Positions 1-61,639 of a stretch of DNA of 61,639 bases are shown here, one piece after another. The stretch lies in IMG/VR virus record IMGVR_UViG_3300043444_000203, positions 1 to 61,639 of that record; one strand, written 5' to 3'. Position numbers and translations under genes: made by a program. The stretch's first letter is position 1; each line of letters begins with the position of its first letter. The notes beneath the pieces were generated by a model that was given only the letters and a program-made list of their open reading frames with translations, did no database searches and was not told the DNA's origin. Origin of the DNA: a virus.

Positions 1-59
1 TTCGGACGGGCACCATCTCCCTGCATTTGAGAGCGGAATTCATTAATGTTAAAAGCCAT
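1..59 (-). CDS. 19: tail tube protein gp19 (N-terminal fragment)
   Basis: Only the first 19 codons are in the window; the gene continues beyond base 1. The visible start reads MAFNINEFRSQM followed by QGDGARP, the usual N-terminus of gp19 in marine T4-like phages, where a short helix precedes a conserved D-G-A-R-P. The family forms the inner tube through which DNA passes, stacked on the baseplate and surrounded by the gp18 sheath. The start is supported by an AGGAGA ribosome binding site and a late-promoter-like AATAAATA at 80-87. Its position directly after the sheath gene matches T4 order (18-19). Identity rests on few residues plus context. Confidence 0.75.
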   Translation of the reverse strand, partial: MAFNINEFRSQMQGDGARP

Positions 60-79
60 TTAAGTTTCTCCTATCTCTC

Positions 80-87
80 TATTTATT
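80..87 (-). promoter_or_regulatory. T4-type late promoter element for gene 19
   Basis: The minus strand reads AATAAATA 20 nt upstream of the gene 19 ATG and overlaps the gene 18 stop. It matches the NATAAATA element of T4-like late promoters. The phage encodes a gp33 coactivator in this window. Confidence 0.5.
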
Positions 88-1747
88 AAACTCTACCAAC
101 AACTTCTTCAAATGAAACACCAGTGCGTACAGCAACGAAGTTCAATTGGATAAAGTTGATAGAACGAGCAGGTTTAATGTAGATATCACCAACGAATTGG
201 TTCTGGTCGATAACTTCACCTGTGTTATTTGTTGTGTCACATACAACACGGAAGTCATAGATACCACGGCGACCTTGTACATCACGCAAATATGGTTCAA
301 CCAAGTTTACGAATGCGGCACGAGTAAATTCATCGTTGAATTCAAACAATGAAGAACGAGCAGCCTTAGCAATTGATTTTTCCAACACGATAAACAAGCG
401 GCGAACATTGATACGGTCAAATGCTGATGGACGATTCAACAATGTTTTGTCTCCATACAAGATTGTACCTTCACCAGGGAATGTAACAACTGGGTTAACA
501 CCAACTTTGTAAAGTGTGTCACGTTCAGCCTTAGTTGGATTCCAAGCAAGTTTAACAACATTCTTGATAACACCACGCTGTAGACCAGCAGGAGAGAACC
601 ATGGATCACGCTCAACATCTGTGCGAACACATAGACCAGCGGTATCACCGTTCAATGGTACCCAACGGTATACATCGTTGTACTTATCATATTGGTATTT
701 CCAACCAGAATCCATAACTGCATATGAAGACTTGGTGTAAGAATCTGCTGTGGTAACAATAGCGGATGCTTCGGAACCATAGTTATCTACAACGTCTGCT
801 TTAGCAGGCGATACAAATACCAAACAGTCTTTGCGTGATTCAGCAATAGAAATTAGGTGGTTAGGTGTTGAAGAGTTGCTTGTTGAACCAGCAATCAACA
901 ATGATACATCGACAGAATCTGAATTGTTGAAATAACTGAATGCTGAGTTAACATTAGCAGCCACTGGAGTAGAATCAATACCACCAGACAATGTTACTGT
1001 AGTGTTTGCAACCAAGTTTGTGTAAGCAACTGCGCCAGAAGCAGCCGTACCCCAGTTAGCAGCCAAGTGACCTGTAGACCAGATATACTTAGAACGGTTG
1101 TTCAAAACATCTTTGTAGTAGTTGCTTGAACCATCAGAGTTTTTAGCATCGCTTGCTTTAGAAACGAAACCATATTTTTCCAAAACTGTACCAGCAATAC
1201 CAGAGATTTTACCTGTAGCATCAATAACAACGATGTGAATTTCATCGTTAGAAGATGAACGCTCAGATGCGTATGTTGAAGTTGCTGGAGTAGAATCGAA
1301 GTTTGTAGCATATGTCCATGTAGCATATGTGTTAGCGTCAGCCAAAGAAACTTTGATGCTGTTGCCAAGTTCGCCTGGATATTTTGCTGTAAACAATGTT
1401 GCAGAATTAGCACTATGATTTTGTTCATAGTCAGTTTTGCTAGTGATTAATTGTGCGGCACCATTTGAAACTGCGTTTACTGCGCTTGCCCCAACTGCAC
1501 GAACAACTCTCAAATCACTACCATATGATAGGAAGTTTGCTGCCGTGAAGAATGTTTCGTATGTGTTTGCGTCTGGTTTGCCAAACTTATCTGCTAGTTG
1601 AATTTCATTGTTAATGATTGTGATTTCGTTAACAGGACCCCATGCAAATGCGCCGGCAATGCCACCAACAGTAGTTGCAACAGAGGGAACAACTGTTGTC
1701 AAATCTACTTCGGAGATGTTAACTCCTGGTGATAATTGAAAAGCCAT
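86..1747 (-). CDS. 18: tail sheath protein gp18
   Basis: A 553-residue contractile sheath subunit. The N-terminus (LSPGVNISEVDLT) and a C-terminal region rich in R-x-I-Y-D-F-R-V and IYIKPARSINFIQLNF are hallmarks of T4-like and phage-type sheath proteins: the C-terminal beta strand and linker form the sheath mesh. The central part (about residues 100-330) is low in recognisable motifs and rich in Asn, Ser and Thr, as expected for the variable surface domains. T4 gp18 is somewhat longer (about 660 residues), so an exposed insertion is probably reduced. An AAGGAGAAC site lies before the ATG. The gene sits between the terminase and tail tube genes, as in T4. Confidence 0.95.
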   Translation of the reverse strand: MAFQLSPGVNISEVDLTTVVPSVATTVGGIAGAFAWGPVNEITIINNEIQLADKFGKPDANTYETFFTAANFLSYGSDLRVVRAVGASAVNAVSNGAAQLITSKTDYEQNHSANSATLFTAKYPGELGNSIKVSLADANTYATWTYATNFDSTPATSTYASERSSSNDEIHIVVIDATGKISGIAGTVLEKYGFVSKASDAKNSDGSSNYYKDVLNNRSKYIWSTGHLAANWGTAASGAVAYTNLVANTTVTLSGGIDSTPVAANVNSAFSYFNNSDSVDVSLLIAGSTSNSSTPNHLISIAESRKDCLVFVSPAKADVVDNYGSEASAIVTTADSYTKSSYAVMDSGWKYQYDKYNDVYRWVPLNGDTAGLCVRTDVERDPWFSPAGLQRGVIKNVVKLAWNPTKAERDTLYKVGVNPVVTFPGEGTILYGDKTLLNRPSAFDRINVRRLFIVLEKSIAKAARSSLFEFNDEFTRAAFVNLVEPYLRDVQGRRGIYDFRVVCDTTNNTGEVIDQNQFVGDIYIKPARSINFIQLNFVAVRTGVSFEEVVGRV

Positions 1748-1792
1748 ATTTTGTTCTCCTTATTATTTTTATAGAACTTATCTCATGTATTG

Positions 1793-1800
1793 TATTTATG
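1793..1800 (-). promoter_or_regulatory. T4-type late promoter element for gene 18
   Basis: The minus strand reads CATAAATA 45 nt upstream of the gene 18 ATG, in the short spacer after gene 17. It leaves room for a leader carrying the strong AAGGAG site. Confidence 0.55.
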
Positions 1801-1803
1801 ATT

Positions 1804-3444
1804 TTAGAAAGTTGATGGTAGGTATCCTCGGCTAGACACACTGGACCATAAGTCTTTGCCATCAAATTCTTTTTCTTCCTGTAATCCATCGTTTATTTCA
1901 CCGACAGGAAGCATTTCTTCGTCTAGTTGTAGGTTTCTTTCATCCAGTAAGCGTTGTCTAACGTCTGAATTTGTGATTTCCTTAAAGTAACTTTGGGCTG
2001 TAAGCCAAGAGAAAAGCACCAAAGTCATAACAATATCGTCATTGTTACCCTCTTCGGCGGCGTAGGAATCTTTGTCCCTGACAAATGTATTTAGTTCTGC
2101 GATGGTGTCGAAGTCATTGGTAATTAACTTATCAGTCTCAATCAAAGTCTTTAAGTTGGCGCAACCAATCTTCTTAACTGTCTTTGATGTTTTAACACCA
2201 TATGCCGCACCCTTCTTAAAACCAGATGAAATGTGCTGTCCTTTAATCTCGTGGTGCTCAATACGGAAGATATTTTCGTATTCCAAATCATAATGTAAAA
2301 TATCAACCACTTGTTGACCAACGGAGTTAGTTTCTACCAGAACCCAAGCACGATTATATCTGTTGGCGATGTTGTAAACAAATGTCGGAAAGATTAGTGG
2401 TGACAATTTATTGTCTCGGAACTTAGCCACATGTCTGTAAGGAACTTCGGTAACATCCACAATAGACACTACAGAATAGTCCAGACTTACACCCTCAGCA
2501 CAATCGACCACAGCAATATAAGTATGACCAGGCTTTGGCTGTTCATATATGTGCATGTGTTCTTCTTTAGCCGTCGGATTCAAGAAGGTCAACATCTTCA
2601 ACTTGGCACCAGGAATCAATGTGGCTGATGAACCAATAAACTCAGTCTCAAATTCTTGTCGGAACTGTTCTTCGCTGGTGTTTCTAATCGTTTCTTCACG
2701 CCATGCCGCATCACGACCTGGCACCATTGACCAGTGAACTTCAAACGGAACATATGTTGAGCGTTTCTCAATCGCATCCATCCACATTCGATAGAACTGA
2801 TTCAGACCATGTGGCGTTGAAACAATAATAACTTTGGTGGTTTTACCAGATGAGATAACAGGATAGGTAGAAGTGAAGAACTCTTCTGCCATGTTATGTG
2901 GAACGAACGCAAATTCGTCCAAGAAAATTAAGTTATATGATCCACCACGAACACCACTGGCGCTGGTAGCATATGCTGAAATTTCTGAACCATTCTCTAC
3001 GGAAATGTTACCTTTGTTCCACTCAATGATACCTTGTTGCATCCATAGTGGGAGATATTCATAAGCGTATTTGATACGACCAAGAATGTCACGGGCTAAG
3101 TCACCTTTGTTGGCTAGAATAGCAATCTTGTAATCGTCTTGGAATAAAATACACCACAACATATAGCCAGCAGCCGTAGTTGTTTTACCAACCTGTCGTG
3201 GCATCTTAGCGATAGAGAAACGATTGATGTGAAAACCCGTGACCATTTCCTCTTGGAAAGGCCACATGGTGAAAGGAACGAGACCGTGGTCAACGTTCAC
3301 AATCTTCATGTAATTTTTAATAAAATATACTGGGTCTTTAATACACTTGGTAATCTCTATTAACTGGTCTTGTGTGTACTCAATTTTTGTACCAACACGT
3401 TTTAGTTTAGAGTTACCTTGATACCCGCCACCATAATCAGACAT
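1804..3444 (-). CDS. 17: terminase large subunit gp17
   Basis: A 546-residue packaging motor with nuclease. Visible ATPase motifs: Walker A PRQVGKTT near residues 82-89, Walker B NLIFLDEF near 171-178, and coupling motif VSTPHG near 208-213. The C-terminal RNase H-like nuclease has acidic residues in VVDCAEG (D314), LVETNS (E371) and NNDDIV (D469/D470). T4 gp17 is about 610 residues, so this is slightly compact. It binds the portal and translocates concatemeric DNA into the prohead, cutting at the headful. A Dps-like gene lies between it and the small subunit, which is unusual; in T4 genes 16 and 17 are adjacent. Confidence 0.97.
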   Translation of the reverse strand: MSDYGGGYQGNSKLKRVGTKIEYTQDQLIEITKCIKDPVYFIKNYMKIVNVDHGLVPFTMWPFQEEMVTGFHINRFSIAKMPRQVGKTTTAAGYMLWCILFQDDYKIAILANKGDLARDILGRIKYAYEYLPLWMQQGIIEWNKGNISVENGSEISAYATSASGVRGGSYNLIFLDEFAFVPHNMAEEFFTSTYPVISSGKTTKVIIVSTPHGLNQFYRMWMDAIEKRSTYVPFEVHWSMVPGRDAAWREETIRNTSEEQFRQEFETEFIGSSATLIPGAKLKMLTFLNPTAKEEHMHIYEQPKPGHTYIAVVDCAEGVSLDYSVVSIVDVTEVPYRHVAKFRDNKLSPLIFPTFVYNIANRYNRAWVLVETNSVGQQVVDILHYDLEYENIFRIEHHEIKGQHISSGFKKGAAYGVKTSKTVKKIGCANLKTLIETDKLITNDFDTIAELNTFVRDKDSYAAEEGNNDDIVMTLVLFSWLTAQSYFKEITNSDVRQRLLDERNLQLDEEMLPVGEINDGLQEEKEFDGKDLWSSVSSRGYLPSTF

Positions 3445-3448
3445 TTAA

Positions 3449-3883
3449 TTACTTAATGATGCTCTTTAACATCCATGCGTGTTTTTGATGTTGGTCAAGC
3501 AAGTCTTGTAGGAAGTTAGAAATTGCTGGTTCATTTGCATTGTCTGCGGCTTGAATACCGGCACGCAAATGAAAAATAAATCTTTCATTGTCTTTCTGTA
3601 ACGCAGAGAACATTCCCATTGGACTAGGAATAACTGTCTCATCTTCAATGTCGGATAGTTCAGACAGTCTTGCTAGTGAAACTGGAGCATATGCACCAAG
3701 CATACGAATCTTTTCAGCAATCAAATCTGTATTCGCAAAGATTGTTGTGTACAATGTACCCAAGAATGCATGGTAATCATTGAAGTTTGAGCCTTCAACA
3801 TTCCAGTGAAACGAGTGTGCCTTGGCATATAGACCAAAATTGGTACCAAGAATTACTCGCATTTGTTCGATTAGTTGTTCCAT
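3449..3883 (-). CDS. Dps-like ferritin family protein
   Basis: A 144-residue four-helix ferritin-like protein. Near residues 23-63 it carries the Dps signature A-H-S-F-H-W-N-V-E-G, then Y-H-A-F-L, then D-L-I-A-E-K-I-R-M-L-G. The likely ferroxidase ligands are H26, H38, D53 and E57. Dps proteins form dodecamers that oxidise and store iron and protect DNA from peroxide; some also bind DNA. It lacks the long basic N-terminal tail of E. coli Dps, so direct DNA binding is uncertain. The gene sits between gene 16 (2 nt away) and gene 17 (4 nt away), so it is probably co-expressed with the packaging genes. Whether it acts in the infected cell or is packaged cannot be seen. Confidence 0.88.
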   Translation of the reverse strand: MEQLIEQMRVILGTNFGLYAKAHSFHWNVEGSNFNDYHAFLGTLYTTIFANTDLIAEKIRMLGAYAPVSLARLSELSDIEDETVIPSPMGMFSALQKDNERFIFHLRAGIQAADNANEPAISNFLQDLLDQHQKHAWMLKSIIK

Positions 3884-3885
3884 GT

Positions 3886-4284
3886 TTATCCTAATTGTTT
3901 TATTTGTTTAATTAAATCTGCTGTAGAGCCAACAAACACCGCTTTGTCTACATTGACTGTTGGTTGTGTTACTGCCTCAGGAGATAAATCTTTTCGTGTC
4001 TTTTGTAACGCAAGCAAATCTTTATTCATATCACCAAGTTGTTTAATCATATTTGAAGCAACTTCATATGCTCTTGGATGATCCGTAGCATCAGCAACCA
4101 ATAAAATTTTATCTACTGCTTTGTTTCCTTTTTGTAGAAGTTCACGCATGTTCTTACGAGCAAACTCAAAGTCTGCTTCTGGTGATAAATCTTCTGGCAC
4201 CATTAATGTATTTGGCGCAATAACTTCCTCTGCTGGAATGTTTTCTATGCCAAAAATATCTGATAAGTTTGTGTCTGTCTTCAT
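3886..4284 (-). CDS. 16: terminase small subunit gp16
   Basis: A 132-residue protein with the T4-like gp16 core: a helical segment (about residues 38-100) with FARKNMRELLQKGNKAVDKI followed by HPRAYEVASNMIKQLGDMNKDLL, matching the HPRAYEV and DxNKDLL pattern of this family. The small subunit forms a ring that recognises DNA and stimulates the gp17 ATPase. It overlaps gene 15 by four bases (ATGA), implying translational coupling. The C-terminus (FVGSTADLIKQIK) is also family-like. Confidence 0.88.
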   Translation of the reverse strand: MKTDTNLSDIFGIENIPAEEVIAPNTLMVPEDLSPEADFEFARKNMRELLQKGNKAVDKILLVADATDHPRAYEVASNMIKQLGDMNKDLLALQKTRKDLSPEAVTQPTVNVDKAVFVGSTADLIKQIKQLG

Positions 4285-5276
4285 AGCGTATGTGGGAATT
4301 CAGTTATGGTTTCTGTAAATCCAAAATGGTCTGTTGCGTTTGCTGATACAGGATCAGATGTTGTAATAACTGCAACCGACTTAACTGGATTCAAATCTAC
4401 CGTATTTATAGTGTAGTATGCGTTGGAATAATCACCAACGATTACATCATTCTCTTCCAGTAATTCTGACATATCTGTAACTACCAAAGTGCCTGTGCTA
4501 TTGTTGGCGAAGTAAACAACAGTACCTGTTTTACCTTTGGATTGTTCACGGACAGTTTCGCCTGTAACAAATACACCAACACCATTAGCGGAATCAACAT
4601 ATACTGTTTGCGATAATGTATCACGCTTATCTTGGTAAATATTTGTGTTAGCGGATTCGATTAGACCAGCAGTAGCAACGGCTGGGAAGATATAACCTTT
4701 AGCGGTGAAAGATAGATTCCAAATAATCAATCTTGTTGTGGACATGTCACCTTCATACTCAACCTGTGAATTGACTGAGTTCAGAATAATTGGCATGTCA
4801 TATTTTCTACCCAACGATGGAATAAAGTCCACAGTTACAGTAAAGTCTGGCGTAAAGTATGGTAAGATTTGTTCTAGAATTTGTGTACCATCTTCCGTAT
4901 TACGCACATAGATTGACATTTCAAACTCAAAGTTATACGGAATAGGTGCGTATTGTGCTTTGATTGAACCATCTGTTTGTTCAGCAAAGTTTCTGTTGAT
5001 TGTATTGAACTTTCGATTTGAATCATATTCGAGACTGACCAAATCGAAAGACATTCTAGGAACTATGGTGTTTATCGACTTTGTTAATGTAGGATCAGAT
5101 GTGATACGAGTGATAAACTTTTCTTTAGCACCATATGATAGTGGCACTCGTGAACGCTCATACTCTTTTGTTCCTGCTTTGTTATATCGTACTAAAAGAA
5201 TGTCGTTGAATACAGTACCAAAAGCAACTACTACTTTTCGGATTGTTCTATTATAAAAATGATTGTTGCCTAGCAT
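4281..5276 (-). CDS. 15: tail sheath stabiliser/completion protein gp15
   Basis: A 331-residue protein. The N-terminus (HFYNRTIRKVVVAFGTVFNDI), the segment VPLSYGAKEKFITR and the core FEMSIYVRNTEDGTQILEQILPYFTPDFT are characteristic of T4-like gp15. This protein caps the tail, locks the last sheath ring and forms the tail side of the head-tail joint. The C-terminal part after about residue 215 looks like an extra beta-rich domain; T4 gp15 is about 270 residues. The ATG overlaps the gene 14 stop (TAATG), and the stop overlaps the gene 16 ATG. Confidence 0.92.
   Translation of the reverse strand: MLGNNHFYNRTIRKVVVAFGTVFNDILLVRYNKAGTKEYERSRVPLSYGAKEKFITRITSDPTLTKSINTIVPRMSFDLVSLEYDSNRKFNTINRNFAEQTDGSIKAQYAPIPYNFEFEMSIYVRNTEDGTQILEQILPYFTPDFTVTVDFIPSLGRKYDMPIILNSVNSQVEYEGDMSTTRLIIWNLSFTAKGYIFPAVATAGLIESANTNIYQDKRDTLSQTVYVDSANGVGVFVTGETVREQSKGKTGTVVYFANNSTGTLVVTDMSELLEENDVIVGDYSNAYYTINTVDLNPVKSVAVITTSDPVSANATDHFGFTETITEFPHTL
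4403..4410 (-). promoter_or_regulatory. possible internal late promoter (TATAAATA) inside gene 15
   Basis: A perfect TATAAATA on the minus strand lies within the 3' part of gene 15, about 118 nt before gene 16. It could give extra late transcription of genes 16, dps-like and 17. It may also be chance in AT-rich coding sequence. Confidence 0.3.
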
Positions 5277-6181
5277 TATGGTTCACCAAATGGATTTTGT
5301 TCTGTGAAGTCAATGATATCATTGCCCTCAGTTTCTAGTCTTACATTATCTGCAATATCTTCAAAGATGTTGTTTCCAACTTCACTATCATCATTGTATA
5401 CCAATACACTTCTTAGTGTGCCGCTTGTGTTGCCGGATACATTACCTGAAACGAACTGACCTTGCACACGAATGATACTCACTGAACTGTCAGGTGTATA
5501 TGAATAAACGATAGCCTGTGCATTGGCTGCAGCCAAAGAACTACCTTGGTAAATGATTTCACCAGAAACGAATTGACCTGTACTTGCTGGGAAGACTGTT
5601 GTGTTTGCAAGTGCAAGTGTTGCTCGTGGATATGAATCGAAAATCTGGTCATCAATTTCTTGAATACCAGTTTCAATAATCTCATTAGAGAACACAAACT
5701 GTTTCATCTTTAATGCATACAAGTATACATTACCACCACGCCCACGACCTAGTGTGTAGAACATCGCTTGATTGTTTTCATGTTCTACGAATGTAATCTC
5801 AAAGAAGTTTTGTAACAATGGAATGTAAATCAAGTCACCTTCATTAGGTCTTAATTGATTTACAGACATGGCAAATCTGCGGCGTGAAACCAACATAGTA
5901 ACTTCGTCACGAATCTCAAGACCAAACTTGGAGATGAAGTCGCCTTCACCATCCATACCAGTTACATTCTCAAGATACATTTCAATACCAACTGCTGTAC
6001 GATATTCTTTTAGTGTATCTTCACCATACAACATATCAACTTGGTCACGAGTAGTTCTTGGTAGATAATAAACATCCATACCATGAATCTGCATGGCTTC
6101 AATCACCAAATCTTCAACCAGTAATTGCTCACTGGTGACTTGGTGTTGAGGGAAGTTATTGAAATAAAAATTAGTTGACAT
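5276..6181 (-). CDS. 14: neck protein gp14
   Basis: Neck protein of about 301 residues from the MSTNFYFNNF start. An upstream in-frame ATG at 6193 adds four residues but would overlap gene 13, so the start one base after the gene 13 stop is preferred. Family features: N-terminal STNFYFNNF, then EQLLVEDLVIEAMQIHGMDVYYLPR and the MLVSRRRF segment, typical of T4-like gp14. With gp13 it forms the neck that closes the filled head and accepts the tail. Position between genes 13 and 15 follows T4 order. Confidence 0.93.
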   Translation of the reverse strand: MSTNFYFNNFPQHQVTSEQLLVEDLVIEAMQIHGMDVYYLPRTTRDQVDMLYGEDTLKEYRTAVGIEMYLENVTGMDGEGDFISKFGLEIRDEVTMLVSRRRFAMSVNQLRPNEGDLIYIPLLQNFFEITFVEHENNQAMFYTLGRGRGGNVYLYALKMKQFVFSNEIIETGIQEIDDQIFDSYPRATLALANTTVFPASTGQFVSGEIIYQGSSLAAANAQAIVYSYTPDSSVSIIRVQGQFVSGNVSGNTSGTLRSVLVYNDDSEVGNNIFEDIADNVRLETEGNDIIDFTEQNPFGEP

Positions 6182-6182
6182 G

Positions 6183-7136
6183 TTAGCCCACAAAGATTTC
6201 TGACGGCATACTTGTCATCAGATAGATTTGTTCTTCCATCTTAGAAATTTCTTCTTCGGCTTCATCATAAATTTCTTTACCATTCAATGTAACACCACCA
6301 GGCATTTGAATGCCACCGAACTTCTTCAAGTTGTTGCCCCATTGCATTTTAATTTTAGCGGTAGCATATGCTTTTAAGAATCTGTCATCCCATACATCAG
6401 ACAAGCCTTCTTTGTATGCTGACACACCAGTTTCGGATGTTGCAAAGAATGATTCGACATTCAATGATGTGTCGCTGTCAATCTTAACTACACGCTTTGA
6501 TTCTGAACCAAATGTCATGTGGTCACCGATAACCACATCACGGGAGAATACTGTATCTGTTCCAATAACTGTGTTGGATGTATTTGATGTGGAAACTGTA
6601 CCAGAGATTGTGAAAACATCTGGACTCAATTTACGATAGCATTCTAAGATAACATATTCGCCAACCTGTAAGTCGGTACTCCAGTTAACATCCAAGAATA
6701 GTTTATTTTGTTTACGGTTGAATCTGAACTGTGGTGTACCAGAGAACAAAATGTTCAAAGTCTGGATGTGTTGCATTGTAATCTCATATGACACATACGA
6801 AACGGATGTAAAGTCATACAAGTCATGCAAGCGCAACTGATAGCGCAAGTCAAACATGTTAACAGAGGATGATGAAGAATCGAATGGCAAAACACCAGTG
6901 ACAAAAAGGACAGAATCTGGACAATAAATCCATCCTCTATCCTTATCTGCTTGTGTAATCTGATGCTTCATAAAGAGTTTTTCGCAACCATCAAAATGAT
7001 AGTCGTGAAAAAACGATAGCGCATCATCAATTCTATCTTCAATCTGGTCATCGTCCACATTAATTTGGATGACTGGATGACCTAGTTTGCGTAGGCAATA
7101 ATCTTTGAATTCTGTTCTAGTTGTAGGTTTAGCCAT
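6183..7136 (-). CDS. 13: neck protein gp13
   Basis: A 317-residue head-completion/neck protein. The N-terminus has the family pattern F-K-D-Y-C-L-R-K-L-G-H-P-V-I-Q-I-N-V, followed by D-x-Q-I-x-D-R-I-D-D-A-L, typical of gp13 in T4-like phages. The C-terminal acidic helix (EEEISKMEEQIYLM) is also conserved in kind. It binds the portal after packaging and works with gp14. This is the first gene of the 13-14-15-16-dps-17 run and has its own TATAAATA element upstream. Confidence 0.93.
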   Translation of the reverse strand: MAKPTTRTEFKDYCLRKLGHPVIQINVDDDQIEDRIDDALSFFHDYHFDGCEKLFMKHQITQADKDRGWIYCPDSVLFVTGVLPFDSSSSSVNMFDLRYQLRLHDLYDFTSVSYVSYEITMQHIQTLNILFSGTPQFRFNRKQNKLFLDVNWSTDLQVGEYVILECYRKLSPDVFTISGTVSTSNTSNTVIGTDTVFSRDVVIGDHMTFGSESKRVVKIDSDTSLNVESFFATSETGVSAYKEGLSDVWDDRFLKAYATAKIKMQWGNNLKKFGGIQMPGGVTLNGKEIYDEAEEEISKMEEQIYLMTSMPSEIFVG

Positions 7137-7159
7137 TATAGTACCCGTAGTTTATTAGG

Positions 7160-7167
7160 TATTTATA
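7160..7167 (-). promoter_or_regulatory. T4-type late promoter (TATAAATA) for genes 13-17
   Basis: A perfect TATAAATA on the minus strand lies in the 35-nt spacer between the glycosyltransferase gene and gene 13, 23 nt before the ATG. This is the same spacing as the copy at gene 48. Confidence 0.65.
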
Positions 7168-7171
7168 ATGC

Positions 7172-8302
7172 CTAAGAATACCATTTCGTAGTGAACTTCA
7201 ATGAAGTTCTTTCTGGATTTGGTTCGTACCAACCCTGTTTGCCATAAATGTTGAGAATAGATTGGAAGTATTCTTCATATTTCGCACCAACAATATCAAG
7301 TGAGAAGTTATTTCTGGCAAAATTGGAGCAATCTTGTGGTCTAATTCTATCAATATTCTTGGCTGCCCAGGTAAATTGTTCGAATGTTCTACAACGATAA
7401 CCAGTCACTCCGTTAATATTATTCTCTGTGAAAGAACCCCAGTCTGTGGTGATAGTAGGTGTACCAGACAGTAAGCATTCGATTTGAACACCACCAAATG
7501 GCTCATTGTATAGACTAGCAACAAAAGCACCTTTTGCTTTAGACATTAGTTTCTTACGAGTTTCGATATCAGCATAACCAACCTCAGTCACATGTGCTGG
7601 CGTTTCTGCGTATCCCATTTCCTTGAGACTGCTTTGTCCAGCAATGATTAGTTTGGCACCAATCGCTTCGGTAGCCTGAACTGCGATGTTGACACCTTTG
7701 CCTTCATATACTCTACCCATGAATAGGAAGTAATCTTCTTTTTTATCAGAATATTCAAAATCGTCTGTGTCAAAGTAGTTTGGAATAACAACATCATACC
7801 AATCTTGTATACAAGTTCCGACAGAATTTAATCCATAGTAAGCATGGTAAATTGCGTAAGATTCGAAAATCTTAAATCTAGCAAAGTGTCCACCAGCATA
7901 ACCGATACCAGGCTCAACTGTAATCAAATCGGGATGTGCATCACAAACTGGTTTATGACCTGCTCCCCAAAATGGTAGAATGAAATCGTTTGGTTGTTTA
8001 CGCTTTTGAATCTCAGCGATTGTGTTTTTGTAGAATGTTGTGTAAGCATGGTCGCCAGTATCATACTTGAAGAAGTTTTTTCTCCAATCATAATCACCAT
8101 ATGCAATCTTCCAGTCTTCATTTGTGAGAACTGTTACATGCTCTGTACATTCCAGTTTCGAATCTTCGTGACCATAATGTATAACAGTATGCCCACGCTT
8201 AGTCATCATCTTTGCAAACTTAACAACTTTCTGTGTGTAAGCACATGCATTGTATTCTTTGCTTGATACTGTGTGTGGTAATCCTAAAATATGGAATCTC
8301 AT
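7172..8302 (-). CDS. GT-B glycosyltransferase, family GT4-like
   Basis: A 376-residue glycosyltransferase. The C-terminal half shows the GT4 donor-binding pattern: FMGRVYEGKG near residues 194-203, LIIAGQSS near 218-225, and the EX7E motif EPFGGVQIE with E267 and E275, followed by SGTPTITTDWGSFTE. The N-terminal half is the acceptor-binding Rossmann domain. It probably transfers a sugar from an NDP-sugar; the acceptor is unknown and could be a virion protein, host polysaccharide or DNA base. Its ATG overlaps the stop of the upstream 2-oxoglutarate dioxygenase gene (ATGA), so the two are likely co-translated. It lies between the fibre genes and the neck genes. Confidence 0.85.
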   Translation of the reverse strand: MRFHILGLPHTVSSKEYNACAYTQKVVKFAKMMTKRGHTVIHYGHEDSKLECTEHVTVLTNEDWKIAYGDYDWRKNFFKYDTGDHAYTTFYKNTIAEIQKRKQPNDFILPFWGAGHKPVCDAHPDLITVEPGIGYAGGHFARFKIFESYAIYHAYYGLNSVGTCIQDWYDVVIPNYFDTDDFEYSDKKEDYFLFMGRVYEGKGVNIAVQATEAIGAKLIIAGQSSLKEMGYAETPAHVTEVGYADIETRKKLMSKAKGAFVASLYNEPFGGVQIECLLSGTPTITTDWGSFTENNINGVTGYRCRTFEQFTWAAKNIDRIRPQDCSNFARNNFSLDIVGAKYEEYFQSILNIYGKQGWYEPNPERTSLKFTTKWYS

Positions 8303-8874
8303 GTGAATTTTGGTCCTTCAAACCATGCGGCTAGCGAATGTCTTGTGCCTTTTGTCACAGGTGTGGCTGCATGTGAAATAAATGATGGAAAAAATATTGC
8401 TGTGCCTTGTTCACGCAACTCACTTTTATTTGGATAACTGCTGTGTAAATCATACAGTTCCAAATCGCCACCTTCATATGTTGATGGATCAGTTAACTGT
8501 AAAACACAAGAGATTTTTCTGTGGTATGGCGACTCATTAATCCAAAATGTATCGTGGTGTCTTTTATATTCACCTTGAACATCGTCCCTATACTCAGCAA
8601 CTTGGAGAAAATCCAAATTTGTTATATTGAATCCAAAGAATTCTCTATTGGCTTGGATTGCCATTTTCCAAAGTTCATCAAACACCCATTCGAATTCAGA
8701 ATCATAGTGATTGATGAATCTAATATCACTTCTTCGGTATTGATTGTCGCTGAAACTTTTACTGTCAATACCCATCGTTGCTTTGTGTGGCTCAATCTTT
8801 AATGCGCCATCAAGCAATTTTTCACACGCCTCTTTACTGATGCGTGCCTTAAAATAGCACCACTCACCTCTCAT
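8299..8874 (-). CDS. 2-oxoglutarate/Fe(II)-dependent dioxygenase (prolyl-hydroxylase-like)
   Basis: A 191-residue double-stranded beta-helix oxygenase. The iron triad is visible: H106 and D108 in KRHHDTFW, and H168 in FISHAATP. The 2-oxoglutarate anchor is R178 in KGTRHSL. The strand QLTDPSTYEGGDLELY is typical of the PKHD/P4H group. It should couple decarboxylation of 2-oxoglutarate to hydroxylation of a substrate, often a proline in this group. A GGAGTT site precedes the ATG. It overlaps the glycosyltransferase gene and follows the collagen-like fibre genes, which makes a fibre protein a plausible substrate; that is inference. Confidence 0.88.
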   Translation of the reverse strand: MRGEWCYFKARISKEACEKLLDGALKIEPHKATMGIDSKSFSDNQYRRSDIRFINHYDSEFEWVFDELWKMAIQANREFFGFNITNLDFLQVAEYRDDVQGEYKRHHDTFWINESPYHRKISCVLQLTDPSTYEGGDLELYDLHSSYPNKSELREQGTAIFFPSFISHAATPVTKGTRHSLAAWFEGPKFT

Positions 8875-8889
8875 AATATAAACTCCAGA

Positions 8890-9093
8890 TTAATTAATTT
8901 TTTGTGTAATACCGGCTAATGGCGGCTGATTTACCTGACCTTGTACAGGCTGTGCTTGTGGCTGAACTTGTTGCATTAAATTGTCTGTTAGTTTGCGTGA
9001 ATACTTTTGAGGTAATTCATCCAAACCCATAAACAAAATATTCAATTCTTCTGCTGTCACATTCAATGTAAATCGTTTTTCATTCTGTTGCAT
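8890..9093 (-). CDS. small conserved phage protein of unknown function
   Basis: A 67-residue protein with no recognised domain. The first 45 residues look like a short helical module (FTLNVTAEELNILFMGLDEL followed by PQKYSRKL); the rest is a Gln/Pro-rich flexible tail (QPQAQPVQGQVNQPP). It has a strong AAGGAGTT site seven bases before the ATG, supporting that it is real. It lies 15 nt upstream of the dioxygenase gene and just downstream of a fibre gene, so it is probably transcribed with them. Confidence 0.65.
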   Translation of the reverse strand: MQQNEKRFTLNVTAEELNILFMGLDELPQKYSRKLTDNLMQQVQPQAQPVQGQVNQPPLAGITQKIN

Positions 9094-9111
9094 AATAACT
9101 CCTTTGCATCA

Positions 9112-10368
9112 TTATATATTAATGATTTTTTTTATCTCTTCAATCTGTTCTTGTTGTTCTTTGATTGCTTCAATTAAGAACGCAACTAATTTATCGTATG
9201 CTACGGTTTTATATCTGTCGCCTTCTGGTGCTTCAAATATCGAATCAATAACAAGTTCTGGTGCAATTTTTTCAACATCTGTAGAAAGAATACCATAATC
9301 ATACTCACCTGGATGACCAATGACTGAACTTTCGATCCATTTGAATTTTACACCATTCAACTGTTTGATTTTTTCAAGTGCGTTTGTTACAGGAACAATT
9401 TCTTCTTTCAATCTTGGATCAGAATATGCTGTGATGTTACCAGCAGCCGTCATATCACCACTACTCAAATGAGTATACCATCTCCATGATGATGCTGACC
9501 AACCTCCCATGCCCATATAACTATCATTTCTCAAATGTAAATGTGCGCCATAAGTTCCTGAGCAATGAAATGAAATACACGCAACATTACCGTCACCTGT
9601 ACCACCATTATTCATAATCTCTAAGCCGGATTGATTACCGCTTGATACACTACCTGCATATGGTCCAAGTCTTGTGTGTCCCTGTAATTGTGTTGTGCCA
9701 TTAGGATCAACATAATATGATGTATCATTACTATCGTAAAAAATTGGTGCTCTGAATGAACCGTACTCAGCATAAACTGTTCCGCCAAAATATGCGTTAT
9801 TGTTATTAACGTTAATTCTTAAAGGCCAATCACTTACACCAGATGTTGTCCATGATGTGCTATCTGCGGTACCTCTAAGAATGTAAAAATAATCACTATT
9901 CTGGTGAATCATAGACACATAGTTGTTTGTGTCTCTTAAATAAATTGTTGGTGATGCATTTCTGATGTATAAATCAGAACTGTTAGTGCTTGATGCGAAA
10001 TCTGTTCCGGGTCCGGTAGGTCCTGATGGACCAGTTGGTCCTGTTGGTCCGGTAGGACCTGTTGGTCCCGCCGCACCTGTTGCGCCCGTAGGACCGGTAG
10101 GACCTGCGCTTCCGTTTGCACCTGATGGACCAGTTGGTCCGGTTGGTCCCGCAGGTCCTGTGGGCCCTGTAACGCCTGTTGCACCTTGCTCACCTGTCGG
10201 CCCTGTAACGCCTGTTGCTCCGACTGGTCCCGTTGGACCCTGAACACCAGACAATCCTGTTGCACCAACAAGACCAGTGCTTGGACCTACCCATGCACCA
10301 CTTGAATCGACAATCGCCGTATTGCCAACTGTGATACCATTCTTTACAATAAAATTATGATTAGCCAT
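9112..10368 (-). CDS. collagen-like tail fibre with C-terminal S74 chaperone domain
   Basis: A 418-residue fibre. Residues 1-35 form an N-terminal module ([20 protein letters not shown] then SSGAWVGPS) shared almost exactly with two other genes here. About residues 35-120 are Gly-x-y collagen-like repeats of GPTGPTGAT type. A beta-structured body follows, then a peptidase S74 intramolecular chaperone from [13 protein letters not shown] to a coiled-coil end. S74 domains trimerise fibres and release themselves by self-cleavage near the Ser of the Y-S-D segment. There is no clear ribosome binding site. It is probably a receptor-binding or decoration fibre. Confidence 0.85.
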
Positions 10369-10375
10369 TTTTGTT

Positions 10376-10780
10376 TTATGTTACCCAAGGTAGTGTTGCA
10401 TCTGTCACAGGTGTGATAACATCATCAATTTGTTTTTGTAATTGTGTGTCAATATGTTTTTGATAACCAGGAGATTCTACAACTACAGTATTGATCCAGT
10501 TAATAACAACCTGTTCAGTCAATTCAGCAAAAGGCACAAATAAAGTTCCTTCTGGCATAGTTGTTGATGTGAATGGTGTTGCTCCATTGAATGTTGCTTG
10601 ATTACCATCACCATCTGTTCCAGTCAATTTCCAATATGTTTGAACGACAGCATTTTGATTTGTTGTGTTACCAACAATCTCATCTTTTACTTTTATACCT
10701 GTTACCTCATATGCATATGTGAATGGACTCACATACGATTCTTCAGTTTGTTGAGGCGTAATTTCATTATTTGCTGTCAT
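10376..10780 (-). CDS. small fibre-region protein (paralogue of 10804-11178)
   Basis: A 134-residue protein of unknown function. It shares with its upstream neighbour the layout of a short N-terminal strand, a y-x-G-T-D-x-x-G-x-x-x-x-F central block, then F-V/I-P-F/Y-x-x-x-T-E-x-x-V-x-x-W-I, and a LPW ending. Such proteins occur next to fibre genes in freshwater and marine phages and may be fibre-assembly or attachment partners. That role is inference from position. The spacer to the next collagen-like fibre gene is 7 nt. Confidence 0.65.
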
Positions 10781-10803
10781 TAATTTTCCTATAATCTTTG
10801 ATA

Positions 10804-11178
10804 TTATTCAATTTGCCATGGTAGATAATTTTTATTATCGCCAGTTTGATTTAATTTTGCAGAAATTATTTCCTGAAAAGTATTAATAGTTTCTGTTGGT
10901 ATATTATCTTGAATCCAAGTCATCACTTGTTCTTCTGTAATATCATCATAAGGAATAAAATTATCAGCATCCAAAACCGAAGGAATAGTTTTTGTTCCTT
11001 CAGAATCTTGAAAAGTGTGTTCAACCAATTGAAATGGTACCACACCTTGACAAAAAGATGACCTACCATTTTCATCCGTTCCAACATAATCGAAATGTAT
11101 GTGTGAAACTGCATCTTGGATATTTCCAACAGTTTGACTATTAATCTGTCTGATGACGAAACTATATTGTATACTCAT
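10804..11178 (-). CDS. small fibre-region protein (paralogue of 10376-10780)
   Basis: A 124-residue protein with the same pattern as its downstream neighbour: [13 protein letters not shown] in the middle, then [16 protein letters not shown] and a terminal LPW. The ATG overlaps the stop of the upstream S74 fibre gene (ATGA), so the two are co-translated. No catalytic motif is visible. The pairing with collagen-like fibre genes suggests a fibre partner; function unknown. Confidence 0.65.
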
Positions 11179-12257
11179 TTATTTGCTTTCAAATAATCAA
11201 TCTCATTTTCTAAAACTTCAATCTTTTGCTTCATCTCTTTGAATGCTTCAATGAAAAGACCAGCAAAATTTCCATACTGAACACCATACTCATCAACATC
11301 TTTCGCATATGTTACAACTTCAGGAAGAACTTCATTCACCTCTTGTGCAATAACACCTAGTTGTCTTTTCTCAGTATCAATTTTTTCATCGTGTGAATCG
11401 TTTCTATGGTAATACACACCACGCAGTTTTGAAATTTTATCTAATGCATTATCAACTGTAATTATGTTTGTCTTTTTTCTAGCATCAGAATATGCTGTGA
11501 TGTTACCAGTTGCATATATTCCACCATCAACATACACTCTATAAGATGAACTTGTCGATGATGTTCCTACGCCCAAGCAAGCGTTACCTACTAACCAATA
11601 GTAAATCCAATAAGAATAGTTATATAAGCCACCATTACCTGATGTGTCGAACATACCAATAGTAGCACGACCAGCACTAGCCATTCTAATACCAGTGTAA
11701 CTATTTTTATATCCGTCAACCTGAAATTGACCATATGTATCACCGTTTGCATATAGGTGAGGCGCTCCAGAAAATCCTGTGCTAGGCCAGTATAAACCAT
11801 AAGTTCCGTTAAACTGTAACCAAGTGTTTACTTGATAATATGACTGACCAACTTTATTCAAATAGTTTGTTGTATCACTTGGGCCAGTCGGACCCGTTGG
11901 TCCTGTGGGTCCCGTTGGTCCGGTAGGACCTGTTGGTCCCGCACTTCCAGAAGGTCCAGTTAATCCAGTTGCACCAGTCGGACCGGTAGGTCCAGCAGGA
12001 CCAGTGGGTCCTGTCGGACCAGATGGACCAGTAACACCGGTAGGACCTGTGGGTCCTGTAACGCCTGTTGCACCTTGACCGCCTGTTGGACCTGCTGTTC
12101 CTGTTGCACCAACACCACCGTTTGGTCCGGTAGGTCCTGTTAAACCAGTAGCCCCAACAAGACCACTACTTGGTCCTATCCATGCGCCACTTGAATCTAC
12201 AATGTTTGTAGATCCAACTGTGATGCCATTCTTTACGATGAAGTTGTGATTAGCCAT
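11175..12257 (-). CDS. collagen-like tail fibre with S74-type chaperone end
   Basis: A 360-residue fibre. Its first 33 residues nearly repeat those of the genes at 9112 and 18770 ([20 protein letters not shown]). Collagen-like Gly-x-y repeats cover about residues 34-130. The C-terminus has the S74 features [29 protein letters not shown] and a terminal coiled coil ([18 protein letters not shown]). Relative to the 9112 gene the body between collagen and chaperone is different, so the pair looks like two alternative tips on one base. It overlaps the downstream 124-aa gene and abuts the upstream 82-aa gene. Confidence 0.83.
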
Positions 12258-12505
12258 TATCTAAGTTCTGTTTGTATTTGACTGTTATATGCATCAATTA
12301 CTTCTTGTGTCCAAGCGGCGTTGCAGATTGCAACAACATTTGCTGGTTCACCTGTCAAATCTTGACCAGGTGTTAATGATGTGCGATGAAAAGTTTTGCT
12401 GATTTCGTTACCGTCTTCCATGATGCGTGTTGCTTCACGATAGAGAACGATACCGTTCTCAGTTACTGTAATTTGGTCAATATTGGTTGTTTTTGTTAAT
12501 GACAT
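12257..12505 (-). CDS. small conserved fibre-region protein
   Basis: An 82-residue protein reading [20 protein letters not shown] at the start, then [19 protein letters not shown] and a helical end with [12 protein letters not shown]. This pattern recurs in small proteins beside tail-fibre genes of aquatic phages. No enzymatic motif is seen. Its stop shares a base with the ATG of the downstream S74 fibre (TAATG), which suggests coupled translation. Confidence 0.65.
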
Positions 12506-12516
12506 ATAATTTCCTG

Positions 12517-13521
12517 TTAAGCAGTTGTTTCGTACATGAACTGTCCCAAAATGTACATATTTCCGCCTGTATATCCACTTCTACCATTGCCTGCAAAATA
12601 AGACATACTTGCGAAAGTGCCGTTATAATTATTTTGTGCAACAATAAGACTTGTATTACCATTAGAACCAATAACATGAAAAGCGTTTGATGCTGTTGGT
12701 GACGCAGTACCCTTCATTCTTTCTGTCATAATACTTGCAGAGCCTCCTTCATAATCGGAACCAAGAACATTTGCTACTGTAAAAGGTAAATTTGTAATCA
12801 ACATAACAGAAGAGTCTTGTGTTGTATCTGAGGAAGAAACTATGATAGCAAACGATAAATGAACATATTTTCCAATCTTTTGATATTTACCATATCTGCC
12901 AGGATAACTTACTGTACCAAGTAAATTCAGAGATGGTGTCCAAGTTCCCTCTTCATAATCGTCCAGAGTGTTTGCATCAGTTGATGCTGATTGGGTTAAT
13001 GGGAATGTAATACCAACTCCTGATGCTGATGCACCTCCTCTTAGTGCTACAGCCCCGGATGAATTGATGCCAAGACTTACCGCACCAGAAGAAACATCAA
13101 CTAAACGCAAAGATGGTGTTGATGAATTACCAAACACATCCATGTACCAAGCAGTAGCGTTGTCGGTACTTCTAGCAAGACTTAATTGACCACCCTCAGA
13201 ACTAGAATCTATTCTACCTGCTCTGATTTCACCGCCTTGAACATCTAGTTTGATGCCGGAACCAGCGGAAGATGCACCGATAGCAACACTCCCTGCGGTG
13301 TAATATGTATCGGATCCACTAAGTGACCATGGTGATGCACCAGTTGCACCTTGTGCGCCTGTTGGTCCAGTAGGTCCTGTTGGACCCGTAGGACCAGTAA
13401 TACCAGTGGCACCATTAGTACCGTTTGTTCCAGATGGACCAGTTAATCCAGTTGCACCAGTTAAACCAGTAGCGCCTGTTGCACCCGAAACTGTATTAGT
13501 GATAATTGAAGATAGTAACAT
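12517..13521 (-). CDS. collagen-like tail fibre/structural protein
   Basis: A 334-residue protein. Residues 1-60 are collagen-like ([17 protein letters not shown] type repeats). The body is beta-rich with an attachment-like segment near residues 170-200 ([18 protein letters not shown]), a pattern found in many phage and prophage fibre proteins, followed by a region typical of trimeric receptor-binding tips. It lacks the [10 protein letters not shown] module and the S74 end of its neighbours. No ribosome binding site is evident; instead AATAAATA lies five bases before the ATG. Confidence 0.72.
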
Positions 13522-13526
13522 TCAGT

Positions 13527-13534
13527 TATTTATT
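13527..13534 (-). promoter_or_regulatory. AATAAATA element 5 nt before a fibre start codon
   Basis: The minus strand reads AATAAATA, then five bases, then ATG, with no purine-rich ribosome binding site between. If it is a late promoter, transcription would begin at the start codon. See the finding on possible leaderless late messages. Confidence 0.35.
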
Positions 13535-16500
13535 TCTCAGAAAGTGGAGTTGCTGGTACTGTAAAGTTTGTTGTGTAACGAGCATAACCTTTTGTGATAC
13601 GCAAATCTGCCAAATAACCTAAGTAGTATCCGTTGGTCTGTGGATCTTGTCCGATAGTCAATCCGTTTGCTGTACCATTATAGTTTGTTGTGTCTGATGT
13701 TGCTGTTCCTTGAACTTGTCCATTAAAATAAAAATTCATAGAACTTGATGAACGAACGATAGCAACATGCACCCAAGCATTATTCAAGTAACTAGACATT
13801 GATTGTGTTTTCAAGTTGGATGCATTATATGCACTTTGCCAATATAAAGTTCCACCAACTAACAATAATGCCCAGTAGCCAGAACCGGTTGTCGCTGATG
13901 TAATTAAACCTGCTGATGTATCCGTTGTCTTCATCCAGAATTCAATAGTGAAGTCACCAGTACCAAAACTCAAATTTGGCGATGCAGGAATAATAAGTTT
14001 GCCTGATGAACCATCAAAATAATAACTCTGACTTGTTGACGCATAAGGTGTTGTATTCGATGTTACTCTAACAGCACCGGATGTTTCGATTGTTAAACCT
14101 CTTGTTGCATCAATAACACCGCCTAATGAACCAGGCAAAAACAAATTAGAAATGACTGTGTTTGCACCTACAGTTGTTGCAGGTAAAAGTGGTGACACTG
14201 GTGGAACAAAATTACTTCTGTATAATGCTGTGCCCTTAATTATTTGAACATCAGAGATATAACCAGGGAATACTTCACTTCCTCCGTTAGATGCTCCACC
14301 GATACCAAATGTTCCACTAGACACAGATGTTGTATAGTTTGCTAATGATGTTCCTTGTTTGATACCATTCAAATACATTGTTACAGTATTGCTATTGTCA
14401 ACATCTTTAACTATGGCGAAATGATACCATTGATTTGCTACGATTGCGTTTGCACCAGTTGAAATGGCTACCCCACCAGTGAGATAGAACTCTAAATAGT
14501 TTGAGTTATTTCTCAATAAGAATTGTGTTGTGCCACCATTCCATCCATCCAAAATAACTTTAGTGAATGCACCAACTGATGTTTGATAGAACCAACCTTG
14601 AATGGTCCAACTGTAACCTGTACCTGCGATACCAGCAGATGCGGGACAAACCAAATAATCACCTGAACCATCGAAGTACATAGAACCACCAAAAGTTGTG
14701 GGATAATATGGGACTTTTGTTGTATTTGTTTGACCAAATGGATTGAACACTCTTGGTTTAGTATCACCAACAGCAGTTAATGTGAAATAGTTTGTGCTGT
14801 TATCAATTATTGTTGATGATTGGCAAGTTAACAAAGATGTGTTTGCAATTGCAGTTAATGGTGTTGTGCTTGGTGTAAAATTTGAGGTGTATACTGCTGT
14901 TCCGTTTACTGCTCTAACATTAGAAATATAACCTGCAAAAGCTAAAGTTCCAGCCGTAGCAGATTGACCACCTATTGTTACTGTTCCTCCAATTGTAGAT
15001 GAATCTGTTGCAGTAGCAATATTTGTTCCATCAACATAAACAGTCACGGTACTACCACTTCTCACAACTGCAAAATGATGCCACGCATTATTAGTAACCG
15101 TTGTAGTTGGGGATATTGTTGTACCGGCTATCACTCTAACTCGTTGTCCCGGATTATCATTGTGTGCGTATTGAAGATATAAATTAGTTCCGGCAGCGAA
15201 TAGAGAGGGAAAATTTTGTATCTGAGTTGTTGCGTAGAACCAAAGTTCAACTGTGTAATTACCAGTAAATGATATTGAAGAAGTAGTTAATTGGTCTCCA
15301 CTACCATCAAAATAAACACTATAACTTGTCGGAACACTTGTTACACCAACAAACGGAGCAAATGCACGAACTGACACATCACCGTTTTTGGTAATGGTGA
15401 GGTTGTTGATTGATTCATCAATCAATCTATTGTCTTGACATGTTAATAAACTTGTATTCGCAACAGGTGACAACGGCTCAGTTGGTGGCGTAAATGTTGC
15501 TGTGTATAGTGAAGTGCCTTTGATATATCTAAAATTGCTGATGTAACAATTACTATTATTTCCAATAGTATATGCATTACCACCAAACCCACGACTTGTG
15601 CTATCAGTATATGTGCCTGATTGAAGAACACCATTAACGAATAATCTGTTGACACCACTTGTTCTAGTGTGTGCTAAATGATACCATTGACCAGCAACCA
15701 GTGTTGTGTCTCCTGTTAAATAGTCACCTACGTTGGCTATATTCAATTTGAATTTATATGGTGCTGACCATGTATTACCGGCTGCATTGGCGGCATAAAG
15801 TCCATAACTATTCTGACCTGCGGCACCTTGTCCACAAATATTTTGATAACCAGTTGTAGGCATGGAATTCCAATATATCCACATTTCGGTTGTGAAATCA
15901 CCAGTAGCATCTAACTGACTTCCTGTTGTTGGAATACTCAAGAAGTCACCGCTGCCATCAAAGTAATTACTCCATTTAGCACCATATGGACTAAATGCAC
16001 CGTTAGTAACGTTTCCGTTTCTAGTAATTAATGCATTGAAACAAGATTCATCTTTGAAATTACTGTTGTTATGACTACCATCAGTTTGTAATGTCAACAA
16101 TTGTGTATTAGCAACCGCTGTTAGTGGTGCTGTTGGTGGTGCTGTATTTGATGTGTATAGTGCAGTATTAGCAACCAATCTTACATCCGATATATAACCG
16201 TTCCACAATTCAGTTGAATTGTGAATTGACCTACCAAGATTTGATGATGTTATCGAAAGACTGTATGTAGAATTGAATCTCGTTGCTTCAACACCATTAA
16301 AGTAAATAATAACCACACCGTTTGTTCTAACCATTGCAACATGTGTCCAAACATTTAATGGAATACGGTCAGGCAAAGAGAATGAATATGCTGTTGAACC
16401 AATGTAAACACCTATTACGGTGGTTTCCCAACGCACCAAGATACCAGTTGTGTAATGATTGAAACTAAAGAATGTTTGATATGATGTTGTTGCTGTTCTA

Positions 16501-18437
16501 TAAACCCATCCCTCAAGTGTGAAATCGTTGGTACCAATATTAATTGCACCTGTTGATGCAATGTTTAGATAGTCACCTGTGCCATCAAAGTATCCACTAC
16601 CATATGTCGAATGACTTGTATTTGCTACAAATGGATGTGCTGGATTTACAGTAACATCACCGCTTCTGGTAAGTGTGAAGTTATTGGTAGACCTATCAAG
16701 AAAACGATTATCTTGACAAGTCAATAATTGTGTATTGGCAATCGCAGTTAATGGTGCTGTTGGTGAAGTAAAGTATTTTACGCCAACACTGGTTCCTGAG
16801 TATAATGCGCTACCTTTAACGACACGGAAATTACTAATATGTCCATTCATAATATATGATGCACTATATCCATTTCCTACAGAAAATGTTGAAGATGATA
16901 GTGTAGAGGTTACTAATGTTCCTGAACCTATTAATTTACCATCTAAGTAAAAATAACCATTACCAGTATTAAATACTATCGCATAATGTTGCCATTTTCC
17001 GATAATCGGTGTGTTGCTTGTATCAAACCCGACAACAAAAACGTTTCTATCTGTTCCTGACGCACTTTTTAATACCCAGCGACTTCCATCAATTAATAAA
17101 GAATAACCATTTGATAATGTTCCATAACCAAAAAAACCAATACCACTAGTTAAAGCCGCAGCCGCACATGCCCAAAATTCAATGGTCATGCTGGATGAAT
17201 TATCATTATTGAATGTTGAACCTGCTCCAGTAAATGATAAGTAATCACCACTACCATCAAAGTAGTTACTGTAATATCCTTGTTGATATGGATTAAAGTT
17301 ACTAGCACGAGTATCGCCGAGTGGAATAATCTCAAACTTGTTAGTGCTATTATCATTAATGAAACTTGGTACCTGTACTGTTGTTTTTGCACTCAATAAT
17401 AATGAGACATAACTGAAATACACATCGCCCAAATTGATTACCCAAGAAACATAACGCTTTGCTGTTCTATTTGTTGTGTTTGCTGTTGCAGTCAACTCAG
17501 TGTACAGAATTTCTTGTGTTGTTGGTGTTCCAGATATTGTATTACCACTTAATGTCACGCCAGTTGGTAATGTGTTCGCTGTATATGTTATTGTTTTACC
17601 TGTCGCAGATGTTGCAGAAAGTGTGACATTTGACATTAGTGATCCACCATCCAATGTAATGGTGGAATTGTTAGCGGGTGAACTCCATGAAACAACATCC
17701 GATAGAATCGTTAAACTAAATGAACGTGTACTATCTTGACCTTGTGCATCTTTAACATTGACAACAAATGAATATGTGTTGCTTGCGTTTTCTACATCTG
17801 ATGTTCCAGAGATTACACCGTTGGATGACAATGTAGCATTTGGTGGTAATGAGCCAGAATACAAACTGTAAACAAGTGGTGCATCACCAGTAGCAACAAC
17901 GGATTGTGTGTAGTCGTTTGTTTCGTATACTGTGCCAAGTGAACCAGCGGATGTGGTATATGCAGGGAAATTAGAAACACCAAGATTCAAGTAGATAGCA
18001 CCATTACCATCTGAATTAAATACCATCAAATTATATGTGCCAGCAACTGTTGCTGGAGTGGTAACTCTTAACTCAGTTGAACTAATGAATGTAGTAGTTA
18101 CTGAAGAACCATTCAAATAAACTGCACAACCAGAAGCAAAACCTGTGCCTACAATTTTTAAGTAACCACCAGCAGGATCAAGTGCTGTATCATCAAGTGT
18201 AGTAAAGTTTGAATCTGTTACGAACACATTGGTAACTTTAACACTAGAAAGCGTACTTGTTGATTGTGACGATGTTTGACCTGCTTGAACGATTTGTGTT
18301 TGAACAACCGTGTTTGCTGTTATACCGCCGCCAGATAAAGTTGGTCCAAGACCTCCGATTGGAGGAAGAACAACAATCGAACTTGCTACGGTACTTTGTG
18401 CTGATGAACGTCTAGCACTTGATGTACGAAAACCCAT
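13530..18437 (-). CDS. giant adhesin-like fibre with IPT/Ig modules and six LamG repeats
   Basis: A 1635-residue multidomain protein. After a Ser-rich start, an IPT/TIG-like domain (about residues 68-155) is followed by putative Ig/He_PIG cadherin-like modules (about 160-335, with SLPPNATLSSNGVISG and TLPTGVTLSGNTISG). Then come six LamG/concanavalin-like repeats, each opening with YFDGSGDYL or a variant, continuing with FTIEFW-like and W.H.A.V-like strands, and closing with GYISDVRxVKGTALY...PLTAIANT. LamG folds bind glycans or proteins. It is probably a long host-surface-binding fibre or a baseplate-attached decoration. It abuts the gene upstream at base 18437 and sits in a block of modular fibre genes. 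Confidence 0.8.
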   Translation of the reverse strand: MGFRTSSARRSSAQSTVASSIVVLPPIGGLGPTLSGGGITANTVVQTQIVQAGQTSSQSTSTLSSVKVTNVFVTDSNFTTLDDTALDPAGGYLKIVGTGFASGCAVYLNGSSVTTTFISSTELRVTTPATVAGTYNLMVFNSDGNGAIYLNLGVSNFPAYTTSAGSLGTVYETNDYTQSVVATGDAPLVYSLYSGSLPPNATLSSNGVISGTSDVENASNTYSFVVNVKDAQGQDSTRSFSLTILSDVVSWSSPANNSTITLDGGSLMSNVTLSATSATGKTITYTANTLPTGVTLSGNTISGTPTTQEILYTELTATANTTNRTAKRYVSWVINLGDVYFSYVSLLLSAKTTVQVPSFINDNSTNKFEIIPLGDTRASNFNPYQQGYYSNYFDGSGDYLSFTGAGSTFNNDNSSSMTIEFWACAAAALTSGIGFFGYGTLSNGYSLLIDGSRWVLKSASGTDRNVFVVGFDTSNTPIIGKWQHYAIVFNTGNGYFYLDGKLIGSGTLVTSTLSSSTFSVGNGYSASYIMNGHISNFRVVKGSALYSGTSVGVKYFTSPTAPLTAIANTQLLTCQDNRFLDRSTNNFTLTRSGDVTVNPAHPFVANTSHSTYGSGYFDGTGDYLNIASTGAINIGTNDFTLEGWVYRTATTSYQTFFSFNHYTTGILVRWETTVIGVYIGSTAYSFSLPDRIPLNVWTHVAMVRTNGVVIIYFNGVEATRFNSTYSLSITSSNLGRSIHNSTELWNGYISDVRLVANTALYTSNTAPPTAPLTAVANTQLLTLQTDGSHNNSNFKDESCFNALITRNGNVTNGAFSPYGAKWSNYFDGSGDFLSIPTTGSQLDATGDFTTEMWIYWNSMPTTGYQNICGQGAAGQNSYGLYAANAAGNTWSAPYKFKLNIANVGDYLTGDTTLVAGQWYHLAHTRTSGVNRLFVNGVLQSGTYTDSTSRGFGGNAYTIGNNSNCYISNFRYIKGTSLYTATFTPPTEPLSPVANTSLLTCQDNRLIDESINNLTITKNGDVSVRAFAPFVGVTSVPTSYSVYFDGSGDQLTTSSISFTGNYTVELWFYATTQIQNFPSLFAAGTNLYLQYAHNDNPGQRVRVIAGTTISPTTTVTNNAWHHFAVVRSGSTVTVYVDGTNIATATDSSTIGGTVTIGGQSATAGTLAFAGYISNVRAVNGTAVYTSNFTPSTTPLTAIANTSLLTCQSSTIIDNSTNYFTLTAVGDTKPRVFNPFGQTNTTKVPYYPTTFGGSMYFDGSGDYLVCPASAGIAGTGYSWTIQGWFYQTSVGAFTKVILDGWNGGTTQFLLRNNSNYLEFYLTGGVAISTGANAIVANQWYHFAIVKDVDNSNTVTMYLNGIKQGTSLANYTTSVSSGTFGIGGASNGGSEVFPGYISDVQIIKGTALYRSNFVPPVSPLLPATTVGANTVISNLFLPGSLGGVIDATRGLTIETSGAVRVTSNTTPYASTSQSYYFDGSSGKLIIPASPNLSFGTGDFTIEFWMKTTDTSAGLITSATTGSGYWALLLVGGTLYWQSAYNASNLKTQSMSSYLNNAWVHVAIVRSSSSMNFYFNGQVQGTATSDTTNYNGTANGLTIGQDPQTNGYYLGYLADLRITKGYARYTTNFTVPATPLSEK

Positions 18438-18766
18438 TAACTAATCTCACTACCAAATAAAGAAAATGCAAGAAGACTTGAACTAGAATTTACAGAAACA
18501 ACATCGTTTGCTGATAATGTCAAACCAATAGTTGCTGTGATTGTATCATTACCAGGTATTGGTGTGTTGTAATTCAAATAATGTTTATTTGCAATTTCTT
18601 CACCAGAAGGTCTAACTGCTACTCTAAATGTTGCGGCGTTTGCATCAATATTACAAATTGCAATAGTGCTTGAAACTGAATTCGCACCCACTGGTACAGT
18701 GTATAGTGTTGTTAATGTATTCGCTGTAGGATTACTTTGTCCTAAAACTTTGTATGTTGTTGCCAT
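18437..18766 (-). CDS. small beta-sandwich structural protein, fibre region
   Basis: A 109-residue protein (TTYKVLGQSNPTANTLTTLY at the start, AICNIDANAATFRVAVRPSG in the middle). It resembles small virion-associated beta proteins found beside fibre genes in many phages, which have an A-N-x-x-x-x-L-Y-T-V-P start and an I-x-x-x-N-x-x-x-x-x-x-x-x-R-V block. No catalytic residues are visible. It is translated just before the LamG giant, sharing one base with it. Function unknown; a fibre tip or decoration is plausible. Confidence 0.65.
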   Translation of the reverse strand: MATTYKVLGQSNPTANTLTTLYTVPVGANSVSSTIAICNIDANAATFRVAVRPSGEEIANKHYLNYNTPIPGNDTITATIGLTLSANDVVSVNSSSSLLAFSLFGSEIS

Positions 18767-18769
18767 ATA

Positions 18770-19327
18770 TTATGCTCCCATTAATAAAAATGGATTGAAT
18801 GTGTCTGCACTTACGCCCGCAGGTCCGGCAGGACCACTAGGACCGGTTGGTCCTGTTGCACCAACACCACCGATAGTGGCAGTAACTTGCCATGTACCGC
18901 CATCATAGATTAATTCTACTGTAATTCCTCTGATATCTAAAACTAAATCTTCGTGAGAAGTTTCGATTGTGCTACCATTGCGACCAATAGTGAGATTGTT
19001 TGCTGACCAATCATAACCATCGGTAATTTTTACAACATTACCTGTTGATGGTGTTGATGGTAGTGTGATTGTGAAACCGCCAGTTGATGTATCGGCGATG
19101 ATTTGCTGATTGCTATTTGCGCTGTATGTTGTTGTAACTCTTGTCCAAGTTGCGGCTGCACCTGTTGCGCCTGTAGGACCAGTTGGTCCTGTTGCTCCAT
19201 TAACACCAGCAGGACCTGTTGCACCTGTAAGACCGCTACTTGGTCCTACCCATGCGCCAGATGAATCAATGACTGCCGTGTTACCGACAGTCAAACCATT
19301 TTTGACTATGAAATTCTGATTTGCCAA
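18770..19327 (-). CDS. short collagen-like fibre protein
   Basis: A 185-residue protein. It begins with the same module as the genes at 9112 and 11175 (ANQNFIVKNGLTVGNTAVID, then SSGAWVGPS), followed by about 30 residues of Gly-x-y repeats. A compact beta domain (WTRVTTTYSANSNQQIIADT to VELIYDGGTWQVTAT) comes next, then a second short Gly-x-y run, [16 protein letters not shown]. It lacks an S74 end. It is probably an alternative short fibre or a trimeric linker. A CATAAATA element precedes it, so it probably opens the transcript covering the LamG gene. Confidence 0.75.
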   Translation of the reverse strand: MANQNFIVKNGLTVGNTAVIDSSGAWVGPSSGLTGATGPAGVNGATGPTGPTGATGAAATWTRVTTTYSANSNQQIIADTSTGGFTITLPSTPSTGNVVKITDGYDWSANNLTIGRNGSTIETSHEDLVLDIRGITVELIYDGGTWQVTATIGGVGATGPTGPSGPAGPAGVSADTFNPFLLMGA

Positions 19328-19352
19328 GGTTCACTATCCCCTATTGATGTTC

Positions 19353-19360
19353 TATTTATG
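19353..19360 (-). promoter_or_regulatory. T4-type late promoter element for the 18770-19327 fibre gene
   Basis: The minus strand reads CATAAATA 25 nt upstream of the ATG, in the spacer after the 715-aa gene. Spacing matches the copies at genes 13 and 48. Confidence 0.5.
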
Positions 19361-19362
19361 TA

Positions 19363-21510
19363 TTAATATGATATTGAAGTTATCTGACCATAATCTGCAG
19401 GGAAATTAGCGTTATTTGTCGTTACCACAGCATCATAGTAGTATCTCTCATATCCTGGTGGTCCAGCTGGACCAGATTTAGTGAATCCACCATTTAAGGT
19501 TAGTGTTATCGTTGGGGCCGCATTATCAGTAATAGTTAAGGTAGCACCTGATGGAATTGCATCCATTAAAGCAACATCTGCCGTCTCTGTCGCTAAGACT
19601 CTAAATGATACCATACCGTTATCTGTCCAAATTCCGAACAATGTGAAATTGACAGTAGTGCCACCGCCACCACCGGAAGAACCGCCAGCGCCGGGAACAG
19701 TAATAGAAGTTGTTGCACCGTAAAGCATTTCATCCGCTGTTACTGAAGCGTAAGAACCTGCACCGCCATTGAAACTTGTCCAACCAGAAGTCATTGTTAC
19801 TGTTCTTGTATAACCACCAATAATGGCTGTGAATACTGTTCCAGATGGTTTAGACAGAATCAAATCTCTTGCTGTAGTATTTGTCCAACCAGAATTGAAA
19901 ATTGTGATGGTGTATTGACCTTGCTGCCCACCAATACTTAGACCAGGAGGTCCATTTGTTCCAGGATCAAAATCAGTATCTGCAACATATGTTACTGTAC
20001 TGCCGCCGCCACTGCCGCCACCGCCTTGTGCAGGTTGGTTAGAAGGATCATAAACTATAGTTAATGTTTGTCCTTGTGCTACTGCATCATATAAGCCGAA
20101 CTCATCACCAGATTTCGAATATAATCCAGTTGATGAACTGTATGTGAATGTTTTATTTGTTCCACCGATATTGAAGTATCGTGTTGAACCTGTTGTATCA
20201 CCACCAATTGCATTGTTAGATTGAACAATGAAAGTATTTGAACCTCCCAAATCATATTGACCAGGATTCATTTTAATAACTGTGTTTGTGCCATCATATA
20301 CGATTCGTTTGAAGTAATCATATTGTAGATTGGTGTAACCGAATATTTGGAAATCGTTGTAGTCTACGTTGAATCCGTAGTATGTACCACCACCCATTCC
20401 CCCTGACAAAGTAACTGTATCAGGTTTGATGCCAGGACTAATAGTTTCTTGGTACATTGTATTATACCAAATACCAGTTCTACCATAACCAACTTGGTCA
20501 GGCAAATATAGGGTGTCTGTATTTTTATAATTTCTGAAATATGCATCAGTTCCATCATATTGGAAAACATAATATGTGTTCATTATATTAAATGTTCTCA
20601 TATCACCAGGACCATCTCCATCAATAGCACCGTTTGTAACAGTAAATGAACCGAATGAATCATATGTACCATCTTTAAGTTCAATAACTGTTCTTCCACC
20701 AACATCAGTTCCACCATAGTAAGCAATTAAAGAGACATAATCACTTGTTAATTCACCCCATGTGACGCCAGAATTGAAGTAACTTTGTGTGCCATCTGCG
20801 GCACCGTAGTAGTTATAATAATTTTCGACAGCAAATGTATCTGGCTGCGAAACAACATTAACTGTTATTGTTGCTGTATTTGAGTAAACTGTAGTGGCAC
20901 CTTTTGTACCTGAAATACGAACACGATAACTGTCACCATTATCATCAGCATTCGTTAAGAATCCTGTAGTGTATGATGAAAATGATCCGTTAATAACGTC
21001 GTTCCATGTTGCAGAACCGCTATCCTGTCTCTGCCATTGATAAGATAATGTTGCACCTAAAGTTATTGATGCATTCACACTAAATGTTAGTATATTAGTT
21101 TCATTCGCCGATGTGTTAATCAAAGACGATTGATTAGTAATTGTAATAACAGAAGGCGTAACGGATAGTGTGGCAGTATTTGATGTTAATGTGTTCGCAT
21201 TCAAACCGCCAGTTAAAACAACACGGTATGAATCATTGTCATCATCAGGATAAACTGCTGATGCTACATTATAAGAAGATGTGGTGGCACCACTAATGTT
21301 AACCCACGAGCCAGTGCTATTCTCTTGTTTCTGCCATTGATATGATAATGGCGCACCACGAGTGATTGCTGCCGTTACTGCAAATCTTCCATTTGCACCA
21401 TAATTCACGGTGTTGTTTGTAGGTTGCGAACTAATGGAAATCATCGCTGGTGGTTGAACCAGTCTGACACCATTTTCAATACTAACACCGGAAGAAAAAG
21501 ATACTGACAT
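19363..21510 (-). CDS. large fibre/adhesin with two N-terminal Ig-like domains
   Basis: A 715-residue protein. Two Ig-like domains (about residues 25-117 and 118-215) show the repeated core LSYQWQ(K/R)Q...W..I..A...SY and D...YRV...G......SNTAT(L/I)(S/T)V. The rest is Gly/Tyr/Thr-rich, with repeated strands such as GDGPGDMRTFNI, GGDTTGSTRYFNI and glycine-rich loops (GGGGSGGG), suggesting a repetitive beta fold. Ig-like domains on phage virions are thought to make weak contacts with carbohydrates. Neighbours are fibres, so a virion surface role is likely. No enzyme motif is visible. Confidence 0.7.
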   Translation of the reverse strand: MSVSFSSGVSIENGVRLVQPPAMISISSQPTNNTVNYGANGRFAVTAAITRGAPLSYQWQKQENSTGSWVNISGATTSSYNVASAVYPDDDNDSYRVVLTGGLNANTLTSNTATLSVTPSVITITNQSSLINTSANETNILTFSVNASITLGATLSYQWQRQDSGSATWNDVINGSFSSYTTGFLTNADDNGDSYRVRISGTKGATTVYSNTATITVNVVSQPDTFAVENYYNYYGAADGTQSYFNSGVTWGELTSDYVSLIAYYGGTDVGGRTVIELKDGTYDSFGSFTVTNGAIDGDGPGDMRTFNIMNTYYVFQYDGTDAYFRNYKNTDTLYLPDQVGYGRTGIWYNTMYQETISPGIKPDTVTLSGGMGGGTYYGFNVDYNDFQIFGYTNLQYDYFKRIVYDGTNTVIKMNPGQYDLGGSNTFIVQSNNAIGGDTTGSTRYFNIGGTNKTFTYSSSTGLYSKSGDEFGLYDAVAQGQTLTIVYDPSNQPAQGGGGSGGGSTVTYVADTDFDPGTNGPPGLSIGGQQGQYTITIFNSGWTNTTARDLILSKPSGTVFTAIIGGYTRTVTMTSGWTSFNGGAGSYASVTADEMLYGATTSITVPGAGGSSGGGGGTTVNFTLFGIWTDNGMVSFRVLATETADVALMDAIPSGATLTITDNAAPTITLTLNGGFTKSGPAGPPGYERYYYDAVVTTNNANFPADYGQITSISY

Positions 21511-21512
21511 TA

Positions 21513-23690
21513 TTAAATTACGATTGCTGTTCTTGCTAATTTGGCAACTGTTACATTATTGGCGGCTGTCAAATACAGATTGACAAAGCCACCTGATATG
21601 TATGCATCAAATGTTCCTAGTGATGATCCACTGAACATTTCACCATATTGTGCTATGTATGTAGTTGTACCATCATGCATCACATTAATTTCAATCGTAT
21701 GATAACTTGTACCGGATGTTAGTTGAACAAAATATTTGGCACTTCTATAAATTGTTTTATCGAACGAATCAATTGCTACTTGTGATGTTGATGATGTTGT
21801 AAATGTGTTAGAAGAAACTGCAACATAACTTGTACCACCAACCGAGAATGTTGTATTAGATACAAATGCTTCAGCAGTCAATGTACCGGCAATTGTATCA
21901 CCACTCTTACTTACTTTAGTGTTTGCAGAGAATGCGGCTGAGTTCGCTTGGTTGAATGCTAAGTTAGCCTGAGCAAAAGCAGAATTAACTTTACCAGTAA
22001 CAGTAATTAGTCCAGCGCCAGTGTTTGCTTGATTTGTTGCCAAGTCTGCAATTCTGGCTGCACCAACGTTTGCTTGATATGCACTTGTGACAGTAATTAG
22101 ACCTGCACCAACGTTTGCTTGTGCGTTAGTTTGGATTGTGTTTGCATAAGCAAGAGGATCCAAACCACGCAATGTAATAACATCAGTGATAATGTTTGCA
22201 GTTACATTTGCGATTCTGAATGATGCATTCGATGTATCAATGAATGGTGATGCATCTGGTTCAGGATCATAATTATAATAGAATTTCCAAGTTCCATCTG
22301 TAGCATCTCTAAACAAACCTGCATGATGATAAGTACCATCATTATAACCACCAGCGAAACCTAAATCAGGATTTGAACTGGTTTTGGCTCTCGCTGTACC
22401 ACCAGAAACAAAACTACCTGTGGCTGAACTCGCAATGTTGAATGTGGTTGAAGTAACGGCAGTAATTGCTGTATTTGTGGTATTATATCCTGTTGGATTC
22501 ATGCCTGTAACAGTTACATACATGCCAACTTGATAGTTGTGTGTAGAAGAAGTTGTATAGATTACACTTGTGCCATTACCAACAGCATTTGTAATTGTTG
22601 ATAATACACCATTGTTCAAATACAACATATTATCCGCAACGGATAAATTTATTGCACTAAGAGTTGTTGTTGAACCACCAATAGTCAAGTTTCCTGTGAC
22701 TGTCATATCACCAGAAACTGTACCACCACTAGATGAGAATTTTGTATTGGCTGCATCAAAAGCGGCTTGCGCTAAAATATTTGCGCTATTCGCTTTATTA
22801 AATGCTAAGTTTGCTTGACTGAATGAAGAATTGGCAGTATCGAACGCCAAGTTTGCTTGAGCGAATGCGTTGTTTGCTCTGTTATAAGCAGGTTGAACTT
22901 GTGGTGCAACATTATTGGCAGAATCGTAAGCACCTTGAGCCAAGATTGTTGCGGAGTTAGCCTTATCATATGCTAAGTTTGCTTGAGCAAAACCGGATGT
23001 TGCTAGACCAAAACCAGCGTTTGCTTTATCGAAAGCAGGTTGAACTTGTGGTGCAACATTGTTTGCTAAGTCGTATGCAGAGTTTGCTTTATCGAAAGCG
23101 GCATTCGCTTGTGAAAATGCGCCAGTAGAAAGTAATGCTGTGTTCGCAGTATCAAAAGCGGCATTTGCATGTGCTGAAATTGCCGAAGTACCAGGAGCAC
23201 CAGGAACCGTGAAGTCTGTAGCGCCAGTAACAACAAGTTTACCTGCTGTATTCTGAATTTTAATGCCATCAATATCAATAGAACCTGGACCAACGAACAA
23301 TGTATGCCAACGATATAGTGATGATCCTAGATATTTGTTATTATCAGTTGTTGGTATAACATTACCAGAAACTGATACATCACCATTAATTGTGCCACCG
23401 GATGCAGAGAACTTTGTGTTTGCTACATCAAATGCCACGTTGACTTTATTAAATGCACCTTGTGCAATAACATTTGCTGTATTCGCTTTATCATAAGCAC
23501 CGTTTGCTTTAGCGTAAGCGAGAGCATCCTGCTGTGCTGATTCTAGTGCTAGTGAGAAACCACCTGCTGTCACACCATCGTGAACAACAAGTGTATTCTT
23601 ATCCGTGTCAACAGTAATTTCAGCCAACGCACCTGTAAATGCGGCAGTCTGTGCTGTATTACCTCTTCTCCATTGAATCTGTGTTGGCAT
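21513..23690 (-). CDS. tail fibre with Mtd_N-like N-terminus and A-N-x-A-F repeats
   Basis: A 725-residue fibre. Residues 1-50 (PTQIQWRRGNTAQTAAF, then ITVDTDKNTLVVHDG) match the N-terminal domain of the Bordetella phage major tropism determinant family, a trimeric baseplate-attaching module. About residues 50-320 hold many repeats of the AFDKANxAYDxAN kind, likely a long fibrous helical or beta-turn shaft. Further on are the beta motif GDMTVTGNLTIGGSTTTLSA and a C-terminal globular tip. No diversity-generating reverse transcriptase or template repeat is seen. A CATAAATA element precedes it. Confidence 0.78.
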   Translation of the reverse strand: MPTQIQWRRGNTAQTAAFTGALAEITVDTDKNTLVVHDGVTAGGFSLALESAQQDALAYAKANGAYDKANTANVIAQGAFNKVNVAFDVANTKFSASGGTINGDVSVSGNVIPTTDNNKYLGSSLYRWHTLFVGPGSIDIDGIKIQNTAGKLVVTGATDFTVPGAPGTSAISAHANAAFDTANTALLSTGAFSQANAAFDKANSAYDLANNVAPQVQPAFDKANAGFGLATSGFAQANLAYDKANSATILAQGAYDSANNVAPQVQPAYNRANNAFAQANLAFDTANSSFSQANLAFNKANSANILAQAAFDAANTKFSSSGGTVSGDMTVTGNLTIGGSTTTLSAINLSVADNMLYLNNGVLSTITNAVGNGTSVIYTTSSTHNYQVGMYVTVTGMNPTGYNTTNTAITAVTSTTFNIASSATGSFVSGGTARAKTSSNPDLGFAGGYNDGTYHHAGLFRDATDGTWKFYYNYDPEPDASPFIDTSNASFRIANVTANIITDVITLRGLDPLAYANTIQTNAQANVGAGLITVTSAYQANVGAARIADLATNQANTGAGLITVTGKVNSAFAQANLAFNQANSAAFSANTKVSKSGDTIAGTLTAEAFVSNTTFSVGGTSYVAVSSNTFTTSSTSQVAIDSFDKTIYRSAKYFVQLTSGTSYHTIEINVMHDGTTTYIAQYGEMFSGSSLGTFDAYISGGFVNLYLTAANNVTVAKLARTAIVI

Positions 23691-23712
23691 TTATAAATCC
23701 TTAATTTCTCTG

Positions 23713-23720
23713 TATTTATG
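23713..23720 (-). promoter_or_regulatory. T4-type late promoter element for the 725-aa fibre gene
   Basis: The minus strand reads CATAAATA 22 nt upstream of the ATG, overlapping the end of the 378-aa gene. Spacing agrees with other copies in the window. Confidence 0.5.
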
Positions 23721-24852
23721 CGAGGTAACCTAGGTCGATATCCAAATCGTAACCTGCTGGAATAATAGGTTCATTACGCATATCATATATTTCTCCAATC
23801 AATTCAGCGGTAAATCCTGTGAGAGCATACATTGAACTTGTCAAATATCCATAGTCTCCTCTTGGAAAATAATCTGCACTTGTTCCTGATGTGGAATTAT
23901 TAGCGGCATCAAAGGCGGCTTGTGCATAATCATATGCTGTATTTGCTCGACTGAATGCCGAGTTCGCTTGATTGTAAATTCTTGTTGTTGTTGGACTTGT
24001 AATTTCACCAACAACATTTAATCCTGTAGATGTGAATCTTGCAACAACATTTTCATTGTTGACACCACCAACAATAATACGCAATTCTGTTGGAGCACTG
24101 GTAGATGTTGTACCAATAATAAGATTACCACCAATCTGATTGATTGTACTGCCTTGCACATACATGTAACCATCAAGTGGAAATGCAGCCGTACCTAAAC
24201 CATTGTTCGGTGATTGATTATCATACTGTGAGTTGATAATACCAACATCAACATAGAAATCGGTATCATTACCAACATCGGCTGTTAATACAAAATCTGC
24301 TGTACCAAATTCATTAATATTTTGTTGGTTAACTTGAGTGTATGTTGTAGAGTTACTTGTGAACTGTGCAATTACATTTGGTAGTAATGTAGCAGATTCT
24401 GTTGCAATACCAGCAAAGAATTCTGTGTTCGCAATTATCTTATTGGCACGAACATTTTGTGTAAGTACCAAATCACCGGTCATCACATCGCCGGCTCTAT
24501 TAACTTTTTGTATTGAAAGATTGGAAGTTTCTGATTGAAGTGCATCAACTTCAGCGAATGTTCCTTCCAAGTTTTGACCAGCAACTACCGCATGTGTGAC
24601 GATAAATTCGCCACTCAATTCATCATATCTTACATTAGCGGTAGCGCCGAATGAACCACTGTCATTAAATTGTAGTTCACCATTTAAACCTGATGGTTCA
24701 GTAATTACATCAAAAAGTGTTGTGGTGTTAAATTGGTTACCATAGAACAACTTGCCATCAACATAGTTAATAGCAAGTTCACCTGGTTGTAATGTAGATG
24801 GTACATTTCCTGTTACACCAGAACCTTTGATTTGAATTACTGTATTTGCCAT
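23716..24852 (-). CDS. tail fibre protein with phage-fibre N-terminal adaptor
   Basis: A 378-residue protein. It begins ANTVIQIKGSGVTGNVPSTL followed by QPGELAINYVDGKLFYGN. This is a common adaptor of aquatic phage fibres that pairs an I-Q-x-K-x-S start with a G-E-L-A-I-N-Y-x-D-G-K-L block. A helical repeat region (SAFSRANTAYDYAQAAFDAAN) lies near residues 300-325. The short C-terminal segment (MYALTGFTAELIGEIYDMRN) may contact the next fibre part. It shares its first residues with the gene at 25387, so the two probably attach to similar baseplate partners. Confidence 0.72.
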   Translation of the reverse strand: MANTVIQIKGSGVTGNVPSTLQPGELAINYVDGKLFYGNQFNTTTLFDVITEPSGLNGELQFNDSGSFGATANVRYDELSGEFIVTHAVVAGQNLEGTFAEVDALQSETSNLSIQKVNRAGDVMTGDLVLTQNVRANKIIANTEFFAGIATESATLLPNVIAQFTSNSTTYTQVNQQNINEFGTADFVLTADVGNDTDFYVDVGIINSQYDNQSPNNGLGTAAFPLDGYMYVQGSTINQIGGNLIIGTTSTSAPTELRIIVGGVNNENVVARFTSTGLNVVGEITSPTTTRIYNQANSAFSRANTAYDYAQAAFDAANNSTSGTSADYFPRGDYGYLTSSMYALTGFTAELIGEIYDMRNEPIIPAGYDLDIDLGYLA

Positions 24853-24858
24853 CTACTT

Positions 24859-25362
24859 TTAAAATGTTCCTCCAGATTTGACATTATCAATCTCTGGTGC
24901 TTTCTCAACAAACTCTGTAATATCAACTTTTCTTAATTTACGCAATTTGTTAAGTGGTACTAACTCTTCTAGTTTTGCAATATATTTATTTTGCTCTTCA
25001 ACCTCAGACTTAAACTTCGCCAAATCTGTAGTCAATGTTTTATTTTGTTTCATATAATCGTTAACGGCTGCTTGCAATCGTGCTTTTTCTTCACGAATGC
25101 TATTAGCAGTAGCAACATGTAATTGTGAATTGTCTACATTGGTTTTCAATGTATTGTTTTCACCAGTTAAATTATCCACAAGTTTCTGCAACTCGATGTT
25201 ACTGGCAGACAACTCAGCAATCTTACGCTTTGTTTCATCCGCTTCATTAACATTTTTATTCATCACTTCCAGTTGTGCCTGGAACATAATGTTTTGCTTG
25301 ATAACCGAAACGAAGTTATCAAGCAAAACTTCAACATACGCATTTTGTAATCTCACATCCAT
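24859..25362 (-). CDS. coiled-coil protein of the fibre region
   Basis: A 167-residue protein predicted mainly helical, with heptad-like hydrophobic spacing from about residue 25 to 140 (QLEVMNKNVNEADETKRKIA and later NDYMKQNKTLTTDLAKFKSE) and a C-terminal tail with VDITEFVEKAPEI. No enzyme motif. It may be a fibre-assembly chaperone or a trimeric linker; similar coiled-coil proteins sit among fibre genes of aquatic T4-like phages. It lies between two fibre genes sharing the ANTVIQ start. Confidence 0.65.
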   Translation of the reverse strand: MDVRLQNAYVEVLLDNFVSVIKQNIMFQAQLEVMNKNVNEADETKRKIAELSASNIELQKLVDNLTGENNTLKTNVDNSQLHVATANSIREEKARLQAAVNDYMKQNKTLTTDLAKFKSEVEEQNKYIAKLEELVPLNKLRKLRKVDITEFVEKAPEIDNVKSGGTF

Positions 25363-25386
25363 TACAAACTCTCTTTCAAAATTATA

Positions 25387-26679
25387 TTAGAATGATCCAC
25401 CATTCAAATGTTGGAATGTAGGTGCTCCTGATGCATTAATTGTTAACAAGTGACCTTCGGTAGAAGAACCAACAGTAGTCAAAGCGCCTGTTCCGTTACC
25501 GATGATAACATGGTTAGCGGTGAATGCTGTGTTACCTGTACCGCCATCTTCAACTGCGATTGTGTCGACCCATAGTGGTTCACCATCACCAGTCATCTTC
25601 AAGAAAGAGTTGGCGCTAGGCTTCAACAACTTACCAAGAGTGTTTGTGCCAGTACCGTAGATGATATCGCCAGTATTGGCTGTACGGAATCCTGTACCAC
25701 CATCTGTTACAGAAATAGCACTGAACAATGAAGAAACATTACCACCGGTAAAGTCTGCATCCAATGTCGCACGATTTTCTGAACCATATGTAACAACGTT
25801 ATCTGTTGGATCAGTAGTTTCGCCAACAAACAACTTGAACACACCGTCGGTTGCGTCACGCACCAAACCAGCATACTTTGTTCCACCGTTTGTGTATTGA
25901 CCATAGAAACCAATGTCAACTGCATCACTTATGTTATTTGCACCAAGTTTTAGCAAGGTGTCTTCAGTTACAACAGTGGACACATCTTGTGTGATAGTGT
26001 TACCAGAGATAACCAAGTTACCAGTAATAGCAATGTCACCGTTGATTGTTTGTGATGCACGGTCAGTCTTAACAACTGTGCTATCAACATCAAGGATAAC
26101 TGTGTTGTTCGCATCGACTGCAACTGAACTGATACCATCACCGCCAGTGATAGTCAATGTTTCTGTTAGAATAGCCAATGATCCTGTACCAGAATCGGCC
26201 GCAAAAGCCAACGATGTGGCAACAGATACGTTTGCGGCATATGTCAAACGACCATCTTCATCAACTGTGAATGTAGGAACTTGTGTGGCACCACCATATA
26301 CACCAGCAGAAACTGTGGTATTAGCAAGTTCGGTTGTGATTGTCACATCTTGTGAACCATCGAAACTCACTGAACCGTCAACTTCGCCAGACAATGTAAT
26401 TGTTCGTGCATTCGCAAACTTACCTACCAAGTTTGCTGTGATTGTTCTAGCCGCAAAATCGCCAGACAAGTCACGCAACACTAATGTGTTTGCAGTATTG
26501 GTCGGTGTTGAATTGTCAATCTTGCTGGTATACGATTTACCACCAATAGGCACAACACCCGTACCATCGTCAATCCACAATACGCCCGAAACGCTGGAAT
26601 AAGCAGGTTCGGCAACGTTTAGCGTTGGCGGTTTGCTGGTTGCACTTGAATATTTTAGTTGAATTACTGTATTTGCCAT
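25387..26679 (-). CDS. tail fibre protein, ANTVIQ family
   Basis: A 430-residue fibre. The N-terminus reads ANTVIQLKYSSATSKPPTLN, then a block with LWIDDGTGVVPIGGKSYT, related to the gene at 23716. The body is typical of long-tail-fibre shafts in aquatic phages, with many beta motifs such as LSGDFAARTITANLVG, NQTINGDIAITGN-like and TLSGEVDGSVSFDGSQDVTI. The C-terminus has short repeats (VEDGGTGNTAF) and ends in GGSF. No S74 chaperone is present. The likely role is a fibre shaft or tip; the receptor cannot be told. Confidence 0.75.
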   Translation of the reverse strand: MANTVIQLKYSSATSKPPTLNVAEPAYSSVSGVLWIDDGTGVVPIGGKSYTSKIDNSTPTNTANTLVLRDLSGDFAARTITANLVGKFANARTITLSGEVDGSVSFDGSQDVTITTELANTTVSAGVYGGATQVPTFTVDEDGRLTYAANVSVATSLAFAADSGTGSLAILTETLTITGGDGISSVAVDANNTVILDVDSTVVKTDRASQTINGDIAITGNLVISGNTITQDVSTVVTEDTLLKLGANNISDAVDIGFYGQYTNGGTKYAGLVRDATDGVFKLFVGETTDPTDNVVTYGSENRATLDADFTGGNVSSLFSAISVTDGGTGFRTANTGDIIYGTGTNTLGKLLKPSANSFLKMTGDGEPLWVDTIAVEDGGTGNTAFTANHVIIGNGTGALTTVGSSTEGHLLTINASGAPTFQHLNGGSF

Positions 26680-26718
26680 TTATGTTCCTTAGGGAATCTT
26701 ATTATTAATCTATTTAGT

Positions 26719-26976
26719 TTAGAAGAAACCGCCATTAATGTTTTTCACATTAACATTAACGTTCTGGATTTGTTGGGATTCCCACAATCCGGTGACTGCA
26801 TTGAATGTCAAAATGTCACCATCCTCTTGGCGGGAGACAACATCGACACCAACAACCTCACTGATTGCAACGTTTGGTTTCGGTTTAAATTTTGGGTCAG
26901 CGATTGTGGTTCTCGGTGGAGCAGTTACCGAGACTTTACCCACAACACCTCTATTTGTTATTCGTGCTGTGACCAT
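26719..26976 (-). CDS. small structural protein of unknown function
   Basis: An 85-residue protein. It has a basic, Pro-rich N-terminal part (VGKVSVTAPPRTTIADPKFK) and then a block DGDILTFNAVTGLWESQQIQ, the same kind of GDxLxYNxxTGxWE segment seen in phage fibre attachment proteins. The C-terminus is Asn/Val-rich (NVNVNVKNINGGFF). It sits between the 110-aa protein and the ANTVIQ fibre and is likely a connector; this is inference. Confidence 0.62.
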   Translation of the reverse strand: MVTARITNRGVVGKVSVTAPPRTTIADPKFKPKPNVAISEVVGVDVVSRQEDGDILTFNAVTGLWESQQIQNVNVNVKNINGGFF

Positions 26977-26979
26977 TTA

Positions 26980-27312
26980 TTACCTCGTAGCGGATGGCAA
27001 TACTGTCACAATTCCTTCAACAACTCTGGTTACAACATTCGATGGTGATGTAATCTTCAAATCATACACATAACGACCAGCGGATAGATTGGCAGTATTT
27101 GCGGCTGGCATGGAAATCGTAATTTCTCCGTTGGCATTTCCTGTGATATTACATGTAATTGTATATGCTGTTGAAGAATAATACGATTTACGCATTTGCG
27201 AATTAGCGGTATATGCGTAGAGATTTATTGCGGAGCCATATGAATCGGCAACATTGACCAATGAAGAGAATGTTGCGCCTTGTTCTATGACTAATTCGGA
27301 AAATGCTGCCAT
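26980..27312 (-). CDS. small beta-sandwich structural protein, baseplate/fibre region
   Basis: A 110-residue protein. Its layout (ELVIEQGATFSSLVNVADSY, then a block with GEITISMPAANTANLSAGRY, then VYDLKITSP and VVEGIVTVLP) matches a common phage family of small beta-sandwich proteins encoded beside fibres, in which EQGATF and YDLxI..P...V.RVxEGxVxVxP are conserved. The family is related in shape to N-terminal fibre-attachment domains. It lacks a ribosome binding site; CATAAATA lies 4 nt before the ATG. Exact role unknown. Confidence 0.7.
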   Translation of the reverse strand: MAAFSELVIEQGATFSSLVNVADSYGSAINLYAYTANSQMRKSYYSSTAYTITCNITGNANGEITISMPAANTANLSAGRYVYDLKITSPSNVVTRVVEGIVTVLPSATR

Positions 27313-27316
27313 GGTT

Positions 27317-27324
27317 TATTTATG
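27317..27324 (-). promoter_or_regulatory. CATAAATA element 4 nt before a start codon
   Basis: The minus strand reads CATAAATA, four bases, then the ATG of the 110-aa gene, with no ribosome binding site. It fits a late promoter only if the message is leaderless or nearly so. Confidence 0.35.
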
Positions 27325-27338
27325 TTTAATTACCTGTA

Positions 27339-28136
27339 TTATCGTATTACCATAATTTGAACACTGGTGGAATTTATATTATCTGTAGGATTTGCAATTG
27401 AGAATCTAAAAGAACTAGCAGTCTGTGATGAAATTACTGTTCTTGAATATAGAGAACTAGCAAATACACTAATCGCATAGTTTGCATCATCCATAGCAGT
27501 CGTAAATGATACTGTATAATCGCCAGTACCATTCTTCACAACACCAGAAATGTTTCCACTTGCGTTGACTACACACGCTCCATTTGATCCATCACCTGCA
27601 AAGTTCGCCCATGCACGAACACCAAAAACTGGTGCTGATCCACTCTGTGCGCCACTCAACTTCGCCGCAGTCACGGCTGCATTTGTTATATTACTTGTCC
27701 CAACGGATGTTAGATATCCTTGTGATGTTGTATATGATTTGGCAGCAATAAGGGCGGCACCTGTATTCGCTTGATATGCACTTGTTGTGGAAATTACAGC
27801 CGCACCAACGTTCGCTTGATATGCACTTGTTGTGGAAATCACCGCCGCACCAACGTTTGCCTGTCTGTCTGTTATTTCCGTTGTGAGTGAATCGTTTACT
27901 GTTTTAACAGAGTTTGGAGTAGCCGCTGTTGATGTGCTTGTGCTAGAAACGGAATCTGTTAGTTGAACAACACCAGTCTGTGAAGTTGTTGCGGAACGAA
28001 TTGTTGCGTTTGCCGCATATGTTATTCTACCCTGAGCATCTACAGTATACACACCAACAATGGTGTTACTACTACCATATGTACCAGCAGAAACTGTTGT
28101 ATCTTCTAAAGTTGAAGGTCTAATCTTCGTTGTCAT
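27339..28136 (-). CDS. tail fibre protein with Q-A-N-x-G-A repeats
   Basis: A 265-residue fibre-like protein. An N-terminal module (TTVSAGTYGSSNTIVGVYTV, then DAQGRITYAANATI) is followed by a run with three near-identical repeats of the AYQANVGAAVISTTS kind (about residues 90-135), a shaft-like repetitive segment. A C-terminal beta domain (WANFAGDGSNGACVV to SSTSVQIMVIR) resembles trimeric tip domains. A clear AAGGACA site precedes the ATG, and the ATG overlaps the S74 fibre stop. Probably a secondary fibre. Confidence 0.68.
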   Translation of the reverse strand: MTTKIRPSTLEDTTVSAGTYGSSNTIVGVYTVDAQGRITYAANATIRSATTSQTGVVQLTDSVSSTSTSTAATPNSVKTVNDSLTTEITDRQANVGAAVISTTSAYQANVGAAVISTTSAYQANTGAALIAAKSYTTSQGYLTSVGTSNITNAAVTAAKLSGAQSGSAPVFGVRAWANFAGDGSNGACVVNASGNISGVVKNGTGDYTVSFTTAMDDANYAISVFASSLYSRTVISSQTASSFRFSIANPTDNINSTSVQIMVIR

Positions 28137-31126
28137 TTAATTTGTCCTTTTAACTCTTCAATTTCAGCCTTCAATTCTTTAATCGCTTCAACCAAAACAG
28201 GAACCAATTTTGAATAATCTAAAGTTTTGTAATTTTCACCAGATTCAGAAACAATTGTTCCATCTTCCAATGGTTTCATATCGAATGGCGCTAATGTGAC
28301 AATTTCTGGATATAGTGCTTCAACTTCTTGGGCACTTAGACCGAGTTGAACCTCATCACTTGTGTATCCATTCTGTTTTGCCAATTCATTATTGACATAT
28401 CTGAAGCCGTTTAGTTTCATTACAGAATCGAGTGCTCCCGTAATATTTCCTAATCTTTCCTTCAATCTTTCATCTGAATAGTATGCTGTGATGTTACTTG
28501 TGGCTAAAATCTGATTATCAACATAAAAACCTTTTGAGCCATATATTCTGACCCAAGACGAATCTTGCATACCTATGCCACCGCCATAATAGTCGTGTTG
28601 CCAACCTCCAGTAACAGCCTCTTTCGATGAGAAAAATCCTGAATTATCTAATGTATAAACATATGAACTATCTAAACGACCTGCTCTCGTTGCATATGCT
28701 ACTGATCCGTAAGATGTTTGATAACCAGAATCGTTTGTGAATTGAGAAACAGCCGTTGGTCTACTGCTTACATTCGTCCAAGCAACACTTCCTGCGCTGG
28801 CCGCATAATTAACACTTAATGCACTTGTTAAGTATGTTCTCAAATAACTATCTGAACCGTTTGTTCCCCAAACTCTTGTTGGATTTGAATTGTTACCCTC
28901 ATCACCTGAAGATGAATTGATATAACCAGTTTGTAGATAGCCACTAGCGTCAGTTCTCACAACTTTGTTTGCTTCGTTGTTTCTGCCGGTATGAATTACC
29001 AAGTTACTCAATGCAGAAGCATTTGCCGCTGTGCCAGATATGCTTGATGCGAATGTGTATGATGTAGTATTCAATAAACCTTTAACCCACGCTGTTGTTG
29101 GAATGTTTGTGCTTGAGTCTATTGTTGTTGGCGCAATTGCTGAAATACCGCCAGTAAATACGGCACCAGACAAGTTTGCTTTTCTAGATTCAAGACTTTC
29201 CATACCCAACTGAATGGTATTCGAAGATGCTGGAATATTGCCGGTTGGTGTAAATGCAATATTATTTGCGTAGTATGGACGAACTGAATAACCGTCCACT
29301 TCAACCATTACCAAATCATTTGTTGCTGTGACAGTATCCAATACAACTCTGTGACCAGTTGTGAATGATAGACCTGTGATTGAACCAGATGTTGTTGTTA
29401 TCGCTGGTCCGCCAGATGCTTCAGATAATGTGAATGTTGTTGTGCCGTTTGTCGCAATAACATAGTATGTTTTGCCTGTATAATACTGGCTGATTGTTGC
29501 AGTTCCTGCAAGTGCTCCAGTAATAACAATCGCTTGACCAAGTGCTAATGTTGTTGATGCACAACTAAATTGACCTGCTGAACCAGTACATGAAACTGTG
29601 CTTAGTGTTGTTGTTGTTTCTGTAAAGTCTGAGTGTTGACGAACACCGTTGATGAACAACTTTAATTGACCTGAACCAGCAGTAAATACTGGTGCAGAGA
29701 ATGTGTTTTGACCAGCACTCGCTGTGTATGTCAAACGAGATGTGTTGATTGTTGTGCCAGGAATAGCACTACCACCTGATCCACCACCACCTGCTGCCCA
29801 ATAGAAGTTACCTGGACCACCTGTAGTTAAAACATAACCTGCTGTAGTACCTGATGGCAACAATGCTGTCAGAGCACCGCCAGCAGACTGAGCACCTGTA
29901 CCACCTTCAGTAATCGCTAAAGGTGCAGTTAATGTTAATCCAGCAAAAGTTGGTGATGCTGTTGTTCTTAAATCTTGTGAAGTGTTAACAGTAATTGTGT
30001 TTGCACTTCCTTTGATTACTAGACCATTACCACTACTGAATGATATTGCACCATTTGATGAAATTGCTGTTGAACCATCTGTTCCAACAAATGTGTTTGA
30101 TGCGGCATTAGCAACGGCAAAAGCGGCGTTTGCTTTTAGATATGGACCAATGGTGCTGTTGTCTGCATAGTTTTTGGTCACCCAAGTTGATGGGAATGTT
30201 GTGTTTGATGTTGATGTTAAACTTGTGGTTGTCAAGTTTGCAGTCAAAATTCTTGAGAATGCGTTTGTTGAATCTGGATTATCAACATCACGAATCTGCC
30301 AAATCTTATCTGTTTCTGTCCAACGAATATATGCGTTGGCATTTACAGTACCTAGTGTTGTTGTAGTATTACCACGATTGATACCGATATAAGCATAGCC
30401 TGCTGTAACAGGAGTTGCCGCGCTCAAAACAAGAATGTCTGTGTCGTAAACGATATCGCCAGTTAGTGTGAAATTACCATCAACACTCAAATCACCAGCA
30501 ACAGATAAATCGTTATCGAAGGTACCATTATCAACAACATGGAGAATACCACCAATATCAGTTCTACCCTCAGTTCTCAATGTGCCAGCATAAACCATGT
30601 TCGCTGTTGTCAAGTTACCAACAGTGGTATTACCAGTAACAGATAATGTTGTTCCTACAGAAACATTCTTACCGAAAACACCAGAATTAGCCACACCCAA
30701 GTAGCCAAGGTTTGCTGTTCCAACAATAACAGTATTAGAATTTACTGTTAAATTGTTAGCAACAATATTATTTTTTACTATAACACTACCATTAGAAACA
30801 ACATTATTAGCAACATATAGTGCTGTGTTCGGACCATATATGGAAACTACTCCACCAACACCAAGATTTCCTGTTGCAGTCTGGATTGAACCAAGAGAAA
30901 TTTCTCTACCAACAGTAACGTTCGTACTGAATAGTGCTGTGTTAGTAACTTGAAGTGATGTGCCTTGGGCATCAATTACAACGTTGGCTGAACCTTCCAT
31001 TCTCAATGAGCCAGCAGTTTTTGTGTAATTGCCAGTTTCAAGTTTATTCAACTCACCAGCAGACTGGTTGGTTTGAATGCGCCATTCATCAATAGTGTTT
31101 GTTCTTGTGATATTATTAATCGACAT
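28133..31126 (-). CDS. long tail fibre with C-terminal S74 chaperone
   Basis: A 997-residue fibre. The N-terminal part (NNITRTNTIDEWRIQTNQSA, then GELNKLETGNYTK) is the usual start of long aquatic T4-like phage fibres. A long shaft of repeated beta units follows (VSVGTTLSVTGNTTVGNLTT and similar, about residues 80-240), then Gly/Ser-rich and globular regions. The C-terminus is a peptidase S74 chaperone (NITAYYSDERLKERLGNITG; LGLSAQEVEALYPEIV; terminal coiled coil ELKAEIEELKGQIK) expected to trimerise the fibre and self-cleave. It shares one base with the 79-aa coiled-coil gene and four with the next fibre gene. Confidence 0.85.
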   Translation of the reverse strand: MSINNITRTNTIDEWRIQTNQSAGELNKLETGNYTKTAGSLRMEGSANVVIDAQGTSLQVTNTALFSTNVTVGREISLGSIQTATGNLGVGGVVSIYGPNTALYVANNVVSNGSVIVKNNIVANNLTVNSNTVIVGTANLGYLGVANSGVFGKNVSVGTTLSVTGNTTVGNLTTANMVYAGTLRTEGRTDIGGILHVVDNGTFDNDLSVAGDLSVDGNFTLTGDIVYDTDILVLSAATPVTAGYAYIGINRGNTTTTLGTVNANAYIRWTETDKIWQIRDVDNPDSTNAFSRILTANLTTTSLTSTSNTTFPSTWVTKNYADNSTIGPYLKANAAFAVANAASNTFVGTDGSTAISSNGAISFSSGNGLVIKGSANTITVNTSQDLRTTASPTFAGLTLTAPLAITEGGTGAQSAGGALTALLPSGTTAGYVLTTGGPGNFYWAAGGGGSGGSAIPGTTINTSRLTYTASAGQNTFSAPVFTAGSGQLKLFINGVRQHSDFTETTTTLSTVSCTGSAGQFSCASTTLALGQAIVITGALAGTATISQYYTGKTYYVIATNGTTTFTLSEASGGPAITTTSGSITGLSFTTGHRVVLDTVTATNDLVMVEVDGYSVRPYYANNIAFTPTGNIPASSNTIQLGMESLESRKANLSGAVFTGGISAIAPTTIDSSTNIPTTAWVKGLLNTTSYTFASSISGTAANASALSNLVIHTGRNNEANKVVRTDASGYLQTGYINSSSGDEGNNSNPTRVWGTNGSDSYLRTYLTSALSVNYAASAGSVAWTNVSSRPTAVSQFTNDSGYQTSYGSVAYATRAGRLDSSYVYTLDNSGFFSSKEAVTGGWQHDYYGGGIGMQDSSWVRIYGSKGFYVDNQILATSNITAYYSDERLKERLGNITGALDSVMKLNGFRYVNNELAKQNGYTSDEVQLGLSAQEVEALYPEIVTLAPFDMKPLEDGTIVSESGENYKTLDYSKLVPVLVEAIKELKAEIEELKGQIK

Positions 31127-31365
31127 TATTCTTTACTCTGTTTCAACAATTGGGTTAATAGAGATTTGATTTCTTGCATATCTGACGATAGACTATCAAC
31201 CTGTGATTTCAAGTTATTTATCTCATCGTTTTTACCATTTAATCTTTGTACCAATTTTTTTCTCGCCTCATTTTCAACCAAAGACGAACGCCCCGTCATC
31301 AACAGGGCACCCGTTTTAGTATCTTTAACGAAGTTGGTTCCTTCGACCTTTAGATATTGTGTCAT
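31126..31365 (-). CDS. small conserved coiled-coil protein
   Basis: A 79-residue protein. The first 30 residues (TQYLKVEGTNFVKDTKTGAL) match a small conserved family of aquatic T4-like phages with a YLKVEGTNFVKDxxTGAxL start; the remainder is a coiled coil (GKNDEINNLKSQVDSLSSDM and a C-terminal SLLTQLLKQ). It overlaps the 2051-aa structural gene upstream (ATGA) and touches the long fibre gene downstream. Possibly a connector between baseplate and fibre; function not known. Confidence 0.65.
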   Translation of the reverse strand: MTQYLKVEGTNFVKDTKTGALLMTGRSSLVENEARKKLVQRLNGKNDEINNLKSQVDSLSSDMQEIKSLLTQLLKQSKE

Positions 31366-34300
31366 TCTGCTGGTGTTGCGATAATACGCAAATCTTTAAC
31401 TGAAGGAACAACCGATGGATCACTCGAGGTTAGAACAATCTTAATAGCAAAAGTCTTGAATGTGTCATATGTAACACCGTTGCTCGATGTGTATGTCACT
31501 TGGTTGAGTGTTGCTGAAGGACGGTATTCATACTCACGGAAAGAATCATCCAAAGATGGTGTAGTTGTTGAATTGATACACACCATTTTCTGATATGGTC
31601 TATCATTAAAATTATCTTTGTCGCCATCTGCCAAAACTTTATAGAATACTGATACTTCGGAAGATCCTGGTTTATTAGCACCCAAGAATACACGCAAGTC
31701 ACCTGCATCATATCCGTCAGCCAACTTGATTGGCTTAGTGATATAACGGGCTAGACATGGACCACCTGAAGAATCATATTCACTATTCAACACAATTGTT
31801 GCCGGTGTTGAAGGATGTGTATAATATGATATATCAAAATCATCCAAGTAACCAGAACCGCCAGATGTTACGAAGATACCGATTACATTACCATTAGCAT
31901 CAACACGGACATTAGCGTTAGCACCAGTTCCTAGTGCGCTTGTAACTGTGATTGTATTGGCGTTACTATAGCCTGAGCCAGGAGCAATAATGGTGAAGTC
32001 TTCAGCATTAATCTCTGCATTATCAACATAATTTTCCCACACATTCAAGAATGTACTTTCCAAAGAAACGATTGGAGAAACTGCATCACTTGTTGTAGAC
32101 ATTTGCAGATTAACTGTAAAGTCATTCTGATTGCCAAGTTTCTTTCTACGATAACCAACTTGATACAAATCATCTTCACCATATGAATAAATCTGATGAG
32201 GAGATATTGCACGGAATGTTGCTTCTTTTGCACCAAGTGATGTTGTTCCAGCAATACTGTGAGACAATCTTGTAATTGTATCAGATGGAATAATTGAATT
32301 TTCCAAATAACGGATTTTATCAACATTGATTGACGATGTTAGTTGCTCACTTTGCAATGAGAAATTCGCTACTGATTGTGAGAACACACAACGATTCAAT
32401 TTAAACATCAAGTCTTCGTTCAAGAATGGAACATATTCCATGGTATTCTGTGACTTGTATAGTGTTCCGAGATATGGCTGATTTGCAACGAATTCATTGT
32501 TTGTTGTTGTTCCACCTTTTTCCGCTTCCCATACTGTATATTCTGGAGAATCAGTCAATACAACAATAGCATAAAGACCTGGCTTCAAATAAACAGGGAA
32601 ATCAAAAGTGAATCTTGTATAGGTTGAAGAATCTGTGATATTAGGAGATTCGGAAATATTAATTTCTGAAGGATACTTAGTCACAACAGATTCTGGATAC
32701 CAGTAATCTGATGATGGTGCGCCGTTAACAGTAGGACGAATCTGAACTGTCACGGGAACATTATCATCATCTTTCGCACGGAAGAAAATGTCCGCACTAG
32801 ACAAGAACATACCATATGGATAAACTTGTGGATCAACATAGAATGTTTGTGCTAATGGATCAACTGTCCATGTAAACAATACTTCACTTCCAACTTGTCT
32901 TGAGTTAACAAGTCTGTCTGAAGTTTGTGTACCAACAATTTTGTAATCAACATCAACATTCAAAACTGTATCAACAAGATTTGTTTTATTTACAGAGATA
33001 CCAGATGAAACATAAACTTTATCTGCATATGAAATGGCATCAGCATCATATGTGTTATTGAAAGATTCTGTTACACGGAAAGTTCTTTGACCTGAACGAT
33101 ATGTTGCCTTAGGAATGTAGAATGCGCCACCAACTTGTCCAAGTTTATTAGTTTTATTTGTACCAATACTATATGTCACGATACCAGTTGTGACTGGTGT
33201 ACCAGATAGTGTTGCTGTTTTTGTGGAACCAACATAATCGGTGATTGTATATTGCTCACCAATACCTTCTAGATTTGTCGATGAACGAATGATAGAAATT
33301 GTATTTCCGTTGTAATAATCATTAGTTGTCGATGCATCGTGATCCAAAATGATTGTTGAACCAGAAATATTACCCAGACCTGAACGATGTTCAACCACAC
33401 CAGATACTGTGAAATACTTACCGCTATCTAGACCATAAACATATTTACCTGATAGTGATTTACCTGTTTCGTTAATTAGGGAAACATTTGCTGAACCAAC
33501 TTCGCTGACAACAACGAATGCTGGTGAATATGATGTACCACCAGTAATCAAACTTGTCAAGTTTGCTGCCAAATCAGCAATCGTATTTGCAATCAAAACA
33601 GATTCACCAGTCACCAAAGTTGTATTGGTATTTAATGTAACTCTGTTAGGAACAACAACATACTTGTTTACATTTGTGTCATCGAAGAAAGAATACATGA
33701 CTGTCGATGGACGCAAACCCTGTGAAGCAAACAATACTTGCTTAGACTTCATGTATGGTTGAATTGCCAAATCTGTAACAAATGAACCTACATCAACTTG
33801 TGATGTTGATGTTGAAATTTGTTTTTGTTGCAATTCAGCACCGGCGGACAAGTATGTGTTATCATTAATTGGTGCCACCATACCATAAGTTCTTCCACCA
33901 AAATGATTCACTTTAGCAGAATTTTTGTCGGTCTGACGGAGTGTTTTGTACCACTTACTGTCAGCAATTTTAGCGAAAGGACTATTTTTATCATCAGCCC
34001 AATTTTGATTCTTATCGGAAACATATTTAAACGCACTATTGATAAAGTTGAATGCGTTTTCAAATCCCTCTGTAGAATTCAATGTGACTTTAGCAGTAAC
34101 GCTACTGTCAACATCTCCAGTAAATTCTGGGAATAGTTTTGTTGTGCCTTTGAAACCTGCAAACAATGCGTTAGCAATCGGTAAAGATTTTGTTGCGTAT
34201 GGCTGTGATGCAAATGTTGATTGTGTATATGAAACCATCATCGCTTTTTTAGTTCCAGTACCAACGATTGTCGCTGAACCAGATGATGATGTTGTGTTTG

Positions 34301-37300
34301 CCTTCAAGCCAACAGTTTTCATCAACGATGCTGGATATAGTCTACCAGAATCAATCAAGTTGCGATTATCATTTCCAACATCATTTACTGTCGCTTGATT
34401 TGTTGTTGAAGTGAAGTTGTCAACAAGAATACCATACTTACTACGCTCAAGACCATTGTTGTCCAAAACTTTTGTAGAAGCGGCATCTTTTTCTAGTGTG
34501 CTCAAAGAAACATAATACTCCAGACCTCTGATTCTATCATCAAATGCCTGGATATCTTCCATTGTATAACGGCGATGATTCTTGAAATCAGCACGAACAT
34601 CTTTAATAGATTCTGTATATGCTGGAATTGATAGTGTGTAAATCAGCATGTCTTCTTGCTTGACTGGAGGAGCAAGAGGAGATATTGCAGACTTACCCTT
34701 AATTATAGCAAATTCTTTAGATGACTTTACAACCACTTGGTCAATTCGTGACAAGTAGTAATCATAATCCATAGTAATCTGTTCAAGTGGTTCTGGATTC
34801 AAAGCACCAGATAGTGTTGAACCACCGATAGCACGTGTTGGTCTAAAGTCGAACGAACCACGCAATGAGTTTATAGTTCCTTCTTCCGCATTAACAAAAT
34901 TAGAAATTTCGGCATATGTGAAGTTTGAACCAGTTTGTAAATATGAATCAACTGTGAATAAACCATCACCGCTACCTGCTGGGGCAGAAATATGACTTAG
35001 ATATTTGTATTGTACAAATACACGACCTGTTGGAGCAGAATAGCCACGCTTCAATTTGATTGTTGCATGGTCATAATGTGTCTTACGGCAACCGTTATCG
35101 AATTCGTAGTTGTCTGTGATATCATATGCTGTAGTTAGCATAGCGGTAGTCACATTCGATGTTGAGTTTTTAGAATCATAGATTCCAACAATCTCATAAA
35201 CATCAGGAACTTGTAAACTTACTGGTTTACCTGGTGTTCTCAAATCAGTTAGAATTGATGCACCGTCAAAGTTTGTTGCACCAACACTTGTGAAGATTGA
35301 ACCGCCGCTGAATGTAGTGACTGCGCCAGTTGTATTGGCTGCTTCTAGTGTGTTTGCGCCACCCATTTCAAATGGCACCTTAGCGTGTAAGTTTGCACCA
35401 GATGTTAGAGGAATTAATTGTTTACCACGAGTAGAACCTGTAGAACCGTTCTCAGCGTTATTAACTTTTGTGGTAATCAAGAAGTCAACATTAACGTTTG
35501 GAACAACCAAGTTAACCGTAAACTGTGTTGATGATACTGCGGTAACAGTAAAGTTGTTGTTAGCCAAACTCAAAACTGTGTTGGCTGCAATACCATATTG
35601 TGTATTGCTAGATGTACCACTGCGAACAAAACAGATAATGTTGTTCAAAATTTGTGAGTCGGAAATAACTCCAGGAGTACCAGCGAATGCAAATGTATCT
35701 GTACCACCAGCGTTGATTGTGATTGTTCCAGATGGATTTGTGGTTCTGTTGTAATATGGCTTTCTAGCATACAAATCCATATTACTGATTGAAGAACCTT
35801 TAATTGCTTCGTATGGTGTATTGAACACTAAACTTGAACGCTTAGGTTCATTAATGTATGCAAAACCTGTAGGTGTTTCTCTGGAATCAGAATTGATATT
35901 ACCACCAAAAGCAATGAATGTTCCATCGCTAGAAACAAGAGATTCTGCATTACGGAAATCAGATTCGATTGAGAAAGAGTTGCCATTCGATACACTCGGA
36001 ATCATTGAAAGTGCTGTCGATAGAGTAATAGTGTTTGCAGTAGCATCGGATGATGTAATCAGTCTAGGTGTATCACTTGATAATGAACCGGATGTGATTC
36101 GGAAATACATGTTGGCGAATGCATTTGCGCCAATGCTATTCGGGAATCCAGCAGGCAACTTGATAACGGTTGTTGTTGAACCAGTTGGAACAGTGCCTGT
36201 TACTGGTGATGTATTTGCATCGAATGTGTTGACTGTGAATGAATGTGTTGTTCCATCTGTATTATCAGTCGAATCGTTATAACGAATCATGTCGGTACGA
36301 ATAGTACCAATCTTTGTTGCGTTATATGTTGTTGAACTAGACAAGTTAATACTTGCATGTGGAACACAATGAATGTCTAGTGAAGGGAAAGTTGTGATAT
36401 CCAAAGTACCACGAACGGAATCCAAAACAACGGAACTCTCATAGTTTGTTGGCAAATCATAATCCGAAACATTAGATACTTCTCTTGCTCTATCAACTTC
36501 AATAGTGGTTGGAGCAATGGTTTCAAACTCATATCCACCAACATATGCTTTACCTGGATCCAAAACAACATTGAATTTGCCGTTTGCAGAATCACCTTCT
36601 TCCAGTGAAATTACGAAAGGATCAATTGTGTAATTACCAGATTCATCATATGTGCGGCGGGCCAAAGTCTTTTCAATTTCGCTGTAGATAGCATAATCAA
36701 TTTCTTTTGTTTTCACATCATCAACGATACGAATAATTTCAAAGAATGATGAAGTATCTGTAGAATCTAATGCTCTTTTAGAAAGAGTAGTCTGAATTTG
36801 GAAACGATTTGCGCCAGGCGCTTGATAGTTAAATGCATCTTGTGCAGGATCAAGTAATGATGTATCGTCAATTTCGTCAAGTATTTGTTCTGTGAATTCG
36901 ATACCAATTTTGTAAGAAGGCTTGGTGTGAACGGTTGATGAACCATAACCCACACGATAGAACAATTCAACAACTAAAAACTGTGGAACAACTTTTACAA
37001 ATTGTCCTTTGAAGTAATACACACCCTCTTGAAGACTTGCAACGAAAGAACCACCAACAGCATCAGTGGCTTTCAATTGTGCAAAAATATTTTGACCTCT
37101 GATTTTAATTTCATCAGATTCAGCAAAAACTTCACCACTCAAATATTTTACAACCAAAACTGGATTCGCTGTAGTAGTATCAACAGCAATAACTTTAGCA
37201 CGAACATTCTTTGTAGAATTGTATGATTGAATTATCTTTCCTAGAAAATCGGAAACTACAATATCATTATTATTATATTGACTTTCCAGTACAATATAGT

Positions 37301-37517
37301 TTGCTTTTCTATCTAAAGAAATCTTACCGCCCACGATAGGGCTACCGCTTTTAAAAATATGATTGCCAAATTTTTCAATCTGATTCGACAAAATTGTTTG
37401 CAACTGTGTTAATTCACGTGCTTGGACTGAATATCCTGGACGGAACAAAACACGCATGAAGTTTTTATCTTCATCAAAGTCATCGTAGTATGGATCGTAA
37501 TTGAATAGAGTTGTCAT
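31362..37517 (-). CDS. giant baseplate/tail structural protein, DUF4815-like
   Basis: A 2051-residue protein. The N-terminus (NYDPYYDDFDEDKNFMRVLF, then RPGYSVQARELTQLQTILSN) is the hallmark of the DUF4815-containing virion proteins of cyanophages and pelagiphages, which lie between gene 8 and fibre genes. Later blocks include MEDIQAFDDRIRGLEYYVSL, a helical segment (about residues 980-1010), and jelly-roll-like regions. T4 has gp9/gp10/gp11/gp12 in the corresponding place, so this protein may combine the functions of the outer baseplate and fibre attachment. That is inference from position; no homology to gp10 is visible to me. Confidence 0.78.
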   Translation of the reverse strand: MTTLFNYDPYYDDFDEDKNFMRVLFRPGYSVQARELTQLQTILSNQIEKFGNHIFKSGSPIVGGKISLDRKANYIVLESQYNNNDIVVSDFLGKIIQSYNSTKNVRAKVIAVDTTTANPVLVVKYLSGEVFAESDEIKIRGQNIFAQLKATDAVGGSFVASLQEGVYYFKGQFVKVVPQFLVVELFYRVGYGSSTVHTKPSYKIGIEFTEQILDEIDDTSLLDPAQDAFNYQAPGANRFQIQTTLSKRALDSTDTSSFFEIIRIVDDVKTKEIDYAIYSEIEKTLARRTYDESGNYTIDPFVISLEEGDSANGKFNVVLDPGKAYVGGYEFETIAPTTIEVDRAREVSNVSDYDLPTNYESSVVLDSVRGTLDITTFPSLDIHCVPHASINLSSSTTYNATKIGTIRTDMIRYNDSTDNTDGTTHSFTVNTFDANTSPVTGTVPTGSTTTVIKLPAGFPNSIGANAFANMYFRITSGSLSSDTPRLITSSDATANTITLSTALSMIPSVSNGNSFSIESDFRNAESLVSSDGTFIAFGGNINSDSRETPTGFAYINEPKRSSLVFNTPYEAIKGSSISNMDLYARKPYYNRTTNPSGTITINAGGTDTFAFAGTPGVISDSQILNNIICFVRSGTSSNTQYGIAANTVLSLANNNFTVTAVSSTQFTVNLVVPNVNVDFLITTKVNNAENGSTGSTRGKQLIPLTSGANLHAKVPFEMGGANTLEAANTTGAVTTFSGGSIFTSVGATNFDGASILTDLRTPGKPVSLQVPDVYEIVGIYDSKNSTSNVTTAMLTTAYDITDNYEFDNGCRKTHYDHATIKLKRGYSAPTGRVFVQYKYLSHISAPAGSGDGLFTVDSYLQTGSNFTYAEISNFVNAEEGTINSLRGSFDFRPTRAIGGSTLSGALNPEPLEQITMDYDYYLSRIDQVVVKSSKEFAIIKGKSAISPLAPPVKQEDMLIYTLSIPAYTESIKDVRADFKNHRRYTMEDIQAFDDRIRGLEYYVSLSTLEKDAASTKVLDNNGLERSKYGILVDNFTSTTNQATVNDVGNDNRNLIDSGRLYPASLMKTVGLKANTTSSSGSATIVGTGTKKAMMVSYTQSTFASQPYATKSLPIANALFAGFKGTTKLFPEFTGDVDSSVTAKVTLNSTEGFENAFNFINSAFKYVSDKNQNWADDKNSPFAKIADSKWYKTLRQTDKNSAKVNHFGGRTYGMVAPINDNTYLSAGAELQQKQISTSTSQVDVGSFVTDLAIQPYMKSKQVLFASQGLRPSTVMYSFFDDTNVNKYVVVPNRVTLNTNTTLVTGESVLIANTIADLAANLTSLITGGTSYSPAFVVVSEVGSANVSLINETGKSLSGKYVYGLDSGKYFTVSGVVEHRSGLGNISGSTIILDHDASTTNDYYNGNTISIIRSSTNLEGIGEQYTITDYVGSTKTATLSGTPVTTGIVTYSIGTNKTNKLGQVGGAFYIPKATYRSGQRTFRVTESFNNTYDADAISYADKVYVSSGISVNKTNLVDTVLNVDVDYKIVGTQTSDRLVNSRQVGSEVLFTWTVDPLAQTFYVDPQVYPYGMFLSSADIFFRAKDDDNVPVTVQIRPTVNGAPSSDYWYPESVVTKYPSEINISESPNITDSSTYTRFTFDFPVYLKPGLYAIVVLTDSPEYTVWEAEKGGTTTNNEFVANQPYLGTLYKSQNTMEYVPFLNEDLMFKLNRCVFSQSVANFSLQSEQLTSSINVDKIRYLENSIIPSDTITRLSHSIAGTTSLGAKEATFRAISPHQIYSYGEDDLYQVGYRRKKLGNQNDFTVNLQMSTTSDAVSPIVSLESTFLNVWENYVDNAEINAEDFTIIAPGSGYSNANTITVTSALGTGANANVRVDANGNVIGIFVTSGGSGYLDDFDISYYTHPSTPATIVLNSEYDSSGGPCLARYITKPIKLADGYDAGDLRVFLGANKPGSSEVSVFYKVLADGDKDNFNDRPYQKMVCINSTTTPSLDDSFREYEYRPSATLNQVTYTSSNGVTYDTFKTFAIKIVLTSSDPSVVPSVKDLRIIATPAE

Positions 37518-37527
37518 TTATTTCTCG

Positions 37528-38856
37528 TTAAAAACTCAAGATGAAACGGAGTCTTTCCGTTTGAGATGGATCTCTTGTTATTGGTAAATTATCAGATATG
37601 TATAAGATTTTTCCAGAGTACAAATCTAATGTTGGACTGGTAAGTGAATTAACAACACGAATAGAACCTGTGTTGTATCCTTTAATTGCTTGATTAGATT
37701 GAATTGTTCCACGAACATTATTCAAATACAAAAGATTCTGAACTTCATCAAACGAAATAACTTCAGCACTAAAAGTTCTTTCTTCGTATGTTGCTCCCTG
37801 ATATACAATCTCATCATTATTAAAATCGCCCACACCGGGAGAAACTTTCACTCTGGTGTAAAGCGTGTAACTTGCGCCATTCGCACTGGCACCTGTTGCC
37901 GAATCTTTAGGATTCTGGAGTAAAATCACTTCGCGGAATTCGTTATCTGTTGGTAGACTGCCACCCTCATCCCTATCAAACTCAACGTTGAACATGATAG
38001 TTGTTGCACCCAATTCATATACAGGATCGTATCCATGACCTTCGCTAGGCGAAATAGAAACTGTTACATTCGCTCCAGTTCCAACACCACCAGCAACATC
38101 AGTTATAGTTAAATCAGCATAGGTGTAGTTTTGACCTCTATTCTGAATTACAATATCGTGTATTTGTCCGCCAGAAACGTTTGCTTTTAGAACTGCTCCA
38201 GAGCCATCGCCAGATATCGAAATAATTTCTTGTGTGGTTCCATCAATATAATTATTACCAGAATTGATAATGTTCACGATATCAATTGAACCACCCACGG
38301 CAGCGGCCCTAACAAATTTATTGTATGTCACTGGCATCCAATCATTACTCAAAAATTTCTGCTTTTGAGCGGATGTTAATGTGTACATATATTTCCACTT
38401 GTATCCATCGGATGTTTCAACATATGGCTCTTCAAGGGAGGTTGTCGAAAGTGTCAATTCTGGTTCATTCGTGGACGCAGTTCCTGTGGCAACATTCGAC
38501 AAACATTTGAATACTTGGTCTCTGGTATTCAGGACATAAAAATTTGAAGGCGATTCATATGTATTATATACCGTGTTTGCCGCCCAATTAATTCTATCTA
38601 CAACCAAAGATGAGTTTTCCAATGAAACTTGTTTTGCGAATGTTCCTCTTCGGAAATACTCACTCACAATCGCATCATTATCTATAGGAAAAGGTACAAT
38701 TTCAGTACCAGAATTCCATGCAATATTTCTGCCCATAAAAGCATAGATGTATGATTTTCTTGCTTCCGGCAAATATGAATTTGCTCCCAAATCTAACAAG
38801 TTGTAGATTTGTTTTGCCATTAAAATTTTTAGGTTTTTCGTTAGTATAGCAGCCAT
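37528..38856 (-). CDS. 8: baseplate wedge subunit gp8
   Basis: A 442-residue wedge protein. The start (AAILTKNLKILMAKQIYNLL, then YIYAFMGRNIAW) fits the gp8 family pattern of a short helix followed by a YxFxGRxxxW strand; YKWKYMYTLTSAQKQKFL near residues 150-170 is also typical. gp8 dimers join gp7 and gp10 in the T4 wedge. An internal ATG 12 codons later is possible, but the N-terminal helix looks conserved, so the longer start is kept. No ribosome binding site is visible; GATAAATA lies 5 nt upstream. It follows the gp7-like gene, as in T4. Confidence 0.85.
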   Translation of the reverse strand: MAAILTKNLKILMAKQIYNLLDLGANSYLPEARKSYIYAFMGRNIAWNSGTEIVPFPIDNDAIVSEYFRRGTFAKQVSLENSSLVVDRINWAANTVYNTYESPSNFYVLNTRDQVFKCLSNVATGTASTNEPELTLSTTSLEEPYVETSDGYKWKYMYTLTSAQKQKFLSNDWMPVTYNKFVRAAAVGGSIDIVNIINSGNNYIDGTTQEIISISGDGSGAVLKANVSGGQIHDIVIQNRGQNYTYADLTITDVAGGVGTGANVTVSISPSEGHGYDPVYELGATTIMFNVEFDRDEGGSLPTDNEFREVILLQNPKDSATGASANGASYTLYTRVKVSPGVGDFNNDEIVYQGATYEERTFSAEVISFDEVQNLLYLNNVRGTIQSNQAIKGYNTGSIRVVNSLTSPTLDLYSGKILYISDNLPITRDPSQTERLRFILSF

Positions 38857-38861
38857 GTTTG

Positions 38862-38869
38862 TATTTATC
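38862..38869 (-). promoter_or_regulatory. GATAAATA element 5 nt before gene 8
   Basis: The minus strand reads GATAAATA, five bases, then the gene 8 ATG. If used as a late promoter it would give a leaderless message for the long start, or a 36-nt leader for the internal ATG at 38820. Confidence 0.35.
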
Positions 38870-41639
38870 TAATTTTTCCAATGTTTGCCGACAAATATGA
38901 ACCAGTACCTCTAACAACAAGTCTTGTTGTTATGGTATTCGAAGTTACAGTATTTGCGATGATAGCCTCATCAAAAACAACATTTATAGTTGCGGATGTG
39001 GAAGTCACATTAATATTCGAACTGACATACGCAAAATTTGAGTTTATGACTTCGGTCACGCTAACTGTATTTCCTGTGGAAATATGGATAACATCTCCTT
39101 GCTGTAGGTCATTTATGAAGTTGACGCTGTTGGCATGTCCAAAAATAATGTTTGAACCAGAAACAACATTTACAGTATTCGATATCTGTCTAGTTACGCC
39201 ACTCAATATAATTGTATCGCCAATATTAACTGTATTCGCCAAATCAGCCGAAACATTTGTTGATATGATTCTGCTTGGTCCAGTTGCAATATTGAAAGTG
39301 TCTTCCATAGTATCAAATGACAATAAAACTAAGTCATCACGATAAGACACATTTTCGGTAATATCATCAATACGAACAACAAAAGTTTTTGTTCCAATTG
39401 GATGTACGATATCTTCCAGAGGCTTTTTGAATCTAGAATAATCTGTGGTCGTTTTGATAATATATGAGAAATTGTGATATTTACTTCCGTCCTGTAATTT
39501 CTTGTCAGCACTAATCTGACCATCAGTATTCAAGTATAGTCCAGGATAACGAATTAGACCATTCTCAAATTTGGCATTCGCTTTCGCTCTTCCATCACCA
39601 TAATACAATTCAGTCACAACATTAGCCGAAGTCACTCCATCATCAGAGATTAGGAGTTTTGTTTTATCTAATGTTCCTTTGTAATCAAACAATCTCAAAA
39701 ATCCTGTTGAAGGTACAAATGAGTCCACCTTTGCACTAAAGGTCGTATTTGTGTTTGATGTGCCCTGATAGACAGTAGTATTAGAAACGAACAATTGTCC
39801 GGAAGTCACATTAGAAACAGTCAAGTCTGCGTTTCTTAAAGAGATGATAGGAGCGTCCGTGTAATCGTAGCCATAACTATAAACCCTAAGTTTCGATATT
39901 GAACCGACTCTAGATGTGGACAAATCGAATGATTCGCCATCACCATTAATCTCTCTAATGTGCAATACTGCATTAGCACCAGAAACTGTGTTTATGGTAA
40001 TTGTTGGTAAAGAATCTGTGGTATAAGCCTCTCCTCCAATAACATAGTCACCAGTGTCTTGAAACTCCACTTTTTTGATACCGTTGTTCGCATGAACTTC
40101 CGTAATTTTTGCATTAGCACCATATCCACTTCCACCAGTGAATACCAAATATTCACCTACAGCATAATTGTCGCCAGGATTATCAATCGCTATTCTACCC
40201 AAAGAACCCAATTTTTTTAAATCTCGGCGCATGACTTTATATAAAGAAATGCCAGTGATATCATTTGAGAAAGATTGGTTAAATGTAACACGACTTGATG
40301 TTACTTCCGTAACAACACGAGTTGCTTCAAATCTATTTCTTAAAGAAATTCTAGCCAAGTCACCAACTTCAAATGAGAGTGTCAAATCTTGTGAAGAACT
40401 TGTTATATAATCTGTGTCTTTTAAAATATTAGCGGAAGTCAAAACAAGTACATCTTGTTCATCTTCCAGATAAAGACTATAAACATCTGTTGTGGGTTTA
40501 GTTCTATATCCACCACCTTGACCCAACAAAGATACTGATGCTATCGAATACAAATTTAATGATTGTGTATCGGTAATCTGTAAAATGGTATTAGCATTCA
40601 TTGAATCAATCATATCATCAAATATAGATTCAATCAATGTGCTGGAAACATTTACTACACGATAATTTGTTTTGTCCAACAAATCAATTTTTGCAGTGGC
40701 TTCAGTTCCAAGTGGAGCATTATCAAAGCCACCGATAAAGCGAAAAATAGATGAATTTGCAAATTCTGTTGGACTTCTAAAACCAAACCCACCATTCATA
40801 ACCACAACATCAGTTACACCACCTTTTGTAGTTTCACCAACATATGCAATAGCGCCAATTGGTGTATTAGAACTAGGATTTAAACCACCAACAATAGTTA
40901 CAGGATCACCAAGATAACCAGTTGTCGGATCATATTCATTGTAATATAGTCCTCTATTTTGTGGATCAATTTTGATTTCAGATAATGCACCAATCAAACG
41001 ACCAGAAACGGTAATATCAGTTACACCATTATTGTATGTTGCAGAAACAGTTTCACCTGTTTCAAACAATCTCTGGACATTGGATACATAAACTTCAATA
41101 TAGACAATACCCAACTGTCTATCCACTGAGCGAATAACTTTTTCAACTAGGGCTGTAGATTTTGATGTTTGACCAGTCAATACACATTTTTCAATATTAT
41201 AAATGTTTTCATCGTCCGTATCAATTCTCAAAGCGAGTGGTAGAACCCATTTACCATCCGATGTTTTTAGAACATCTTCCTTAGGATAGTAAATGTCAAT
41301 ATCTTCATTATATAATGCCTTGAAGAGGAACTTTACAGAATCTTGTGTACCACTAGTTTTGTAGAATTCGTGAATCAGTTTCAGAAATAGTGGTTTGTCG
41401 CCAGCAATCTCTGTTGGAAAATATGGTGTTAAATCTTTTCTGATTTGCTCAATGTAGTAATCATCGGCAGTATCAATGTCTATGGATTTTTGAAGTGCAT
41501 CCAACTCATAGGAAACTTGATTGTTTGTTTCCAGCCACTCATAGTATTTTTCCAAAAATGTGACGAATATTGGATAATCGTCACGAACAAAACCAGGTAA
41601 TTGATTTCTTACCAGTTTAGATGTTAGAACTTCTTGCAT
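38865..41639 (-). CDS. 7: baseplate wedge protein, gp7-like
   Basis: A 924-residue protein between genes 6 and 8, the position of gene 7. The N-terminus (LTSKLVRNQLPGFVRDDYPI, then FVTFLEKYYEWLE) and the helical block TSGTQDSVKFLFKALYNEDI are typical of the gp7-like wedge initiators of aquatic T4-like phages. Repeated Gly-rich strands of the kind IDNPGDNYAVGEYLVFTGGSG and a C-terminal beta region follow. T4 gp7 is 1032 residues. The role, linking hub-proximal wedge parts (gp6, gp25, gp53) to gp8/gp10, is assigned from position and the N-terminal pattern. Confidence 0.72.
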   Translation of the reverse strand: MQEVLTSKLVRNQLPGFVRDDYPIFVTFLEKYYEWLETNNQVSYELDALQKSIDIDTADDYYIEQIRKDLTPYFPTEIAGDKPLFLKLIHEFYKTSGTQDSVKFLFKALYNEDIDIYYPKEDVLKTSDGKWVLPLALRIDTDDENIYNIEKCVLTGQTSKSTALVEKVIRSVDRQLGIVYIEVYVSNVQRLFETGETVSATYNNGVTDITVSGRLIGALSEIKIDPQNRGLYYNEYDPTTGYLGDPVTIVGGLNPSSNTPIGAIAYVGETTKGGVTDVVVMNGGFGFRSPTEFANSSIFRFIGGFDNAPLGTEATAKIDLLDKTNYRVVNVSSTLIESIFDDMIDSMNANTILQITDTQSLNLYSIASVSLLGQGGGYRTKPTTDVYSLYLEDEQDVLVLTSANILKDTDYITSSSQDLTLSFEVGDLARISLRNRFEATRVVTEVTSSRVTFNQSFSNDITGISLYKVMRRDLKKLGSLGRIAIDNPGDNYAVGEYLVFTGGSGYGANAKITEVHANNGIKKVEFQDTGDYVIGGEAYTTDSLPTITINTVSGANAVLHIREINGDGESFDLSTSRVGSISKLRVYSYGYDYTDAPIISLRNADLTVSNVTSGQLFVSNTTVYQGTSNTNTTFSAKVDSFVPSTGFLRLFDYKGTLDKTKLLISDDGVTSANVVTELYYGDGRAKANAKFENGLIRYPGLYLNTDGQISADKKLQDGSKYHNFSYIIKTTTDYSRFKKPLEDIVHPIGTKTFVVRIDDITENVSYRDDLVLLSFDTMEDTFNIATGPSRIISTNVSADLANTVNIGDTIILSGVTRQISNTVNVVSGSNIIFGHANSVNFINDLQQGDVIHISTGNTVSVTEVINSNFAYVSSNINVTSTSATINVVFDEAIIANTVTSNTITTRLVVRGTGSYLSANIGKIR

Positions 41640-43711
41640 TAAACTTGTACCGTCTTAACAATAATTGATGTTGGATCGTCAGCATCCAAAACCAACATGT
41701 TGTTCAATTTGGATTGGATAATATTGGATGCAGGTCTGAAATGTAAAAGAATATCTCCGAAATCATTATTAATGGCAATGGGAGCAAATTCTGTTATTGT
41801 TATCTTACCCAAAACATAATCTATCGTTCCTGCGACACCGTTGTTTTTGGATTGATTGATAATAACTTTTGTACTCTGGCTACTTATCTCATCCGTTTTA
41901 TAGTATGCGATTCTTAGTTGACCGAATCTACCTTCGAGAACAGCAGTTGCTTCGGCTAGAACACCACCACCGCCGATGATACGAACTGCGGCTGATGTGT
42001 ATCCGATTCCAGGACTTGTAACATCAACTCTTGACAATTTACCATTGACGATAACTGCAACAGCAGTGGCACCCTGTCCATCACCAACGATTTCGATAGT
42101 TGGTGTAGTTGTATATCCATAGCCTGTGTTTGTAACAGTAATAGATTCTAGACCTGTGAATGATGATGGAATTTCTTCAAAGAAACATTGTCTAGAAATA
42201 CCATTCTCATCAACCATTGTAAAGTCTGGTGATGAATAGAAATTGTCGTTTGTGGTACCTCGGCTCAATGGAAAACCGAAATTCAAAGTATATGAATCAC
42301 TATTAGTTAATACTGGTCTGAATTTTTTAGCAACATACAATTCAACATCATCAGAAATAATTGATTTATCATAATTATAAATTGTTTGTTCCAAACCAGA
42401 ATAGTTAAAGTAACTATTAAATTTGTTCAAGTTTGTTTCACAGTAATCTCTAATCAATGTTCTTATATTTTCTTTGATAACAGAATCACTTAATGTTGTT
42501 TTTGCTTTATTGTAAAATACGGTTGTCTCGACCGACAAGTAGTTGTAATCAACATCAACGATTTCTGGAGTGACAGTTAGAATGCTGATTGGCTTCAAGA
42601 TGTTTTGTTTAACATATTCCTTTTCAGTCTGTGTAACTTCGAAACCCAACTTAGGTTTAGCCGCAACAAAAACTTTACCATAAACAGGAGGATTATTCTC
42701 TTCCCCACCCCAAACGTTTACTGCTTCAAATGCAGGATACTTTTGTTGAATTAGACGAATATAGTCGTTCTTTGTTACCGCACGATTCTGTGCCAACAGA
42801 GAAAGTGGTGCGGCAAATTTAATTTGATCCACGGTTTCACGAACTGTTCCACCTGATGCGCCACTCAAAGAAACAACATCAACATTACTGAAACCACCAA
42901 TGCTGGTTGAAGAAATGAAATTATTTGCTTTATTGGAATCTGGACCAGATGATACCAAATATTCCATTGTAACAACAGCGCCATTGTTTAATTTTTTACC
43001 GAGAACATTATCACCAAAATAAATTTCATACTGACCGTTCTGACCTTCCTGCAAAAAGTACACTTCGCTTGTCGAAATCAATTCCAGTTTATTTGTTGAT
43101 AATTCATAAACTGTGGTGTTAGTATTTGATGCCGAAGGACGAACCGATACTGCTAATGTGCTTGTGTCCACATTCTCATCAGGAATGGTAAAAATTTGTT
43201 TTGGATTCGATGATTCGTTATGTGTGTAACTATATGTCACATAGTCGCCTTCATAGATGGGCAACGAAGTGAATGTGAAAGTATTGCCACTCTTTGCTAC
43301 TGTTTTGGATTCTAATGTGATAAAATTGTATGCTTTACCATCAATCTGATTTGATATGAATACGAAGTTTTTTGGAATTGTCAATGAACCAGAACCACCT
43401 GTTCCTGTATCAACTACAACATTAACGATTGCTCTAGGCGCAGTTGTAGAACGTGGTGTGTATCCAATTCGTTTCGCATGTGAAACAACAGAGTTGCGTA
43501 GAACGGCAGAATCCATGAAAGATTCATTGGCAATCATGTTTAGATAATATGCGTTGTAATGAGTATTGTACGCAAGAATGTCCATCAAAACATTAAGTCC
43601 AGAACCATCAAAGTCATAATCTTGAAATTCAGATTGTGACTTTAGGAATGTTTTTAAATTGGTTTTGATTGTATCAAAATCAAGTGCGGTTACGTTTAAG
43701 CGGTCTGCCAT
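41639..43711 (-). CDS. 6: baseplate wedge subunit gp6
   Basis: A 690-residue wedge protein. The N-terminus (LDFDTIKTNLKTFLKSQSEF, then DGSGLNVLMDILAYNTHYNA) is strongly diagnostic of the gp6/gpJ family, as is the segment AYYLNMIANESFMDSAVLRN. gp6 forms the central ring of the baseplate and controls its switch. The C-terminal third has Gly-rich strands (GYTTTPTIEIVGDGQGATAV) also found in the gp7-like protein next to it. The stop codon overlaps the gene 7 ATG. Confidence 0.95.
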   Translation of the reverse strand: MADRLNVTALDFDTIKTNLKTFLKSQSEFQDYDFDGSGLNVLMDILAYNTHYNAYYLNMIANESFMDSAVLRNSVVSHAKRIGYTPRSTTAPRAIVNVVVDTGTGGSGSLTIPKNFVFISNQIDGKAYNFITLESKTVAKSGNTFTFTSLPIYEGDYVTYSYTHNESSNPKQIFTIPDENVDTSTLAVSVRPSASNTNTTVYELSTNKLELISTSEVYFLQEGQNGQYEIYFGDNVLGKKLNNGAVVTMEYLVSSGPDSNKANNFISSTSIGGFSNVDVVSLSGASGGTVRETVDQIKFAAPLSLLAQNRAVTKNDYIRLIQQKYPAFEAVNVWGGEENNPPVYGKVFVAAKPKLGFEVTQTEKEYVKQNILKPISILTVTPEIVDVDYNYLSVETTVFYNKAKTTLSDSVIKENIRTLIRDYCETNLNKFNSYFNYSGLEQTIYNYDKSIISDDVELYVAKKFRPVLTNSDSYTLNFGFPLSRGTTNDNFYSSPDFTMVDENGISRQCFFEEIPSSFTGLESITVTNTGYGYTTTPTIEIVGDGQGATAVAVIVNGKLSRVDVTSPGIGYTSAAVRIIGGGGVLAEATAVLEGRFGQLRIAYYKTDEISSQSTKVIINQSKNNGVAGTIDYVLGKITITEFAPIAINNDFGDILLHFRPASNIIQSKLNNMLVLDADDPTSIIVKTVQV

Positions 43712-43713
43712 TT

Positions 43714-44118
43714 TTATCTAGTTCTTTTTAAGAAAAATTGTATTGATATTGGTTCGGTACGATTCACAATGTAGAACTGCATACCAATATTGTAAGAATT
43801 ATTATCGAAGTCTGGTGAAACTTGTATGGACTCAACCACCACTCTAGGCTCATAATTGTTGATTGTCTGAAAAATCTCACGCTGAATTGCCGATGCAGTA
43901 ATGTTGTCCATATTTTCGAACAACAATCTTTGAATGTTTGATCCAATTTCAGGCTGAAAAGGTCTCTCATAATGATTCGTGAGAATCAAATTCTTGAGAG
44001 AATTGATAACAGCCATTTCGTCCACATGCTTTGTTACATCCTTTCTTACAGGATGCGCTGTGAACCTCAAATCTAGGTCTTTATATTGACGGACTGTGTT
44101 TGCTTGAATTGTTGCCAT
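43714..44118 (-). CDS. 25: baseplate wedge subunit gp25
   Basis: A 134-residue protein of the gp25/GpW family. Key features: YKDLDLRFTAHPVRKDV near residues 12-28, NHYERPFQPEIGSNIQRLLF near 48-67, and NNYEPRVVVESIQV near 88-101. The EPR motif is conserved in sheath-initiating baseplate proteins from phages to type VI secretion (TssE). In T4 gp25 forms part of the wedge core with gp6 and gp53 and starts sheath assembly. AATAAATA lies 4 nt before the ATG with no ribosome binding site. Confidence 0.95.
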   Translation of the reverse strand: MATIQANTVRQYKDLDLRFTAHPVRKDVTKHVDEMAVINSLKNLILTNHYERPFQPEIGSNIQRLLFENMDNITASAIQREIFQTINNYEPRVVVESIQVSPDFDNNSYNIGMQFYIVNRTEPISIQFFLKRTR

Positions 44119-44122
44119 CTGT

Positions 44123-44130
44123 TATTTATT
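44123..44130 (-). promoter_or_regulatory. AATAAATA element 4 nt before gene 25
   Basis: The minus strand reads AATAAATA, ACAG, ATG. There is no purine-rich ribosome binding site, so this is another candidate for a leaderless or near-leaderless late message. Confidence 0.35.
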
Positions 44131-44950
44131 AAGTATTTGCCAGATTATTTACCAGAGTTTCGGTTCCAATGTAATTATTTACGAGATAAGTTTGTGTATT
44201 TCCTAGATTGGTAAATCTATCCAGAACGAGATAATCGTTCACCAATTCTACAGACTTTGCGTAAAAATTCCAGTCGTGTGTTCTTCTATTGTAAATCAAA
44301 CTGTTTGCGGTATTGATGTGATCCGCAATCGAAATTGCCTGTGCTTGGGTCAAATAGCACATATTATTAGGTCTAACCAGAGAACTGATTGTCACATAAT
44401 CTTGATTGATTGTGGTATTGTTTGCCGCTAATTCGTCACCTATGAACAAACTTGTGAAAGAGCCTAGCATAGGTGTACTGTTGGATACACCATCACTCAC
44501 ATTCGTTATTCTCAATACTTGCTGTCCGATAGAGACTGCCAAATCATAATCTGGTATAGACGCCGCATTAGCAGATTCAACACCTAAACCGGAGATATTA
44601 TCTGTATGTGACTTAAATGCCGCAAGTTCAATGATATAATTATTTGCCGCATCAGAAATTGCCTGAACATAAGTCGCATTCAGTATCAGAGGAAATGTAT
44701 TCGCAGGATCGTTTGTTGTAATTGCTCTTATCGCAGTAACATTCGATGTTAAAGTGGAACACAATGTAACATGAGGATTTTTAACATAATCCGTTTTATC
44801 AACCGCACCTGCCGAAAGAGCATCCAACTGCCAATCAGCGATAGCCACTGGTGCCGCATTCAAAGTTTTCAATGCACCAGAGGTCAAATACTGTGCATCT
44901 CCAAATGCATCAGTATCAAAATTAAATCCCAATCTTCCAAAAACACTCAT
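44129..44950 (-). CDS. baseplate-region protein of unknown function
   Basis: A 273-residue protein I cannot place in a family. It begins SVFGRLGFNFDTDAFGDAQY and contains helical Ala-rich stretches (YVQAISDAANNYIIELAAFK; LTQAQAISIADHINTANSLI) and beta segments with LGSFTSLFIGDELAANNTTI. It lies between gene 25 and the separate spike gene, with a GGAG site before the ATG and a GATAAATA element 22 nt upstream, so it is expressed with the late baseplate genes. A structural or assembly role is likely from position only. Confidence 0.7.
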   Translation of the reverse strand: MSVFGRLGFNFDTDAFGDAQYLTSGALKTLNAAPVAIADWQLDALSAGAVDKTDYVKNPHVTLCSTLTSNVTAIRAITTNDPANTFPLILNATYVQAISDAANNYIIELAAFKSHTDNISGLGVESANAASIPDYDLAVSIGQQVLRITNVSDGVSNSTPMLGSFTSLFIGDELAANNTTINQDYVTISSLVRPNNMCYLTQAQAISIADHINTANSLIYNRRTHDWNFYAKSVELVNDYLVLDRFTNLGNTQTYLVNNYIGTETLVNNLANT

Positions 44951-44972
44951 AATAACTCCGTAAACATTTTCA

Positions 44973-44980
44973 TATTTATC
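44973..44980 (-). promoter_or_regulatory. T4-type late promoter element for the 273-aa gene
   Basis: The minus strand reads GATAAATA 22 nt upstream of the ATG, just inside the 3' end of the spike gene. The leader carries a GGAG site. Confidence 0.45.
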
Positions 44981-45773
44981 ACATCAATGGTCGTGGTGGT
45001 CCAGATGGACCTTTTGGTGTAGGATGGGTGTGCGTATTGTATGACATTCGCATTGCTTCCATTGTGCCTCTAACATCTTTGGTGATGATACCGCTAATCA
45101 AAGGAGCATTCACACTAACCGTAGCATTAATGACACCGGGCGCACCAGCGGCTGGAAATCCAGCAGAGACACCACCTAGTGTTGAAATACCAGCCACAGG
45201 ATTTGATGAGCCAGGAATACCTGCATGAATTCCTGTTCCCGCTGTTACTGCGCCACGAGAGAACACAGATTCGCCTGAGATATCTCCATCAACTTCCAAA
45301 TCAGACAAGATATCAACTTCATCTTTCGCTACGATTCTCATCGTGCCTCCACCAGCATTTACGCTGATATTGTCGCCAGAAGTTTGTGAAATCTTCTTTC
45401 TCACAACTTGTTCGAAATTGCCAAAAACTTCCTGATAATAATTTCCTTCGATTCGTTCAACTTTATCGCCTTTCACATTCACAACACTATCACCTTCGAT
45501 AGTTATAGAACAAAAACCTTTAATCTTAACATAATTATTTTTTGCAGTAATCTCATAATTGTCTCCGACAATCTTATCCACACGAGTTCCGTCAGGTTGT
45601 ATTTCGGTGAAAGTTCCTGTTCTATGCTGTGTGCGAATTCTTTCGGCACCAGGTGTATCATCCCATTCCTGAAAGTGACCAGATTCAGTCTCAGTCACAC
45701 TATTGAATGGATATTTGGAAGCAAAGGCAGATTCAGGTTCTGTCCATGAATATGTACTAGGATCGGTTGCCAT
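44979..45773 (-). CDS. gp5-like tail spike (C-terminal beta-helix part as a separate gene)
   Basis: A 264-residue spike. Residues about 60-170 show regular short strands (NYEITAKNNYVKIKGFCSIT, then VNVKGDKVERIEGNYYQEVF), the pattern of the gp5C/VgrG intertwined triple beta-helix. The C-terminus ends in SYNTHTHPTPKGPSGPPRP. The H-T-H motif (H248, H250) is like the HxH iron-binding tip of P2-type spikes and suggests a metal-stabilised tip. In T4 the OB domain, lysozyme and beta-helix are one protein; here the OB domain is the gene upstream, which abuts this one at base 45773. The spike would pierce the outer membrane. Confidence 0.8.
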   Translation of the reverse strand: MATDPSTYSWTEPESAFASKYPFNSVTETESGHFQEWDDTPGAERIRTQHRTGTFTEIQPDGTRVDKIVGDNYEITAKNNYVKIKGFCSITIEGDSVVNVKGDKVERIEGNYYQEVFGNFEQVVRKKISQTSGDNISVNAGGGTMRIVAKDEVDILSDLEVDGDISGESVFSRGAVTAGTGIHAGIPGSSNPVAGISTLGGVSAGFPAAGAPGVINATVSVNAPLISGIITKDVRGTMEAMRMSYNTHTHPTPKGPSGPPRPLM

Positions 45774-47050
45774 TATGCGAGTGCTCCATTACCGTATGAA
45801 TTAGAATCATATTCTTGTGAATTTGGAAATAATTGTGTCAACAAATTTTTGGCTTCAGCATCTGTCAACGGAGTTGTTGGATTCAAGGTTGCACCAACTA
45901 TAGTTGCAGGTGCGGCATATAATTTTGCAGCCTGTGTTGCCAGTTCTTTTGTTGCTGTGGTAACATCTTTGACAGCATCAGATATTTCAGAAATTGTGGA
46001 TGTTCCGCCACCAGTAAAATCTGCGACAATCAATCTTATACCTTCCTGCAATTCTGTATATGCTTGTGCTAAACATTCTTTGAACATAGCCAGTAGTTTT
46101 TCTGGCAAACTCAAGATATACTGAATCAAAGCATTAATCTTTTGAACATATACCACAATCACATCAACATATGCATTTATTTCTTCCAACATTGCAGTGG
46201 CTCGTTTCAGCAATCTGGCAAAAGACCTAATCTGTGCCGCAATAGCAGAACTTCCACCGGATGTACCAAGTGCTTTAATGACTGCCTGTATTGTTTTGCG
46301 AATCGCCATAGCAATTTGTCCTGTACCAACTTTGGCAGCAGACATAGTGTTTCTAACATACATCGCAAAATCACACACATGCTCTCTGTTTGCATTGGAT
46401 ACTTCGATGCCAGTTTTTGTTATAACACCTCTAGACAGTGCAGGCAAAACAGGTTCATTGTATCTTTCAGTTACAACTCCACTTGGTGGATTTGGTGATG
46501 CGGCAACTTGTCTCTGGCTTCTTCTATCACGAAATCCTTTTTGTGGTTTGCTATCAACAACATTTTTTAAATCATCAATTTGCTTTTGTACTGCCGCAAT
46601 TTTGGCTTTCTGTTGTTGTATTTGTCTGACAGCAACAGCATTTTGACCACCAGTGGCAGTCATTAGTGTTAATGTTTTATTTAAAGTGACAAGTTCACTT
46701 TCCAACTCAGCAATTTTAGCAACTGAACCATCATCAACTTTAGGTTCTTCAGATTGCATACCAACATAAATTCCTGTAACAACAGGCATCTGTGAATTGT
46801 AACCATCCTGAAAGAAACCGTGAACCCATTCACCATCTTTAGGTAAAGAGAAACTTCTGGATCCATTTATAGGAGCAACTATTTGTGCCCAAGGCAGGTC
46901 TTCGGTAGGCACAAGATTTGTATCGTCCGTGTGTAAACCGATAATGCGAATACGCAATCTACCCATTTTTGCTGGGTCATCTCTACCTTCTACTACACCA
47001 ACGAAGGTCACATGTCCTTCTCTGCCTGCAAAATTATTCTCTGTTGTCAT
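45773..47050 (-). CDS. 5: baseplate hub gp5-like protein, OB domain without lysozyme
   Basis: A 425-residue protein. Residues 1-110 form the gp5/VgrG OB-fold: GHVTFVGVVEGRDDPAKMGR, LRIRIIGLH, LPWAQIVAPINGSRSF, GEWVHGFFQDGYNSQMPVVT and GIY. A coiled-coil/linker region follows (about 125-175), then a helical domain (about 210-375) with hydrophobic amphipathic stretches (INALIQYILSLPEKLLAMFK). No T4-lysozyme-type catalytic sequence is visible. It should sit between the gp27 ring and the separate spike gene product. Its ATG overlaps the gene 27 stop (ATGA). Confidence 0.82.
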   Translation of the reverse strand: MTTENNFAGREGHVTFVGVVEGRDDPAKMGRLRIRIIGLHTDDTNLVPTEDLPWAQIVAPINGSRSFSLPKDGEWVHGFFQDGYNSQMPVVTGIYVGMQSEEPKVDDGSVAKIAELESELVTLNKTLTLMTATGGQNAVAVRQIQQQKAKIAAVQKQIDDLKNVVDSKPQKGFRDRRSQRQVAASPNPPSGVVTERYNEPVLPALSRGVITKTGIEVSNANREHVCDFAMYVRNTMSAAKVGTGQIAMAIRKTIQAVIKALGTSGGSSAIAAQIRSFARLLKRATAMLEEINAYVDVIVVYVQKINALIQYILSLPEKLLAMFKECLAQAYTELQEGIRLIVADFTGGGTSTISEISDAVKDVTTATKELATQAAKLYAAPATIVGATLNPTTPLTDAEAKNLLTQLFPNSQEYDSNSYGNGALA

Positions 47051-48348
47051 GTTTTATAGTTTGTTGAATCTGTGGCAACTTCCAAAATTGTTTCATGTTT
47101 ATCGTAACGAATCAAGTGTCTAACACCAACAATGATGTATTTACCACTCAAAGACTTGTCGCCTTGTTCCATTCTTTGTGTATCTATATTGTAGCGGTGT
47201 GGTATATTTAACTGCACACAAGAACCGGAATACAAGCCAAAGTTTCCAGGCATAGTTACACGAATTCTTTTCTGCATCAAATTATCAAAAATCATTTTTC
47301 TCTGTAGGATATAATTATCTGTGTCATCGACAATATTTGCAGACTTCACATCATTATTCTTCAAGTATGAATTGACTGTTCGTGTAGATTGGAAAGGATA
47401 AAGTGTTACCCTAGAATCATACATCTGTGTCGCTAATTTATTTTCTTTGTTTTTAATTTTGGTATTGATAGGATATTCATTTGCTCGTTTAGTGAAAACA
47501 TCATCATACGATACCTGATTTGTTTTGATTGTTCTAGTCAATGTGTCGAAACCGATAAACTTGCCAGCATAAACACCAGACTGAATATTGTGAGCATAGT
47601 TGAAGTTTGATAATACCTTATAGTCACGGGCACCAAGAACTTCATTATTGTAAATGTCTGTGGACTCTATAGCCAAGTTCTTAACACCAAAATTAATTGT
47701 GTGTACCGTATCTTGCGATAAAATTATTCCTAGTGGCATAAAGTTAAAACCATATGGTGCTTGCCAGAAAACAAAATCTGGTTTACCATCCATAGATACT
47801 GCTCGTTTCATCAAATGGGTGATTGTATCGAGAGGACTTTTATTCGCAGGCATCACCGAATGTATTCCTTTTGTGGGCATAATATTCCCCATGTGTGGCG
47901 TAGTATCAGCAACTTTCAGTTCATCAGTTAGAATTTTCTTAACGATATTTGAATGTGTGTCTGTATAGGTGTTCTTAACCCTCTTTTGCTCAGACAACAA
48001 AAACTCTGGTGAAACAAAGTGTAGTGTATACAACTCGGAGTTTTGATTTACCAATTTTCTATCTGTTAATTTGTAGATTGTAAATTTTCGTGTGAAGAAC
48101 ATAAAATTGGTATTGTCAACATCTTTAACAATATCAACTTCTATTGTTTCACTACCATCAAAATTAATCTGTGATGCTAAACCAATACCATCACGAATAA
48201 GAATGTTACCTGACATACATGGCATCAACATATTATCGAACACACTAAGTTCTTCGAAAATGCCACGAATGTCAATCACATCTTTACCATCATTGTAACT
48301 TATGGTAAGTTTTCTAATTTCAAATTGTGTGCTTTGTAATAGTGCCAT
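47047..48348 (-). CDS. 27: baseplate hub subunit gp27
   Basis: A 433-residue hub protein. The N-terminal half (FEIRKLTISYNDGKDVIDIR, then GIFEELSVFDNMLMPCMSGN and LIRDGIGLASQINFDGSE) and the C-terminal segment VQLNIPHRYNI...GDKSLSGKYIIVGVRH are typical of gp27 of aquatic T4-like phages, two tube-like domains plus a C-terminal barrel. gp27 trimers connect the tail tube to the gp5 needle. It is flanked by genes 53 and 5, and the ATG shares a base with the gene 53 stop. Confidence 0.82.
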   Translation of the reverse strand: MALLQSTQFEIRKLTISYNDGKDVIDIRGIFEELSVFDNMLMPCMSGNILIRDGIGLASQINFDGSETIEVDIVKDVDNTNFMFFTRKFTIYKLTDRKLVNQNSELYTLHFVSPEFLLSEQKRVKNTYTDTHSNIVKKILTDELKVADTTPHMGNIMPTKGIHSVMPANKSPLDTITHLMKRAVSMDGKPDFVFWQAPYGFNFMPLGIILSQDTVHTINFGVKNLAIESTDIYNNEVLGARDYKVLSNFNYAHNIQSGVYAGKFIGFDTLTRTIKTNQVSYDDVFTKRANEYPINTKIKNKENKLATQMYDSRVTLYPFQSTRTVNSYLKNNDVKSANIVDDTDNYILQRKMIFDNLMQKRIRVTMPGNFGLYSGSCVQLNIPHRYNIDTQRMEQGDKSLSGKYIIVGVRHLIRYDKHETILEVATDSTNYKT

Positions 48349-48995
48349 TATTTAAAAATGTTTTGGAATTCTTCTTCTACAGCAGATACATATTCCGGTT
48401 TTAAAATTTTAATTTTTCTTTTGCTTTCATTCACATCAAGTTCATACTCGTAATAAGTCTTGGATTGTTTTTCTATCTTAACTGTGATAGTGTTTCCATT
48501 ATCTAAAGTGTATGGTGTGCTTGAAGTTGCCAAGTTTGCATATGTGTTGGCATCAATTTGAATTGTCTTTTTATATTGTTGGTTTGTGGAATTATCAATC
48601 TGAGTTTCCAACTTATAGTATGAATGATTGTTTGTCTGTGACCATTCAAGTCCTGTCTGACCATTTGCAGTATTTGCATATGGACTACCTGTATATTTGT
48701 ATTCTATGATATCATGTAGTGAGCGATTCTCAACTGGCCAATCCATCTGAGGATTGAATATGTCATTCATCGCAAGAATGATCCAGTGTCTTTCTGAAGA
48801 ACCATATACTTTATAAGCCAACACTTCAGGAGTTTCTCCATCAATTACCGAATATTCATAGAATAGTGATGTGTTGTTTTTGAATGAATCTTCAAAAGAA
48901 AATTTGTTAGTTAAGTTGGTAACGATATCGACCGCATTTGGATCATGCGAAAACGAATAATATGTTTGTGGAAAGTAATTAAAATATTTTGCCAT
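48348..48995 (-). CDS. 53: baseplate wedge subunit gp53
   Basis: A wedge protein of about 215 residues, starting at MAKYFNYFPQTYYS. A GTG/ATG-like extension of four residues would overlap gene 48 and is not preferred. The N-terminus, the segment YYSFSHDPNAVDIVTNLTNK and the LysM-like part (VIDGETPEVLAYKVYGSSER, then HWIILAMNDIFNPQMDWP) are diagnostic of gp53. gp53 clamps neighbouring wedges to the hub in the T4 baseplate. The ATG begins two bases after the gene 48 stop. Confidence 0.92.
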   Translation of the reverse strand: MAKYFNYFPQTYYSFSHDPNAVDIVTNLTNKFSFEDSFKNNTSLFYEYSVIDGETPEVLAYKVYGSSERHWIILAMNDIFNPQMDWPVENRSLHDIIEYKYTGSPYANTANGQTGLEWSQTNNHSYYKLETQIDNSTNQQYKKTIQIDANTYANLATSSTPYTLDNGNTITVKIEKQSKTYYEYELDVNESKRKIKILKPEYVSAVEEEFQNIFK

Positions 48996-48997
48996 TA

Positions 48998-50206
48998 TCA
49001 ATACCAATCTTGTTTAGGTCCATCAATTTCCATATCTGGAGTCCATGTTGTGGAGTTGGTTGGTGCGCCACTGTAACCACTTGCGAAATTGTCTTTTGTC
49101 ATAATTTCTGTTTCTTTGAATTGTAATCCTAAACGAATAGCAACAGGAGTTCCTGTGCCTCCAGTGGTTGATGCTGATTGTCCCGGCACTTCGTAGGCTG
49201 CAAATCCATTTGGTGCATAGTCTAAGTCTATGCTTTCTAAAACGCAAGTTGAAATCTCAGGCAAGTTTGGATTGGCGGCACCGTTGTACATAAAACGAAT
49301 GTCGAATTCTGATGGCGGCACCAAGAAGAATCCATTAAATTCTTTTCTAATCTCGGGTGCTTGATGGAATTTCAATCTGTTAATGATACCCATAACTTCT
49401 TTCGCTTCTTTTTGTGAGCGTGGATATAGAACGAAGTCTAATCTAAAAGTTCTGAATGCTGGTGATGAATACAACAATTCTAACATAGGATTCTGAACCA
49501 TGCCTGCACCTGCGGCAAACAGATATTGTCCTGTTGGTCCAAGTTTGTTCAAAGCAACATTAGCCAAATATGGTGTTAAGTTTTTGGCGAATGCCTTGGC
49601 CATATCAACGCCAGATTGTCCACTTCTTAAAGTCTGAACCGCCGATGCACCAGCAGAAAGAGCAGCCGCTGGTAATCCACCACCTAAAGCGATATCGCTA
49701 TATGATTGTTGATGTGTGAACGCCAAAGTGTCTGGCATATACAATGCAATTGTGTCTGTAGTTCTACGAATTGTTCTGACGCCATTGATGTTTCCAGCAT
49801 TAGACAATAATTGACCAGCAGTTTCGCCACCTGCCGTAACAACTTCACCAAAAGCATCCAATTTACTCAAATCCATGTCGAAACTATACCCATTCTTTTT
49901 GGCAATTTCGGCACCTTCTTTTAGACCCGATTGTATTGTTCCTAAATTTCCACTGGCTGTTGGAGTAACAAATCGTTTTCTGTTAGCAATAATCGTAGGA
50001 TCATCAGCAGTCAAATCACTTTTATATTGTGTATGAACTTGTTCATTGATGTGAATTAGAACATAGTGGCCTTTGTCATAATTACCTATGTCTAAAGGAT
50101 AACGAAAAATATTATTTTCATATTTTCCACCAGCCAAAAGTGACGAACTTCTTTTTGCCTCTTTTGGTACCTTAAATTTGATATCGGATAGTGTGAATAA
50201 AGCCAT
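48998..50206 (-). CDS. 48: baseplate tail tube cap gp48
   Basis: A 402-residue protein. Family features: YPLDIGNYDKGHYVLIHINE near residues 36-55, the segment RRTTDTIALYMPDTLAFTHQ near 164-183, and PAFRTFRLDFVLYPRSQKEA followed by EIRKEFNGFFLVPPSEFDIR in the C-terminal tube-like domain. gp48 joins the hub to the first tail tube layer with gp54. It is the first gene of the leftward baseplate operon: AGGAAC site and a perfect TATAAATA upstream, divergent from gene 4. Confidence 0.87.
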   Translation of the reverse strand: MALFTLSDIKFKVPKEAKRSSSLLAGGKYENNIFRYPLDIGNYDKGHYVLIHINEQVHTQYKSDLTADDPTIIANRKRFVTPTASGNLGTIQSGLKEGAEIAKKNGYSFDMDLSKLDAFGEVVTAGGETAGQLLSNAGNINGVRTIRRTTDTIALYMPDTLAFTHQQSYSDIALGGGLPAAALSAGASAVQTLRSGQSGVDMAKAFAKNLTPYLANVALNKLGPTGQYLFAAGAGMVQNPMLELLYSSPAFRTFRLDFVLYPRSQKEAKEVMGIINRLKFHQAPEIRKEFNGFFLVPPSEFDIRFMYNGAANPNLPEISTCVLESIDLDYAPNGFAAYEVPGQSASTTGGTGTPVAIRLGLQFKETEIMTKDNFASGYSGAPTNSTTWTPDMEIDGPKQDWY

Positions 50207-50229
50207 TTTGTTCCTATAGGTTGACTACA

Positions 50230-50237
50230 TATTTATA
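50230..50237 (-). promoter_or_regulatory. T4-type late promoter (TATAAATA) for the baseplate operon from gene 48
   Basis: A perfect TATAAATA on the minus strand ends 23 nt before the gene 48 ATG and overlaps the gene 4 start codon on the other strand. It is the head of the leftward run 48-53-27-5-spike. Confidence 0.65.
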
Positions 50238-50689
50238 TGTCATATGGAAAGAATAGTTACAAAGGCTGGTTCAAACCCAAGAATCCAGCAAAATACAACG
50301 GGAATGCGGAGAACATAGTTTTTCGTTCATCCTGGGAATTGCGTTGCATGAAATACTTTGATGACAATCCAGCAGTAATCTGGTGGTCATCTGAGGAAAT
50401 GTCTGTGCCGTATTACTCACCTGTCGATGATAGAATGCATAGATACTTTCCTGACTTTATCATTAAAGTACAACGAAAAGATGGTACTGTTATGACACAC
50501 ATGATTGAAGTGAAACCTTTTGCTCAGACACAGAAACCAGTGCAAAAGAAAAGAACAACTAAGAAGTTCTTACAGGAAGTGGCCACTTACGCTGTGAATC
50601 AAATGAAATGGAAAGCGGCTGATGAGTTCTGCCACACTCATGGCTGGAAGTTTCAAATCATTACTGAGAGAGAATTAGGATTAATCTGA
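50237..50689 (+). CDS. 4: head completion protein gp4
   Basis: A 150-residue protein, the same length as T4 gp4. The N-terminus (SYGKNSYKGWFKPKNPAKYN, then IVFRSSWELRCMKYFDDNP) and the segment YFPDFIIKVQ...HMIEVKP are typical of this family. The arrangement E (in SSWE), D (in PDF) and E-x-K (in IEVK) is that of a PD-(D/E)XK nuclease, and gp4 is thought to trim or complete packaged DNA before neck joining. It begins the rightward cluster, divergent from gene 48, with only 30 bp between them. The ribosome binding site is weak. Confidence 0.93.
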   Translation: MSYGKNSYKGWFKPKNPAKYNGNAENIVFRSSWELRCMKYFDDNPAVIWWSSEEMSVPYYSPVDDRMHRYFPDFIIKVQRKDGTVMTHMIEVKPFAQTQKPVQKKRTTKKFLQEVATYAVNQMKWKAADEFCHTHGWKFQIITERELGLI

Positions 50690-50766
50690 AGAACCCAACA
50701 GCCTACTTATAACAGTTTGTGTTGGTAAAAACATTATATTATGGCAATCTTATGATTAAAAAAGGT

Positions 50767-50774
50767 AATAAATA
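50767..50774 (+). promoter_or_regulatory. AATAAATA element 4 nt before the 192-aa gene
   Basis: The plus strand reads AATAAATA, GAGC, ATG. A possible AAGG sits 5' of it. It is similar in spacing to the minus-strand copies at genes 25 and 8. The 89-nt spacer 50690-50778 shows nothing else clear. Confidence 0.35.
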
Positions 50775-50778
50775 GAGC

Positions 50779-51357
50779 ATGGCTTATCTAATGGACAGAA
50801 TTAACGAACAACTGGCTAAGGCTGGTTACGATGCCCGCACTCGTCAGGCAAGAGATTGGTTGCGCTCAAAAGTTGGCGAACTGAAACCAACACCTCAGAA
50901 ACTGATGCAAGATAAGTTGAGACAGACAAACTCCAGTTTTGTTGGTCATATGTATTTTTTCTACTATGATCCTAAGTTGAAGGATGAGTTGCCATATTAC
51001 GACAGGTTCCCGTTGGTCATACCAATTCAACCATACCCAGACGGTTTTTTAGGGCTGAATCTACATTACATTCACCCAAAGCAACGCATCATTCTTTTAG
51101 ATAAACTGAGTGAACATGCCTCAGATACTCGCTTCGATATCAATACCAAGTTGAGATTGAACTATCAATTGTTGACTGCATTCTCAAAAGCGTATGAAGC
51201 AACACCATGTATCAAGCGTTATCTTGGTTCTCATGTGCAATCTCGTTTCGTGGAAATTTTTGCTGATGAATGGGATATTGCCGCTTTGCTTCCTGTTGAA
51301 CAATTTGAGAAAGCAAGCACAAGTAAAGTCTGGGCGGACTCTAGGAAAAAATTCTAA
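50779..51357 (+). CDS. conserved T4-like phage protein beside gene 4, function unknown
   Basis: A 192-residue protein conserved in aquatic T4-like phages: YLMDRINEQLAKAGYDARTR, then HMYFFYYDPKLKDELPYYDR, FPLVIPIQPYPDGFLGLNLH and YLGSHVQSRFVEIFADEWD. The blocks FYYDPK...LPYYDxFPLV and GFLGLNLHY are striking and invariant-looking. No enzyme motif is seen. It lies between gene 4 and gene 54, so a role in head or tail completion, perhaps the DNA end protector gp2, is possible, but I see no direct link to T4 gp2. Its stop is immediately followed by the next ATG. Confidence 0.8.
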   Translation: MAYLMDRINEQLAKAGYDARTRQARDWLRSKVGELKPTPQKLMQDKLRQTNSSFVGHMYFFYYDPKLKDELPYYDRFPLVIPIQPYPDGFLGLNLHYIHPKQRIILLDKLSEHASDTRFDINTKLRLNYQLLTAFSKAYEATPCIKRYLGSHVQSRFVEIFADEWDIAALLPVEQFEKASTSKVWADSRKKF

Positions 51358-52146
51358 ATGGCATTTCAACCAAATCAATTCTTATCAAACATCAAAGCCA
51401 AAGGTGGCTTGGCAAAACCAAGTCGCTTTCAGGTAGTATTGCCTATTCCAACATATATCAATAGTTTTGTTGGTCAATCTATCTTTGAAAAACTAACAAA
51501 CTTGCCAGCAACAATTACGGCTGAGTTGCAAGACATATTTGCCACTGAGCGAAAAGATGCACAATCTAGAACTGCTAATCCTACACTATCGAGATATCTA
51601 GGACTGCAATGTGAGTCTTCTGAACTACCAGGGAAAACATTAGTTACTGCTGATGCCAAAGTATATGGACCAACATATAAAGTTCCATACCAAACACAGT
51701 ACAACGAGACAACACTAACATTCGTCTGTACGAATGATTTTTATGAGCGTAAATTGTTTGACAGATGGATCGAATCCATTATGCCAACAGATACAAACAA
51801 TTTAAGATTCGCTAAAGATGACACAACAAGATACATGACAAACATTCAAGTTTTGCAGTATGATGATTTCGTAAAACAAATCTATGCTGTAGAAATGATT
51901 GATGCGTATCCAATAGGAATCTCGGCACAACCATTGAGTTGGTCGGAAGATGGATTCCATCGTGTTTCTGTTCAGTTTACATATCAAAGATTTAGAACTA
52001 TCTACGATAGCAGAATCAATATCGCTGACCAAGTGGCAGAGAAAATTGGTGGTTCACTTGGTGAAAGATTACTCAAACCAATTAATCAAATTGACCAAGC
52101 GATTACACAAAAAGTTGGCAACATTGCCACAAGAGTTTTATTATAA
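51358..52146 (+). CDS. 54: baseplate tail tube initiator gp54
   Basis: A 262-residue protein with a tail-tube fold. The N-terminal helix and strand FQPNQFLSNIKAKGGLAKPS are followed by RFQVVLPIP, then LGLQCESSELPGKTLVTADA, YGPTYKVPYQTQYNETTLTF and a strand with FYERKLFDRWIESI. That last pattern is shared with tail tube proteins of the gp19/gp54 type. gp54 lies on gp48 and starts tube polymerisation. A C-terminal helical tail follows about residue 215. It begins directly at the stop of the previous gene. Confidence 0.82.
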   Translation: MAFQPNQFLSNIKAKGGLAKPSRFQVVLPIPTYINSFVGQSIFEKLTNLPATITAELQDIFATERKDAQSRTANPTLSRYLGLQCESSELPGKTLVTADAKVYGPTYKVPYQTQYNETTLTFVCTNDFYERKLFDRWIESIMPTDTNNLRFAKDDTTRYMTNIQVLQYDDFVKQIYAVEMIDAYPIGISAQPLSWSEDGFHRVSVQFTYQRFRTIYDSRINIADQVAEKIGGSLGERLLKPINQIDQAITQKVGNIATRVLL

Positions 52147-52161
52147 TTATTTGGAGTTATT

Positions 52162-52899
52162 ATGTCTTTACCGAAAATTGATGTGCCAGTTTATAGCACG
52201 AAATTGATTTCGACAGGAAAAACAGTTAAGTATAGAGCATTCACAGTTAAAGAGGAAAAGTTATTTCTCATGGCAAACGAGAGTGAGGAAGTTGATACTG
52301 TTATTGATACAATCAAACAGGTTTTGAATAACTGTATTATGACAAAAGGAATTAATGTTGAAGAACTTCCTTTGTTTGACATTGAATATTTGTTTCTGAA
52401 ACTTCGTGCAGTTTCTGTTGGTGAAGTTGTAAATTTGCGTTATAAGTGTAACAACATTCTTCCTAAGTTGGATGATGAAGAAGAAAAGAAGTGTAACCAT
52501 ATCGTTGAGATTGATTTGAATCTGAATGAGATTACTCCAGAATCTGTCAAGATTGACAAGACGATACAAATTACAGATACCATGGGTGTCACAATGAAAT
52601 ATCCAACTTTTGATTTGTTGAAAGAATTTGACGCAAATCAGGAAGTTGATTCTATTATTAAAATGACCGTCAAGTGTATTGACTTCATTTACGATAAAGA
52701 TAATGTTTATTATGCCAAGGATGCTAAAGAAGAAGAACTAATTGATTTTGTGGAAAGTATGCAGACAAAAGACTTGGAGAAGTTGAAAGACTTTTTCAGT
52801 TCTATGCCAAAGTTGAAAAAACAACTAGACTTTAATTGTGTTAAATGTGGCTATCAGGAGAAAATTGAACTGGAAGGAATCCAAAATTTTTTCGGCTAA
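52162..52899 (+). CDS. 26: baseplate hub protein gp26 (zero-frame product)
   Basis: A 245-residue protein similar to T4 gp26 (208 residues): YRAFTVKEEKLFLMANESEE near residues 24-43, then LFDIEYLFLKLRAVSVGEVV near 71-90. Two CxC-type pairs (C96/C111 and C226/C229 in CVKCG) suggest a zinc ribbon. T4 gp26 takes part in hub assembly with gp51. The gene ends with CAA AAT TTT TTC GGC TAA, which contains two -1 slippery heptamers, A-AAT-TTT and T-TTT-TTC. A GGAG site precedes the ATG. See the next entry and the findings for the frameshift product. Confidence 0.78.
   Translation: MSLPKIDVPVYSTKLISTGKTVKYRAFTVKEEKLFLMANESEEVDTVIDTIKQVLNNCIMTKGINVEELPLFDIEYLFLKLRAVSVGEVVNLRYKCNNILPKLDDEEEKKCNHIVEIDLNLNEITPESVKIDKTIQITDTMGVTMKYPTFDLLKEFDANQEVDSIIKMTVKCIDFIYDKDNVYYAKDAKEEELIDFVESMQTKDLEKLKDFFSSMPKLKKQLDFNCVKCGYQEKIELEGIQNFFG
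52884..52893 (+). promoter_or_regulatory. putative -1 ribosomal frameshift site
   Basis: Two overlapping heptamers of the X-XXY-YYZ type in the correct phase: A-AAT-TTT (52884-52890) and T-TTT-TTC (52887-52893), four to six bases before the gene 26 stop at 52897. The -1 frame downstream stays open for 64 codons. Confidence 0.65.
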
Positions 52900-53087
52900 C
52901 GTTTGGTTATGAGAATCTAACTAATCATTTCCAAACGAATTTTGCATTGATGCAACACCACAAATACAGTTTGACAGAGTTAGAGAATATGGTGCCTTGG
53001 GAAAGAATCATCTATGTGAATATGTTGATGCAATATTTGGAACAAGAAAACGAAAAATTAAAACAAGCGCAAGCGCAGAGGCGATAA
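52893..53087 (+). CDS. -1 frame extension of gene 26 (tail-assembly-chaperone-like, probable frameshift product)
   Basis: An open frame of 64 codons continues in the -1 frame from the end of gene 26 to TAA at 53085-53087, directly before the next ATG. It reads RLTFGYENLTNHFQTNFALM, then QHHKYSLTELENMVPWERII, ending LEQENEKLKQAQAQRR. The LxxNFxLMxHHKYSLxELExMxPWER pattern looks like a conserved protein, similar in plan to the T part of phage gpGT chaperones. The first ATG in frame (52950) has no ribosome binding site and would cut off the conserved-looking start, so entry by frameshift at 52884-52893 is preferred (fusion of about 308 residues). A 45-aa independent protein is the alternative. 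Confidence 0.7.
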   Translation, partial: RLTFGYENLTNHFQTNFALMQHHKYSLTELENMVPWERIIYVNMLMQYLEQENEKLKQAQAQRR

Positions 53088-54779
53088 ATGGCAGATAAGA
53101 GCAGTAGACTAGCAAACATTCTAAAACAAGAATATCAATCCAAAGGTATCGTTGGAGGTTTGGCTTCAGCCACCGGCAAACGAGCACTTGAAAAATTGGA
53201 TATCAGAAACGCACTATTCGGTGGTTCTGGTGTTGGCTCACTTATCGGTAGAAAAATCTTCGGTAAGGGTTATTCTGCTATCAATGAAAAAACTCCTGTT
53301 GATAAAATATCATCACAATCGGCTGCACTATCTGTCGATAAATTAGACACCATCGGCACAAACACACAGATTGCCGCTAAAAATTCAATGGCTCTACCAT
53401 CTATGGCAAGAGATATGAATGTGATGCGCCAGAATATTTCCAAGTTAGTTAAACTTCAAGGTGGAACTGCAACGAATAAAGCAGATGCATTTTTTGCAAA
53501 CGCAAAAGACCGTGAAGGTGCATATGAAGCACAGTTTGGCGCCAAAAAGCAAACAGCACCGACAAAAGTTTCCGAAAAGAAAGATGACAAAGGTTTCTTG
53601 GGTATTTTAGCAGGCGCTTTAGCATTAGGTGTTTCTAAAATATTTGACGGATTAAAATCCGTGGTTGGTTCAGTAACAGGTATTTTCGGAACTTTATTGA
53701 GAATTCTTCCTGGTGTAACTTCTTTACTTGAAGGTATGGCAACAGTTTTGAGAACTGGAATAGGTGCATTATTATCACCTTTGGGTTTATTGACTGCAGG
53801 TCTAACTGCGGCAGTTGTTGCGATTAAATTCTTCAGCGATAAAATTTTAGATAGAGCAGAAAAAGAAGGCGGCAAAGAAGGTAGAGACCTTGCATCACAA
53901 TCAATAGCCGAAACTATGTCTGGTGCTATGGACGGAAATTTCGTAACAGGCACAAACTCATACGGAGAAAATCTTGCTGGTCCTGATGCTATGGCAGAAG
54001 CCAGAAGAAAACAAGAACTTGTTTTAAATGCACAACGAATGGAAGGCTATAAAACAAGGGCAGGTGTTGGTCGTGATACATCACCAACAAAAGAAATTGA
54101 TGCCGGCAAAAGACAAATTTTGGATTTCATTGGAAACAAAGAAGGTGGTCCTGCACAATACAATGCGTTGGTTTATGGAAACAATACTCCAAAAAGCGCA
54201 GACTTAACAAACATGTCGATACAAGATGTTATGAATTATCAATCAGGTATGATTGCTAGAGGACACGCAAGCACAGCAGTTGGTCGTTATCAATTCTTAA
54301 AAGGCACACTTGAAGATTTGGTCAGACAATCTGGTATTTCAACTTCAGAAAAATTTACACCCGAAGTTCAGGATCAGTTGGCAGGCATTCTAGTTGATAG
54401 AGCAGGTTATCAAAAATTCAAAGAAGGCAAAATTGGATTAGAACAATTCCAAAGTAAACTAGCGGGCACTTGGGCCAGTTTGCCTAAAGCAGATGGAACA
54501 TCCGATTATACAGGTATTGCAGGAAATAAAGTTTTAACATCAGCATCAGCACTACAAAATGTTTTGATGGCTTCCGCTGGTGGCACATCTGGTGGAACGC
54601 TATCACAATCTAGCACACAAATGGCTTCTTTGACCCGTGAGTCCATGTCACCAACTGCACCAATTGTGAATGTTACTGCACCATCTGCACCACAAACACA
54701 ACAACAGGCACCGATAACAATCGCATCAGCCGATGTGCTTGATTCAGACTTCGGTAGACTACTAGCCAGAATGTACTAA
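53088..54779 (+). CDS. 29: gp29-like tape measure/hub protein with lambda-R-like lysozyme domain
   Basis: A 563-residue protein (T4 gp29: 590). The N-terminal third is helical, and residues about 168-250 are hydrophobic, as in tape-measure proteins. Residues about 342-480 resemble the phage lambda R lytic transglycosylase family: ILDFIGNKEGG with E352 in the place of the catalytic Glu, STAVGRYQFL (395-404) like the lambda STGAGRYQLL, and TWASLP (461-466) like IWASLP. The C-terminus ends DFGRLLARMY. It probably sets tail length and carries the cell-wall-cutting activity that T4 keeps in gp5. It begins directly after the frameshift frame. Confidence 0.78.
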   Translation: MADKSSRLANILKQEYQSKGIVGGLASATGKRALEKLDIRNALFGGSGVGSLIGRKIFGKGYSAINEKTPVDKISSQSAALSVDKLDTIGTNTQIAAKNSMALPSMARDMNVMRQNISKLVKLQGGTATNKADAFFANAKDREGAYEAQFGAKKQTAPTKVSEKKDDKGFLGILAGALALGVSKIFDGLKSVVGSVTGIFGTLLRILPGVTSLLEGMATVLRTGIGALLSPLGLLTAGLTAAVVAIKFFSDKILDRAEKEGGKEGRDLASQSIAETMSGAMDGNFVTGTNSYGENLAGPDAMAEARRKQELVLNAQRMEGYKTRAGVGRDTSPTKEIDAGKRQILDFIGNKEGGPAQYNALVYGNNTPKSADLTNMSIQDVMNYQSGMIARGHASTAVGRYQFLKGTLEDLVRQSGISTSEKFTPEVQDQLAGILVDRAGYQKFKEGKIGLEQFQSKLAGTWASLPKADGTSDYTGIAGNKVLTSASALQNVLMASAGGTSGGTLSQSSTQMASLTRESMSPTAPIVNVTAPSAPQTQQQAPITIASADVLDSDFGRLLARMY

Positions 54780-54781
54780 TG

Positions 54782-54803
54782 AAAAACCCCGCACTAGGCG
54801 GGG
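54782..54803 (-). terminator. rho-independent terminator after gene 32
   Basis: A six-pair stem CCCCGC/GCGGGG (54787-54792 with 54798-54803) with a five-base loop. On the minus strand it is followed by TTTTT, so it ends leftward transcription from gene 32. For the rightward transcript the hairpin has no T run. It separates the convergent gene 29-like and gene 32 units. Confidence 0.82.
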
Positions 54804-54831
54804 TAAACATTGCGAGAAAGGATCGTTATGT

Positions 54832-55716
54832 TTATTCGTCAGCGAGTGATTTGAAATAATCCAAATCGTCCTCTGGCATATCAGCGGCAGGTGCTTGTGC
54901 GGCACGAACTGTTTTTGGTGTTGGCAATTCAACATCTTCAGCACGAATGCTAGGCAAAGCATCACCTTCAAAGCCAAGAACTTTATCCAAACGGGCTTTT
55001 AATTGCTCATATGGTTTGAAGTTTTTCTTATCTGTGAAGTCCTTCAATGAATGCTCTTGTTTGTATATGGCTTCAAGTTTATCATCATCACCATCAAACA
55101 ATGCAGATGGTTCAGCAAACTCAGACTTATCGTAGTTACGATAGCCTTCAACATTACGAATCTTCAATTTGAAGTTTGCACCGTCCCAGAAGTCGAATGG
55201 GTTAACTGGTGTTTCATCAGCAAATTCTGGATTCATCGCTTCAGAGATTTTATCAAAAATCTTCTTACCGAATTTGAACAAACGAACAGTACCATCATTC
55301 TCTGGATGTGCTGGATCAGAAACGACCAAGATATTCGCAACATAACTCAAGCGGCGCTTTTGTTTACGAACGATATCTTTGTTTGCTTCAATACCAGAGT
55401 TCCATAGTGTAGAGTTGTGTTCACAAACAGGACACTTTTCACCAACTGTAGTCAAACAGTTGTCAATGAACCAACCACCTGGTCCTTGAAAGCCGTGGTC
55501 AAAACGGCGAACCCATGGAAGTCCATCTTCACCGTCAACACCTGGAGCAGGCAAGAAACGAATAGTGGCCATTCCGTTGCCAGATTTGTCTACAGTTGGT
55601 TGCCAGAATCGGGTATCTTCTTTAGAGCCAGCCTCAGCAGTTTGTGTGGTGGTCTCAATAGCCTTAGTAAGTTTTTCTAGGCTGTCACGGTTGCGTTTTA
55701 GATTAGCGAAAGACAT
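54832..55716 (-). CDS. 32: single-stranded DNA-binding protein gp32
   Basis: A 294-residue protein. The N-terminus has the LAST-like motif KRNRD for cooperative binding. The core contains the zinc subdomain H74-x12-C87-x7-C95-x2-C98 (FDHGF...DNCL...KCPVC), close to T4 H64/C77/C87/C90, and the OB-fold strands with WFIDNCLT and NPFDFWDGANFKLKIRNVEG. The C-terminus is acidic (MPEDDLDYFKSLADE), the tail that binds replication and recombination partners. It has two sigma70-like promoters, an AAGGA site and its own terminator, as expected for a heavily expressed gene. Confidence 0.96.
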   Translation of the reverse strand: MSFANLKRNRDSLEKLTKAIETTTQTAEAGSKEDTRFWQPTVDKSGNGMATIRFLPAPGVDGEDGLPWVRRFDHGFQGPGGWFIDNCLTTVGEKCPVCEHNSTLWNSGIEANKDIVRKQKRRLSYVANILVVSDPAHPENDGTVRLFKFGKKIFDKISEAMNPEFADETPVNPFDFWDGANFKLKIRNVEGYRNYDKSEFAEPSALFDGDDDKLEAIYKQEHSLKDFTDKKNFKPYEQLKARLDKVLGFEGDALPSIRAEDVELPTPKTVRAAQAPAADMPEDDLDYFKSLADE

Positions 55717-55734
55717 ATTATTTTCCTTGTATAA

Positions 55735-55762
55735 ATTGTATGCGTTGTATTAAAATTGTCCA
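55735..55762 (-). promoter_or_regulatory. sigma70-like promoter P2 for gene 32
   Basis: The minus strand reads TGGACA, 16 bases, TACAAT, ending 18 bases before the gene 32 ATG. It is downstream of the stronger P1. Confidence 0.5.
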
Positions 55763-55770
55763 CATGATTC

Positions 55771-55799
55771 ATTATATCATGTTATTTAGTTACTTTCAA
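55771..55799 (-). promoter_or_regulatory. sigma70-like promoter P1 for gene 32
   Basis: The minus strand reads TTGAAA, 17 bases, TATAAT, a near-consensus host-type promoter. Its -35 lies over the end of the HAD gene. Together with P2 this makes a tandem promoter for early/middle expression of gene 32. Confidence 0.65.
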
Positions 55800-56277
55800 T
55801 TCTGTCTTGCAACATCATTAAAGTATTACCAATTTCTTTGTGAAGAATACCAATACCACCTGCGGCATTAAATCCTTGGATAACATCAGGTGTATCATCA
55901 ATAAGAATTGTTTTTGGTGTAGCATATTCAGCCTTGCGTTTGCGTCCAGCAACAACATTTGCCTTCAGTTTAACTAAGCCATTCATATCTAGCCACACAC
56001 GCTTTTGTCGTTCAACTTCTTCGTGGTGTTTTTGTCCACCAGATGAAGTCAACAACTCAATTGGTAGTTTTGTTTTCATACAAAAATCTATCAATTCTTT
56101 TCCACCAGGATACCATTCCAAAGTTTCAAATTGCTTTGTCTCAATAAAGTGGTCCCAATGATTACTGAATTCTTTTCGGTCACGCATTGAACCTGGGAGT
56201 TCATTGTATAACTGGAAGTAACGGCGTTCAAAGTTACAGAGAACACCATCCATATCCAAATAAATCTTTTCAATCAT
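55786..56277 (-). CDS. HAD-superfamily phosphatase, 5'(3')-nucleotidase-like
   Basis: A 163-residue HAD hydrolase. Motif I is DMDGVLCNF (D8, D10), motif II is LLTSSG near residues 75-80, a basic patch with GRKRKAEYA follows, and motif IV is LIDDT (D127, D128). The layout fits the small phosphatases/5'(3')-deoxyribonucleotidases found in phages, which may dephosphorylate nucleotides or nucleic acid ends. The gene overlaps gene 59 by four bases (ATGA), placing it in a replication/recombination operon with genes 59 and 32. Substrate is not visible. Confidence 0.82.
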   Translation of the reverse strand: MIEKIYLDMDGVLCNFERRYFQLYNELPGSMRDRKEFSNHWDHFIETKQFETLEWYPGGKELIDFCMKTKLPIELLTSSGGQKHHEEVERQKRVWLDMNGLVKLKANVVAGRKRKAEYATPKTILIDDTPDVIQGFNAAGGIGILHKEIGNTLMMLQDRIESN

Positions 56278-56855
56278 CGTAATTCTTTCAAGGCAATTTC
56301 ACGAAACTTGGTTCGGTCAAACATAATAAAAGGTGTATATTTAATCCATTTTCTGTGAAGGGAAGGATATCTGATATTATCAGCGATTCTTTTTTCCCAC
56401 ATGGGCATGAAACCCATCAGCGAATTCAATATACACAAGGTTTCATCTTTGATTTCTGCATACAACACCATGTTGAGTAGTGTAGGATATTCTCCATCTG
56501 TGTGTAGAAGTTCATTGATTTTTCCTTCTTCGGCTATCAAAGCACAATCATTTTTGAAGTGATAACTCATTGCTTGAATTACCGCCAATCGTTCCATGTG
56601 TGCTTCACGAGCATCATCGGCAAGTAAAGAACCTGCCCATGTTTTTTCATCAACAAAGAAGTTGGAAACTAAAAACTGTTTATACTCCTCGGTGTCATAT
56701 TTGCGTGACAACTTGTAGAAGTGGTATTTGTCTTTTCGTTTCTCAAACGCTTCGATGCTAATATTGGATTTTCCATTGTATTTGAAATAATCATAGTCTG
56801 TGGTGAAATGGAGTTTCAACACATGATACAATGTAAATGCTTCATAACCTGTCAT
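56274..56855 (-). CDS. 59: gp59 helicase-loading protein
   Basis: A 193-residue all-helical protein. The N-terminal half (YEAFTLYHVLKLHFTTDYDY, then FKYNGKSNISIEAFEKRKDK and YHFYKLSRKY) closely follows the T4 gp59 plan K-L-Y-x-x-x-K-x-H...YDxxKYN...KRRDKYFFQKLSxKY. The next block FLVSNFFVDEKTWAGSLLAD matches the gp59 FISNLVANQDAWIG part. gp59 loads the gp41 helicase on gp32-coated forks. T4 gp59 is 217 residues. No ribosome binding site is seen at the ATG. Confidence 0.88.
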   Translation of the reverse strand: MTGYEAFTLYHVLKLHFTTDYDYFKYNGKSNISIEAFEKRKDKYHFYKLSRKYDTEEYKQFLVSNFFVDEKTWAGSLLADDAREAHMERLAVIQAMSYHFKNDCALIAEEGKINELLHTDGEYPTLLNMVLYAEIKDETLCILNSLMGFMPMWEKRIADNIRYPSLHRKWIKYTPFIMFDRTKFREIALKELR

Positions 56856-56874
56856 AACGAAATTATATCACAAA

Positions 56875-57096
56875 TCAAATAGGAAGTCTGGTAGTTTTGG
56901 GTAACATGTTCAATTCTTGTGCATCGACCTCAATCTTTGCCTTAAGGTCTTTGTTTACCAGTGATGAAGCCAGTTCAATCTCCATACCAGTTTGTTCACA
57001 ATAATCAACGATTGCTTCCATGTAATTGTAATCAGTACCAGCCACGATTTCTTCAATCTTCAACTGGAACTGATACATCTCATCTTTTGTTGGCAT
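56875..57096 (-). CDS. 33: late transcription coactivator gp33
   Basis: A 73-residue protein from the ATG that overlaps the dsbA stop (TGATG); a GTG one codon upstream is possible. The sequence YMEAIVDYCEQTGMEIELAS then LVNKDLKAKIEVDAQELNML, ending PKTTRLPI, follows the T4-like gp33 pattern: D-A-x-V-x-Y-C-x-x-x-x-I-E, LKAKI..DA..LN, LPI. gp33 bridges RNA polymerase to the sliding clamp to activate late promoters, in line with the NATAAATA elements in this window. Shorter than T4 gp33 (112). Confidence 0.85.
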   Translation of the reverse strand: MPTKDEMYQFQLKIEEIVAGTDYNYMEAIVDYCEQTGMEIELASSLVNKDLKAKIEVDAQELNMLPKTTRLPI

Positions 57097-57368
57097 CACT
57101 TAACGATAGTTTCATAAAGTTGTTCGAACTGTTCGTGTGTTGCCACTTCTTCGTCATAGTTTTGTTTATGATAAACTTTGACAAGACGGTTGACAATTCT
57201 TTTAGGCAATTTCAAATCGTCACACACCTTCTTTACTGCCTCTTTGATAAATTCTTTTTCACCATCCATACGGATCATGGAATTAGAACACTCTTTGATA
57301 GCATCAAGCAATTTCTTGCGGTCTGCCTCACTAGAGATTTGATTGATAGAAAACTGTTGTACAGCCAT
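57096..57368 (-). CDS. dsbA: DsbA-like late-promoter dsDNA-binding protein
   Basis: A 90-residue protein from MAVQQFSINQ. A longer frame reaching 57530 exists, but its first 54 codons run over the AAA gene in another frame and lack a ribosome binding site; AAGGAG lies before 57368. The C-terminal part DLKLPKRIVNRLVKVYHKQN, then FEQLYETIVK, follows T4 DsbA (DELGVDGKMFNRLLALYHKD...VELYDTVF). DsbA binds double-stranded DNA and enhances late transcription. It is coupled to gene 33. Confidence 0.85.
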   Translation of the reverse strand: MAVQQFSINQISSEADRKKLLDAIKECSNSMIRMDGEKEFIKEAVKKVCDDLKLPKRIVNRLVKVYHKQNYDEEVATHEQFEQLYETIVK

Positions 57369-57378
57369 AATATACTCC

Positions 57379-58554
57379 TTAAACAAAACCCATTTTTTTA
57401 CCAACACCTTTATTGTTGGCAGTTCCTTCAACTTTTTTATTGAACACCTCTGCGATGCTATACTTACCATCTGGTTTAGTTTCATATGAAACACCCAAAC
57501 GATTAGCAAGTTTTTCTGCTTGTTCAGCATTCAGTTGGTCAAATGACAATACATCAAAACAACGACCTGGTCGAATCAACGCAGGATCAACATCACGGAT
57601 GCTCGGCAAGTTTGTTGAGAAAATCAACTTCTTACCTTTTGTTGTAACCAATCCATCACCCACATTCAAAAAGCGGTGCATCATTGTGTTACCATCACTT
57701 CGTGCTTTCAGGAAGTTATCCGAATCTTCCAGAACCATGACACCAGTTTCATCTTCAATGAATCGTGCAAACAGATAGTCTTTCTCCAAGATTTGAGCAT
57801 CGTATGTAACGATGGCCGAGGAGTTACTGTGAGCCAATAGACCACGAATGAATGTAGTCTTACCAGTACCTGGTGGTCCAATCAACAAAAGAATGTTTGC
57901 GTTTGATTCAAGGAAACGGTCATAGTAGTCTGTCAACTTTTCATCTTTCAGAAAAGGATACATTTCATCAACTGGCAGTCGTTCCACATTCAAAGGAACA
58001 TTTACTGCATTACCATCGCTTGAATAAACCCATTCGATATATGATGTGACTTCTTCGAATTGTTTCAATAAAATGTCTGATGCATTTTTTAGAAAAATTT
58101 CATCGCCATAAATGGTAACTGTGATTGTGTTTGAACTAACATTATAACGAATGAAGTTATTGCCTTCAGTTACAATAATTCCAGCAGAATCGTGGAATTC
58201 TAGGATGTGGTCACCATCAAATTCATCTTCAATGAATTCTTGCCACTTTGAACGTCCACCAAGAAGTTTCAATTCACGACTTAGTGTTGATTTACCATCA
58301 ACTGTTCTTGCATCCAATAATTGTGAATACAGATAGTCACTATAATCCGATGCGCCAATAAAAATTTTCTCATTACTCATTTTGTGTGATGCGATTTCTT
58401 CGCTACTCCATGTCCAACTGTTAAATATGCGTCTTCGTCCAGATTTTCTTCCACCAAATTTTCTTCCTCTTCCTGCTGTTGTTACTCTAATAGGTCTATC
58501 AGGACTTGCTACAACATTCATACTTTTTAAAATTTCATCTAATGTTTTACTCAT
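57379..58554 (-). CDS. AAA+ ATPase, BCS1-like
   Basis: A protein of about 391 residues starting MSKTLDEILKS (ATGA overlap with the upstream small gene); a start 20 codons earlier lies over that gene. A later start MSNEKIF (codon 60) is possible. Residues 28-42 are very basic (RGRKFGGRKSGRRR). The AAA+ module contains Walker A GPPGTGKT (226-233), Walker B VMVLEDSD (272-279), sensor 1 IFSTN (311-315) and the arginine finger region ALIRPGRC. Relatives are BCS1/CDC48-type ATPases. It lies between dsbA and the lysis-like pair; role unknown, possibly remodelling of a phage complex. Confidence 0.82.
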   Translation of the reverse strand: MSKTLDEILKSMNVVASPDRPIRVTTAGRGRKFGGRKSGRRRIFNSWTWSSEEIASHKMSNEKIFIGASDYSDYLYSQLLDARTVDGKSTLSRELKLLGGRSKWQEFIEDEFDGDHILEFHDSAGIIVTEGNNFIRYNVSSNTITVTIYGDEIFLKNASDILLKQFEEVTSYIEWVYSSDGNAVNVPLNVERLPVDEMYPFLKDEKLTDYYDRFLESNANILLLIGPPGTGKTTFIRGLLAHSNSSAIVTYDAQILEKDYLFARFIEDETGVMVLEDSDNFLKARSDGNTMMHRFLNVGDGLVTTKGKKLIFSTNLPSIRDVDPALIRPGRCFDVLSFDQLNAEQAEKLANRLGVSYETKPDGKYSIAEVFNKKVEGTANNKGVGKKMGFV

Positions 58555-58769
58555 TTTTTCGCTGTCGCCGCATATGTGATGCAAACTGCATTTGAACTTG
58601 TTTCGTATGCACATTTCACAGATACTGGATCAACACCCTTTGCGATGGCTGATTCAATGTTTTTTGCCATGTTGTTTTGTGTATTGATATTGTAATTAAA
58701 ACCTGCAATTATTACGGTACACATAACAATTGTAACACAAGTTAAAATTGTAATCAAGTCTTTGTTCAT
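58551..58769 (-). CDS. small single-pass membrane protein
   Basis: A 72-residue protein with one hydrophobic helix near residues 5-25 (LITILTCVTIVMCTVIIAGF), then a soluble part with two Cys (VKCAYETSSNAVCITYAAT) suggesting a periplasmic disulfide. It overlaps both neighbours by ATGA: the SleB-type hydrolase upstream and the AAA gene downstream. Topology and position make a role in lysis or envelope interaction possible, but nothing proves a holin or spanin. Confidence 0.7.
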   Translation of the reverse strand: MNKDLITILTCVTIVMCTVIIAGFNYNINTQNNMAKNIESAIAKGVDPVSVKCAYETSSNAVCITYAATAKK

Positions 58770-59323
58770 ATGATTCCTTTATTTCTGTCAATTCTGTCCG
58801 AACTGCGTTTATAAAAAATGTGATTACCAATCGTTTCAACTTTTTTCAATCTTGTCCAACCAGGATTAACATAGTTGGCATGATAGTAAGTTGCACCGTT
58901 TGTCACATCTGTCATTCTCTCAAAGTTTACAACAAGATTTGTTGCAATCTGCAATATCTCATTATACAACGGAGTTTGTTTGATTGTCAATCGTTTGTTG
59001 GTAATTGTCTTATCACAATACCAAGAAAATTGGCATAGATTACCATCTTTTTGTTGAACAACTCCACATATATCATTAGCATAGTTACCAGATTGAACTC
59101 TGTTGATTGTCACGAAACCAACGGCATGTTTACCTTCTAGTGGTTCGTGTGCCGCTTCAAAGTAAATGTTTTCTGCTAGACAACTAACTTGTTTCTGTAG
59201 TTCCGCAGTCAATACATTATAATTCGCTTTGATTGGTAAATCTGGCTGTCTGATATTTACCATCGACATAGTTAAGATAACTGCTGATAGCATTATACTT
59301 AAAAGTATAGGCATACTTCGCAT
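58766..59323 (-). CDS. SleB/Hydrolase_2-type cell wall hydrolase (probable endolysin)
   Basis: A 185-residue protein. Residues 4-22 form a hydrophobic signal or signal-anchor segment (MPILLSIMLSAVILTMSMV). The catalytic domain begins at ELQKQVSCLAENIYFEAAHE and continues EGKHAVGFVTINRV, GNYANDICGVVQQ and CQFSWYCD, the pattern of SleB/CwlJ hydrolases, in which the Glu of NIYFEA is catalytic. It likely cuts peptidoglycan. Because the N-terminus is hydrophobic, export could be holin-independent. An AAGGAAAA site precedes it. Confidence 0.86.
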   Translation of the reverse strand: MRSMPILLSIMLSAVILTMSMVNIRQPDLPIKANYNVLTAELQKQVSCLAENIYFEAAHEPLEGKHAVGFVTINRVQSGNYANDICGVVQQKDGNLCQFSWYCDKTITNKRLTIKQTPLYNEILQIATNLVVNFERMTDVTNGATYYHANYVNPGWTRLKKVETIGNHIFYKRSSDRIDRNKGII

Positions 59324-59364
59324 ATTTTTCCTTTCTGTGTGTTAAGAACCATTCGGTCCTTCCA

Positions 59365-59628
59365 TCAGGATTTCTTCGGCTTTGTGGCGTCAGGCAACAT
59401 CGACACGAACCCATTTAGTGTTTGTGCTTTGTTGATAATTTCTTGTTCTGATGGATATTTTGGATAGCCTGGATGCTTAGGGGTCTCTGCACCTTTTGCT
59501 TTTGCTGAATCACAGTCCATTGCGAACTGGTTGGCTATTTTTTCTCTTTCGCCGAAGTAATCTGATTCTAGCATATCTTTTGCCATTTTCAGTAATTCTA
59601 GGCGAATCTCAAAGGGACTCATACTCAT
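59365..59628 (-). CDS. small conserved phage protein of unknown function
   Basis: An 87-residue protein. The start MSPFEIRLELLKMAKDMLES (a second in-frame ATG, two codons after the first) and a helical part with EREKIANQF are typical of a small conserved family in aquatic T4-like phages. The middle has Pro/Lys-rich PKHPGYPKYPSEQEIINKAQ and the end FVSMLPDATKPKKS. An AGGAGA site supports the start. It lies between the tmRNA gene and the SleB-type hydrolase. Confidence 0.7.
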   Translation of the reverse strand: MSMSPFEIRLELLKMAKDMLESDYFGEREKIANQFAMDCDSAKAKGAETPKHPGYPKYPSEQEIINKAQTLNGFVSMLPDATKPKKS

Positions 59629-59654
59629 ATTATCTCCTGTGTTGTGTATGTGTA

Positions 59655-59821
59655 AAGTGGTGGATATTCTGTTACGAGGAATCCACCGAAACCCTAGTCA
59701 GCGTTTAGGCTGCCAATGCGAACTTTTCATCGTTTGCGTTTACTTTATTTAGTTTTTATATCTACTCTGATAAGTTGTCCACTTCTATACTTGTTGCCCT
59801 GTCGAAACCAAGTGCATCCCC
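59655..59821 (-). ncRNA. ssrA: tmRNA coding piece (5' acceptor strand, tag frame)
   Basis: Starts GGGGATG-CACTTGG-TTTCGAC-AGGG, close to the E. coli tmRNA 5' end (GGGGCTGATTCTGGATTCGACGGG in two parts). Upstream of the tag is AGTAAACGCAAACGATGAAA, like E. coli AGTCGCAAACGACGAAA. The stop codon lies in a loop closed by CAGC/GCTG, as in E. coli. A further hairpin, GGTGGAT/ATCCACC (59687-59681 with 59665-59659), marks the approximate 3' end. Confidence 0.88.
59705..59737 (-). other. tmRNA tag reading frame: ANDEKFALAA-stop
   Basis: Resume codon GCA (59737-59735), then codons for N-D-E-K-F-A-L-A-A and TAA at 59707-59705. Compared with E. coli ANDENYALAA it differs at two positions (N-Y to K-F). 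The LAA end is the ClpXP/ClpAP degradation signal in known tmRNA tags. Confidence 0.9.
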
Positions 59822-59896
59822 ATCAAAAGCACACCCAAATCTGGAAGTACGGATTCGGTCACCGTATCACTCAGGACTTAAACCTGTATATGCTTT

Positions 59897-59960
59897 TGGT
59901 GGAGATGGGGGGATTCGAACCCCCGTCCAGAACACTTTTCAAGTTGCTTCATACAACCAT
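59897..59960 (-). ncRNA. ssrA: tmRNA acceptor piece (T arm and 3' CCA)
   Basis: The 3' half of the tRNA-like domain. The T arm is GGGGG-TTCGAAT-CCCCC (59924-59908), followed by the seven-base acceptor strand CATCTCC, discriminator A (59900) and encoded CCA (59899-59897). Upstream lies GAAAAGTGTTCTGGAC, which contributes the helix with the coding piece. The 5' end near 59960 is inferred from the AATAAATA element. Confidence 0.9.
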
Positions 59961-59965
59961 ACATC

Positions 59966-59973
59966 TATTTATT
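59966..59973 (-). promoter_or_regulatory. late-type promoter element for the tmRNA gene
   Basis: AATAAATA on the minus strand overlaps the stop of the 74-aa gene. Transcription starting about six bases downstream would begin near 59960, just before the acceptor piece. Confidence 0.45.
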
Positions 59974-60193
59974 CTATCACAATTTCATTCTCATCACAAG
60001 AAGTCATTTTTCCATCACAATAGATGCTGTACTTGAAACCACCGTCAGGAAACGGTGTGTCACCAGTCCATGATATTGTATAGAGAATTACATTTCTTGT
60101 CAAGTAAAATTTATCTTCGGATTCAAATACTTTCCATGGCAAGTCACTTTTACCATTTTTATGGTCAACATTGTAGCGAATATAATATCTCAT
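59969..60193 (-). CDS. small conserved phage protein of unknown function
   Basis: A 74-residue protein: MRYYIRYNVDHKNGKSDLPW, then KVFESEDKFYLTRNVILYTI, WTGD, FKYSIYCDGKMTSCDENEIV. The pattern D-x-x-W-x-V-F...T-R-N-V-x-x...W-T-x-D...G-F-K-Y-S-I-x-C-D-G recurs in small proteins of aquatic T4-like phages. No catalytic site is seen. Its ATG overlaps the PP-loop gene stop (TAATG), with GGAGAAAT serving as ribosome binding site. Confidence 0.7.
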   Translation of the reverse strand: MRYYIRYNVDHKNGKSDLPWKVFESEDKFYLTRNVILYTISWTGDTPFPDGGFKYSIYCDGKMTSCDENEIVIE

Positions 60194-61392
60194 TATTTCT
60201 CCAGGGAATAATATTTGCTCATTGTCAATGGTAATCCAGTGAAACCTGTTGTACCCACTTTTAAAATGTCCTTGAATTTTTTAAAAGTTTCTTCACTTCC
60301 ATGTTTCCATATTGATGATACTGATTTGTCCATACTATCTACCCACCAATTATCCAGAGGTCTGTTACCCAGAAATCCTTCTTTAGGTGTTATGAACACA
60401 GGTTTCCAGTCAGGATAAATTGTCTCATGGAAGTATTTGTATTTCAGATTACCACTATATTCTTTACTCTCACAATATAAATGTGGACGATTACCCATTC
60501 TAAAATATGGCTCTCTTGGTTCAAAATATCCTGGATGATCCAGTTTTTCAACATATCTTTTCAAAACATGTGCTTGCTTAATTATAAGTTTAACATCATC
60601 AGGGCTTTGATAGAAGAACTCTAGAAAATTTCTCCCTTTCAAATCAGGATCAGATAGAATCATTCCAGCAGTATCACATGAAAAGATATCATTGAAACCC
60701 ATCGAATATTTTCCATCACTTATTCTTAGTGTTGGTTTATCTGTTCCATATATCACACAAACTTTTTTTCCTTCAAGGATCATATCCCAGATATGTTTTG
60801 TGTGTTTAATCCAGAAACCTCTGTAGAGTGGAGCAGAAGGAAAACTATTTGCACCAAACAATATCTCATGCTCATCACGCTTTCTAAATTCTTTCCAGAT
60901 TGTATCCAACATTTCAACTTCATCAAGAATGGTTATTTTCATTTTTGATGTTCCATATCTCTTCACGATTTCATCCACTTGTGGTTTAACATTATAGAGA
61001 TAGTCTGCGTTGTGAATAGTTCCTTCAACAACATTGGTTGATTTGTAACTGTTGAAGTTTACAATTTCATCCAATTTGATATCATATTTAAGGAAAGTAT
61101 CTAGGATATTCTGACTATCTGGACCACCACTATACGATAGAACTAGATAATCATTGTTATCCCTCAACTGTTGCGCTCGGCGTCTGTAGAATTCACCCAA
61201 GCCAGTATCTGGCTCAGGCTCCGTTGTCCAATCATACTGGTCAAAAACATCATCATTAAAATAAAATTTTAATTTTTGATTTGTTCTCTTCGATTCAAAC
61301 AACGCAATATGTTTGTGTAGGAATCTCTGATTACCTACTTCATAATGTCCAAGTCTATCAATAGAATTGACAGACATGTTGGTGATAATCAT
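60193..61392 (-). CDS. PP-loop ATP pyrophosphatase (asparagine-synthase/QueC-like)
   Basis: A 399-residue protein. Near residues 83-93 it has LVLSYSGGPDS, the P-loop of N-type ATP pyrophosphatases that adenylate a substrate before amide, thiol or nitrile chemistry. A preceding part (GEFYRRRAQQLRDNNDYLVL) and a following NILDTFLKYDIKLDEIVNFN fit this fold. The rest (about 200-399) has aromatic-rich blocks (WDMILEGKKVCVIYGTDKPT; NWWVDSMDKSVSSIW) with no domain I can name. Substrate is unknown; tRNA, DNA base and small-molecule modification are all possible. It overlaps the Bug-like gene by ATGA. Confidence 0.78.
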   Translation of the reverse strand: MIITNMSVNSIDRLGHYEVGNQRFLHKHIALFESKRTNQKLKFYFNDDVFDQYDWTTEPEPDTGLGEFYRRRAQQLRDNNDYLVLSYSGGPDSQNILDTFLKYDIKLDEIVNFNSYKSTNVVEGTIHNADYLYNVKPQVDEIVKRYGTSKMKITILDEVEMLDTIWKEFRKRDEHEILFGANSFPSAPLYRGFWIKHTKHIWDMILEGKKVCVIYGTDKPTLRISDGKYSMGFNDIFSCDTAGMILSDPDLKGRNFLEFFYQSPDDVKLIIKQAHVLKRYVEKLDHPGYFEPREPYFRMGNRPHLYCESKEYSGNLKYKYFHETIYPDWKPVFITPKEGFLGNRPLDNWWVDSMDKSVSSIWKHGSEETFKKFKDILKVGTTGFTGLPLTMSKYYSLEK

Positions 61393-61639
61393 TCTGTAAT
61401 AATTTCTCTGATATACTTTTCTGGTGATGAAATACTTTGTTTGCCGAAACTAATATCCATTCTCTTTCTGACTTCCAAAGATTCATCGCTACGCATAAAT
61501 TCTACGATTGCTTTACGCAATTTTTCAACATCTTGTGGATTAGCAGTCTTATTTGCAAACAAGAAAACATTGTTGAAATACTTATAGTCTTGAGGAATGG
61601 ACAAACCCTGTTCTCGTAATGTTGGCACATTAGGCAAAT
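61389..61639 (-). CDS. Bug/TctC-family solute-binding protein, C-terminal part (5' end beyond window)
   Basis: About 83 residues are visible and the frame is open to the window edge, so the start is missing. The sequence LPNVPTLREQG is the family's L-P-D-V-P-T-x-x-E-x-G motif; then come FNNVFLFANKTANPQDVEKLR, a helix KAIVEFM, S-L-E-V-R-K-R-M, and S-P-E-K-Y-I-R-E-I. These are the C-terminal elements of the periplasmic tripartite-tricarboxylate binding proteins common in betaproteobacteria. The ATGA overlap with the PP-loop gene argues it is a true part of this phage operon. Signal peptide and ligand residues cannot be seen. Confidence 0.75.
   Translation of the reverse strand, partial: LPNVPTLREQGLSIPQDYKYFNNVFLFANKTANPQDVEKLRKAIVEFMRSDESLEVRKRMDISFGKQSISSPEKYIREIITE

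Follow-up and report, generated by a model that had tools for sequence, protein, structure and literature searches.

We find that gene 26 of a T4-like virus and the -1 reading frame at its 3′ end very probably encode a two-product tail assembly chaperone, resembling the gpG/gpGT pair of phage lambda, whose longer form would be made by -1 frameshifting. The stretch of DNA analyzed, called the window below, is a 61,639-base IMG/VR virus fragment (IMGVR_UViG_3300043444_000203) with T4-like tail genes aboard. Gene 26 matches PF12322 T4_baseplate with an E-value of 2.1e-62 (211 bits, against a curated cut-off of 24.5) and phrog_150 with an E-value of 8.8e-67. Its zero frame ends in ATC CAA AAT TTT TTC GGC TAA, and the two overlapping heptamers which an earlier note, made from the letters alone, had singled out just before this stop, A_AAT_TTT and T_TTT_TTC, are both in the correct phase. 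The same note had described a -1 frame that is open for 64 codons and ends exactly at the next gene, and this is indeed the case: after a shift, the open codons run from 52893 to 53084 and end in a TAA stop at 53085-53087, with the ATG of the next gene coming immediately after it. The -1 segment, which had been thought conserved by its look, matches phrog_634, “baseplate hub assembly catalyst” (the gp51 family), with an E-value of 1.2e-24, and the predicted fusion of gene 26 with this extension would be about 308 aa long. The features of the locus are listed in Table 1.

Table 1. Features of the gene 26 locus, in window positions
Feature	Position	Strand	Basis
Gene 26, short product (gpG-like, 245 aa)	52162..52899	+	PF12322 T4_baseplate, phrog_150, AF2 model
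Shine-Dalgarno-like GAAGGA, possible stimulator	52873..52878	+	8 nt upstream of heptamer; putative role
A_AAT_TTT heptamer	52884..52890	+	In phase; in 38/120 dereplicated relatives only
T_TTT_TTC slippery heptamer, conserved shift site	52887..52893	+	T_TTT_TTY in 120/120 relatives; T_TTT_TTC in 79/79 marine loci
-1 frame extension (T domain, 64 codons + stop)	52893..53087	+	phrog_634 match; dN/dS; stop-free in 117 relatives
Stem-loop CGTTTGG...CCAAACG, possible stimulator	52900..52937	+	6 nt past heptamer; predicted
First possible -1-frame internal starts (TTG, ATG), judged unused	52947..52952	+	No Shine-Dalgarno at corresponding ATG, 126/127
Next gene, 563 aa, tape-measure candidate, lysozyme-like C-terminal region	53088..54779	+	phrog_90, phrog_430 matches

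Relatives of the locus were gathered from IMG/VR using gene 26 and the -1 peptide as queries, and 120 loci remained after removal of near copies; one locus (L046), with an early stop within gene 26, was excluded as a probable sequencing error. T_TTT_TTY precedes the gene 26 stop in every one of the 120 relatives, and TTTTTTC in all 79 dereplicated loci of a marine cyanophage-like set, although these loci share descent and the counts are therefore not of independent events. The 120 comprise 114 loci with TTTTTTC and 3 with TTTTTTT, exactly ten bases ahead of the stop, and a further 3 in which the stop is displaced downstream by 1 to about 12 codons. Only one of the two heptamers thus holds as a shift site: AAATTTT is found in just 38 of the 120 relatives, most of the others having AGT TTT, and was rejected on that ground. 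The codons themselves depart from the usage of the gene: all 117 relatives have TTT as the first slippery Phe codon and 114 of the 117 have TTC as the second, while Phe elsewhere in gene 26 is encoded by TTT in 74% and by TTC in 26% of cases. Moreover, the CG of the -1-frame Arg codon that overlaps the end of gene 26 is kept in 114 of 117 relatives though the zero-frame residue varies (Val, Gly, Ala, Glu), the pattern expected from selection for the -1-frame Arg codon.

A T_TTT_TT before the gp26 stop, with an open -1 frame, is also present in the cyanophages S-PM2, P-SSM2 and S-RIM8, and the layout recurs in Caulobacter phage Cr30, Sinorhizobium phage phiM7, Nitratidesulfovibrio phage SRB7757, Aeromonas phage avDM12, Vibrio phages ValKK3 and D482, Rhizobium phage RHph_N34 and Stenotrophomonas phage BUCT608, the last slippery base being C, T or G across the named phages. 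Two variants were seen beside this layout. At four loci (L152, L166, L174 and L192, Pelagibacter phage Mosig), the heptamer is fixed and the zero-frame stop comes 1 to about 12 codons later, which gives the short product a variable tail. At five Ackermannviridae loci (L087, L088, L092, L190 and L191), an open and conserved -1 frame follows gp26 without a tandem slippery heptamer, gp26 ending in ATT TTC ATT TAA or TCA CTT TTY, with a TAATG overlap in some and none in others.

The -1 frame bears the marks of a translated sequence from the gene 26 stop onward. Between that stop and the first internal start its dN/dS is 0.10 (bootstrap 0.07-0.13; 48 disjoint pairs of relatives), and beyond this start it is 0.07 (48 disjoint pairs), while the other two frames of the segment give values above 1. 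The -1 frame is free of stops in all of 117 relatives, whereas stops occur in 97/117 and 117/117 in the other two frames, and a comparison of the junctions, which the earlier note had called for, found in the window's clade no -1-frame stop before the small-frame peptide and a slippery site in all relatives. The note had also counted a single internal ATG without a ribosome binding site. There are in fact four in-frame ATGs (peptide ...FALMQHH...ENMVP...VNMLMQ...), the first at 52950 and preceded by a TTG at 52947, whereas the statement about the binding site was borne out, a 4-nt Shine-Dalgarno match being present at 1 of 127 internal ATGs compared with 56 of 56 gene 26 starts. Such strong selection on the codons ahead of the internal start is incompatible with translation beginning there, and initiation at this TTG or ATG was rejected because selection already acts upstream and a Shine-Dalgarno is missing. 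A search of the clade for an independent start with a ribosome binding site for the small frame found none that was convincing. We therefore judge from the sequences that independent initiation of the downstream segment is absent in the window's clade, a judgment that holds less clearly for lineages in which an ATG overlaps the stop.

Such lineages bear on the reading of the -1 ORF as a separate small gene, a free gp51 made by termination-reinitiation or from an internal start with no fusion. The segment is annotated as a separate gene in public records, its start overlaps the stop (TAATG or TGATG) in Cr30, ValKK3, phiM7, BUCT608 and D482, and an ATG is present 5 nt past the stop's first base in 48 of the 79 marine loci. 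However, the first in-frame start in most loci of the window's clade lies about 50 nt beyond the stop and has no Shine-Dalgarno, although strong selection acts on the codons ahead of it; the heptamer and the overlapping -1 Arg codon are conserved in this same clade, which seldom has an overlapping ATG; and the T run persists in lineages with and without an overlapping ATG. We thus regard a separate gene in place of a fusion as quite improbable, while a separately initiated small protein, or free T domain, is possible in those lineages whose start overlaps the stop or lies just past it.

Two further explanations concern the T run itself. RNA polymerase could slip on the six T, and one extra U would lead to the same frame, so that the conservation of the run fits this mechanism as well. 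Six T are, however, short for slippage by a bacterial polymerase, and the run is held at six and ends in C, with T7 in just 3 of 117 relatives even though Phe is preferentially encoded by TTT; the terminal C may also be held by the -1 Arg codon. The run is phased precisely as a tandem -1 heptamer would be, and many loci have a hairpin downstream at ribosomal spacing. We consider polymerase slippage less likely still than a separate gene. As for a chance overlap, in which the open -1 frame and the heptamers would be functionless, A-T-rich DNA does give slippery-looking runs, and an open run as long as the -1 frame arose in 190 of 20,000 dinucleotide shuffles (about 1%). Against this stand conservation in about 200 dereplicated loci, dN/dS values of 0.07-0.10 and homology to gp51, leaving chance with a practically negligible probability. 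The ORFs of the window contain 8 in-phase T6 or A6 heptamers in about 19,963 codons, and among these only that of gene 26 lies 4 codons from a stop and opens a long -1 frame. An in-phase A7 run 7 codons before the stop of the minus-strand ORF 9112-10368 was considered as a second frameshift site and judged to be due to chance, its -1 frame closing at once.

With frameshifting at T_TTT_TTC as the preferred reading, two neighboring elements are candidate stimulators. The stem-loop after the gene 26 stop has a z-score of -3.7 against shuffles and of -4.6 against synonymous recodings, being more stable than all 500 of these, and in the window together with its six nearest relatives it outdoes all 500 recodings with z-scores of -3.9 to -5.3. 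A strong hairpin is also found at the same place in the marine loci (mean z -3.1 against shuffles and -3.7 against recodings), where the controls are mostly near zero, one downstream control reaching -1.6. Across the wider, freshwater clade of the window it is no general feature (mean z -0.49), and a hairpin conserved throughout that clade was rejected, strong ones being confined to the window, its six nearest relatives and the marine loci. Within the window's clade, the hairpin would thus be at most a lineage-specific aid to the slip. Stems of the S-PM2 type show, by eye, a C-G to T-A double change, and those of the P-SSM2 type have base-pair changes without clear covariation. Upstream of the heptamer, GGA or GGG encodes a conserved Gly in 73 of 117 relatives, compared with 155 of 683 Gly residues in the rest of gene 26, a preference that yields the Shine-Dalgarno-like GAAGGA, a second putative stimulator.

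The predicted fold of gp26 may fit a chaperone role. The AF2 model has a pLDDT of 87, and a direct Foldseek search with it gave no significant match. When the Foldseek candidates were realigned to gp26 residues 1-96, the best were 3fgx (Z 8.4), 2ob9, the HK97 tail assembly chaperone (7.1), 3klu, YqbN (6.3), and 5ir0 (5.2), the next row being at 2.8, which lends some support to the likeness to a gpG/gpGT pair proposed in the earlier note. The top three matches (Z 6.3-8.4) cover about 85 residues of the N-terminal part only and are moderate by the calibration of the tool. A Z near 7-8 alone is no proof of a chaperone fold, and the identities of the matches agree with the anatomy of the locus. 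The 563-aa product of the next gene has hydrophobic and lysozyme-like parts, its C terminus matching phrog_90 and phrog_430 (endolysin and tail-lysozyme families), which suggests a tape measure or a hub protein with a lysozyme-like domain; it has no sequence match to gp29 of the T4-type phage RB14.

The relation to T4-type phages was sought in their gp26 and gp51. In RB14, residues 1-201 of gp51 match PF12322, the gp26 family, and residues 147-246 match phrog_634. A profile built from the -1 peptides found 8 of 8 T4-type gp51 proteins, with E-values of 1.7e-11 to 1.4e-3, and 0 of 8 T4-type gp26 proteins (best E-value 0.19). With a gp26-like N-terminal part and a C terminus of the -1 type, T4-type gp51 is thus the single-frame counterpart of the frameshift fusion. 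This supports the earlier suggestion that genes 26 and 51 derive from a frameshifted chaperone pair. In a tree of gp26-like domains, T4-type gp26 and gp51 group together, apart from every frameshift-type sequence (100/98), which fits a single duplication in a T4 branch that also lost the heptamer. As the tree is unrooted, this direction is inferred from the frameshift form being the more widespread one. T4-type phages (Straboviridae, e.g., RB14) share the gp26 family and the -1 domain with the window and differ in carrying the fusion as a separate full-length gene, usually divergent from gene 26, with no heptamer in RB14 gp26. Klebsiella phage phi1_146015 (L183, positions 1501-2794) has its gp51-like gene and a gp26-like gene of very divergent sequence arranged in tandem on the same strand, whereas those of RB14 form a divergent pair. 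On sequence grounds, it is well supported that “gp51” of the cyanophage type is a frameshift extension rather than a truncated gene.

We propose the following model. Most ribosomes would terminate at 52897-52899, yielding the 245-aa gp26, while a minority, a rate that we infer along with the shift itself, would slip back by one base at T_TTT_TTC and produce the fusion ending at 53087. tRNA-Phe would re-pair perfectly in both the P and the A site after the slip, which in this lineage is probably aided by the downstream hairpin and perhaps by the upstream GAAGGA. By analogy with lambda gpG/gpGT, the short form would coat the tape-measure protein and the fusion would recruit subunits of the tail tube protein, which is encoded at 51358-52146 of the window. 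In T4-type phages, a duplicated gene encodes the whole fusion (gp51) in a single frame. A more elaborate version for the T4-like superfamily, with three products, namely short gp26, the frameshift fusion and a free T domain in lineages whose start overlaps or just follows the stop (Cr30, KVP40-like phages and many marine cyanophages), and with lineage-specific hairpins and the Shine-Dalgarno-like element adjusting the slip, is speculative and in our opinion rather unlikely.

Read in this manner, the small gp51 gene that is widely annotated in cyanophages and their relatives becomes part of a frameshift fusion, and many public records mis-start or omit the fusion product. In several cyanophage records the -1 segment is unannotated, and in others it is begun at an internal ATG (ACG-2014b/d/e, S-CAM4, P-RSM1; L353). 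Cyanophage and marine vibriophage gp51 has been described as shorter at the N terminus than other T4-like gp51 proteins, by the first ~200 residues (PMC3037559). That gp51 is a frameshift extension of gp26 would account for these missing N-terminal residues, which gp26 would supply.

The pair resembles lambda gpG/gpGT in that the -1 shift lies immediately upstream of the short gene's stop and the long form gains a C-terminal domain from the -1 frame, and the predicted fold of the N-terminal domain of gp26 shows a moderate resemblance to the HK97 chaperone. It differs in its site, T_TTT_TTC, that of lambda being G_GGA_AAG, in a larger N domain with a Cys-rich segment and in a T domain of only about 64 residues, the likeness being drawn here from layout and fold. 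A 2016 review states that gpG/gpGT frameshifting is a widely conserved trait of long-tailed phages “except T4” (PMC5009743); many relatives of T4 bear the signature of this tail frameshift, and T4-type phages carry both products as two genes. The idea itself is not new, given that chaperones of T4-like phages are reported to have been identified by Vladimirov, Gautam and Davidson in 2022 (doi 10.1016/j.virol.2021.11.003), with short and fused copies in some of these phages (as cited in PMC10885494), and that poly-T -1 frameshift signals are known in their TAC-N genes (as cited in PMC12846349). What we add is a well-supported further example of a frameshift known from many phages. PMC12846349 also describes a chaperone frameshift in Vandenendeviridae and Andersonviridae, with a GTTTTT motif conserved at the end of TAC-N. 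As in the window, the -1 frame is open throughout and the downstream ORF has been misannotated as a separate gene; these are other phage families, likened here by layout.
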